The notes under the pieces: model-generated
The model's database searches: none
Seen by the model: only the letters and a program-made list of their open reading frames with translations
What the model was told of the DNA's origin: nothing
Position numbers and translations under genes: made by a program
Part shown: positions 1 through 36,470 of the stretch, piece by piece
Layout of the letters: each line of letters opens with the position of its first letter
Numbering within the stretch: position 1 is the first letter of the stretch
Source: Pseudomonadota bacterium
Lineage (GTDB): Bacteria; Myxococcota_A; Bradymonadia; UBA4248
Length of the DNA: 36,470 bases
Assembly (NCBI GenBank): GCA_017464085.1
Contig: JAFUEE010000069.1
Location: forward strand, 1-36,470
Reading direction: 5' to 3'

Positions 1-507
1 CGCATCCAAAATGCGCACAGGGGAGTTCAACACAAAACATGCAAAACAAGACCTGATCATAGTCTCGCTCGCATCCAAAATGCGCACAGCGGGCGACACA
101 AAACATGCAAAACAAGACCTGATCATAGTCTCGCTCGCATCCAAAATGCGCACAGGGGAGTTCAACACAAAACATGCAAAACAAGACCTGATCATAGTCT
201 CGCTCGCATCCAAAATGCGCACAGCGGGCGACACAAAACATGCAAAACAAGACCTGATCATAGTCTCGTTCGCATTAAAAATGCGCACAGCGGGCAACAC
301 AAAACATGCGACCTGAAACATGCAAACCAAGACCTGATCATATTGTCTAACCGCATCCAGAATGCGCGCACAGGGGAGTTCAACACAAAACATGCAAACC
401 AAGACCTGATCATAGTCTCGTTCGCATTAAAAATGCGCACAGCGGGCAACGCAAAACATGCGACCTGAAACATGCAAACCAAGAACCTGATCATATTATG
501 TCTAACT
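1..507. repeat. Minisatellite array, seven units of 66-85 nt
   Basis: Seven head-to-tail units start at about 1, 70, 136, 205, 271, 352 and 423. Each opens with a small palindrome, CGCAT-5 nt-ATGCG, and contains a TGATCA site. The first four alternate 69, 66, 69 and 66 nt, so the higher-order period is 135 nt. The last three are 71-85 nt long and more diverged, as is usual at the edge of such an array. The array touches the left edge and probably continues. The first four unit lengths are multiples of three, so frames stay open by repetition alone, and I do not call a gene here. The inter-palindrome segments are not unique, so this is not CRISPR. Confidence 0.93.
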
Positions 508-537
508 CGCATTAAAAATGCGAGTTGACATAATATG
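492..537. repeat. Long imperfect hairpin at the end of the minisatellite
   Basis: The arm 492-512 pairs with 518-537 over 20 base pairs with a single bulged T, around a 5-nt loop (TAAAA). It contains the CGCAT/ATGCG palindrome of the array as its tip and adds about 15 bp of AT-rich stem. No T-run follows on either strand, so it is not a typical terminator. It may be a structural boundary of the repeat array. Confidence 0.8.
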
Positions 538-540
538 CAT

Positions 541-731
541 TATGGGACGTTTTATCAAGGGCAATCAAACGAGCCACCGATGACATCCAATAACCCAAAA
601 TCCACGATGTCAATCAAAGCTGCCAATCCGTTAATGGGACGTTTTATCAAGCGCTCTCAAAAATCCGCCGATGACATCAAACACAAAATCCGCCATAAAA
701 TCGATGTCAGTCAAAGCTGCCGATCTGCTTG
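541..731. repeat. Imperfect direct duplication reaching into the folE-like 3' end
   Basis: Two diverged copies of about 92-97 nt lie in tandem. Both start with ATGGGACGTTTTATCAAG (from 542 and 634), share GATGACATC in the middle, and end with GATGTCA-TCAAAGCTGCC (606 and 703). The second copy includes the last codons of the folE-like gene on the minus strand. The first copy is therefore a decayed duplicate of that gene's 3' end and downstream flank. Confidence 0.75.
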
Positions 732-1216
732 ACCGTCTCAATCTGAATGCCAGCACCTTTGCCATGAAGTTCCAGGCACATCTGGCGCGCATTCAGGCGT
801 ACCCGTACACCTTGAGGCTGGAGATCCTCATAGATATGATGCGCGATATCGGAACACAATTGCTCCTGAAATTGCGGCCGCCTGGCATAATGATCGATCA
901 CGCGCGTGAATCCGCCAAGCCCGGCAATGAACTTGTCAGGCCGATATTCAATATCGACCGTTCCAAAAAATGGCACAAAATGGTGACCGCAGAAGCTGTA
1001 AAATGGAAGCGCTTTCAAAACGACGATATCCGTGTCCGGTGCTGTCATTCTGGATAGTTCCGGACGTGCATCTGATACCCCGCGCATCCATGATGCCATG
1101 AGTTCCGCCGCATGACGCGCGCTGTCTGCAATATCGATCCCTGAATTCTCCGCATTCAGGCCGAGCGCACACAAAAAATCCCCAAAGGCTTTTGCCGCAT
1201 CATCCATCTGCCCCAT
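707..1216 (-). CDS. folE: GTP cyclohydrolase I-like protein (FolE family), short and divergent
   Basis: FolE converts GTP to 7,8-dihydroneopterin triphosphate, the entry step of folate and pterin synthesis, in the cytoplasm. The conserved block CGHHFVPFFG and the motif RRPQFQEQL are visible, as is the C-terminal Cys of QMCLELHG. The expected zinc ligands (Cys and second His of the CxHH motif, plus the later Cys) are therefore present. The usual Glu of CEHH is Gly here. The family normally continues about 30-40 residues past the second Cys with a TS/TT-rich segment; this protein stops after about 17 unrelated residues. The ATG at 1216 is chosen because AAAGGGG lies 7 nt upstream; an in-frame GTG at 1255 is the longest alternative. 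The 3' end lies in a duplicated segment, so the gene may have been truncated or had its tail replaced. Family certain; activity uncertain. Confidence 0.85.
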   Translation of the reverse strand: MGQMDDAAKAFGDFLCALGLNAENSGIDIADSARHAAELMASWMRGVSDARPELSRMTAPDTDIVVLKALPFYSFCGHHFVPFFGTVDIEYRPDKFIAGLGGFTRVIDHYARRPQFQEQLCSDIAHHIYEDLQPQGVRVRLNARQMCLELHGKGAGIQIETVKQIGSFD

Positions 1217-1303
1217 TCTTCTACCCCTTTGAGCTTTCAAGCAGCACTGATACACCCAGACCGCGCATCAATACGTTCTGCCCGACAAGCCAAACAAAAG
1301 CCC

Positions 1304-1373
1304 AGTCTTTCTTTGAACTTTTTTCGAGAAATGCCTTTCAGCTCAGTCCTTCTTTGAACTTTTTTCGAGAAAT
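1304..1373. repeat. 29-nt direct duplication of a lipoprotein gene 3' end
   Basis: The segment CAGTC..TTCTTTGAACTTTTTTCGAGAAAT occurs at 1304-1332 and again at 1344-1373, about 41 nt apart. The second copy encodes, on the minus strand, the last nine or so residues and stop of the adjacent small lipoprotein. The first copy lies just downstream of that stop. Confidence 0.85.
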
Positions 1374-1546
1374 ATCTTCTCGGCTTCAGCCATCTGCGCA
1401 TCTGACTTATAGCACTGATGCGTGATCGTGCTGAAATACGGATACCCTTCCGAGCACTGGAAGACCTTGGTATAGCCTTCTTCCGTGCATGCTGAGAAAA
1501 CGAAAATAGTTCCAATTGTGATGGCCGTGAATATCAGTTTTTTCAT
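1343..1546 (-). CDS. Small putative lipoprotein, 67 aa
   Basis: The N-terminus is a short signal peptide: MKK, a hydrophobic stretch, then the lipobox FSAC with Cys at about residue 20. It is followed by a small domain with two more Cys residues (near 30 and 45) and a Lys-rich tail. The product should be a membrane-anchored periplasmic or outer-membrane lipoprotein. AAGGGAG upstream of the ATG is a good ribosome binding site. No family is recognised. The two later Cys could form a disulfide. The gene's 3' end is duplicated just downstream. Confidence 0.8.
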   Translation of the reverse strand: MKKLIFTAITIGTIFVFSACTEEGYTKVFQCSEGYPYFSTITHQCYKSDAQMAEAEKIFLEKSSKKD

Positions 1547-1645
1547 AACAGACTCCCTTGGTGAGGCTCACTCCTCTCATTCCTTATAACATTAAACTAA
1601 TTTTTATTGAAGCCCGAGATGACAGGAGCCGAAATATTATCCCAT

Positions 1646-1870
1646 TCAGCCCGCAAGGTATTCCGCCCGGCGTTCCCATATTGAGGATGACCTCGACTTC
1701 GCGACATCACCAATAGACACATCACTTGCTGAAACCACGGTCATAGGAATGAAATCATCGGCAATCGGACTGATCTGCCACGCCCGCATCACACAGGATG
1801 GTTCATCACAACCGGTATTCCCTTCACATCCTCCCATGAACGCATGCAAATCATCGAAAAATTCGAGCAT
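1646..1870 (-). pseudogene. Hypothetical ORF of 74 aa, possibly a gene remnant
   Basis: The frame begins MLEFFDDLHAFMGGC and ends in a Ser/Arg-rich segment. The codons just upstream of the ATG also read as plausible protein (TVWDEYGD) before a stop, and no ribosome binding site precedes the ATG. This suggests a piece of a formerly longer gene between the small lipoprotein and the tRNA pair. I do not recognise the family. It may also be non-coding. Confidence 0.35.
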
Positions 1871-1925
1871 ATCGCCATATTCATCCCAGACCGTTCAAAA
1901 AAAAATCACACGATGCAAAAAACAA

Positions 1926-1954
1926 TTGACACAAGGCCGCCGCTGGAATACTAG
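1926..1954 (+). promoter_or_regulatory. Promoter for the tRNA-Asn pair
   Basis: A perfect TTGACA at 1926-1931 is followed after 17 nt by TACTAG at 1949-1954. A GC-rich stretch (GCGCG) follows where transcription should start, like the discriminator of stringently controlled stable-RNA promoters. It lies about 30 nt before the first tRNA. Confidence 0.6.
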
Positions 1955-1985
1955 AAGCGCGTTCTTGGAGGCATTCTCCAGATAT

Positions 1986-2059
1986 TCCGGAATAGCTCAG
2001 TCGGTTAGAGCGGGTGACTGTTAATCACTAGGTCGGGAGTTCAAGTCTCTCTTCCGGAG
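1986..2059 (+). tRNA. tRNA-Asn (GTT), copy 1
   Basis: A full cloverleaf is visible: acceptor TCCGGAA pairs with TTCCGGA, the D-arm is GCTC...GAGC, the anticodon arm is GGTGA-CTGTTAA-TCACT with anticodon GTT, and the T-arm is GGGAG-TTCAAGT-CTCTC. The discriminator base is G. The 3' CCA is not encoded, so CCA-adding enzyme is needed. Confidence 0.97.
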
Positions 2060-2091
2060 TTTCCCTTTCAGGGCAGGCTTTCAGGACATTT

Positions 2092-2165
2092 TCCGGAATA
2101 GCTCAGTCGGTTAGAGCGGGTGACTGTTAATCACTAGGTCGGGAGTTCAAGTCTCTCTTCCGGAG
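2092..2165 (+). tRNA. tRNA-Asn (GTT), copy 2
   Basis: This is base-for-base identical to the copy that ends at 2059, from which a 32-nt spacer separates it. Anticodon GTT; the 3' CCA is not encoded. The pair is probably one transcript from the TTGACA promoter at 1926, ended by the hairpin at 2170-2202. Confidence 0.97.
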
Positions 2166-2169
2166 TCAG

Positions 2170-2202
2170 GCGTCAAATCAGATGATTTGGCGCTTTTTTT
2201 TT
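2170..2202 (+). terminator. Rho-independent terminator of the tRNA pair
   Basis: GCGTCAAATC (2170-2179) pairs with GATTTGGCGC (2184-2193) with one G-U pair and a 4-nt loop, followed by nine T. Confidence 0.93.
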
Positions 2203-2238
2203 AGCCTGGCTATGCGCTTTCCGCGCATACGCCCGGCC
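2203..2238 (+). repeat. TAT/ATAC palindromic element 1
   Basis: Inner stem TATGCGC/GCGCATA with loop TTTCC, one unpaired C at 2230, then a partly paired GC-rich outer stem (AGCCTGGC/GCCCGGCC). It directly follows the tRNA terminator. Confidence 0.8.
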
Positions 2239-2239
2239 T

Positions 2240-2270
2240 GCCGGCCTATCGCTCCCGCGATATGGCCGCC
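2240..2270 (+). repeat. TAT/ATAC palindromic element 2
   Basis: Inner stem TATCGC/GCGATA with loop TCCC. The unpaired base is T (2263) instead of the usual C. The outer stem GGCC/GGCC is flanked by partly complementary bases. Confidence 0.75.
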
Positions 2271-2283
2271 GATGTATTTTTAA

Positions 2284-2325
2284 GACCGCGCTATTTCCCG
2301 GCCCTGCCGGAAAATACGCCCGGTC
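2284..2325 (+). repeat. TAT/ATAC palindromic element 3
   Basis: Outer arms GACCGCGC/GCCCGGTC have one mismatch. Inner arms TATTTCCCGGC/GCCGGAAAATA have one mismatch and loop CCT. The unpaired C is at 2317. Confidence 0.88.
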
Positions 2326-2326
2326 C

Positions 2327-2359
2327 GGCCGGCCTATCGCTCCCGCGATACGCCCGGCC
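2327..2359 (+). repeat. TAT/ATAC palindromic element 4
   Basis: Outer arms GGCCGGCC/GCCCGGCC have one mismatch. Inner TATCGC/GCGATA with loop TCCC matches the inner hairpin of element 2. The unpaired C is at 2351. Confidence 0.88.
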
Positions 2360-2379
2360 CCGCTCAGGCGACAGACAAC

Positions 2380-2703
2380 ATGCCATTCCTCATCAGCCGC
2401 ACCCAGGTCCAAAACATACAGCTGCAGCTCGAAAGCGTCACCGCACAGCCATTCAAAATGCGCGTCGTCCAGAACGACGAAAAGACGCTCCTGCTCGCTT
2501 GGCAGAACGACACGCACATCGACTACCTGCTGCACATCATGACGCATGACTACAGGACATTCCAGATCGCATTCGCCATCCAGAGATACAGAGATATCGA
2601 GACACGGTTCGACCGGAAACTGGAGCTTGCGGAAGTCCGCAGGCTCTTCGACGACCCTCGACAGTGCGTGCGCTACATGACCGGCCAGCTTCTGGGGACC
2701 TGA
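2380..2703 (+). CDS. Hypothetical protein, 107 aa
   Basis: The ORF begins just after a cluster of four palindromes and ends 16 nt before the converging deoxynucleoside kinase gene. The protein is soluble, mixed alpha/beta in appearance and without signal peptide or repeats. Its C-terminal third is charged and helical (RYRDIETRFDRKLELAEVRR). The ribosome binding site is weak, so the start is uncertain. I do not recognise a family. Normal amino-acid composition and an intact frame favour a real gene. Confidence 0.55.
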   Translation: MPFLISRTQVQNIQLQLESVTAQPFKMRVVQNDEKTLLLAWQNDTHIDYLLHIMTHDYRTFQIAFAIQRYRDIETRFDRKLELAEVRRLFDDPRQCVRYMTGQLLGT

Positions 2704-2718
2704 CCGGCGCGCGACAGA

Positions 2719-3351
2719 TCACTGATAAAGCGACACGCTGCGCTTGAACGAATGCGCGAGATACTCGGACTGGATGACCCTGGCCATTTCCTCGGCCGTC
2801 GCAAAGCGGTCATAATCCACACAGATGACAGGAATCACTCGCGAAATCTCTTCGATGAACTTCTGGTAATGGCGATAGAGATTCTGGAGATAGGTCAATG
2901 AAATGCCGGACTCCACATTGCGGCTTCGCATCTGGATGCGCTCCATCGAACGCTCCGGCGTGACATCCAGGTACACAATGACGTTCGGCTTGCACATGAA
3001 ATTGCTCATATACTGAAAGAGCTGGACATACGTGCGATAGTCGCGTTCCTCCATCAGCCCGGATTCCGCAAGCATGGAGGCGAAGACCGAATCCTCATAA
3101 ATCGTCCGGTCCTGAACAGCTGATTCGCCGCGCCAGATAATCTCCTGGTGCTGCTGAAACCGGCGAGTGAGCAGGTACACTTGCATGGAAAACGAATATT
3201 TCGCCGTATCACGGTAAAAGTCTTCAAGGTATTCGTTGTTCTCGACAGGCTCATAGTAGGCCTTGATGCCGAGGTGTTTAGCGAGCGATGTCGCAAGCGT
3301 AGATTTTCCGGCACCAATCATGCCGGCGATTCCGATAAAGAGATTTTCCAT
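2719..3351 (-). CDS. Deoxynucleoside kinase (dNK/dCK family)
   Basis: It phosphorylates deoxyribonucleosides (deoxyadenosine, deoxycytidine or deoxyguanosine) with ATP in the salvage of DNA precursors, in the cytoplasm. The P-loop GMIGAGKST is at about residues 9-17. The DRT motif of QDRTIYEDSVFA gives the Arg that contacts the substrate 5' region. RSRNVESGISLTYLQNLY matches the Arg-rich LID and YL motif of the family. Length (210 aa) is typical of bacterial members. The ATG at 3351 is chosen because MENLFIGIAGMIG matches the family N-terminus; an upstream GTG at 3381 would add ten unlike residues. Substrate specificity cannot be read from the sequence. Confidence 0.92.
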   Translation of the reverse strand: MENLFIGIAGMIGAGKSTLATSLAKHLGIKAYYEPVENNEYLEDFYRDTAKYSFSMQVYLLTRRFQQHQEIIWRGESAVQDRTIYEDSVFASMLAESGLMEERDYRTYVQLFQYMSNFMCKPNVIVYLDVTPERSMERIQMRSRNVESGISLTYLQNLYRHYQKFIEEISRVIPVICVDYDRFATAEEMARVIQSEYLAHSFKRSVSLYQ

Positions 3352-3439
3352 ATAGCCCCGATGTTCCAATAAACAAACCACAGCGAACTGTGAGACAGTC
3401 CGCCCACACTACAACATCGAGAGCAAAAAAGGAAGATGC

Positions 3440-3477
3440 GGCCGCGCGTATGATGCCAGCGGCATCATAGCCCGGCC
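3440..3477 (-). repeat. TAT/ATAC palindromic element 5
   Basis: Read on the minus strand: outer GGCCGGGC/GCGCGGCC with one mismatch, inner TATGATGCC/GGCATCATA with a 3-nt loop, then the unpaired C (plus-strand G at 3448). It lies between the divergent kinase gene and the gene at 3610. Confidence 0.88.
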
Positions 3478-3479
3478 CG

Positions 3480-3516
3480 GGAAGCGTATGGACGCCCGCA
3501 GGCGGCCATAGCTTCC
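3480..3516 (-). repeat. TAT/ATAC palindromic element 6
   Basis: Outer arms GGAAGC/GCTTCC are perfect. The inner TATGG/CCATA pair extends into an imperfect GC-rich stem. The unpaired base on the minus strand is C (plus-strand G at 3486). It lies 2 nt from element 5. Confidence 0.85.
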
Positions 3517-3574
3517 GTCAAAAAAATAAAAAAATGCATTCCGGAAAGATATTTTAGGCTATAGTGCGTGGGAA

Positions 3575-3588
3575 CGTGTCGTGACACG
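3575..3588. promoter_or_regulatory. Perfect 6-bp inverted repeat in the leader of the gene at 3610
   Basis: CGTGTC-GT-GACACG sits about 10 nt after a TATAGT-like -10 sequence (3560-3565) and 9 nt before the AGGAGG ribosome binding site (3598-3603). It could be an operator or a small leader hairpin. I see no clear -35 box. Confidence 0.4.
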
Positions 3589-3609
3589 CAACCCTCAAGG
3601 AGGCAAAAA

Positions 3610-4386
3610 ATGAAAGCGATCACCTGCAAAGGCAAACATGCGGAGATATGCCGGGCATTCGCGGACGGGCGCCGTGACGAGGCGATGTCCCTGATTTACG
3701 GATTTTTCAGGAGCGAGGAAAACACTGATTCGTATTCCGTGCAGCTTCTGACTGTTATCCGCGAGCTTGCGGAAGACGGAGACAGCGAGGAGATGTACAG
3801 GATGCGCATCCGGATGCGCTCGAGCGGCGACAAAGTGCTGATCAATCTCGCGCAGTTTGTCTGGGCGTTTGAAACAGGCGGGTTCCACGATGCGGCAGAA
3901 GCGCTCGCTGACAAATGCATCGCAGAGCTTCCGAAGCTTCACCGGAGCATGCAGGATTTTGCCGACGAAGAAGGCCTGTCCCCGGCGACGGAAATGGCAG
4001 GCATGCGTATCCGCGAAGCCGTGCGTATCCTCCGCCTCTATTACGAAACACAGAGCGACGAAGGCGCGATGGACAAATGCGACACGCTCACGCTCGATCT
4101 CTCGCGTGTATTCCTGTTCATGCGCGAAAACGTCATGAGCGCGGATATGATGCGTGCCGCGCGATGCGCAGACAGAAACGGAGACGGCGACACGCGCGAC
4201 AAGCTCTGCCGCGATGTCGTGAATGCTTACGGCGCCATTCTTGACCGGCCCGCAGGCGCGCTCAGTCCGGATGACCGCGAAACGCTCGAATGCGTCAGGG
4301 ACGCGCTCGAAACACTCGCCCCCTCGGACGAGCGCTGCGCCGCACGCCTGGCAGAGGCTCGCGATCGTTTTCAGGACTTGCGATAG
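3610..4386 (+). CDS. Hypothetical protein, 258 aa, predicted alpha-helical
   Basis: The start at 3610 follows a consensus AGGAGG at the right distance; an upstream in-frame start at 3568 lacks one. The protein has no signal peptide or membrane segment. It looks like a chain of amphipathic helices rich in Ala, Arg, Asp and Glu, with short repeated patterns (FADGRRDEAMSLIYGFF near residue 15, AEALADKCIAELPK near 98). This suggests a TPR-like helical fold. I do not recognise a family. The next gene, a Clp ATPase, lies on the same strand 106 nt downstream but has its own promoter overlapping this gene's end, so co-function is only possible. Confidence 0.8.
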   Translation: MKAITCKGKHAEICRAFADGRRDEAMSLIYGFFRSEENTDSYSVQLLTVIRELAEDGDSEEMYRMRIRMRSSGDKVLINLAQFVWAFETGGFHDAAEALADKCIAELPKLHRSMQDFADEEGLSPATEMAGMRIREAVRILRLYYETQSDEGAMDKCDTLTLDLSRVFLFMRENVMSADMMRAARCADRNGDGDTRDKLCRDVVNAYGAILDRPAGALSPDDRETLECVRDALETLAPSDERCAARLAEARDRFQDLR

Positions 4387-4392
4387 TTTCTG

Positions 4393-4421
4393 TTCACAAT
4401 CCAGCACAGCTGTGGTATAAT
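4393..4421 (+). promoter_or_regulatory. Near-consensus sigma-70 promoter of the Clp gene
   Basis: TTCACA at 4393-4398, a spacer of exactly 17 nt, and TATAAT at 4416-4421 preceded by TGG, which forms an extended -10 (TGnTATAAT). The expected start of transcription is near 4428. Confidence 0.88.
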
Positions 4422-4435
4422 AGAGAAAGATTTAT

Positions 4436-4468
4436 TTTCGCAGGCCGGAATGCCTGCGAAACTTTTTT
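4436..4468 (+). terminator. Terminator-like hairpin in the Clp leader (possible attenuator)
   Basis: TTTCGCAGGC (4436-4445) pairs perfectly with GCCTGCGAAA (4452-4461) around a 6-nt loop and is followed by C and six T. It lies only about 8 nt after the predicted transcription start and about 25 nt before the Clp start codon. It would stop most transcripts unless regulated, or it may end read-through from the upstream gene. Confidence 0.8.
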
Positions 4469-4492
4469 GAGCGTGACTTCAGGGAGGAAGGC

Positions 4493-7400
4493 ATGGCGCT
4501 ACAATGGACGGGGGAACTGCGCAACATTTATGAGCGTGCAGAGCACGACGCGTCGCTCATGCAGGTGCGGATGAGTTCGGCACTGCTATTCCGGAGCATG
4601 CTCCGGTCGGACATGCCGATACAGACCGCGCTGCACAACGCCGGCATCAGCTATCCGATCTTTGAAGACGGCCTCAAGCATATCCCGCTCACACCAGATC
4701 CGCCCGATGCGATCAACAAGATTTTCACGCGGGCGACGGCGCTTTGCGCCAAAAGCCGCTCCGAGAAACTCTCATCATTTCACGTACTCTCCGCGATGCT
4801 CAGGGAACCCTGCATCGTACAGTGGCTGCTGTGCGCGCTCGGCTGCGACATCAACCAGATTCTCAACTATATCGAGCACTGTATCGCTGGCGATCAAAAC
4901 CTTCAGTATTTTCAGACCCAGAGCCGATCGTCACATTCGATCAGCATGGTCGCCGTGCAGCACAGGTCACCGATCGCGCAGCCGACGACATACATCGAGC
5001 CTCAGCCGGCAGTGAGCTACGGCTCTGATGAAATCTCAAGAATCGCCAGTCCGGAAGGACGAAAAGGCATCGCGCCACCGCCTCGAAACCGCCTGCTCTC
5101 CCCGTCCGAAATCAAAAATCTCAGCACAGGCGCATCACAGCCGACACTTCCGGGAATCCCGCAGTCATCCCATACAGGATCTCAGGAAACGAGAACAGCA
5201 AAGCCGGCCTCATACCACTCGACATCTTCACGCGAGATGCAGCAGGCGGCAACGATTGACCTGGCAAGACGCTTCCAGGAAAAGAAAAGCCGGACATCGG
5301 AAGCAAGAAAAGCAAGCCGGGAACTCCCCAAGGCCCCGGCCGAGAATGCCCCAAAACTCGCTGACGCACAGGCCTGTGAAACATCCGGCAGCAGCACGCC
5401 CAAAACGGCGGTGCAGACAGCGTCGCCCGCACCATCCGCCCAGACTGCCGCCAATCAGACCGATTCGTCCACGGCAATCCGCGATCAGGCAAAAGCAACC
5501 TCAGACGCAAAGGCCAGCTCTGAAACACCCCCGACCATGCCGGAAAAAACTGCCGCAACAGTCTCGACGGCCACCGGCATGCAAAGCACGCCCAATACCG
5601 TCCAGGCACGCAAGACAGAGCCTGCGCCTGCTGAAAAACAGCTCAGGACGCGACAGAGCGTTTCGGCCCCGGCAGCCCCGACACGCGCCGCAGCCGTGCC
5701 TTCGCGACGGCAGTCCTCAAAACTCCCCTCCGGCTTCTCCCCGTTTGATCTCGGCAAGAATTACCCGATGCTCAACACCTTCGGGCGAAACCTCCTCGCG
5801 GAAGCACGCGCCGGACGCATCGATCCCGTCATCGACCGCGACCAGGAGATCGACCAGCTCATCGATGTCCTCAACAAGCGAAAGTGCAACAACCCGATTC
5901 TCGTCGGCGAAGCCGGCGTCGGAAAAACCGCGATCATCGAAGGGCTGGCTTTGCGCATGGCGCAGAGCAACGCGCCGCGCGGACTTGAAAATCATACCAT
6001 CGTGACGCTCGACTACGGCTCCATCTTATGCGGCACTCAGCTGCGAGGCGCTGTCCAGGAACGCATCAAGGCCATCAAAACAGAAATCAGCAAAGCAAAC
6101 GGACTGATCATCCTGTTCCTCGATGAGATTCACACCTGGCTGACCTCTGGCTCAGGCGACCCCAATTCAGATGCCGCGCTTGAACTGAAAATGGCCCTGT
6201 CACGCGGAGAACTGCTCTGCATCGGCGCATCCACGCCCCAAGAGCTGAGGAGAGCGTTCAATGCAGACCCTGCATTTGAAAGAAGATTTGACTTTATCGA
6301 AGTCAAGGCGCTCTCCCCGGAGACATCCATCCGCATCATTGAAAACGGCATCATCCGAAAATATGCCGAACACCACGGCGTCACATACGCAAAGGACGCC
6401 ATACGGGAAGCTGTCCGGCTTTCCGTGCGCTATATCCAAGAACGTGCACTCCCTGACAAGGCAATCTCGGTCCTCGACCGCGCAGGAAGCCTCTGCGAGC
6501 GAGCCGGAGATCCAGAGGTCACCCCAAAACATATCGCACAGGTCATCGCAAAGATCGCAGACGTGCCTGTGGAACGGCTGCTCGTGACCGAAAAACAGAA
6601 GCTCATGGACATGGAGAAAATTCTTGGAGAGCGTCTGATCGGCCATGAGGCAAATATTGCGAAAATTGCGAGCGTCATTCGACGCAATCACGCAGGTTTT
6701 GGCGCACAAAGACCGATCGGGAGCTTCCTCTTCCTGGGCCCCACCGGCGTCGGAAAAACAGAAGCCGCCAAAGTCCTCGCGGATTTTCTCTTCGGCTCTC
6801 CCAAAAATATTATCCGCTTCGACATGAGCGAGTTCATGGAACAGCACTCCGTTGCAAAACTCATCGGCGCGCCTGCCGGATACGTCGGTTTCGATGACGG
6901 AGGCCTCCTCACGGAAGCGCTCAGAAAACGCCCTTATCAGATCGTACTATTTGACGAGATTGAAAAAGCGCATCCCGATGTCATGAACATACTCCTTCAG
7001 ATCCTGGATGAAGGCAGACTCACGGATGCCAAGGGAAGGCATGTCGACTTTTCGAACACTGTAGTCATCCTGACAAGCAACCTGGGGGCTGAGGAAGTCA
7101 TCAGAGCCGCTCAAAATATCGGGTTCAACGGCAATGCCCCGAAACCGTCTGCAGAGGAGGCTGAAGCTATCATCCTCAAAGCTGCCAACGCGAGATTCTC
7201 CCCGGAACTCTGGAACCGCATCGAAGAAAAGCTCGTCTTTCATCCACTCACCATTGAGCAGATTGAAAAAATCGCACGCCTGCTGCTCAATGATTCGAAA
7301 AAACGCCTTCTTGAAGACAAACAGATCGAGCTCATCTTCGATGAGACGCTTCTCATCCCCTATCTCATCGAGCATGGCGGGTTTGATCCCAAATATGGCG

Positions 7401-7600
7401 CCAGACCGATGCGGAAGACGATACAGGCGCTTGTCGAATCTCGTGTCGCGGACTGGATACTCAGTCATGACTACAAGCCAGAAAAACTCTATGTCTTCAT
7501 GAAAGAAGGCATGATTTGCGTTGATGAAAATTTACTTATGATATTTTCATCTCAAAATTTGAAAACCCTCAATAACTCAACCACTGCAGAAGAAATTTAA
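4493..7600 (+). CDS. Hsp100/Clp AAA+ ATPase (ClpA/ClpC-like) with long disordered linker
   Basis: An ATP-driven cytoplasmic unfoldase of 1035 aa. Residues 1-132 resemble the Clp N-domain. Residues about 133-415 are low-complexity and rich in Ala, Pro, Ser, Thr and Gln. D1 follows with Walker A GEAGVGKT (about 472) and Walker B LFLDEIH. D2 has Walker A GPTGVGKT (about 749), Walker B LFDEIEKAH, and C-terminal motif GARPMRKTIQ. The coiled-coil middle domain of ClpB disaggregases is missing. IGF at about 876 sits where ClpA and ClpC carry their ClpP-binding loop, so partnership with a ClpP protease is plausible, but no clpP is in the window. GGGAGGAAGGC precedes the ATG. The linker of about 280 residues between N-domain and D1 is unusual; most family members have a short one. 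Family certain; the exact subclass is inferred. Confidence 0.95.
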   Translation: MALQWTGELRNIYERAEHDASLMQVRMSSALLFRSMLRSDMPIQTALHNAGISYPIFEDGLKHIPLTPDPPDAINKIFTRATALCAKSRSEKLSSFHVLSAMLREPCIVQWLLCALGCDINQILNYIEHCIAGDQNLQYFQTQSRSSHSISMVAVQHRSPIAQPTTYIEPQPAVSYGSDEISRIASPEGRKGIAPPPRNRLLSPSEIKNLSTGASQPTLPGIPQSSHTGSQETRTAKPASYHSTSSREMQQAATIDLARRFQEKKSRTSEARKASRELPKAPAENAPKLADAQACETSGSSTPKTAVQTASPAPSAQTAANQTDSSTAIRDQAKATSDAKASSETPPTMPEKTAATVSTATGMQSTPNTVQARKTEPAPAEKQLRTRQSVSAPAAPTRAAAVPSRRQSSKLPSGFSPFDLGKNYPMLNTFGRNLLAEARAGRIDPVIDRDQEIDQLIDVLNKRKCNNPILVGEAGVGKTAIIEGLALRMAQSNAPRGLENHTIVTLDYGSILCGTQLRGAVQERIKAIKTEISKANGLIILFLDEIHTWLTSGSGDPNSDAALELKMALSRGELLCIGASTPQELRRAFNADPAFERRFDFIEVKALSPETSIRIIENGIIRKYAEHHGVTYAKDAIREAVRLSVRYIQERALPDKAISVLDRAGSLCERAGDPEVTPKHIAQVIAKIADVPVERLLVTEKQKLMDMEKILGERLIGHEANIAKIASVIRRNHAGFGAQRPIGSFLFLGPTGVGKTEAAKVLADFLFGSPKNIIRFDMSEFMEQHSVAKLIGAPAGYVGFDDGGLLTEALRKRPYQIVLFDEIEKAHPDVMNILLQILDEGRLTDAKGRHVDFSNTVVILTSNLGAEEVIRAAQNIGFNGNAPKPSAEEAEAIILKAANARFSPELWNRIEEKLVFHPLTIEQIEKIARLLLNDSKKRLLEDKQIELIFDETLLIPYLIEHGGFDPKYGARPMRKTIQALVESRVADWILSHDYKPEKLYVFMKEGMICVDENLLMIFSSQNLKTLNNSTTAEEI

Positions 7601-7629
7601 TCATGATTTTAGAATTCATGATTAAATTT
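7593..7629. repeat. 14-bp perfect inverted repeat over the Clp stop codon
   Basis: AAATTTAATCATGA (7593-7606) pairs with TCATGATTAAATTT (7616-7629) around 9 nt. The Clp TAA stop (7598-7600) lies in the left arm. The stem is very AT-rich and no long T-run follows, so termination is possible but not clear. Confidence 0.85.
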
Positions 7630-7772
7630 ATTGCTCTTTTGCCTGCGTTCCATCAGAACCGGGAAATGGGCAACTGAGACCACGCGGCATTCATGGAATT
7701 ATTTCCTTGAGCAAAAAAAATCTATCGCCCCTTCGCCTGCGTTCCATCAGAACCAGGGAATGGAGCAATTGA
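7630..7772. repeat. Two-copy direct repeat of about 48 nt
   Basis: Copies at 7630-7677 and 7724-7772 share GCCTGCGTTCCATCAGAACC and then GGgAATGG.GCAA.TGA with scattered changes, at a spacing of about 95 nt. Changes are spread along both copies, so the duplication is not recent. Confidence 0.85.
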
Positions 7773-7804
7773 AATATCATGTATAATGGGCAATTCTACT
7801 CTCA

Positions 7805-7852
7805 AATTATTCAACTCACGTTTTTTTTGAATTATCCAACTCACGTTTTTTG
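7805..7852. repeat. Short tandem repeat ATTATyCAACTCACGTTTTTT
   Basis: Two adjacent copies, ATTATTCAACTCACG plus a T-run and ATTATCCAACTCACG plus a T-run, each followed by TGA. The second copy leads directly into the left terminal repeat of the element at 7845. Confidence 0.85.
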
Positions 7853-8001
7853 ACACTTTTCAGAACCACACTACAAGGTGCCTTCCAGAGAAGCCGTCCG
7901 CGCCAGCGACGAACAACATCGATATGCCTTTGAACGTTGTTGGCACCTGATGCCTATGCTTGTAGCGCTCCAAACGTCCCCATGGCGGTGTCAGAAAAAA
8001 C
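7845..8001. other. 157-nt nested inverted-repeat element (MITE or structured RNA candidate)
   Basis: The ends are imperfect inverted repeats: GTTTTTTGACAC (7845-7856) and GTGTCAGAAAAAAC (7988-8001). Inside, three more pairs nest in the correct order: CTACAAG (7871-7877) with CTTGTAG (7959-7965), GGTGCC (7877-7882) with GGCACC (7942-7947), and AACAAC (7912-7917) with GTTGTT (7936-7941). The whole can fold as one long interrupted hairpin. It has no ORF. A non-autonomous mobile element or a non-coding RNA would both fit; I cannot name a family. Confidence 0.6.
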
Positions 8002-8359
8002 TGGCTGTCTTCTGTATTTAGAGTTTAGGTTCGTTTTTCTCATGCCTAAAATCTCAACCAAACACGTTTTAATTCAAGCAAATCTCACCATTATGAACAC
8101 TGAATATTCTTCCTAACGCTTATTTTATCAACCATATTTTACAACACATAACTTGTTTAGTACAGATATTTACACATCAATAATGCTAAATGTTGTATTG
8201 AATTTAATTTACATACGATTTTAAATTAAATTTCATACGTTTTTTTTATAACGCTTTTAAAGCTGCAACAAGCACGCTAGCGTCCAAAACATCAGTCACC
8301 CGCATGGCTGTCAACCAAGCGTTCTAGAAACAAGTTCAAATGGTTTTACTATTCAAAGT

Positions 8360-8382
8360 CCCCCTCTCTAACGGAGAGGGGG
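8360..8382. repeat. GC hairpin CCCCCTCTC/GAGAGGGGG
   Basis: Nine perfect base pairs with a 5-nt loop, inside AT-rich sequence. The arms resemble a G-run/C-run palindrome common in many bacterial intergenic regions. No T-run follows. Confidence 0.85.
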
Positions 8383-8707
8383 CTTCAGGGTGCAAGGGGA
8401 GATGAAAGCTATTTGCATTTCTCTATACTAGTCATAAATTTTTCACACCTTCAAGAACACCTTACACGTACTTCAAGTTTTCCTTGGACATTCATAAACC
8501 ATCAACAGATCAGCGGCAGGCATCGCATTAATTCACTCTCGAAAAATGCAGCGCGCCACACAAGCCTCTAATGCCTCTATCCAAACAGCACACACGCCGT
8601 GAGCTTCATAAAATCACATCGGACCTTTTCCAGACCAAATGATCGCCTTCAATGTACAGAGGATCGACAAACGCGATCGCACAACGTGACTAGAATTCCA
8701 CACATGA

Positions 8708-8781
8708 TTATTTCATGATTAAATAATGAAATAACAATTTCATAACAATATTCACACACACATTATTATCGTTATGAAATT
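8708..8781. repeat. Two adjacent AT-rich inverted repeats with shared TTTCAT theme
   Basis: TTATTTCAT (8708-8716) pairs with ATGAAATAA (8726-8734). AATTTCATAAC (8736-8746) pairs perfectly with GTTATGAAATT (8771-8781). They lie about 60 nt beyond the stop codon of the crotonase gene, at the right end of the AT-rich island. A regulator-binding site or a decayed element are both possible. Confidence 0.7.
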
Positions 8782-8840
8782 TAAAATCCGCTTCCCGCCT
8801 TAGACACAATAGTATGCCCTCGAATAAATCCTGCTAATGA

Positions 8841-9575
8841 TTATTTCACCACTCGATTTTCAAGACACTGGCGATAAGCACTCTGTTCCAGTGCAAAATA
8901 TTTTTCGTAGTCGATTTTTTCGTGATGTCTTTTCTTCCGATCATGCTGATCATCCGGATCCAGTCCAGCCAGCTCCTGAGCAAACGCTTCAGACATCGAA
9001 CAAAAATCCGCCCCATCGCACAAAATATCCGCAATTCCGAGATACTGAGCGTGCTCACGGTCAATCCGCTCTCCGGTGCGTATCATCTCCTGCGCGAGCT
9101 CCGGTTTCTCAGCCCACCCATGCGCCCAGGCAAATCCCCCGGCCCCGGGAACGATCCCCCAATCTTTTTCCGGAAATCCCCAAAAAGCCTCCTCCCCTGC
9201 GAGCACAAAATCCGATGCCAGGCAGATTTCGGCCCCCAATCCAAGCGCCAACCCATCGACACAACTGATCACCCAAACCGGAGACATCCTGAGACGATGA
9301 ATCACCCTGCGCTGATACGCCAAATACGCCAAAATCCGTGCATTCGACCAACCCGCGCGCACTTTCTGGTCCGCTCCGGCGCAAAAGACCTTCAAGCCTC
9401 CCGGCGAAACACATTGACTCTCGATACTCAATACACGCACAGTATCAGGAAAAAGCGCTTCGCAATGCGCAAGCAAATCATCCAGCTCCCGAATATCCTC
9501 AGGCGCAAAGGCATTGACTTTGCCGATGGCTATCCGACAGTGCGCACAATAGGAATGAATGGAAAGATCGAGCAT
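8841..9575 (-). CDS. Enoyl-CoA hydratase/isomerase (crotonase) family protein
   Basis: Crotonase-fold enzymes act on acyl-CoA thioesters through an oxyanion hole. Here VFCAGADQK (about residue 63) gives the first oxyanion segment. The block from VDGLALGLGAEICLASDF through FPEKDWGIVPGAGG gives the second oxyanion Gly and the helix that carries catalytic residues. The usual first catalytic Glu position should lie near GLGAE; the exact reaction cannot be assigned. Length is 244 aa, slightly short, with a charged C-terminal tail rich in His, Lys and Asp. GAGGGAAG precedes the ATG. It stands alone on the minus strand beside the AT-rich island; no other fatty-acid genes are near. Confidence 0.9.
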   Translation of the reverse strand: MLDLSIHSYCAHCRIAIGKVNAFAPEDIRELDDLLAHCEALFPDTVRVLSIESQCVSPGGLKVFCAGADQKVRAGWSNARILAYLAYQRRVIHRLRMSPVWVISCVDGLALGLGAEICLASDFVLAGEEAFWGFPEKDWGIVPGAGGFAWAHGWAEKPELAQEMIRTGERIDREHAQYLGIADILCDGADFCSMSEAFAQELAGLDPDDQHDRKKRHHEKIDYEKYFALEQSAYRQCLENRVVK

Positions 9576-9642
9576 ACACTTCCCTCTATCAAGCGCGCCG
9601 CCTCCCTACTTAAATCTACACCGCCCCAGGAAATCAGCGCAT

Positions 9643-9669
9643 AAAAAAAATCCCCGGTACCCCGGGGAT
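9643..9669 (-). terminator. Rho-independent terminator after the gene at 9680
   Basis: Read on the minus strand, ATCCCCGG and CCGGGGAT form a perfect 8-bp stem with a 4-nt loop, followed by eight T. It starts about 11 nt after the stop codon. Confidence 0.93.
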
Positions 9670-9679
9670 CCTCACGCGA

Positions 9680-10987
9680 TCACGTTCTTGGAGTCACAGC
9701 CCAGTAGGCCATCTGACTCATCTTATCCAGCGGCGTGATCGTTTCCTTGTTTGAATCGACGAGGAAACGAATTTCCTGCTGACGCCCCCTGAACTCATAT
9801 TTATAATCGACTTCGATCAGAGCGGGATCGTCTTTTGGATTCAGCTCCCCAGAAGCCATTTTCGGTACCCAGCCGCACTTTTTGTCGCTCTTGCAGCGGT
9901 TGATGCGATCGGTGGCATCCGCCTGCCCGTTAGTGAGCAGCCACGCAAGCGCATTGATGAACTCCTGCTGCTCAAGAACCTTCACAAAAGCTGTGCAGAG
10001 ATCCCGGTAATCACGCTCGCGGCAACTATTGCCCTTTGCCCAGCGCTCAGTCCTCGGAATATTCAGGTTATTATTATAGCCATTCGGATAGATATCAATC
10101 GGCTTGATGGAATCCATATTCTCTCCCATTGCCATGAGATCGATCGCCTGCAGGCCTTTGGGAACGAAAGACTTGGTTTTCCAGTTAAACCTGAATTTTG
10201 CGACTCGAACTTCACCGAGCTCACGCCACTGATAATAGGCTGAAAAATCATCCTGGAACTCATGCATGACAGTCCAGCCGATAATCTCGTCATTCATGTG
10301 CTCTTTTTTGTCGGTCTTCTTAAAGAAGTCCAGCAAGAATACGCCGCCCAGATCGATGCCGTTGTCAAATTTATGCGAAGTGATCGCGCTGACAACTGCT
10401 TCCGGACGCTTGAGATTTTCTTCCACTTCCTCATAATTTGCGAGGTCACGGTCAAAAATACTCGCCATATCATTTCTCGGAATGACTGTCTTCGTATTCA
10501 GGTCGACAATCCAGACAGGACCGACGACAACAGACTCATCGTGGAAATCCAGATACACCTCATACTGAGGATCCGGTATCTGCTTGCCGCCTTCGCCACT
10601 GTCCGTATCCAGATGAAGCGCGCGCCACTCCCCTTTTTTCAGGTAGTGCATGTTAAACCGGTTTTCGAGAAATTGCTGTTCAACGAGCTCATTGATCGTC
10701 ACTCGGGAGAGCTCAACGTTAATCGGCTTTTTCGATTTTATATGCTCCACAAGCGCATCCACATAATCCGGCTTGTAGACTTCATATTCCTGGACGATCT
10801 TAATCGCTTCCTGCTCTTTGCCTGCAAATTTATCCTTAACGACAGGCTTCCGGCGCGTGACCTGCTCCATGGTATACAGTGACGCATTCGTGCTGCGTTG
10901 GGAAAGCAGATAAACCAGACCACCGCAAAGCGCTAAGACAATAATGACTGTCACAGCCACTATCGCATAAAGATTTTTTCGATTCAT
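9680..10987 (-). CDS. Membrane-anchored protein of unknown function, 435 aa
   Basis: One transmembrane helix lies at residues 8-29 after MNRKN, so the protein is probably anchored in the inner membrane with a large periplasmic part. It has no lipobox Cys and no recognised domain. The periplasmic part is charged and contains two similar-looking beta-rich stretches with paired Asp/Arg signatures (VVVGPVWIVDLNTKTVIPR near 155; YEFRGRQQEIRFLVDSNKET near 400). These could be related subdomains. Three Cys cluster between about 330 and 375. The gene is single, with its own strong terminator. Confidence 0.85.
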   Translation of the reverse strand: MNRKNLYAIVAVTVIIVLALCGGLVYLLSQRSTNASLYTMEQVTRRKPVVKDKFAGKEQEAIKIVQEYEVYKPDYVDALVEHIKSKKPINVELSRVTINELVEQQFLENRFNMHYLKKGEWRALHLDTDSGEGGKQIPDPQYEVYLDFHDESVVVGPVWIVDLNTKTVIPRNDMASIFDRDLANYEEVEENLKRPEAVVSAITSHKFDNGIDLGGVFLLDFFKKTDKKEHMNDEIIGWTVMHEFQDDFSAYYQWRELGEVRVAKFRFNWKTKSFVPKGLQAIDLMAMGENMDSIKPIDIYPNGYNNNLNIPRTERWAKGNSCRERDYRDLCTAFVKVLEQQEFINALAWLLTNGQADATDRINRCKSDKKCGWVPKMASGELNPKDDPALIEVDYKYEFRGRQQEIRFLVDSNKETITPLDKMSQMAYWAVTPRT

Positions 10988-11149
10988 AATCAGCCTTTAG
11001 AAAATCCCTGTACAAAAAAACAACAGGCCATCATTTTCTACCACACATCACGGATGATTAAAACCATTGTTTTGCAGACCAAAAGTCTCCGCGACAATCG
11101 CTTGCCCCGGAGACAATCAAACCTCAAGCGGGAGATCCATAGCTTGAAG

Positions 11150-12556
11150 TCACTTCATCAGGCTGTTACAGCGGCTTTCGAGATTTTTGAGATTTTTCTG
11201 CTTATCCTTGCTCATCAGATTCAGCACGCCATTCACACTCGACGAAAGGCCCCACAGGCCGCGCTTGGCTGAAATCGCCTCTTTCTGTGCGGAACAGATC
11301 TGCCCTATTTTAGATGTCGTCGAGGCAAACTCCACATTCGCAAAGGCAAGCCCCTGACGCGCAAGCTCGGTCGCAAAATCATAAGATGCATTATCGCGCT
11401 CATAGCCGATGTACGCGAGACGGCGCTTCCGCGTGGCATCATAACCGCAGCTGCCGTCGCTCAGCGTCTTTTCACACGAGACGATGATTTCAGACTTAAA
11501 CGGGAGCATCTCCATGGCCTTGGCCCAGGAATCATATCCCATGCGCTCATTATCATTCGTATATTTTGTATCCTGAATGCACGTATAATAATAGTAGCTG
11601 TTCTGCGCTTTCGTGCACTCAGGCGCATCAATGCCCTCCACACGGACATCGAACCGGATATCCTTCCACTTGCTGTCTTCTGCCGAATACTCCTGATCGT
11701 TGCACTTGCCTTCCGACTTTGGAACAATCCAGAGCGTGTCGCCATCCGTCCACTGGCGAATCAGGAATTTTGATCCCGGCTTCATCGTACAGGCTGGCAA
11801 ATCCTCCGTGCACCCCCCGCTTTCCGCGCTGCAGTATGCCTGGCACGTCTTCACCGTCTGCCAGCTCGCGCTCGCTCCTGACACGCATTTCTTAAGCGTC
11901 TTGCCAAAACACTTGTACTCCCCTTCGCGACAGACCACGCAGGCACCGGCTTCGCACCCGTTCGGACATTCCCCGGCATTGACCCACTGATATGAGCCAT
12001 CCGCGCCTGCCTTGCACTGCTGGACGACATTCCCGCTGCACTGCTTCGCATTCGGGGTGCATACGCCCGGAACAGCCGACGCGCACATGCCGTTCGCACA
12101 GCCGCTCGGGCAGGTCTCCGCATTGACCCACTGATAACTCCCTCCGCTCAGCACGCATTGCTGGACGATATTCCCGCTGCACTGCTTCGCATTCGGGGTG
12201 CACGCATCAGGCAACCCCGCACAGATGCCGCCCGCGCAGCCGCCAGGACAGGCCTCGAGCATGCCCCAGTGATGACAGCCATCTGCTCCAAGCGTACAGC
12301 GAGATACCGAATTCCCGCTGCAAATCGCCTGACCCGCTGCACAGTCATCCGTGCATGTGTTGCAGGCACACACATCGCATTTGCCGATAGACATACACTC
12401 TTCCGGACTCAGCTCCTCACAGCGCTCGTCGGCATAAAAACACATTTCAATCGCAGTCAGCCCGCCTGCCGGCTGTTCTTCCTCGCATCCCGAAACCCAT
12501 GATGCCAAAACGGCACATACCATACCTATGCCCACAATCCTGCACGCTGCTTTCAT
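11150..12556 (-). CDS. Lipoprotein with Cys-rich repeats and a thermonuclease (SNase-like) domain
   Basis: The product should be an extracytoplasmic, lipid-anchored nuclease. The signal peptide ends in the lipobox VSGC (Cys at about 23). Then come four to five Cys-rich repeats of about 50 aa with the pattern CSGN.VQQC...CP.GC....C; two of these are also nearly identical in DNA (about 12010-12060 and 12160-12210), so they were duplicated recently. The C-terminal half matches staphylococcal nuclease: DGDTLWI, VRVEGIDAPE and RKRRLAYI supply the expected Arg, Glu and Arg catalytic residues, plus Asp ligands for calcium. The start at 12556 is chosen for its ribosome binding site (GGGGAGCAGGA) and signal peptide; the longer frame from 12589 adds an unlikely N-terminus. 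It probably degrades DNA or RNA outside the cytoplasm. Confidence 0.92.
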   Translation of the reverse strand: MKAACRIVGIGMVCAVLASWVSGCEEEQPAGGLTAIEMCFYADERCEELSPEECMSIGKCDVCACNTCTDDCAAGQAICSGNSVSRCTLGADGCHHWGMLEACPGGCAGGICAGLPDACTPNAKQCSGNIVQQCVLSGGSYQWVNAETCPSGCANGMCASAVPGVCTPNAKQCSGNVVQQCKAGADGSYQWVNAGECPNGCEAGACVVCREGEYKCFGKTLKKCVSGASASWQTVKTCQAYCSAESGGCTEDLPACTMKPGSKFLIRQWTDGDTLWIVPKSEGKCNDQEYSAEDSKWKDIRFDVRVEGIDAPECTKAQNSYYYYTCIQDTKYTNDNERMGYDSWAKAMEMLPFKSEIIVSCEKTLSDGSCGYDATRKRRLAYIGYERDNASYDFATELARQGLAFANVEFASTTSKIGQICSAQKEAISAKRGLWGLSSSVNGVLNLMSKDKQKNLKNLESRCNSLMK

Positions 12557-12608
12557 TCCTGCTCCCCATGTCTTCTTGCGGCCTGACAACGCAACCGCGA
12601 CTATCCAT

Positions 12609-12637
12609 CAAATATCTATTAATGATAGGACATTCAA
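12609..12637 (-). promoter_or_regulatory. Possible promoter of the thermonuclease lipoprotein gene
   Basis: On the minus strand TTGAAT (12632-12637) and TATTTG (12609-12614) are separated by 17 nt, about 50 nt upstream of the start codon. The match to consensus is moderate. Confidence 0.4.
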
Positions 12638-12760
12638 GGAAATTTTGGATCAGCACCGGTCAACACCGCGCCCTATCGCCGCACTAAGACACGCTCACAT
12701 AAAAATCGACAACCACACCAGGCGCATACCACGCCCTCATGGACGAACTGCCCAAAATAA

Positions 12761-12786
12761 CCGCGCCGTATCAGAGATAGGCGCGG
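12761..12786 (-). repeat. TAT/ATAC palindromic element 7
   Basis: On the minus strand: CCGCGCC, TATC, TCT loop, GATA, unpaired C, GGCGCGG. Inner and outer stems are both perfect, which makes this the clearest single example of the family. A second 8-bp inverted repeat (GTCCGTGC/GCACGGAC, 12788-12815) follows at once. Apart from the possible nuclease promoter, the rest of the 12557-12961 gap shows nothing further. Confidence 0.92.
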
Positions 12787-12961
12787 CGTCCGTGCGTGAT
12801 GAAATCAGCACGGACAACTGCCGGAAAGATGAAATCAGACGCCCCGAAACATCCGAAGGACTCCACTGACATGACTTTTTAGCGTTTCAATGATGTTTCA
12901 TAGACAAACGCACGCCATATTTGATAGATATAGCAATGTTTTTGTGGATTTGGAGAAGCTC

Positions 12962-14086
12962 ATGAAAGTTATCGATCTCGCACAACTTGATCTTGATACC
13001 TGGAACACCCCCAAAGCCCTGTTGATCTATGCGACCCAACAGCCCGACAAGCCGGTCCTGGATGCGATCTGGCAGAGATTTCCGGACATAAAGATACTCG
13101 GCATGAGTTCCAGTCACGGCATCTTTCAAGCAAGCGGCTTTTCCAGAGGCGCTTACGGCCTGCTTTTCGAAGCGGAAGACGGCATCGTGAGCCGAAGCAT
13201 GCTCATCGACCTGACAGACACAGACGATGCGCGCAGCCTCGTCGCACAGAAACTCGAAGCATGGCGGTCTGAACGAAAACCGGCAAAGCTCTTCATCATG
13301 CCTACCGCCGGCCCGGAAGAACGCATCATTGAAGGCATCCGGGACGTGTTCTCTGACGACGTCCACATCTTCGGCGGCACAGCCGGACAAGACAAATTCC
13401 TAGACTGCGCCTATGTTTTTCTCAATGGCGCACAGACCTCGAAAGGGCTTGTCGTCACAGAGCTGATCACGGGAAGCTTCTTCTGCATGGTGACATGCGG
13501 GGGCTATCTCGCGACTCCACGCCTGGGCACTGTCACGGACGCGCATGGACGCACGATCAAGACCATCAACGGGCTCCCCGCCGCACAGGTCTACAATGAC
13601 TGGACCGACGGGCGTTTCGCAAATTACATCCGGCGCGGCGGCGACCTGCCCCGCTCCGCCGGGCTCTATCCGTTCGGACGGACCATCGCATCCGAACCGG
13701 AATGCGGATACTGGCTCTCGCATCCTTTCCGCACAGACGCTCGCAACGGCGCCATACAGACATTCTCGGAAATCCCCGAAGGCGCAGAAATACGGCTCAT
13801 GCGCGCTACTGAAACCGCGCTTATCGACCACATCCGCACCGCTGTCGAAACGTGCATCAAAAACGTCGATGCCAACGCCATTGCCGCAGCAATGATCATG
13901 TACTGCTCCGGATGCGCGTCCATCATCACAGAAAATATGCCGGTCGTCTGCCAGGAATTTCTCAAAGCGTTCGGCGCAACGCCCTTTTTGGGCTGCGTCA
14001 CGCTCGGGGAGCAGGGGCGGCTTCTCAACGCGCACCACAACTACCACGGAAACATGATGATCGGCATCAACCTGATCATGCGCTGA
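12962..14086 (+). CDS. FIST-domain sensory protein
   Basis: FIST N and C domains are predicted small-ligand (probably amino-acid) sensors, usually linked to signalling proteins. Visible hallmarks are LGMSSSHGIF (about 46), FGGTAGQD (about 140), and the C-terminal pair ATPFLGCVTLGEQG and NYHGNMMIGINLIMR. The whole 374-aa protein is made of the FIST pair, with no kinase, GGDEF or receiver domain. The start at 12962 is chosen because TGGAGAAGCTC is a good ribosome binding site; a longer frame starts at 12890 in AT-rich, promoter-like sequence. No signalling partner is next to it. Confidence 0.92.
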   Translation: MKVIDLAQLDLDTWNTPKALLIYATQQPDKPVLDAIWQRFPDIKILGMSSSHGIFQASGFSRGAYGLLFEAEDGIVSRSMLIDLTDTDDARSLVAQKLEAWRSERKPAKLFIMPTAGPEERIIEGIRDVFSDDVHIFGGTAGQDKFLDCAYVFLNGAQTSKGLVVTELITGSFFCMVTCGGYLATPRLGTVTDAHGRTIKTINGLPAAQVYNDWTDGRFANYIRRGGDLPRSAGLYPFGRTIASEPECGYWLSHPFRTDARNGAIQTFSEIPEGAEIRLMRATETALIDHIRTAVETCIKNVDANAIAAAMIMYCSGCASIITENMPVVCQEFLKAFGATPFLGCVTLGEQGRLLNAHHNYHGNMMIGINLIMR

Positions 14087-14121
14087 AACCACAGCCCGAT
14101 CATGCGCATGCTTACATCGGT

Positions 14122-14154
14122 CACGGCCTATGCGCGCCGCGCATACGGCCTGTG
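14122..14154 (+). repeat. TAT/ATAC palindromic element 8
   Basis: Inner TATGCGC/GCGCATA with loop GCC, unpaired C at 14146, outer CACGGCC/GGCCTGTG with one extra base. It lies between the convergent FIST and pyruvate kinase genes. Confidence 0.9.
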
Positions 14155-14155
14155 A

Positions 14156-14183
14156 GCGGCGCTATGCTGCGCATACGCGCCGC
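14156..14183 (+). repeat. TAT/ATAC palindromic element 9
   Basis: Outer GCGGCGC/GCGCCGC and inner TATGC/GCATA are perfect, with loop TGC and unpaired C at 14176. It follows element 8 by 1 nt and ends 12 nt before the pyruvate kinase stop. Confidence 0.9.
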
Positions 14184-14195
14184 CAGAACTGCAAG

Positions 14196-15677
14196 CTAGT
14201 CTACCAAAATCTTCAGCGAGGGCGTCAAGGCCATCGCATAATCGCGAAGCGTCACCAGAATAACATAACGCCCTGCATCCGATGAATCATTATAGAGCTT
14301 CGTTTCCTTCAGGATGCCCGGCACATATTTCCACGGCGCGCGTATCACATCCGTATCCACGAGCACCGGAAGCACGCCCCAGTAAAGACTCATGCGCGCA
14401 CAGATGCGTCTTTCCGTGCTCATGCCGATAATCGGCGCGTTCGGCCGTTCCTCCGACACCATGCGAGCCGTCAGGCCTGTCTTCGCACACACAGCGATCG
14501 CCTTCGCGTTCAGTTCGCGCGCCATCTTTGTCGCTGACCGCGACAGACCTTCCAGAAGCTGGTCTGCCATGTTCGTCTCAAAATCCGCAAGATGTTCATG
14601 CGAGATCAGAGAATCGAATCTGTCCGTATGCGCCTGATACCCTTCGATCATGCGGACAATGCGGTCCATCGTGCGCACGGCCTCGACCGGATACTTCCCG
14701 ACAGAAGTCTCCCCTGAAAGCATCACGGCATCCGCGCCGGCCATCGCTGCCCACGCGACATCGGTCACCTCGGCGCGCGTCGGCGTGCCCGCGCCGATCA
14801 TCGATTCCAGCATCTGGGTCGCAATCACGACAGGCTTGTTCGCACACACCGCCATCCGCGTCAGCTCTTTCTGAATCAACGGGATCTCTTCGGCCGGCAT
14901 CTCGACGCCCAAGTCGCCACGGGCAACCATGATCGCATCCGATGCTTCCATGATCTCCGCAATGTTGCGAACAGCTTCAGGCTTCTCGATCTTCGACATC
15001 ACAGGAATATCCGCGCCGCGTTCCGCGAGAAACTGCTTGAGCTCAAGCACATCCTTGGCGGAACGGACGAAAGAAAGCGCCAGGTAGTCCACGCCGAGCT
15101 TGCAGGCAAAATCCGCGTCTGCCTTGTCCTTGTCCGTGAACGATGGCGTCGAAATCTCGACATTCGGAAGATTGATGCCCTTGCGGTCAGAAATCACACC
15201 GCCGCGAATCACAGTACAGGCGATCTCTGTATCCTCGACGCTTTCGACGCGAAGCTCGCGCGTGCCGTCCGCCATCAAAATCTTGTCACCGGGCTTCACG
15301 TCTTTGGCCAGAAATTCATATTCGCTCGGAATCAGACCCTCATGCCCCATCACCTTGCGGACCGTGATGACGACTGAACCGCCCTCCACAAGATCTATGC
15401 TCCCGTTCTCAAAATGACCGACGCGAATCTTAGGGCCGCAGAGATCGCCCAGTATCGCGACGTTCCTGCCGCTGCGCGCAATTGCCTCACGAATCAACCT
15501 GTAATTCTGCTCATGCGTCTCATGCGTGCCATGCGAAAAATTCAGACGGAACACATCCACGCCCGCTCGAATCAGGTTATCGAGGACTTCAGGCGTCGAA
15601 CATGCCGGCCCCTGAGTCGCCACAATCTTCGTGCGACGAAATGAAAGCAAATGGTCATTAAATGACAGATTATCCAT
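14196..15677 (-). CDS. pyk: Pyruvate kinase
   Basis: It transfers phosphate from phosphoenolpyruvate to ADP in the last step of glycolysis, in the cytoplasm. The N-terminal RRTKIVATQGPA and RLNFSHGT, the catalytic Lys and Glu of SKIEKPEAV, the metal-binding segment ARGDLGVE, ATQMLESM and the signature LSGETSVGKYPVEAV are all present in order. The C-terminal allosteric domain is complete, with 493 aa in total. AAGGAG precedes the ATG at 15677; a TTG one codon upstream is an alternative start. It follows the ABC/PIMT operon on the same strand by 82 nt; an AT-rich TATATATA lies in that gap, but I see no clear -35 box. Confidence 0.97.
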   Translation of the reverse strand: MDNLSFNDHLLSFRRTKIVATQGPACSTPEVLDNLIRAGVDVFRLNFSHGTHETHEQNYRLIREAIARSGRNVAILGDLCGPKIRVGHFENGSIDLVEGGSVVITVRKVMGHEGLIPSEYEFLAKDVKPGDKILMADGTRELRVESVEDTEIACTVIRGGVISDRKGINLPNVEISTPSFTDKDKADADFACKLGVDYLALSFVRSAKDVLELKQFLAERGADIPVMSKIEKPEAVRNIAEIMEASDAIMVARGDLGVEMPAEEIPLIQKELTRMAVCANKPVVIATQMLESMIGAGTPTRAEVTDVAWAAMAGADAVMLSGETSVGKYPVEAVRTMDRIVRMIEGYQAHTDRFDSLISHEHLADFETNMADQLLEGLSRSATKMARELNAKAIAVCAKTGLTARMVSEERPNAPIIGMSTERRICARMSLYWGVLPVLVDTDVIRAPWKYVPGILKETKLYNDSSDAGRYVILVTLRDYAMALTPSLKILVD

Positions 15678-15759
15678 CAATTCTCTCTCCTTTTATTTCT
15701 ATATATATCCGGCCAGCTTCCGCCACATGGCTCAAAGCACATATATCCGAAATGCCAGT

Positions 15760-16515
15760 CTATTTGGACGGTGTCTCAGGAATGATCGCCGACGGTATCG
15801 CAGATCGCTTGTGCGACACCTCTTCGAGCCGCTCATTCCTGAGGCTGTAGATCACCCATAACGTATCACGATTACTGTCGATCATCGGCGCCGCGACACG
15901 CGCCTGAGACTTGAGCTGCCTGACCACGGCAGGCGGTATCTCCGGAACGGCCGCCGTAAAAATGACGACATCATAAGGCGCAAAACGCGCAAAGCCTTCC
16001 ATCCCATCCCCGTTTTTCAAACGGGCATTCGTAATCTGAAGCCTGTCGAGATTCTGTCTTGCAACCTCATACAAATATTCAAGAATTTCCACGGAATAGA
16101 CCTCCGAACACACACGACTGAGAATGGCCGTAAAATATCCGGAACCTGTCCCTATTTCAAGAACGCGTTCATTCGGCTGGATGTCAAGCTCCGAAAGCAC
16201 GAATGCCATATCCGAAAACCTCAGCGAAGACTGACCGCTCCCGATCGGAAGCGCGACATCCTCGTATGCTCGGTGACGCGCGATATCGTTCACAAAAAAC
16301 ATACGGCTGGTCGTATCAAATGCCGCAAGCTCCGCTTCCTTGAGCTTCGGATATTCCTTGCGAAGCATCTCGATCAGAGCGGCTCGCTTGGCCGCATAAT
16401 TCTGACCGCCACCAATACCCGCCACTGGCACGATGATTCGCTCCTGTTCCTTGGCACATCCATGAAAAATGAATGATATCAAAAGAATACATATAAAAAC
16501 CGCTATTCCTTTCAT
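15760..16515 (-). CDS. Protein-L-isoaspartate O-methyltransferase as a predicted lipoprotein
   Basis: PIMT enzymes use S-adenosylmethionine to methylate isoaspartyl residues in damaged proteins and start their repair. The SAM-binding motif VLEIGTGSGYFTAIL (about residue 117), the acidic VYSVEILEYL, and the substrate region ALPIGSGQSSLRFSDM are typical. The N-terminus is unusual: residues 1-20 are a hydrophobic signal ending in the lipobox FHGC, so the enzyme should be exported and lipid-anchored. SAM is normally cytoplasmic, so the site of action is a puzzle. It starts 13 nt after the ABC ATPase gene in the same operon, with only a weak ribosome binding site. Confidence 0.9.
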   Translation of the reverse strand: MKGIAVFICILLISFIFHGCAKEQERIIVPVAGIGGGQNYAAKRAALIEMLRKEYPKLKEAELAAFDTTSRMFFVNDIARHRAYEDVALPIGSGQSSLRFSDMAFVLSELDIQPNERVLEIGTGSGYFTAILSRVCSEVYSVEILEYLYEVARQNLDRLQITNARLKNGDGMEGFARFAPYDVVIFTAAVPEIPPAVVRQLKSQARVAAPMIDSNRDTLWVIYSLRNERLEEVSHKRSAIPSAIIPETPSK

Positions 16516-16528
16516 ATCACAATGCCCA

Positions 16529-17293
16529 TCAGAATGACCTGCTAATGCCGATCAGATCAGACTGCCCCGTTTTCTGAAGATAAACAGATGTCAGGTCAGG
16601 CGTCTCAGACGAAGCGCAAAGCGCGTTCAATGCTTCAAGGCTGTAATCCGCCACACATGCGCCGTGATGCAGGATGAAAAAACGACTGCACATCGCATGA
16701 AGCATCTCAAGAATATGGCTTGAAATCAGTATCGCTCTGCCTTCTGAAACATAAGACTTTAAATATTTTCCAAGCTTGTAAGTGCTTTCCGGATCAAGTC
16801 CTACAAAGGATTCATCCAAAATGACAAGCTCAGGCTTGCCGACGAGCGCGCCTGCCATCGCTATTTTTCTCGCCATGCCTCCGGAATACTCCCGAATCAG
16901 ACGCTTGCGCGCCTTCTGAAGATCACACAGATCAAGCAGCTGATCGACCTCGCGCTCGCTTGCATCCGGCGCACAGCCGCGTATCTGAGCGACGAGCATC
17001 AGAAACTCTTCACCCGTAAGGTAGCTGTAAAGATCAAGTTCCTGTGAGACATATCCAAAATGCCGACGCGCTTCCACCGGATCCTCAGAAATATCAACGC
17101 CACAAATTTTAATCGTGCCGGAATCGACAGAAGACAAGCCGGCAATCGAGCGCATCGTCGTCGATTTGCCCGCGCCATTCTGACCGATAAACGCAACACA
17201 TTCTCCGCCACGAATCGTCATCGAGAGCGCATCGACGGCCTTCAGCTTCCCAAATGATTTTGTGACTTCCTTGATTTCCAGAATCGGTGTCAT
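16529..17293 (-). CDS. ABC transporter ATP-binding protein
   Basis: A cytoplasmic ATPase subunit of 254 aa. Walker A GQNGAGKST (about residue 37), the Q-loop YVSQELDLYSYLT, the signature REYSGGMARKIAMAGA, Walker B LVILDES and the D-loop LDPE are present, followed by the switch His in SSHI. The pattern is that of ABC-2 type exporters of the CcmA/NatA class. Its gene starts 3 nt after the stop of the membrane protein gene, so the two surely form one complex. The substrate is unknown. Confidence 0.95.
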   Translation of the reverse strand: MTPILEIKEVTKSFGKLKAVDALSMTIRGGECVAFIGQNGAGKSTTMRSIAGLSSVDSGTIKICGVDISEDPVEARRHFGYVSQELDLYSYLTGEEFLMLVAQIRGCAPDASEREVDQLLDLCDLQKARKRLIREYSGGMARKIAMAGALVGKPELVILDESFVGLDPESTYKLGKYLKSYVSEGRAILISSHILEMLHAMCSRFFILHHGACVADYSLEALNALCASSETPDLTSVYLQKTGQSDLIGISRSF

Positions 17294-17296
17294 ATT

Positions 17297-18610
17297 TCAA
17301 AATATTCCAACAATGGCAAATAATAACGCACAAATTCCTGTCAAAAGGACTGATGTGCGTTTTCCAGGAAAAGTGTGATGACCGAGCAACAAAGTCACCA
17401 GCGCAAGCACCAGGAGAACAGCCATCCCCTGCACGCATCCTGCCGCAAGCCCCGCAGCATAGGCAGTCGGCACAGCAACTGCCAGACATGCAAGACATGA
17501 CGGCACAAGACACATTCGAACGCTCGCAAGCAGCCGCGCGCGCCTCACTTCTCCATCACTGACAGGCATGCACTTCAGATGCTCGGGCTCGACCTGAATG
17601 ACTGAAAGCCAGGGATGGCTGAACACGATCACTGGCAAAATCGCAAAACAGCCCGGCCTCAGCGAGGTCATCCCCAAAAGCTCCGCGCTGTGAAAATAAA
17701 CTGCCGCAAGGCTTATCTCGCAGATAATGACAAGAATCGCGGACATCGTGAACTTTCGGCTGCACTGAGCCACAAATGCGCTCGCAAGCGCGGCGCTCTT
17801 AGAACTGCCGCCATCTCTCTGGATCCTGCGGTATATCCCATCCCCGACAAATTCGTAATCGGCATTGAGCACGATCCTGTCGTTGTCCATAAAGCACGCC
17901 AGCATGCTGTAATATCGCTTTCTATACACGCGGGCTGCATACAGCATGGCAATGACAAATGCCCCTCCCGTGATCCCAGCCGCGGTCAGCGCCGCATCCA
18001 AAAATCCAGGCTTCAGAAGCGCCTCTGCAAGAAGCTTCAAGAGCAGTGTCGAAACCAGCGATCCACCCAAAGCGATAGCTGGAGCCATACTGAAAGCCAT
18101 GCTTCCAAAACCAGCCTGCGACTTCTTCTCTGCCGCCATGTCACCCGTATAGACAAGGACTGCAAGGGCTAACGCGGAGCAAACGGCAAGACCTGCCGGC
18201 CATAGCCCGATGCAAAGCGCTGCGACAGCCGGCTCTGACAACAGCTGAGGACTCCAGAAAACAACCCATGGCACCGTCGAAATACCGATCCCGGCAGATA
18301 CGCGCCTGAGCTGATAAGCGTAAATATCTTCAGCCCGCACGGGATAACATGCAAGAATATGAACTTCGCGGCTGCGAAACAAAACTTCCATCATCAGGTA
18401 CGACAAAAATGCCGTCCCGACAGCTGTCAGCCAGAATGCAATCTCAAGCCAACGTCCGCCAGGATGCTCAGCAGTTGTCCCCGCAATCGTCCCTATGCAA
18501 AAATACGAAACGACCGCCAAAACCGGAAGCGTGACAAAAAACACCGCCTTCTGGACTTTTGTCGGACGTCGCGCAAGATATCCGCTCAATACCCGAGATA
18601 CCTTAGTCAT
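17297..18610 (-). CDS. ABC transporter permease-like membrane protein
   Basis: A 437-aa integral membrane protein with about ten hydrophobic segments, arranged as two halves with a charged cytoplasmic loop between them (about residues 230-280, RVYRKRYYSMLACF onward). The N-terminal cytoplasmic segment is basic. It shows no strong family motif and is assigned from its position just before the ATPase gene. Its ATG overlaps the end of the upstream lipoprotein gene by 8 nt (ATGACTAA), a sign of translational coupling. It probably exports a lipid, peptide or other hydrophobic compound; nothing shows which. Confidence 0.85.
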   Translation of the reverse strand: MTKVSRVLSGYLARRPTKVQKAVFFVTLPVLAVVSYFCIGTIAGTTAEHPGGRWLEIAFWLTAVGTAFLSYLMMEVLFRSREVHILACYPVRAEDIYAYQLRRVSAGIGISTVPWVVFWSPQLLSEPAVAALCIGLWPAGLAVCSALALAVLVYTGDMAAEKKSQAGFGSMAFSMAPAIALGGSLVSTLLLKLLAEALLKPGFLDAALTAAGITGGAFVIAMLYAARVYRKRYYSMLACFMDNDRIVLNADYEFVGDGIYRRIQRDGGSSKSAALASAFVAQCSRKFTMSAILVIICEISLAAVYFHSAELLGMTSLRPGCFAILPVIVFSHPWLSVIQVEPEHLKCMPVSDGEVRRARLLASVRMCLVPSCLACLAVAVPTAYAAGLAAGCVQGMAVLLVLALVTLLLGHHTFPGKRTSVLLTGICALLFAIVGIF

Positions 18611-18980
18611 GGAACGGCATCCTCACATTGTGTTCAGACTTGTAGAGCACACGCGTCTGTTGCGTTTTGCCACCACCCGACGAATCTTCCTGGCTTACAT
18701 AGGCCGGACGCGGGCCAGAACTTTGCCCGAGAACACATTCGATTTCTCGCTCGATGGAAAGGATGCGACGCTCGGCAAGCCGCACAAGCTGAGGATCTGG
18801 GTTTTGCTTGAGGAATGCGCTGTAATTCTGATGCGCAACCTCATACTGCCCAACGCGATATGCCTGCTCCGCTGTCTCAAAATAAGACACCGGACGCTCC
18901 TGCATCTCCTGACATGCACTGAGAAAACACATCACGCCTACGCATATTAAAGCCGCTTGAAACTGTTCTCCCCACTTCAA
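18603..18980 (-). CDS. Small lipoprotein with TPR-like segment, first gene of the ABC operon
   Basis: The frame opens with a signal peptide read as MKWGEQFQAALICVGVMCFL then SAC, a good lipobox. The TTG at 18980 is chosen because GGAGGG lies 8 nt upstream; a TTG at 18995 would lie within the ribosome binding site region. The mature part has one TPR-like helix pair (FETAEQAYRVGQYEVAHQNY) and a flexible, Gly/Ser-rich tail, about 125 aa in all. Overlap with the permease start suggests co-translation. It may be an envelope accessory protein of the ABC system; its function is unknown. Confidence 0.8.
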   Translation of the reverse strand: MKWGEQFQAALICVGVMCFLSACQEMQERPVSYFETAEQAYRVGQYEVAHQNYSAFLKQNPDPQLVRLAERRILSIEREIECVLGQSSGPRPAYVSQEDSSGGGKTQQTRVLYKSEHNVRMPFHD

Positions 18981-19106
18981 TATCAGGCCCTCCAATAAAC
19001 CGTCCTGTCTATACCATCATTCGCACAGTCAAATCAACACACCTACACCATCTTACATATCAGCTATATGCCTCTTGCTATTTTTTGGACAAAGATGTAG
19101 GTAAAT

Positions 19107-20546
19107 ATGGGATATAAGCCCCTATTTAGTTGGGCATCCATGACTGACACTATTGACAATTCTGCGGACAGCCCCCTCACGGAGGCTCCTTGCAACAAAA
19201 TGAATATACCGTTATCTGAAAATTACCGCAAACAGTCCAAAAGCGAAGTTCTGGATCGCGAAGCGCTCGTGCTCGCACTCGGTCAGGGACGGAGGGATTT
19301 CAGCAACTGCTGCTTGGACAACCAGGATCTGAGCGGCCTTGATCTGTCTGGATGCGACTTTTCCAACAGCTCTTTCTCGGGCGCGAACATGAGCAACGTG
19401 GTGCTCGCGGATGCCACCTGTGCAAAAGCAGACTTTTCTGGTGCAATCCTCTCCCGGGCAAACCTTAGCGGATGCGATCTTGGACAAGCCAAGCTCATCG
19501 CCTCTGACATGGTCGGATGCGATCTGCGCAGGGCAAGCGCACGTGCGGCAAATCTCAACAATGCCCTTCTGATCCGTGCAAAGCTCAATGATGCCGATTT
19601 TCTCGGCGCATGTTTTTCGGGCGTGAATGCAACTGCTGCACAGATGGAATCTGTCAACCTCGAATGCACTGACTTTTCCAGTGCAGCGCTGATGAACGCT
19701 ACGCTGTGCTGCTCGACTTGCTCATGGGCAAACTTTACAAATGCCCGCATGAACTGGGCCACCCTCTCATGGTGCCTGCTCGAAGCCGCAGACTTCGAAA
19801 ATGCAAACCTCACCGGCGCGAACCTTCAAGGCGCAAACCTCAGCTTCGCAAACCTCAGAGATGTCATCATCACAGGCGCTGATCTGTACTTCGCAACCCT
19901 CTGCGGCACATGCATGCCGGTCTGCCCTCTCGCTTCCATTCGTGTCTCACATGCAAGCCTCACCAGCCAGACCTACGAACGCTCCGGATGGTCAAGGGAA
20001 CTCCTGCGGGAATATCAGCGAAAAGGCGCCGTCATCCTCGATTTCGAATCTCTCGGCCGCGATGTGCAGGCTTATATCAGAGAAGGCGACTGCAATCTCC
20101 GCATCTACTTTTCAAAAACCGTCGAAAAAAATGACCGCATCGCCCTCGAAGTCCTCATCTGGCATCTGACACATGAGTCAAATACCTTGCGAATACTCTC
20201 TGTCGCAAACAACAACAGCAAAGGACAGGTCGCGTTCTACTCCACAAAAGATGCCGATATCGAACTCTTCATCTCCGCACTGAGAGAAAAAACTTGGCAA
20301 TCCGACTGCGAAAGCGTCGAGCAGGATTTCAGAGCCTATCAGAACTCATCTCATGTCGATTCCATCGATATCATCGGCACGCTCAACGCGCTTTCAAACG
20401 CCATCTATCACATACAGGCCATCGTGCCTGCCATTGAAGAGGACAAGGCCTCCAAATTTCACGCAAAACTCGAACCCGGGGAGAGCTACGACAATAAAAC
20501 CCGCATCTCCTGGTCGAACGTGTCACTTCCCAAAATCTCCAGATAA
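19107..20546 (+). CDS. Pentapeptide-repeat protein with unknown C-terminal domain
   Basis: Residues about 64-272 are made of roughly 40 pentapeptides of the A(D/N)Lxx type (examples: LSGLDLSGCDFSNSSF, LTGANLQGANLSFANL), which fold into a right-handed quadrilateral beta-helix. The repeats are unusually rich in Cys and Ser. Residues about 290-479 form a different, mixed alpha/beta domain (from WSRELLREYQRKG through LRIYFSKTVEKNDR and IALEVLIWHLTHES) that I cannot assign. No signal peptide or membrane segment is visible, so a cytoplasmic location is likely. Some pentapeptide proteins mimic DNA and protect gyrase; that function is not shown here. Confidence 0.93.
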   Translation: MGYKPLFSWASMTDTIDNSADSPLTEAPCNKMNIPLSENYRKQSKSEVLDREALVLALGQGRRDFSNCCLDNQDLSGLDLSGCDFSNSSFSGANMSNVVLADATCAKADFSGAILSRANLSGCDLGQAKLIASDMVGCDLRRASARAANLNNALLIRAKLNDADFLGACFSGVNATAAQMESVNLECTDFSSAALMNATLCCSTCSWANFTNARMNWATLSWCLLEAADFENANLTGANLQGANLSFANLRDVIITGADLYFATLCGTCMPVCPLASIRVSHASLTSQTYERSGWSRELLREYQRKGAVILDFESLGRDVQAYIREGDCNLRIYFSKTVEKNDRIALEVLIWHLTHESNTLRILSVANNNSKGQVAFYSTKDADIELFISALREKTWQSDCESVEQDFRAYQNSSHVDSIDIIGTLNALSNAIYHIQAIVPAIEEDKASKFHAKLEPGESYDNKTRISWSNVSLPKISR

Positions 20547-20728
20547 ATATCCTGACGCACTCCGAAATGCCCATGCGCACACGCTCAATGCGCGCTTTTA
20601 GTCATCGCGAAGTGCGAATTGAGCGAAATTGAACTTGTCACAAAGCCATTAAATGATTTATGACGCTTGGGTGATATCAGACTGCTTTCCTGGCGGTCTT
20701 GTCCAATGACGTTCGTAAGGGGATACAC

Positions 20729-21781
20729 GTGAAAAAGATATTTGCTCGATGTGCAGTCATGACAGCTGCTCTGAGTGCCTTTGCAATGGCAGGATGCACT
20801 CTTGGGGAAGAAACACCAAAGCTCAATAGCCAGTTCGCTGTTGCAGAGAACACAGTCTATCTTTGCACCGATGGATTCGACAATGACATGGACGGGCTTG
20901 CTGACTGTGAAGATCCCGATTGTCAGGCGGTCGGAACCGCAGAAATGCCTGGCCCAGGGGCCATCTGCTGCCCGGGCACAACAGATGCCAACGGCATCTG
21001 GAAACCCGCCGAAAACACGCCTTTCGCGTGCTCCGACGGCATTGATAATGACGGCAATGGCTTTATCGACTGCCAGGACAACGCATGCAAGCAGCTCTCC
21101 GTCTGCTGCGTCAAAACCGGCGACGAAAATACCGTCGAAGCCTGCTCCGACGGCATCGATAATGACTGCGACGGATACGCTGACTGCAACGACTATTCAT
21201 GCAAGGGCGGCAACAGCAAGGACTCAAAAGCCACCCCGGAATCCATCGCTTACTGCGAGATCACTGGAAACACCAATCTCATCAAGACCGATGAAAATAC
21301 ACTCGAAACTTGTTCCGACGGCATCGATAACGACGGCGATGGATACATCGACTGCAACGATTATTCATGCAACGGGAACGGCACGAGCAAAGACTCGCAG
21401 GCAACACCAGAAGCCATCGCATACTGCTCCATCTCTGAGGAAAAAGAAAATACCGAGGAAAAATGCTCCGACAACCGCGACAATGACCTCGACGGACTCA
21501 TCGACTGCGATGACCCCAACTGCAAGACTATGGCTTATTGCCAGGATGTCGGCATGGAACCGCCAGATCGCCCGGACAACTTCGACGAACTCGATCCCGC
21601 TCAGATTTCCGCGATACTCGCTCAGGAAATGCACATCTGCACGGATGGCATCGACAACAACAAAAACGGCAAAAAAGACTGCGATGAATACCGCTGCCAC
21701 ATGCTGAGCTTAAAATCTCAGAACTATACTGGAAATAACGCCGCATATAAGTTCACCTGCCAATCCTCGGCTTCTGAATAA
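20729..21781 (+). CDS. MopE-like repeat lipoprotein
   Basis: The GTG at 20729 follows AAGGGG and gives the signal MKKIFARCAVMTAALSAFAM ending in lipobox MAGC; an upstream TTG at 20699 is less likely. The mature protein has six copies of a Cys- and Asp-rich motif (CSDGIDNDGDGYIDCNDYSC is the best), of the type called putative metal-binding in MopE-like proteins. The alternating Asp and Asn can bind calcium or other metals, and the paired Cys probably form disulfides. The last copy has lost several Asp. Expected on the cell surface or in the periplasm. Such repeats are common in myxobacterial secreted proteins. Confidence 0.92.
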   Translation: MKKIFARCAVMTAALSAFAMAGCTLGEETPKLNSQFAVAENTVYLCTDGFDNDMDGLADCEDPDCQAVGTAEMPGPGAICCPGTTDANGIWKPAENTPFACSDGIDNDGNGFIDCQDNACKQLSVCCVKTGDENTVEACSDGIDNDCDGYADCNDYSCKGGNSKDSKATPESIAYCEITGNTNLIKTDENTLETCSDGIDNDGDGYIDCNDYSCNGNGTSKDSQATPEAIAYCSISEEKENTEEKCSDNRDNDLDGLIDCDDPNCKTMAYCQDVGMEPPDRPDNFDELDPAQISAILAQEMHICTDGIDNNKNGKKDCDEYRCHMLSLKSQNYTGNNAAYKFTCQSSASE

Positions 21782-21784
21782 TCT

Positions 21785-21812
21785 AAAAACGGTCCCTCGG
21801 GGCCGTTTTTTT
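21785..21812 (+). terminator. Rho-independent terminator after the MopE-like gene
   Basis: AACGGTCCC pairs with GGGGCCGTT (one G-U pair) and eight T follow. It begins about 4 nt after the stop codon. Confidence 0.92.
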
Positions 21813-21944
21813 TGAATACGCCCCAGGCCTGCACATGCTTTTCACGGCCTCACAGCCTTCCTCGCGCAGGCCCTCGACACTTACTTCACTCACGCGACAT
21901 TCAGGATAGACCAGGATTTCCCCTCCCTCCACCTGACGCATATC

Positions 21945-22832
21945 ATGAATTTGCTTCATCTTCCGACTTCTCCCATCCTAAAAACTCTTCCACCTGGATT
22001 TCAGCGCATTCATGACCGCACGCTCCATGTCGCGAAATTCCCCGGCATGAACCCTAACGGTTACACGATCGCCCTGATACACGGCATCGCCGCATCCGCC
22101 GCGACATGGCTTCCAGTCATACGAAACCTGATGCCCGCTGCTTCCGGATTTCTCGTCTTCGACATGCCGGGGCATGGCCTCTCCCCAGCACCGAAGCCGC
22201 CATTCTCATGCATCGATGCTTACGAGTGCACCAGAGCTTGCCTTCTGAACAATCTCAGAAAAGACAAAAAAAATCTCATCATAGGAAACTCCCTGGGCGG
22301 CTCATTCGCGCTCAAATTCACGCTGGAAAATGCGGACATCGTCTCCAGATGCGCGCTGATTTCTCCGGCAGGCGCACCGTTCCCCGTCTCCGCACATGCT
22401 GTCATCGACCGCTTCCTGCCGCATTCACTCGCACAGGCAAACAAGATCATTGACGACGTCTGGATCCGCCCGACACTTGGCGCACGCATGATCGCCCCTC
22501 TCCTGCTGCACACCGCTACGCAGCCAGGCTTCATATCCATGATGAAGTCTATCACCGATATCGACGACGTGCAGGACTGCCCGCTCAAAAGCTGGCTCTT
22601 CACACCGGAAGAACTCGACACATTACAGACACCTGCCTGCCTGATCTGGGGCGGCCTCGACCGTATTCTTCCGCGAGAAATGCGCGATTATTTCGACACA
22701 TACCTCCCCCAAAATGTCGATCGTTTCTTCCCCGATGACTTCGGTCACTCCCCGCAGCTCGATACGCCGAAACGACTGGCGAAAATCCTTCTCGAATGGC
22801 TTGCTCATGAACCGAATCTCCAGAAGGCGTGA
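21945..22832 (+). CDS. Alpha/beta hydrolase family protein
   Basis: A serine hydrolase of 295 aa. The N-terminal LIHGIAASAATW gives the oxyanion-hole loop (about residue 44). The nucleophile elbow is GNSLGGS (Ser at about 115). The acidic residue is likely Asp in WGGLDRILP, and the catalytic His is in FGHSPQLD. The order and spacing fit the family. The substrate (ester, lipid or amide) cannot be read. No signal peptide is visible. The region upstream shows no good ribosome binding site, so the start may differ slightly. Confidence 0.92.
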   Translation: MNLLHLPTSPILKTLPPGFQRIHDRTLHVAKFPGMNPNGYTIALIHGIAASAATWLPVIRNLMPAASGFLVFDMPGHGLSPAPKPPFSCIDAYECTRACLLNNLRKDKKNLIIGNSLGGSFALKFTLENADIVSRCALISPAGAPFPVSAHAVIDRFLPHSLAQANKIIDDVWIRPTLGARMIAPLLLHTATQPGFISMMKSITDIDDVQDCPLKSWLFTPEELDTLQTPACLIWGGLDRILPREMRDYFDTYLPQNVDRFFPDDFGHSPQLDTPKRLAKILLEWLAHEPNLQKA

Positions 22833-22932
22833 TCTTTTGCCCTCAGCAGAACTTCATCTTGACTTTTCTTGCTAAAACCATAACAATCCTGCGCTTCCAT
22901 CTGGAAGCAACTTTCTAACACATCATAAAGGC

Positions 22933-23559
22933 ATGGCATCCATGACAGTACCCAAAATAGTAGGCATCGCAGGCGGAACAGGTTCAGGAAAAACGACTCT
23001 CGCGCGAAAAATCCGCGAAGGGCTGGGTGAAGCGAGCAACCTGATACAGTTCGACTGGTACTACCGGGATCTATCCTATCTTCCCATGAAAGACCGTGAA
23101 GAGGTCAACTTCGATCATCCCTCAAGCCTCGAAAGCGAACTGCTCGTCGAACACCTCAGAGCGCTGAAAAACGGTCAGGCCATTGACGTCCCGCTTTACG
23201 ATTTCAAAACGCATTCGCGCGTCATGGACGAAACCATTCATATCGAGCCGCTGCCCGTCATCGTCGTCGAAGGCATCCTGCTCTTCTGTTTCGAACCGCT
23301 CAGAGACCTCCTCGACATCAAGATTTTTGTCGATACGGATGCAGACATACGCGTCTTCCGCAGAATACGCAGGGATATGCGCGAACGAGGCCGAGATTTC
23401 AATTCTATCCGAAAGCAATACTACAAAACCGTCCGCCCGATGCACCTCGAATTCGTTGAGCCCTCCAAACGATACGCCGATGTCATCATCCCGGAAGGCG
23501 GAAACAATCTCATCGCCCTAGATCTCATCATCGAACGCCTCAAGCAGTTTGCAAACTAG
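22933..23559 (+). CDS. udk: Uridine kinase
   Basis: It phosphorylates uridine and cytidine in pyrimidine salvage, in the cytoplasm. The P-loop GGTGSGKTT, the substrate segment FDWYYRDLS, FDHPSSLE, PLYDFKTHSR, IVVEGILLF and the RRIRRDMRERGRD lid region are typical of the family, and 208 aa is the normal length. Two ATGs are near the start; the second (22942) has better spacing from AAAGG. The gene for a small membrane protein starts 19 nt after its stop. Confidence 0.96.
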   Translation: MASMTVPKIVGIAGGTGSGKTTLARKIREGLGEASNLIQFDWYYRDLSYLPMKDREEVNFDHPSSLESELLVEHLRALKNGQAIDVPLYDFKTHSRVMDETIHIEPLPVIVVEGILLFCFEPLRDLLDIKIFVDTDADIRVFRRIRRDMRERGRDFNSIRKQYYKTVRPMHLEFVEPSKRYADVIIPEGGNNLIALDLIIERLKQFAN

Positions 23560-23578
23560 CAGCGCGCACTCAGACGCC

Positions 23579-24223
23579 ATGAGCGATTTTACACAGGCCA
23601 CCTTGCGCACCTTCTTCGGAATCTGCCTATGGTGGCTTTGTTTTTCCCCCTTCCTTGCGCATGACCTCAGCCTCTCGTTTGCCGCCGCTTCATTCGCTGC
23701 GATCGCTGCCTGGCTCTGCACGCTTATCCCTTCGCGCGTCCTGAAAAAGATATTCAGCGCAGCATTTCTGGCAGGCATTCTCGCTATGCTCTGCCTTTCG
23801 CGCGGGACATGGGCCCTGCCGCCTGCCGTCACAGGCATCCTGTTCGCGCTCGTCGCAGCAGCCTCAGCGCTTCTCCCTGGCATCCACGAATGCCCGGGGC
23901 GTACAGCCTCTGCAAAGCGCTCCCTGGACGGGCTCTCCCTCAAGCGGCTCGCGATATTTCACATCGTATGGCTTCTAGGTCTCCCGATTGCCCTATTTCT
24001 GCCCGAAAAAAACTCGCCACAAATCGTCATGGCCTGGACATGCGCCATGCTCACAGCTGCATCCGCACATATCTGGCCTTTCCAGGTCTCTCCGGAATGG
24101 CTCGGTTTCAAAGCGAGACGCGAATGCTTTGTATCAAACACGCGCTGGCGCATCAGGCACATCACTGATTTCGTGCTGTTCACAGCGTCAGTCTTTGCGG
24201 CAGGCATGCTATTTTTCAGATGA
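23579..24223 (+). CDS. Integral membrane protein of unknown function, 214 aa
   Basis: It starts 19 nt after uridine kinase, probably in the same transcript, from an ATG without a clear ribosome binding site. About six hydrophobic segments are visible (roughly residues 10-30, 33-52, 58-75, 80-100, 125-145, 155-172), plus a last one at 192-212. A basic cytoplasmic stretch (KRSLDGLSLKR) lies in the middle. I do not recognise the family. Confidence 0.75.
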   Translation: MSDFTQATLRTFFGICLWWLCFSPFLAHDLSLSFAAASFAAIAAWLCTLIPSRVLKKIFSAAFLAGILAMLCLSRGTWALPPAVTGILFALVAAASALLPGIHECPGRTASAKRSLDGLSLKRLAIFHIVWLLGLPIALFLPEKNSPQIVMAWTCAMLTAASAHIWPFQVSPEWLGFKARRECFVSNTRWRIRHITDFVLFTASVFAAGMLFFR

Positions 24224-24226
24224 CGC

Positions 24227-24256
24227 GCCTATTGCGGCCTTTGGCCGCAATACGGC
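24227..24256 (+). repeat. TAT/ATAC palindromic element 10
   Basis: Inner TATTGCGGCC/GGCCGCAATA is a perfect 10-bp stem with loop TTT, unpaired C at 24253, and a 3-bp outer stem. It begins 4 nt after the stop codon of the membrane protein gene. Confidence 0.88.
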
Positions 24257-24261
24257 TTGCG

Positions 24262-24287
24262 GCCTGGGCTATTGCATACGCCCAGGC
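24262..24287 (+). repeat. TAT/ATAC palindromic element 11
   Basis: Outer GCCTGGGC/GCCCAGGC is perfect over 8 bp; the inner part is reduced to TAT-TGC-ATA; unpaired C at 24279. Confidence 0.9.
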
Positions 24288-24331
24288 AAATTTTTCGTCC
24301 GCACAGCGTCTGCATCCGCAAAATAAATCAA

Positions 24332-24357
24332 GGTGCGGCGTATGAAATAGCCGCCCC
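24332..24357 (-). repeat. TAT/ATAC palindromic element 12
   Basis: On the minus strand: GGGGCGGC, TAT, TTC, ATA, C, GCCGCACC. The outer stem has one mismatch and the inner part is minimal, as in element 11. Confidence 0.85.
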
Positions 24358-24360
24358 CTC

Positions 24361-24392
24361 AAGCGCGTATCCGGCCGCGCCGGATAGCGCGT
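24361..24392 (-). repeat. TAT/ATAC palindromic element 13
   Basis: On the minus strand: GCGC, TATCCGGC, GCG loop, GCCGGATA, unpaired C, GCGC. The inner 8 bp are perfect. A further perfect palindrome CCGGCGC/GCGCCGG (24395-24413) without the TAT core follows. Confidence 0.88.
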
Positions 24393-24414
24393 TCCCGGCG
24401 CATCACGCGCCGGC

Positions 24415-24445
24415 ACAAAAAAAGCCACCCAAATCGGATGGCTTT
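24415..24445 (-). terminator. Rho-independent terminator of the acidic protein gene
   Basis: Minus strand: AAAGCCATCC and GGGTGGCTTT pair over 10 bp with one G-U pair, followed by a run of T. It lies about 25 nt after the stop codon. Confidence 0.88.
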
Positions 24446-24470
24446 CATTCAAGATCGGACGAGATCCGGA

Positions 24471-25247
24471 TTAATCCTCTTCTTCCTGATCATCATCGAG
24501 ATCATCGTACTCTTCATCATCGCAGAAACGCATGATGAGCGGGATATCCTGCTTGATTGCATTGTCGATCTGGTCGCGGAGGATATACCAGCCGACACGC
24601 GCAAAGCGATACGGATCCTCATCATCGAAGCTCAGTGCCGTATCCTCGTCAATCACGAGCGTCGGATCGAGGCCGAGCGCCTTGGCGATATCGTCAAGCT
24701 CACGGCGAATTGCAACACTCGATGCGATGTCGATGCAGCCCTCATCCTCTTCGCAACAGCACTCGTCATCACCACAGTCGCAATGATGATGAGACGCTTC
24801 ATCGTCATCGTCGACATTGATCTGCGCCACGAACGGAAGATCCATCGGCAGGCAGATGCATTCGTTGCTGTTGCCGATCGAGAGGAGATGCGCAAATTTC
24901 TCAAGGCCGTTCTCATCATCGCGCTCTTCGAGCTCTTCAGAAAGGCGATCAAATACGCTGCTCTCCCAGGGTTCTTCAGGATCAAGCTCAAGACCATCAA
25001 GGTTGCCATCAAGCTCAAGTTTGGCCGCGATCGCATGGAGGCTTGAAAGCTGGCGGTCGTCGATCACATCGACGTTGATCTCCGTGTCGTCACTGGGCAG
25101 TTCATCGGGTTCTGTCCATGAGATTTCTTTTCCGTAATGCTCGCTCAGAACACTTTTGAGTTCGTCAATGGACTGATCCACATCGGAAGAACCATCGTTC
25201 ATCTCATTCCAGTACTCACGCAAAGACATCGCAAACAGTTCAAACAT
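24471..25247 (-). CDS. Highly acidic protein with a His/Cys cluster, 258 aa
   Basis: The protein is extremely rich in Asp and Glu throughout, ending in a tail of acidic residues (EEYDDLDDDQEEED). Near residue 160 it has a compact HHHCDCGDDECCCEEDEGC segment, with three adjacent His, six Cys and many acidic side chains. This looks like a metal-binding site, but I know no family with exactly this pattern. No signal peptide is seen, so it should be cytoplasmic. The ribosome binding site AAGGGG precedes the ATG. The gene has its own promoter, a hairpin-rich leader and a terminator. Function unknown. Confidence 0.87.
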   Translation of the reverse strand: MFELFAMSLREYWNEMNDGSSDVDQSIDELKSVLSEHYGKEISWTEPDELPSDDTEINVDVIDDRQLSSLHAIAAKLELDGNLDGLELDPEEPWESSVFDRLSEELEERDDENGLEKFAHLLSIGNSNECICLPMDLPFVAQINVDDDDEASHHHCDCGDDECCCEEDEGCIDIASSVAIRRELDDIAKALGLDPTLVIDEDTALSFDDEDPYRFARVGWYILRDQIDNAIKQDIPLIMRFCDDEEYDDLDDDQEEED

Positions 25248-25268
25248 ATCTTACCCCTTATTGGCAAT

Positions 25269-25315
25269 GTGCCACGCGGCACGTGTGGTAAACCACAAAA
25301 ACGGCTGAAAAAGCC
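25269..25315 (-). promoter_or_regulatory. Three small hairpins in the leader of the acidic protein gene
   Basis: GTGCC/GGCAC (25269-25282), TGTGGT/ACCACA (25284-25297) and GGCT/AGCC (25303-25315) follow each other within 47 nt. With the promoter at 25323-25351, most of the roughly 70-nt leader RNA is structured. No known riboswitch is recognised. Confidence 0.6.
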
Positions 25316-25322
25316 ATTGTTT

Positions 25323-25351
25323 ATTTTACATCTTATCTTAAATTTGTTCAA
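25323..25351 (-). promoter_or_regulatory. Promoter of the acidic protein gene
   Basis: Minus strand TTGAAC (25346-25351), 17-nt spacer, TAAAAT (25323-25328). The predicted start lies near 25316. Confidence 0.7.
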
Positions 25352-25403
25352 GCAAGATATTCTTTATTTCATCGTCTAAAACGAGCCAGCCTGAGACATG
25401 CAA

Positions 25404-25946
25404 TCAGGCTTCCGACATATTTTTCCAGTATTCGAGCATAAATCCATCACGGGGCTCGGACAATTCGAGCGCAAAACAGCCCGGAATCTCCGGAAAAAAT
25501 AAATCGCACCCGAAGTCGCCCTCGATACGGCTCAGCCAGAGTTCGTCCGCACGCGCCATCATCAGGCGATAGATCTCGCTTCCGCCAGAAACATACACGA
25601 TATCCGCACGCGCCGCGCACCATTCAAGAGCCGCTTCAAGACCTGGCGAGGAATAGAGCGTCCCCGCAGGCCAGCGCGACGCGCCCTCAAGCGCTCGATG
25701 CGAAAGCACTGCACACCAACGGCCTTCCAGCACGCGCCCGGCAAGGCTCTCGAACGTGCGACGCCCCATCAGAACGCTCTGCCCATACGTCCGCGAACGG
25801 AAAAATGCCCGGTCACCAGGCACGTCCCATGGTATCCGCCCCTGCGCCGAAAGCCCCATCCGGCTGTCCACTGCCGCAATCATGGATACACGGATAACTG
25901 ACTGCACTTCTCCCCCATCACTCGAAAATAAACGTTTACAAATCAT
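25404..25946 (-). CDS. folA: Dihydrofolate reductase
   Basis: It reduces dihydrofolate to tetrahydrofolate with NADPH. Typical blocks are SMIAAVDSRMGLSAQGRIPW, the substrate-binding Asp in the following DVPGDRAFF segment, VLMGRRTFESL, and VSGGSEIYRL for the NADPH phosphate region. Length is 180 aa, with an N-terminal extension of about 15-18 residues compared with most bacterial enzymes. AAAGGA precedes the ATG at 25946. A GTG at 25907 after GGGGGAG is a credible alternative that removes the extension. It is divergent from the carbamate kinase gene. Confidence 0.95.
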   Translation of the reverse strand: MICKRLFSSDGGEVQSVIRVSMIAAVDSRMGLSAQGRIPWDVPGDRAFFRSRTYGQSVLMGRRTFESLAGRVLEGRWCAVLSHRALEGASRWPAGTLYSSPGLEAALEWCAARADIVYVSGGSEIYRLMMARADELWLSRIEGDFGCDLFFPEIPGCFALELSEPRDGFMLEYWKNMSEA

Positions 25947-25962
25947 CCCAATCCTTTACTAT
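25935..25962 (+). promoter_or_regulatory. Possible promoter of the carbamate kinase operon
   Basis: TTTACA (25935-25940), a 16-nt spacer and TACTAT (25957-25962). The match is moderate. It overlaps the start of the divergent dihydrofolate reductase gene. Confidence 0.4.
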
Positions 25963-25976
25963 TCTATGCGCTTTTC

Positions 25977-26004
25977 GCGCGTCAATGGTGGCGCGCTATT
26001 TTTT
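25977..26004 (+). terminator. Terminator-like hairpin in the carbamate kinase leader
   Basis: GCGCGTC (25977-25983) pairs with GGCGCGC (25990-25996) with one G-U pair and a 6-nt loop, followed by TATTTTTT. It lies 12 nt before the start codon and partly before the ribosome binding site AGGAT. No plus-strand gene lies immediately upstream, so an attenuator is more likely than an ordinary terminator. Confidence 0.5.
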
Positions 26005-26016
26005 AGGATATACATC

Positions 26017-26973
26017 ATGTCAAAAACCATCCTGGTCGCCCTCGGCGGCAATGCCATCAAACAGGCTGACGACAAAGGCACGGCAGCCGAACAGTTCGCA
26101 AACGTCTATAAGACCAGCCGTGAGCTCGTCAAGCTTATCAAGGCAGGCTACAAGCTCGTCATTACGCACGGAAACGGACCGCAGGTCGGGAACCTCCTCA
26201 TACAGCAGGAAGAAGGCAAAAAAATGGTCCCCGATATGCCGCTCGATGTCGTCGGCGCCATGACTCAAGGTCAGCTCGGCTACATGTTCGAACAGGCGCT
26301 CGGAAACCTCCTCCGCGCTGAAAATATCAGCACGCCGGTTGCTGCGCTCGTCAATCAGGTCCTCGTCAGCGCAGATGACCCGGGCTTCAAAGACCCGACA
26401 AAACCCGTCGGCCCCTTCTTCACCGAAGACGAAGCCAAAGCCATGGCCGCTGAAAAACCGAACTGGGTCATCAAGGAAGTCAAGCCCAAGGAAGTCGCAA
26501 AACGCTTCCGACGCGTCGTCGCAAGTCCTGCCCCCATCGACAACTCTGAGATTGAAGTCATCCGGCGCATGATTGATGCTGGCATCATCGTCGTCGCCAG
26601 CGGCGGCGGCGGCGTCCCCGTCATTCATGGCAAAGACGGGCTCGAAGGCACCGCAGCCGTCATCGACAAGGACCTCGCGGGCGCAAAACTTGCCGAGCTC
26701 ATCAATGCTGACGTCTTCCTCATCCTCACAGATGTCGATCACGCCAAGCTCAACTACAGAAAACCAGACGAGACCGATGTCAAACAGGTCTCGCTCTCGC
26801 AGATGAAAGCGCTCGCGGCTCGCGGCGACTTCCTCAAAGGATCCATGGGCCCAAAAGTCAACGCTTGCATGAAATTCGTCGAAAATGGCGGCGCCCGCGC
26901 GATCATCACTTCACTCGACCATGCCTATGAAGCCATCTCCGAAGGCTTCGGCACTCAGATCGTAAAGGACTGA
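26017..26973 (+). CDS. arcC: Carbamate kinase
   Basis: It interconverts carbamoyl phosphate plus ADP with carbamate plus ATP, the energy-yielding last step of arginine or purine breakdown. The family blocks are complete: ILVALGGNAI, LVITHGNGPQVGNLL, the PLDVVGAMTQGQLGY region, VVASPAPI, GIIVVASGGGGVPVI, LILTDVDH and GSMGPKVNACMKFVE. The length of 318 aa is normal. AGGATA lies 8 nt before the ATG. No arginine deiminase or ornithine carbamoyltransferase gene is in the window, so the route feeding it is unknown. Confidence 0.97.
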   Translation: MSKTILVALGGNAIKQADDKGTAAEQFANVYKTSRELVKLIKAGYKLVITHGNGPQVGNLLIQQEEGKKMVPDMPLDVVGAMTQGQLGYMFEQALGNLLRAENISTPVAALVNQVLVSADDPGFKDPTKPVGPFFTEDEAKAMAAEKPNWVIKEVKPKEVAKRFRRVVASPAPIDNSEIEVIRRMIDAGIIVVASGGGGVPVIHGKDGLEGTAAVIDKDLAGAKLAELINADVFLILTDVDHAKLNYRKPDETDVKQVSLSQMKALAARGDFLKGSMGPKVNACMKFVENGGARAIITSLDHAYEAISEGFGTQIVKD

Positions 26974-26976
26974 ACC

Positions 26977-27660
26977 ATGTGTGACGCCAGCATCGCTCTG
27001 CTCTATGCCATGCCCAAGGAAATCGATTCCCTGCTCAGGGAATTGCCCGGCGCAAGCCTCATCATGACCGTGGCTGGCGTCAATTTTTATACCATCTCGG
27101 GCGACATCATCGCCGTCACGGGCGGCATCGGGAAAGTCAATGCCGCCATGGCAGCACAGCTCGTCATTGAACGCTTCCACGTCTCCACCATCATCAATGT
27201 CGGTGTCGCGGGATGCTTCCGAAATGTCGATATCGGTACGCTCATACTCGCTGACAAATTCGTGCAACATGATGTGGACACATCTGGATGCGGAGACCCC
27301 GTCGGGCTCGTCAGCACAGTCAATGTCGTCGAGTTCCCGACTGCCGCTCTCCCAAAAGCGCAGACCGTACTCGACAAGATCGGGCTTCCATACCTCGTCG
27401 GCACCGGCGCCACTGGCGACTGGTTCGCAACCAGAGGCGAACGCGCCAAATGGATCCATGACACCTTCCGGCCGCTCTTTATCGAGATGGAAGGTGCCGC
27501 CATCGCGCAGGTATGCATGCGGAACGATGTCGCATTCCTGGCGCTTAAATCAGTCTCCGACTGCCTCTTCGGAAATGACAGGTACGATTTCAATTTTCCG
27601 AAGGCCATGGAAAATCTCAACACCGTCGCCTTGAAATTCGCAAGGATGATCAACGGATAG
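26977..27660 (+). CDS. MTA/SAH nucleosidase-like protein
   Basis: It belongs to the purine nucleoside phosphorylase/nucleosidase family and most resembles 5'-methylthioadenosine/S-adenosylhomocysteine nucleosidase, which cleaves adenine from methylthioadenosine and SAH. Marks are the N-terminal IALLYAMPKEID, GGIGKVNAAMAAQLVIERF, INVGVAGCF, the FVQHDVD motif, the ribose-binding FIEMEGAAIAQVC and the catalytic Asp of LKSVSDCL. The length of 227 aa is normal. It starts 3 nt after carbamate kinase, so the two are co-transcribed; no shared pathway is evident. Confidence 0.93.
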   Translation: MCDASIALLYAMPKEIDSLLRELPGASLIMTVAGVNFYTISGDIIAVTGGIGKVNAAMAAQLVIERFHVSTIINVGVAGCFRNVDIGTLILADKFVQHDVDTSGCGDPVGLVSTVNVVEFPTAALPKAQTVLDKIGLPYLVGTGATGDWFATRGERAKWIHDTFRPLFIEMEGAAIAQVCMRNDVAFLALKSVSDCLFGNDRYDFNFPKAMENLNTVALKFARMING

Positions 27661-27697
27661 AAGCTCCGGCCTTTACTGCCCCCTGACACTCTCGCTC

Positions 27698-29566
27698 ATG
27701 CCTTTCGATTACGAAAAAACTCTCGCGCACATCCCCCAGGATCCCGGGGTCTATCTCATGAAAGACAAGCGCGAGCAGGTCATCTATGTGGGAAAAGCCA
27801 AAAATCTTCACCGAAGGGTCAGCCAGTATTTTTCTGGACATGATGACCGCGCGTTCGTATCCATGCTCGATGACATACTCGGGCGAATAGATGTCATCAT
27901 CACGAGCAGCGAACGCGAGGCGTTGATTCTAGAGGCTGGACTCATCAAACAGTACAGGCCACGCTTCAACGTCATCCTCAAAGATGACAAGGATATGCCT
28001 CAGCTCCGCATTGATCCGCGCGATCCCTGGCCCAAAGTCGAACTCGTGCGCAGGCGGAAAAAAGATGGCGCACACTACTACGGCCCCTATCCAAGCAGCC
28101 AGGCCTGCAGGCTCAGTCTCGGCGTCATCAACAGGCATTTCATGCTCAGGACATGCCGTGACCACGTCTTCGCAAACCGAGTCAGACCGTGCCTCCAGTA
28201 TGAGATTCACCGCTGCCCGGCACCTTGCGTCTTCGATGTCAGCCGCGACGAATACCTCAAAAACTGCCGCGATGCGGAACTGTTCCTCGCTGGCAAGTTC
28301 GACGATCTCAAGAATCTGCTCCGAGATCGCATGATGGCAGCCTCCGACGCGCTCCAATTCGAACAGGCAGCAAACTATCGCGACCAGCTCCGCTCTGTCG
28401 AAGAAGTCTGCGCCGCTCAAAAAATTGTCCAGAAATCGCCAGTCAATCAGGATTTCTGGGCTTATGACGGAAATCCTGATTTACGCGCCATCGTCGTCAT
28501 GATGGTGAGGAACGGCCGCCTGCTGCACATGCAGACATACGAAGCGCGCGATGCGGTCAGCGACCTCGAGGATATCCTCAGCCAGGTCATCGTTCATCAC
28601 TACCAGACTTTTGAAAACTATCCCGGCGAAGTCATCCTAGACCCGTCCTTCGAAGCAATCGGTCCGCTCATCGAAGCCACGCTCTCAGATCTGTCGCGGA
28701 AAAAAGTCTCTGTCACATTCCCCAAAAGAGGCATCAAATCCGAACTTCTGTCCACCGCCTATGCAAACGCGCACCAGCAGTTCATCGAACGAAGAACGAC
28801 CGAAGAAGCCCTTCTTGAGCGCGTCCAGAAGACTCTCTCGCTCGCGCACTATCCGCACAGAATCGAGTGCTACGACATATCCAACATGCAGGGCGGACAG
28901 ATTGTCGCAGCTATGGTCGTGTTCATCGAAGGCCGGCTCGACATCTCAAGGTGCAGGAATTTCAAAGTTCGGACAACAGAAGGACAGGACGATTTCGGAA
29001 GCCTCAATGAAGTCCTGACTCGACGCCTACGCTACCTCACGTCCACGCCAGACTCGGAAGAAGAAGCCGGACCAAATGAGCGGAGTTTCTGCGAGATGCC
29101 AGACCTGCTCCTGATTGATGGCGGACACGGACAGGTCAGCGCCGTCGTAAATGCCGTCCAAAACGCCGGCATGCTGGGCGTGTTCGACATCATCGGCATA
29201 GGGAAATCCCGCGTCAAAGGCGACACTTCAGACATTGATGTCAAACATTCCCCTGAACGCCTCTATTATCCAGACCAGCCTGACCCGCTCATCCTCGACC
29301 AGTCTTGCCCGGAAATACTACTCATGGCCAATATCCGCGACGAGACTCACAAACGCGCCATAGGTTTTCACAGAAAACAGCGCGAAAGCGCCGGGCTGCA
29401 CAGCCGTCTGGACGACATCGAAGGCATCGGGCCAAAGCGAAAATCAAAACTGCTCCGCGAATTCGGAAGCATCAAAGAGATATCCAAACAATCCCCTGAA
29501 CGCCTTGCAGAAGTCGCAGGCATGAGTCTCGAACTCGCTAAAAAACTACTGGATGCCATATCCTAG
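27698..29566 (+). CDS. uvrC: Excinuclease ABC subunit C
   Basis: UvrC makes both incisions in nucleotide excision repair with UvrA and UvrB. The GIY-YIG nuclease is at the N-terminus (PGVYLMKDKREQVIYVGKAKN). A UVR motif follows (about residue 205, KFDDLKNLLRDRM). The RNase H-like second nuclease has IECYDISNMQGG and LLIDGGHGQVSA with the catalytic Asp residues. The C-terminal helix-hairpin-helix pair is DIEGIGPKRKSKLLREFGS and LAEVAGMSLELAKKLL. The length of 622 aa is typical. It follows the nucleosidase gene by 37 nt. Confidence 0.98.
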   Translation: MPFDYEKTLAHIPQDPGVYLMKDKREQVIYVGKAKNLHRRVSQYFSGHDDRAFVSMLDDILGRIDVIITSSEREALILEAGLIKQYRPRFNVILKDDKDMPQLRIDPRDPWPKVELVRRRKKDGAHYYGPYPSSQACRLSLGVINRHFMLRTCRDHVFANRVRPCLQYEIHRCPAPCVFDVSRDEYLKNCRDAELFLAGKFDDLKNLLRDRMMAASDALQFEQAANYRDQLRSVEEVCAAQKIVQKSPVNQDFWAYDGNPDLRAIVVMMVRNGRLLHMQTYEARDAVSDLEDILSQVIVHHYQTFENYPGEVILDPSFEAIGPLIEATLSDLSRKKVSVTFPKRGIKSELLSTAYANAHQQFIERRTTEEALLERVQKTLSLAHYPHRIECYDISNMQGGQIVAAMVVFIEGRLDISRCRNFKVRTTEGQDDFGSLNEVLTRRLRYLTSTPDSEEEAGPNERSFCEMPDLLLIDGGHGQVSAVVNAVQNAGMLGVFDIIGIGKSRVKGDTSDIDVKHSPERLYYPDQPDPLILDQSCPEILLMANIRDETHKRAIGFHRKQRESAGLHSRLDDIEGIGPKRKSKLLREFGSIKEISKQSPERLAEVAGMSLELAKKLLDAIS

Positions 29567-29584
29567 CAACGCGCTACGCGACTC

Positions 29585-29612
29585 GTGGAAACGCCCCTTT
29601 GAGCGTTTCCAC
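29585..29612. terminator. Hairpin between convergent uvrC and pepT
   Basis: GTGGAAACGC pairs perfectly with GCGTTTCCAC over 10 bp with an 8-nt loop. T-runs are weak on both sides, so it may serve both genes as a poor terminator. Confidence 0.6.
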
Positions 29613-29622
29613 CTCGATCTTC

Positions 29623-30864
29623 TTACTCTGCCCAGATCTGAGCGATACGGACAATCACTTCTGCGGATTTGAGCATATCCTGAACGCTGACCCACTCATA
29701 CCTGGAGTGATAATTCTGTTCGCCAGCAAACAGATTTGGCGTAGGCAGACCATTGAGCGAAAGATGCGAACCATCTGTACCGCCACGGACAGCCATCTTG
29801 ATGACTTCCATACCTGCTTCGCGAATCGCACGTTCGGCATTGCCAGAAACATCAGGGAACTTTTCCAGCACAGAGCTCATGTTCCTGTACTGTTCCTTAT
29901 GTTCGTAAGTAAAGCTCGAACCAGGATGCGCATCGACGGTTTCCTGTGCGAGTTTGATAAGAAGATCTTTCTGCTCCGTCAGCTTGGCTGCATCAAAATC
30001 TCTGAGGATGAACTGAATGGATGCAGAATCAACACCTGCGCGAACATCAGTCGGATGCACAAACCCCTCGCGGTCACGCGTCGTTTCTGGGGAAAGCCCT
30101 TCTTTGGGAAGCCGCTCCACAAATTCCGACACCAGCTTGATTGCATTGATCATCTGATGGTATGCATTGCCGGGATGCGTGTTCAGCCCGGCAAAGGTGA
30201 TCGTCATCGCATCCGCACTGAACGTCTCTGTGTCGAGCATGCCGCGTGTCGATGAATCTACTGTATAGGCACAATAACAGTTGAACTTTTCGATATCAAA
30301 ATAGTCTGTACCGCCGCCAATCTCCTCATCGGGCGTAAATCCTATGCGGATATCACCGTGCTTGATTTCTGGATGCGCAATCAGATATTCCATAGCTGTC
30401 ATGATTGCAGCCACACCCGATTTATTATCGGCACCGAGAAGCGTCGTTCCCGATGCCGTGACGATATCGTTCCCGATCTGATCGGCAAGCTCAGGGTTGT
30501 CTACATATCTGATCACAATATCGTTACGATCCGGAAGAACCAGATCCTCCCCCTGATAATTCTTGTGTACGATGGGCTTGACATTAGCCCCGCTCACTTC
30601 AGGGGATGTATCGACATGAGCGATAAATCCAACAGCTTTCACAGCTCGATCGACATTGGAAGGCAACGTCGCCGTCACATAACCATATTTGTCCAGCTCA
30701 ACGTTCACCAATCCGAGCGCTTCGCACTCATCTTTGAGGAGCCGGAGAAGATCCAGCTGTTTCGCTGTCGAGGGATAAGTTTTGCTCTCTGGATCAGACT
30801 GAGTGTCAAGCTTCACATAGCGAAGAAAACGCTCTAATAGTGCTTCATAACAACAAGTCAGCAT
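29623..30864 (-). CDS. pepT: Peptidase T
   Basis: A zinc-dependent aminotripeptidase of the M20 family in the cytoplasm. The HVDTSP motif (about residue 79, His and Asp ligands), LLGADNKSGVAA (ligand Asp), FTPDEEIGGG (catalytic and ligand Glu), YTVDSSTRG, and FAGLNTHPGNAYHQMINAI are the family's signature blocks in order; the C-terminal ligand His lies in the region ending NLFAGEQNYHSRYE. The length of 413 aa is normal. AAAGGA lies 9 nt before the ATG. Confidence 0.97.
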   Translation of the reverse strand: MLTCCYEALLERFLRYVKLDTQSDPESKTYPSTAKQLDLLRLLKDECEALGLVNVELDKYGYVTATLPSNVDRAVKAVGFIAHVDTSPEVSGANVKPIVHKNYQGEDLVLPDRNDIVIRYVDNPELADQIGNDIVTASGTTLLGADNKSGVAAIMTAMEYLIAHPEIKHGDIRIGFTPDEEIGGGTDYFDIEKFNCYCAYTVDSSTRGMLDTETFSADAMTITFAGLNTHPGNAYHQMINAIKLVSEFVERLPKEGLSPETTRDREGFVHPTDVRAGVDSASIQFILRDFDAAKLTEQKDLLIKLAQETVDAHPGSSFTYEHKEQYRNMSSVLEKFPDVSGNAERAIREAGMEVIKMAVRGGTDGSHLSLNGLPTPNLFAGEQNYHSRYEWVSVQDMLKSAEVIVRIAQIWAE

Positions 30865-30984
30865 CGTGTATTTCCTTTAGAATAGCGCCTTCATCAGCGC
30901 TGACAAAAGTGTTCGACCAATCAACGATCATCAAAATACCGCAAAAAGAGCAACTGCCTGACGTGCAACACCCTATTCCGGAAA

Positions 30985-31290
30985 TCACTTATCCGTGCAT
31001 TCCCCGTTGACACAAGCAAATGCGCATGTCCTCACGCCTTGAGTGCCATCTTTTTCGCAATACATCTGCTCTCTCTCACTGATACAGCTATACACACACT
31101 GCGCAGTTTCTGCCGGAACGCATGCATTTGCTTTGCAACCGTACGGACAAGCCGTCTTTACGAGATCAAACTCCGTACACGTCACAAGATACCCGTCCTC
31201 ACAATGTGGCGAGCAGATCTCAACGCTCTCGTTACATGATATAACGGTTCCCGAAAAAAGTAATGCAAACAGGATCAGGCCTTTTCTCAT
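30985..31290 (-). CDS. Small Cys-rich lipoprotein, 101 aa
   Basis: Signal peptide MRKGLILFALLFSGTV ends in the lipobox VISC. The mature part of about 80 aa has twelve Cys, including ACPYGCKANAC, the same CPxGC....C pattern as in the repeats of the thermonuclease lipoprotein at 11150-12556, and a second related half (RTCAFACVNGEC). Probably disulfide-rich and anchored to a membrane outside the cytoplasm. No known function. Confidence 0.87.
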   Translation of the reverse strand: MRKGLILFALLFSGTVISCNESVEICSPHCEDGYLVTCTEFDLVKTACPYGCKANACVPAETAQCVYSCISEREQMYCEKDGTQGVRTCAFACVNGECTDK

Positions 31291-31589
31291 TGATGCAAAT
31301 TCCTATAGGAAATGTTCAGTCAACACCGCATCGGGCGGCTGGTGCAGTTATCCCTGCACGCGTTGCCTGCTATATACGATTTTACCCTTCAGAGGGATAA
31401 AATTATGAACTATTCGACTGCAAATATAGCCATTTCGATATAGCCATCAACCACCTAAGCCGACAGCTTCGCTTCACGAGATATAAAACCGCCCCCTGAA
31501 ATACCACATCTCTGATATTCCTCCCTCGAATTCAGATGTATTTCCATATCAGGCAGATGTATGCGACACAGGTCAGGTTAAAGCAAGTT
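31291..31589. other. Intergenic stretch with two small inverted repeats
   Basis: About 300 nt without a gene. It holds GTGCAG/CTGCAC (31342-31359) and ATTTTACCC/GGGATAAAAT (31379-31403, one bulge), and a direct repeat ATATAGCCAT. None is a clear promoter or terminator. Confidence 0.5.
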
Positions 31590-32957
31590 TCACTGAGCCA
31601 AAAGCTCTGAAATATCCGGCACACCAGTGACCTTCTGAAGCTTGACAAGCGCTACGCTGTAATCATGAAGCGCTTGCAGATACATCGTGCGCTGCTCAAT
31701 ATACGTTGTCAGCGAAGAAATCAGGTCATTCACCTTGCCTTCGCCTGCCTCATAAGCCAAGAGCTCATGCGTCAGAAAACGCTTGGCAGACCTGCGCGAT
31801 TTGTGTGTAATCTCGATGTTTGCAAACGCATTGGCCGCTGTCTGGTATTGCTCAGCCACCTCAAGCTCGATACCAGCAGTGGCAAGTTCTCGCTGCGCAC
31901 GCATTTTTTCAGCTTTAGCATCGGCTTGACGTACCTTAAAGACCTGCCTGACTGGATCCAGATTCCATTTGAGCATGAAACCAATCGCAAACCCTCGCCC
32001 ATTATAGCCATCCTTGAGAAAAAAGTTGTCGTTCTCAAGTTTCGGCACTGCATTGCTGAACTTATAATACACTTCACCTGCAACAACGAGATCAGGCCAC
32101 CAGTTGAGCCATTCAATCTTGGACTCGAGTGCGGCTGCCGCTTCCGCTTCCGCAAGCAACTTGAGATCGCCGCGATTTTCCCGCGCAAGCAAAAGCACCG
32201 CCTCGAACGGCTTCATGACAGGCTGCCCCTGATCAAAATTCATTTCTTCGACAGCAATGGGAAGCTCGAGCTTCGTATGAACACTCAACGCGCGCTCCGC
32301 ATAGTCGCGCTTAGATGAAAGCATGTTTTTCAGGCGAAGCAGGTTTGCCTTCGCGATATCGATGCGATACTGATCAGTCTCCTTGACCTCCGAAGAACCA
32401 GTCTCCACCAGATGCGCGTATTCCTTTTCGATGCGCTCGACATACCCCTCTGCCTCTTTGAGCACATCCTTGGCTGCATTCGCAAGCTGAAGACCTATAT
32501 AGGCACGTGACACATCATATTCCACACTAATCCGCTCATTTTCACCCCGAAGCTTCTCGACCTTCAGGCCGATTTTAGCCAGTTCGTGCGTATGATAGAC
32601 TTTGGTCGACGTAAAAATGGGAAACCAGAAATCCAAATAGTTACGCGTCGTAAAGCCCCAAGCTTCACCAACGCGGCTCCAGATATCATCTTCTGAATCC
32701 GTAATATCACTCGTCTTCGGCATCGGACCGAACTGAGACTTTAATTCGAATTTGGGCGTCCAGTAATATTTAGCCTCAGACAGGCGTGCTTCCGCGCTCT
32801 CAAGCGCATATTTCTGAGCCATAATCTGCGGACTGTTTTCGCGTGCGAGCGCACATGCACGCGCCAAACTGATAACCTCGGGCTCAGCCACACACACACT
32901 GCCCATCATGCTGAACAGAAACACCGAGCCAACCAGGCTAATTATCTTCAACTTCAT
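31590..32957 (-). CDS. TolC-family outer-membrane channel protein
   Basis: Outer-membrane efflux proteins form trimeric channels for tripartite pumps or type I secretion. The ATG at 32957 gives a clear signal peptide (MKLKIISLVGSVFLFSM through VCVA); upstream in-frame codons to 33032 belong to the promoter region. The mature protein is long and helical with paired coiled coils typical of the family, including repeated patterns (ISLARACALARENSPQIMAQ near 30; LLLARENRGDLKLLAEAEAA near 255). It lacks a nearby inner-membrane pump or adaptor gene, and lies 79 nt downstream of exbD. No strong ribosome binding site is seen. Confidence 0.88.
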   Translation of the reverse strand: MKLKIISLVGSVFLFSMMGSVCVAEPEVISLARACALARENSPQIMAQKYALESAEARLSEAKYYWTPKFELKSQFGPMPKTSDITDSEDDIWSRVGEAWGFTTRNYLDFWFPIFTSTKVYHTHELAKIGLKVEKLRGENERISVEYDVSRAYIGLQLANAAKDVLKEAEGYVERIEKEYAHLVETGSSEVKETDQYRIDIAKANLLRLKNMLSSKRDYAERALSVHTKLELPIAVEEMNFDQGQPVMKPFEAVLLLARENRGDLKLLAEAEAAAALESKIEWLNWWPDLVVAGEVYYKFSNAVPKLENDNFFLKDGYNGRGFAIGFMLKWNLDPVRQVFKVRQADAKAEKMRAQRELATAGIELEVAEQYQTAANAFANIEITHKSRRSAKRFLTHELLAYEAGEGKVNDLISSLTTYIEQRTMYLQALHDYSVALVKLQKVTGVPDISELLAQ

Positions 32958-33038
32958 TTGAATGATCGTAAAATATACTTGAATACCAAAGAGATACGTC
33001 AAACTTTGAGGAATATTCCAGACTTTTCGCAACCGCTG

Positions 33039-33575
33039 TCATGATGCTGTCAAGTGCTTGCCACCAGAAGGAGATGTCGAAGCTGTTTTAGGAAACATCG
33101 AGACTTTCTCAACATTCGCGCGATGCAGACGGTGCATGATGCCGACAACAAATCCAAACCTCACTTCTGGCTCGGCATCGACAAGCACACCATTCTCTTT
33201 GGCTTCGGGCGTTCCCAATACCGCACGCTCAACATCATCCAAGCATTTCTGCCATTTGCGCTTATCCGGAGTGTCAATAAATGCCGAACAGTCAGCGATC
33301 TGCTTTCCTTCAAATGAAACGACAAGCTTCGAAGATACCTTGAGGGTCAGTGTGCGCGGCTTCTCCCCAGATGCACCTGTATTGTCAAGTGCAGGAAGAT
33401 TCAATGCAACAAGTCGCTGCTGATTATCCCTATCTTCCTGCAGCTCTTTTTTGGCGCGCTCTTTTTCCATGACCGGAGCTGCGACCATAAAGATAATAAG
33501 CAACACGAGCATGACATCTACGAGCGGCGTGATATTGATATTCGCCATGACGCCGCCGCCGGCCTGCATTCCCAT
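33039..33575 (-). CDS. ExbD/TolR family biopolymer transport protein
   Basis: ExbD/TolR proteins have one transmembrane helix and a periplasmic domain and, with ExbB/TolQ, use the proton gradient to energise outer-membrane processes. The N-terminal motif MANINITPLVDVMLVLLIIF includes the essential membrane Asp. The periplasmic domain of about 110 aa fits the family; a region about residues 95-120 (DTPDKRKWQKCLDDVERAVL) has a Cys pair with an earlier Cys. GGGAG precedes the ATG. No exbB/tolQ gene is in the window, so the partner must be elsewhere. Confidence 0.93.
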   Translation of the reverse strand: MGMQAGGGVMANINITPLVDVMLVLLIIFMVAAPVMEKERAKKELQEDRDNQQRLVALNLPALDNTGASGEKPRTLTLKVSSKLVVSFEGKQIADCSAFIDTPDKRKWQKCLDDVERAVLGTPEAKENGVLVDAEPEVRFGFVVGIMHRLHRANVEKVSMFPKTASTSPSGGKHLTAS

Positions 33576-33794
33576 TCAACACTCCCTGATCAGATCCGCA
33601 AAACGACTCAAACCAGCCGTCTAATACATGGATATCAAGCAGATTGCACGCTTAAAAGCATAACACATCAGGTATTTCGACATCTGCTCCGTAGAAAAAG
33701 CAGACTTCCTCATCATCAACAATACGCTCGTCCTTCCTGCGCATGCAGAAAAGACGAAACCTTCATACCGACACTGTCCAGCGCAAACGATGGC

Positions 33795-34463
33795 TCAGAG
33801 ACCGCCAAAAAACACAGCCACGCCTGCCTGCCAAATGCAATTGCTAAAGGAATTGCCTGCCTTGTCATACGCATTGCCGTAAATATTGAATTCCGGCTGA
33901 AACCAGATCCCATCCGTCAGACGCAAAGGCAGACCGATCATCAGGCCGACATAGAGCCCTGAATTGTCATTCTGCCAGATATCCTCACGCGAATCCTGAT
34001 CATACATCAGAAGGCCCATAAATTTCGGACCAAATGCCAGACCCACATAGGGATTGAAATGATATTCCATCAGCAGCGGAAGATGGAACTCCACCACATG
34101 CGTCGAAGGGCTCTCCGTGCCGTTCGTGCGCACCCACTGATAACCGGCTTCCAGCCCCAGCGAAAGATCAAATTCCCCTCTCAGAAACTGATATTTCGCG
34201 CCGACCTGGGCTCCGAGGAAATTCACCTTCAGGCCAATATCGAAATTCTCTGTCGCACCATAGCGCACTGCCGCTTCAAAATTCGGATCTGCGCTTGCCT
34301 TGGTTTCGCCATTGCCGCCCGTACCTGTTGATGCAATCGCCCAACGCACCTCCCCTTCGGGAACTGTCCCCGCTGTCTGCATCGTGCTCACACTCGCGCA
34401 GGATGTCAAAAACGCCCCAGCGAAGATCAGAACTAAAAATACAATTATCTGATTATGTTTCAT
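33795..34463 (-). CDS. Putative outer-membrane beta-barrel lipoprotein
   Basis: The start at 34463 gives signal MKHNQIIVFLVLIFAGAFL and lipobox LTSC (Cys at about 22); the longer frame from 34589 adds an unlike N-terminus that overlaps the promoter. The mature part of about 200 aa consists of alternating aromatic/hydrophobic and polar residues (GLKVNFLGAQVGAKYQFLRG, GLYVGLMIGLPLRL), like amphipathic beta strands. A final hydrophobic FFGGL is near the end. No known family is certain. A strong promoter and a near-palindromic possible operator lie upstream. Confidence 0.82.
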   Translation of the reverse strand: MKHNQIIVFLVLIFAGAFLTSCASVSTMQTAGTVPEGEVRWAIASTGTGGNGETKASADPNFEAAVRYGATENFDIGLKVNFLGAQVGAKYQFLRGEFDLSLGLEAGYQWVRTNGTESPSTHVVEFHLPLLMEYHFNPYVGLAFGPKFMGLLMYDQDSREDIWQNDNSGLYVGLMIGLPLRLTDGIWFQPEFNIYGNAYDKAGNSFSNCIWQAGVAVFFGGL

Positions 34464-34532
34464 TGCAAACGCCTGTTCCATGAAATTAATGTGCATGAAG
34501 AGAACGCAGCCACCCCCATGCCGACGCCTTAT

Positions 34533-34549
34533 TAACCGACATGTCGTTA
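34533..34549. promoter_or_regulatory. Near-perfect palindrome at -10/+1, possible operator
   Basis: TAACCGACATGTCGTTA is a palindrome around GACATGTC with one extra C. It overlaps the -10 box (34546-34551, minus strand) and the expected transcription start of the outer-membrane lipoprotein gene, a typical repressor position. Confidence 0.5.
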
Positions 34550-34574
34550 TAATTATTCCTTGCCAAAATGTAAA
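34546..34574 (-). promoter_or_regulatory. Promoter of the outer-membrane lipoprotein gene
   Basis: Minus strand TTTACA (34569-34574), 17-nt spacer and TATAAC (34546-34551), starting just after the stop of the DsbA-like gene. The transcript should begin near 34539, about 75 nt before the start codon. Confidence 0.75.
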
Positions 34575-34585
34575 ATAATCATGCG

Positions 34586-35749
34586 TCACATTTTTGTTCG
34601 TTCTTTCTGGACGACTGCTTCCAATTCCGACAAAATTTCCTCACGTGGTGTCTTTTCCTGGATGCGCGTGATCAGCATATCGATAATCTTTTTTGTCGCG
34701 GGACAGGTCTGCTCGGCAGCACAATCATGCAGTGTCTGCGAAGCCCCCTTGCACGGACACAAAACGGAATTCGTATAAAGCGAAAGGTCTGCTCGCCCGA
34801 CCGGTTCCAAAAGCGCATATATCTCCTCATGACCAGGATAAGGACAAGTCTCTAGCGCTTTTGCTCGCGCCAGCCTGCGCGCCTCAGGAGAGGATGCAGG
34901 CGGTGCCGCGAGTTCCGCATCAATCCTGCCCAGAAGCCTTTCAAGGTTGCCGCCACCCTCAATGGCCACGCCATTCACATAAAATGAAGGGGTGCCTTCC
35001 ACGCCCGCTTTCTTGGCATCTTCGATATCCTCGATCACTGTCACGCCATAAGCCTGCCCCTTGATCGGGTCAAACACATCTTCCTGCGCACCACCCACTG
35101 ATTCCAATATGCTTACAAGCTTGTCCGGCGACAGCTCTTTCTGAGATTCAAAGAGCTTGTCATGAACTTCCCAGAATTTTCCCTGAGAATTCGCATACAC
35201 ACTGACGAGCGCGGCAGCAGCAGCATACGGATGAATCCCCGTCAAAGGCATCTGCTTGAAGACAAAGCTGACCTCATCCGGACGTTTCTCAAATGCCTTA
35301 TGCATCGTTTGGGCTGCCCTGGAACAGAACGGGCACTGAAAATCACTGAACACGACAACCTCGACTGGCGCCGAGGCATTTCCAAGACGCGGCCTGCCCT
35401 CAAGGGAAAATTCACTAGGCGAAGCCATACTGCGCGCTTCCGCCTTGACCATGCCGCGTATCCTCATCTCGTCCACATCGTTCGACAAGAAGAATGATAT
35501 CTCCGAGGAAAGAATCGCTGCTTCATGACACGTCTTGCCAGCGTCGAGCACCTGCTCAAGCGTCTCATATCCCTCAAGCTCCGCTTCGAAACACGGATTC
35601 CTGATTTCTGAGGCTATCGCACGAAACGATGTCTGCTTCGCAGAACTCAGGTTGGCCGGCACAAGAGACGAACTCTGCGCAGCACAATGCGTCGTCCCCA
35701 GCACAAACAGCGCGGAGGCAAACAATATCTTGATCTTGCTGTGTTTCAT
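34586..35749 (-). CDS. DsbA-like thiol-disulfide oxidoreductase with Cys-containing extensions
   Basis: A secreted 387-aa protein. The N-terminal signal ends near THCAAQ, which may be a lipobox (Cys at 22) or an ordinary cleavage site. The central domain is thioredoxin-fold of the DsbA type: VVVFSDFQCPFCSRA carries the CPFC redox centre at about residue 139, and GVEGTPSFYVNG gives the cis-Pro loop. Before it lies a small domain with two Cys (NPCFEAEL and KTCHEAAIL); after it a tail with several Cys (LETCPYPGHE, SVLCPCKGASQ, CAAEQTCPA). These extra domains are not part of a standard DsbA. Function should be oxidation or isomerisation of disulfides in the envelope. The gene starts 3 nt after the upstream gene. 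Confidence 0.93.
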   Translation of the reverse strand: MKHSKIKILFASALFVLGTTHCAAQSSSLVPANLSSAKQTSFRAIASEIRNPCFEAELEGYETLEQVLDAGKTCHEAAILSSEISFFLSNDVDEMRIRGMVKAEARSMASPSEFSLEGRPRLGNASAPVEVVVFSDFQCPFCSRAAQTMHKAFEKRPDEVSFVFKQMPLTGIHPYAAAAALVSVYANSQGKFWEVHDKLFESQKELSPDKLVSILESVGGAQEDVFDPIKGQAYGVTVIEDIEDAKKAGVEGTPSFYVNGVAIEGGGNLERLLGRIDAELAAPPASSPEARRLARAKALETCPYPGHEEIYALLEPVGRADLSLYTNSVLCPCKGASQTLHDCAAEQTCPATKKIIDMLITRIQEKTPREEILSELEAVVQKERTKM

Positions 35750-35752
35750 GAC

Positions 35753-36283
35753 CTATTCCGTCAGGCGTTTACGCTCGGTAAATGAAATGCGCCACACGCC
35801 GTCATTGGCATCCTTGATCCAACGATAGCTGATGATCACATCATCTGTACGCGGAACACCTTTTTCATCGACATATTTTGAAATCTGGCGCGTGTGAATC
35901 GTTGCCGTTGTCCGCGTGAGCTTCTGAAACTCGACGGCCTTGACCGTAAGCTCCAGCCCTTCAAGCGCCATCGCACGCTCTGCATAGCTCCGTTCAAGCT
36001 CCGGATAGCGGATTCTTTCCTTCAGAAAATCATCGAGATATGCCTCAAGCTGTCTGCCGTTGGCATGCGCGATATGGCGAGCAAGCGCCTCACGAACAGC
36101 CTTGGACTCTTCCGGAAATCTCGACTCGACCTCCGAGGCCTGGTCAGGAGAGAGCGCACTTGCATCATAGCCGATGTGTTCGGAATCATCCGGTTTAAGG
36201 TCGTCGTCTTTGTCCACGGCCCATGCCGTTCCGGTCAAACACATCACAGCCGCCGCAAACACAATACCAGTCAGTTTTCTCAT
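35753..36283 (-). CDS. Exported protein of unknown function
   Basis: The ATG at 36283 is chosen because it follows GGAGGGG and gives the signal peptide MRKLTGIVFAAAVMCLTG ending TAWA; the ATG at 36295 has no ribosome binding site. The mature part of about 155 aa is acidic at first (DKDDDLKPDDSEH) then helical, and ends with a beta-rich segment (TTATIHTRQISKYVDE and VWRISFTERKRLTE) that looks like a small NTF2- or lipocalin-like transport-factor fold. Family not certain. It ends 3 nt before the DsbA-like gene, so they are probably co-transcribed. Confidence 0.82.
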   Translation of the reverse strand: MRKLTGIVFAAAVMCLTGTAWAVDKDDDLKPDDSEHIGYDASALSPDQASEVESRFPEESKAVREALARHIAHANGRQLEAYLDDFLKERIRYPELERSYAERAMALEGLELTVKAVEFQKLTRTTATIHTRQISKYVDEKGVPRTDDVIISYRWIKDANDGVWRISFTERKRLTE

Positions 36284-36454
36284 ACCCCTCCGCATGCTGA
36301 GACAGTAAATCCTCTTTTTATTTTACGTCATCTCATCACACGAAATCAATCATTATCAGACGCGAGTGTTCCTGCGCATGCCCAGTCTTCGCATCTTGCA
36401 GTCAAACACATGGCAGGCATGGGGCGTTGCGGGGGGGTGCCCCGCACGGGGGGA

Positions 36455-36470
36455 GCCGCCTATTGTGCGC
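36455..36470 (+). repeat. Left half of a possible TAT/ATAC palindromic element
   Basis: GCCGCC then TATTGTGCGC at the very right edge of the window fits the 5' half of the dispersed family; the rest lies outside. Just before it is another GC hairpin (TGCGGGG/CCCCGCA, 36428-36446). Confidence 0.45.

Follow-up and report, generated by a model that had tools for sequence, protein, structure and literature searches.

Several described systems read or build short DNA hairpins of the kind that concern us here. The REP-associated transposase TnpA-REP recognizes its target as a single strand, and this recognition depends on a bulge (PMC8266576). Within REPs, head-to-tail pairs are rare (PMC3733652). 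A G-C stem that ends in a GNA or GNNA loop gives a DNA mini-hairpin of extraordinary stability (PMC4686876), and the hairpins of Streptomyces telomeres bear GCA or CTTG loops (PMC7205883).

Here we analyse a family of bulged palindromes in a stretch of 36,470 nucleotides (the window, which is the whole of contig C20) and in the genome to which it belongs. Dispersed palindromes have long been disputed as RNA elements, transposon remnants or DNA-structure sites, and for one family this dispute becomes testable. The family is a natural experiment in which hundreds of stem sequences have been tried around one fixed core; hence, the sequence itself indicates the folding strand and its chemistry. 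What is new is that the G-strand, the complement of the strand that reads C-TAT..ATA-C-G, appears to be the one that folds. We put the probability at roughly 0.6 that the elements are REP-like, family-specific intergenic sites whose G-strand, when single-stranded, folds into a very stable DNA hairpin that is read by a putative protein.

Elements of the window and their invariant core

All 13 elements of the initial annotation lie where it had placed them and have the plan it gave them, including an unpaired base that is C in twelve copies and T in one (ATA-T, in the + copy 2240..2270). We orient each copy by the strand that reads C-TAT..ATA-C-G (the C-strand); the inferred folding strand, the G-strand, lies opposite. 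The copy with the bulged T belongs to a cluster of four in the same orientation, together with 2203..2238, 2284..2325, which has a long inner stem, and 2327..2359 (all +). Upstream of this cluster, a 106-base tandem duplication holds two tRNA genes (1986-2165; equal Rfam scores, anticodon read as GTT). The second tRNA is followed by a terminator-like hairpin (2168-2195), whose end forms the T-run just 5' of 2203..2238. A tandem array with units of 66, 135 and 152 bases occupies positions 1-522 at the contig end.

The next two elements, 3440..3477 in a divergent gap and its tandem partner 3480..3516, are on the - strand, as is 12761..12786 with its short inner hairpin. On the + strand, 14122..14154 adjoins the stop codon of pyruvate kinase and is followed by its tandem partner 14156..14183. 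Farther along, 24227..24256 and 24262..24287 (both +, the second with a minimal inner loop) are followed by 24332..24357, which makes an inverted "+-" arrangement with the + copies, and by 24361..24392 (both -). A half copy at 36455..36470 (+), cut off where the contig stops at position 36470, is plausible.

The invariant core is C-TAT-[any hairpin]-ATA-(C)-G, and the remainder varies with pairing kept. The pair immediately outside TAT/ATA is C-G in 200 of 209 copies, and the base 3' of TAT is almost never A. We scanned 903 kb of the window genome (the window and further stretches from the same genome) for all hairpins with exactly one bulged base, without assuming any letters, and used Markov-shuffled sequence as the control. 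The bulge context ATA-C occurred 168 times, against 0 times in shuffled sequence, and the runner-up context occurred 8 times. An excess over shuffled sequence had been set as the test beforehand, and the family turns out to be larger than first claimed. When the plan was fixed and the trinucleotide varied, TAT/ATA gave 204 copies and 19 others gave 0-5; when the bulge base was varied, C gave 204 copies, T 9, G 4, A 1 and no bulge 15. The proposal that TAT, ATA and the unpaired base stay fixed while the stems vary is borne out against all control cores.

A refined finder recovered 367 copies in 1.21 Mb (about 300 per Mb), compared with 2-4 for three control cores. Nearly all copies are distinct, with 326 different sequences among the 367. 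Across the whole genome, the pattern CTATBN{4,18}VATACG matches 1702 times and its reversed control 413 times, which implies about 1,300 copies genome-wide. A chance origin of the family is excluded; we hold the family, the core and the asymmetry of the strands with high confidence. Searches of the openly licensed literature found no named family with this exact core, as the initial annotation had supposed. Only the two tRNAs reach the Rfam gathering score in the window, and nothing does in the element-bearing stretches L008 and L036.

The probable folding strand

On the C-strand, wobble pairs (G.T/T.G, 15) are rarer than their A.C/C.A counterparts (31), a result that prompted the strand analysis. 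Stem mismatches on this strand are mostly pyrimidine-pyrimidine, beyond the reach of single transitions. The G-strand, on which the core reads C-(G)-TAT..ATA-G, looks different. Its 119 single mismatches include 70 G.A, 24 G.G and 13 G.T, and 24 of 45 double mismatches are 5'GA/5'GA, the classical sheared pair. More than half of its triloops are GNA (171 of 329), compared with 10 of the mirror form TNC. Tetraloops are GNNA in 77 of 151 cases; just 29 are GNRA and one is UNCG. The loop-closing pair is C-G in 413 of 480 cases, and a CTTG loop closed by G-C occurs seven times. The bias persists when identical inner sequences are counted once (60 vs 9 for triloops, 43 vs 2 for tetraloops). Other hairpins of the genome have no comparable strand bias (37 GA vs 27 TC triloops). 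In one relative, G005, the GNA bias is weaker (8 of 25 triloops). Folding energies point the same way: with DNA parameters they favour the G-strand in 394 of the 516 cases that could be decided, with RNA parameters in 332 of 489. Loops and mismatches of these kinds mark very stable DNA mini-hairpins, and the G-strand looks like the folding strand.

GNA or GNNA loops are found in 43% of the copies with a G-strand sense to neighbouring genes and in 46% of the copies with an antisense one, and G.A mismatches number 20 and 18, respectively. Because loop and mismatch biases are equal in both orientations, selection does not track transcription, and its most likely target is single-stranded DNA rather than RNA. 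That single-stranded DNA is the working form is the simplest reading, and we hold it with good confidence; antisense transcription of many copies, if present, would weaken the argument for DNA over RNA. RNA processing, which the initial annotation had offered as one possible function, is contradicted as the main one by the same equality. Its suggestion of protein-binding sites survives in altered form, since the target would then be folded single-stranded DNA.

Genomic setting, relatives and the turnover of stems

The elements are intergenic in 171 of 177 cases. The remaining six fall inside genes as crudely called, none of them more than 60 bp from one end of its gene, so the statement that elements never lie inside a gene holds in our sample. 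Because gene calling was crude and 28% of the genome was sampled, the following orientation statistics are approximate. Of the convergent gaps, 28 of 56 hold a cluster; for tandem gaps the count is 89 of 264 and for divergent ones 18 of 59. Doublets or triplets in the same orientation make up 105 of 254 clusters. Neighbouring clusters within 300 bases are arranged "+-" 14 times and "-+" twice. In a first listing the "+-" pairs were mostly in tandem gaps; hence, this polarity seems to be a property of the element itself. Within 40 bases upstream on the C-strand a T-run (111) is more frequent than an A-run (26), independently of gene direction (27 vs 6 in antisense clusters). Orientation is mixed in six contigs, none of which has a visible strand bias, and this does not support a link between orientation and replication direction.

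Among 379 genomes of the phylum, the core pattern occurs in all eight members of the window's GTDB family (three genera; 43 to 344 sites each), and the other 371 have 0 to 3 sites each, which is the control level. A covariance model made from 38 copies, with only 150 candidates scored per genome, gave 21-144 matches in each of the eight family genomes and no match in the sister family (G008). The relatives, found by a scan with pyruvate kinase, are gut-derived MAGs (buffalo, cattle and other sources) that carry the labels Proteobacteria or Myxococcales, so that the phylum is probably Myxococcota or one near it. The restriction to one family could reflect any lineage-specific process. Viral carriers of the element were considered and rejected: 103 of 2.9 million viral contigs matched the pattern, each one listed with a single match, and we take these matches as chance.

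Positions are conserved between two species. G004, the most complete of the eight genomes (99%, about 255 pattern sites), has a pyruvate kinase 93% identical to that of the window genome (G000), and genes of the two are about 70-80% identical at the nucleotide level. Of 43 mapped copies in all, 42 are matched by one at the corresponding site (22 of 23 mappable copies from G004 to G000 and 20 of 20 in the other direction, with the refined finder), although the two directions count largely identical places. The counterparts all have the same orientation and often other stems. A first ortholog mapping with a stricter finder matched 18 of 21. The window pair 14122-14183 belongs to these position-conserved copies. 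The G004 ortholog of 14122..14154 (L126 1442-1469) shares the outer stem GGCC, and its inner stem is longer; that of 14156..14183 (L126 1475-1505) keeps the outer stem GCGGCGC around a different inner hairpin.

Outer pairs in 28 ortholog pairs were unchanged in 89 cases, changed on both sides with pairing kept in 37, and altered on one side or broken in 38. When 38 copies of equal length were aligned, both partners had changed in 9 of 13 pairs, with the four core pairs invariant; the covariation score is 0.577 compared with 0.120 ± 0.017 in shuffled alignments, a score that is inflated because the finder demands paired stems. Together with the 37 two-sided ortholog changes, this upholds the earlier view that selection acts on shape. 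Inner hairpins are often replaced as a whole and can have any length within fixed frames.

Such replacement is also seen in a composite subfamily, CCCCCTGCGCGGCTAT-[any hairpin]-ATACGCCGCTACCCCC; the window genome has 45 of its copies, six of the seven other family genomes have 3-18 and G003 has none. The composite repeat is built from a GGGGG/CCCCC hairpin, TGC, an element with a fixed GCGGC outer stem and TACCCCCTC; its inner hairpin is fully variable (for example, L138 10650-10760 and L137 19560-19650, among the 45 places in the genome). Another repeated palindrome, GACGTTCCACGGAACGTC, is interleaved with elements in L145 (8700-8900) and also in L139 and L024.

A putative reader, rival explanations and known systems

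We propose that the G-strand, once single-stranded, would fold into C-(bulged G)-TAT-[variable inner stem]-ATA-G inside a GC-rich outer stem. The inner stem would be free to vary and would often be capped by GNA or GNNA. A putative structure-specific DNA-binding or DNA-cutting protein may then read the bulged G together with the TAT/ATA step whenever replication, repair or a neighbouring transcription bubble exposes the strand, much as a bulge or extrahelical base is read by TnpA-REP or by the TnpA of IS200/IS605. As no partner protein was found, we only infer the recognition. Copies would be old and mostly sedentary yet copyable, as the 45 framed copies of the composite subfamily suggest, and their inner hairpins would be exchanged or rebuilt wholesale. 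A narrower version, which we hold tentatively and consider somewhat less probable than its negation, is that these are vertically inherited, chromosome-wide single-stranded DNA hairpin sites, read via C-(G)-TAT/ATA-G by a putative non-Y1 protein and sedentary rather than mobile. Our confidence in any identity of the reader or in its cellular purpose is low. The family points to an undescribed reader of DNA hairpins, a putative protein of this uncultured gut lineage.

One could also argue that the elements are classical REPs or REPINs, mobilised by a RAYT (TnpA-REP) or by an IS200/IS605 Y1 transposase. The elements resemble REPs in size, in copy number, in lying between genes and in favouring convergent gaps over divergent ones (PMC3733652), bulge-dependent recognition of a single strand has a precedent in TnpA-REP (PMC8266576), and Y1_Tnp genes are present in six of the eight element-bearing genomes. 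Elements were found at 5 of the 15 Y1 loci examined and at none of the other 10. However, Y1_Tnp had no match in G004, in spite of its completeness, or in G005, almost all copies differ from one another, and head-to-tail pairs, rare in REPs, are here the commonest arrangement. The GTAG/CGTC foot tag is absent, and the 10 flank positions on either side hold no conserved tag. In the window genome, one IS200-like locus, L085, has an element pair, whereas the locus of the sole RAYT-like gene, L087, has none and is surrounded by a different repeat, contrary to the expectation that a RAYT gene would be flanked by the element. We consider mobilisation by these enzymes unlikely, and an origin from RAYT or IS200 is unsupported by the gene distribution. 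Of the three mechanisms initially suggested, REP-like behaviour fits best, and the link to RAYT is the part that lacks support. At L087 (166-1821; window-genome contig 16) the RAYT-like Y1 domain ends a 551-aa frame that also carries an in-frame run of AGGCGTCTCGCCTGCG-type repeats; together they may represent another REP-like family, unrelated to the elements, and its transposase.

A slightly less probable reading takes the elements as RNA elements of 3' untranslated regions, either intrinsic terminators or stabilisers of mRNA 3' ends. C-strand-sense copies lie close behind stop codons (median 49 nt), and in tandem gaps a T-run follows the hairpin within 15 nt in 24 of 58 C-strand-sense clusters but in only 3 of 51 antisense clusters. 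Since this T-run is common only in the sense clusters, some copies behind same-strand genes probably also serve as intrinsic terminators, as a secondary use. As a general account, RNA function is at odds with the nearly even numbers of sense and antisense clusters (58 and 51), with DNA-type loops and G.A pairs that are as strong in either orientation to genes, with the rarity of G.T, with GNRA not favoured over GNYA, and with the near absence of UNCG; some copies also sit behind a separate ordinary terminator (2168-2195). Least probable is a mutational by-product, in which template switching keeps palindromes perfect and no function is selected. It would account for whole stems being replaced with few G.T intermediates and for fixed frames that enclose inner hairpins of whatever length. 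Template switching would be expected to erase the bulge and the G.A mismatches, though, and instead the bulge, TAT/ATA and the C-G pair are the sole invariant parts, at positions conserved despite 70-80% nucleotide identity.

The reading as hairpin sites in single-stranded DNA, which we prefer, places the elements beside several known systems. Integron attC sites, too, are single DNA strands that fold, with extrahelical bases and a terminal hairpin that varies (PMC6393395), but their core letters differ and no cassette arrays were noticed here; no integron integrase (TIGR02249) scored above the curated cut-off in nine genomes, and we reject attC identity. Streptomyces telomeres share adjacent runs of stems, GCA or CTTG caps, sheared G.A pairs and single-stranded DNA (PMC7205883), whereas our elements are scattered through the chromosome and have an invariant bulged core. 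The end hairpins of IS200/IS605, read by the Y1 enzyme TnpA, also have one unpaired base and are read on one strand only; the elements, in contrast, are not at transposon ends, and two element-rich genomes are without detectable Y1 genes. Closest are REP/BIME sequences, which are also intergenic palindromes of 20-40 bases, number in the hundreds, are scarce in divergent gaps and, with TnpA-REP, likewise present a single-strand hairpin whose strand is defined by an irregularity in the stem. The elements differ from REPs in their preference for head-to-tail pairs. Hence, the element acts like a REP hairpin, and we do not file it as a REP.
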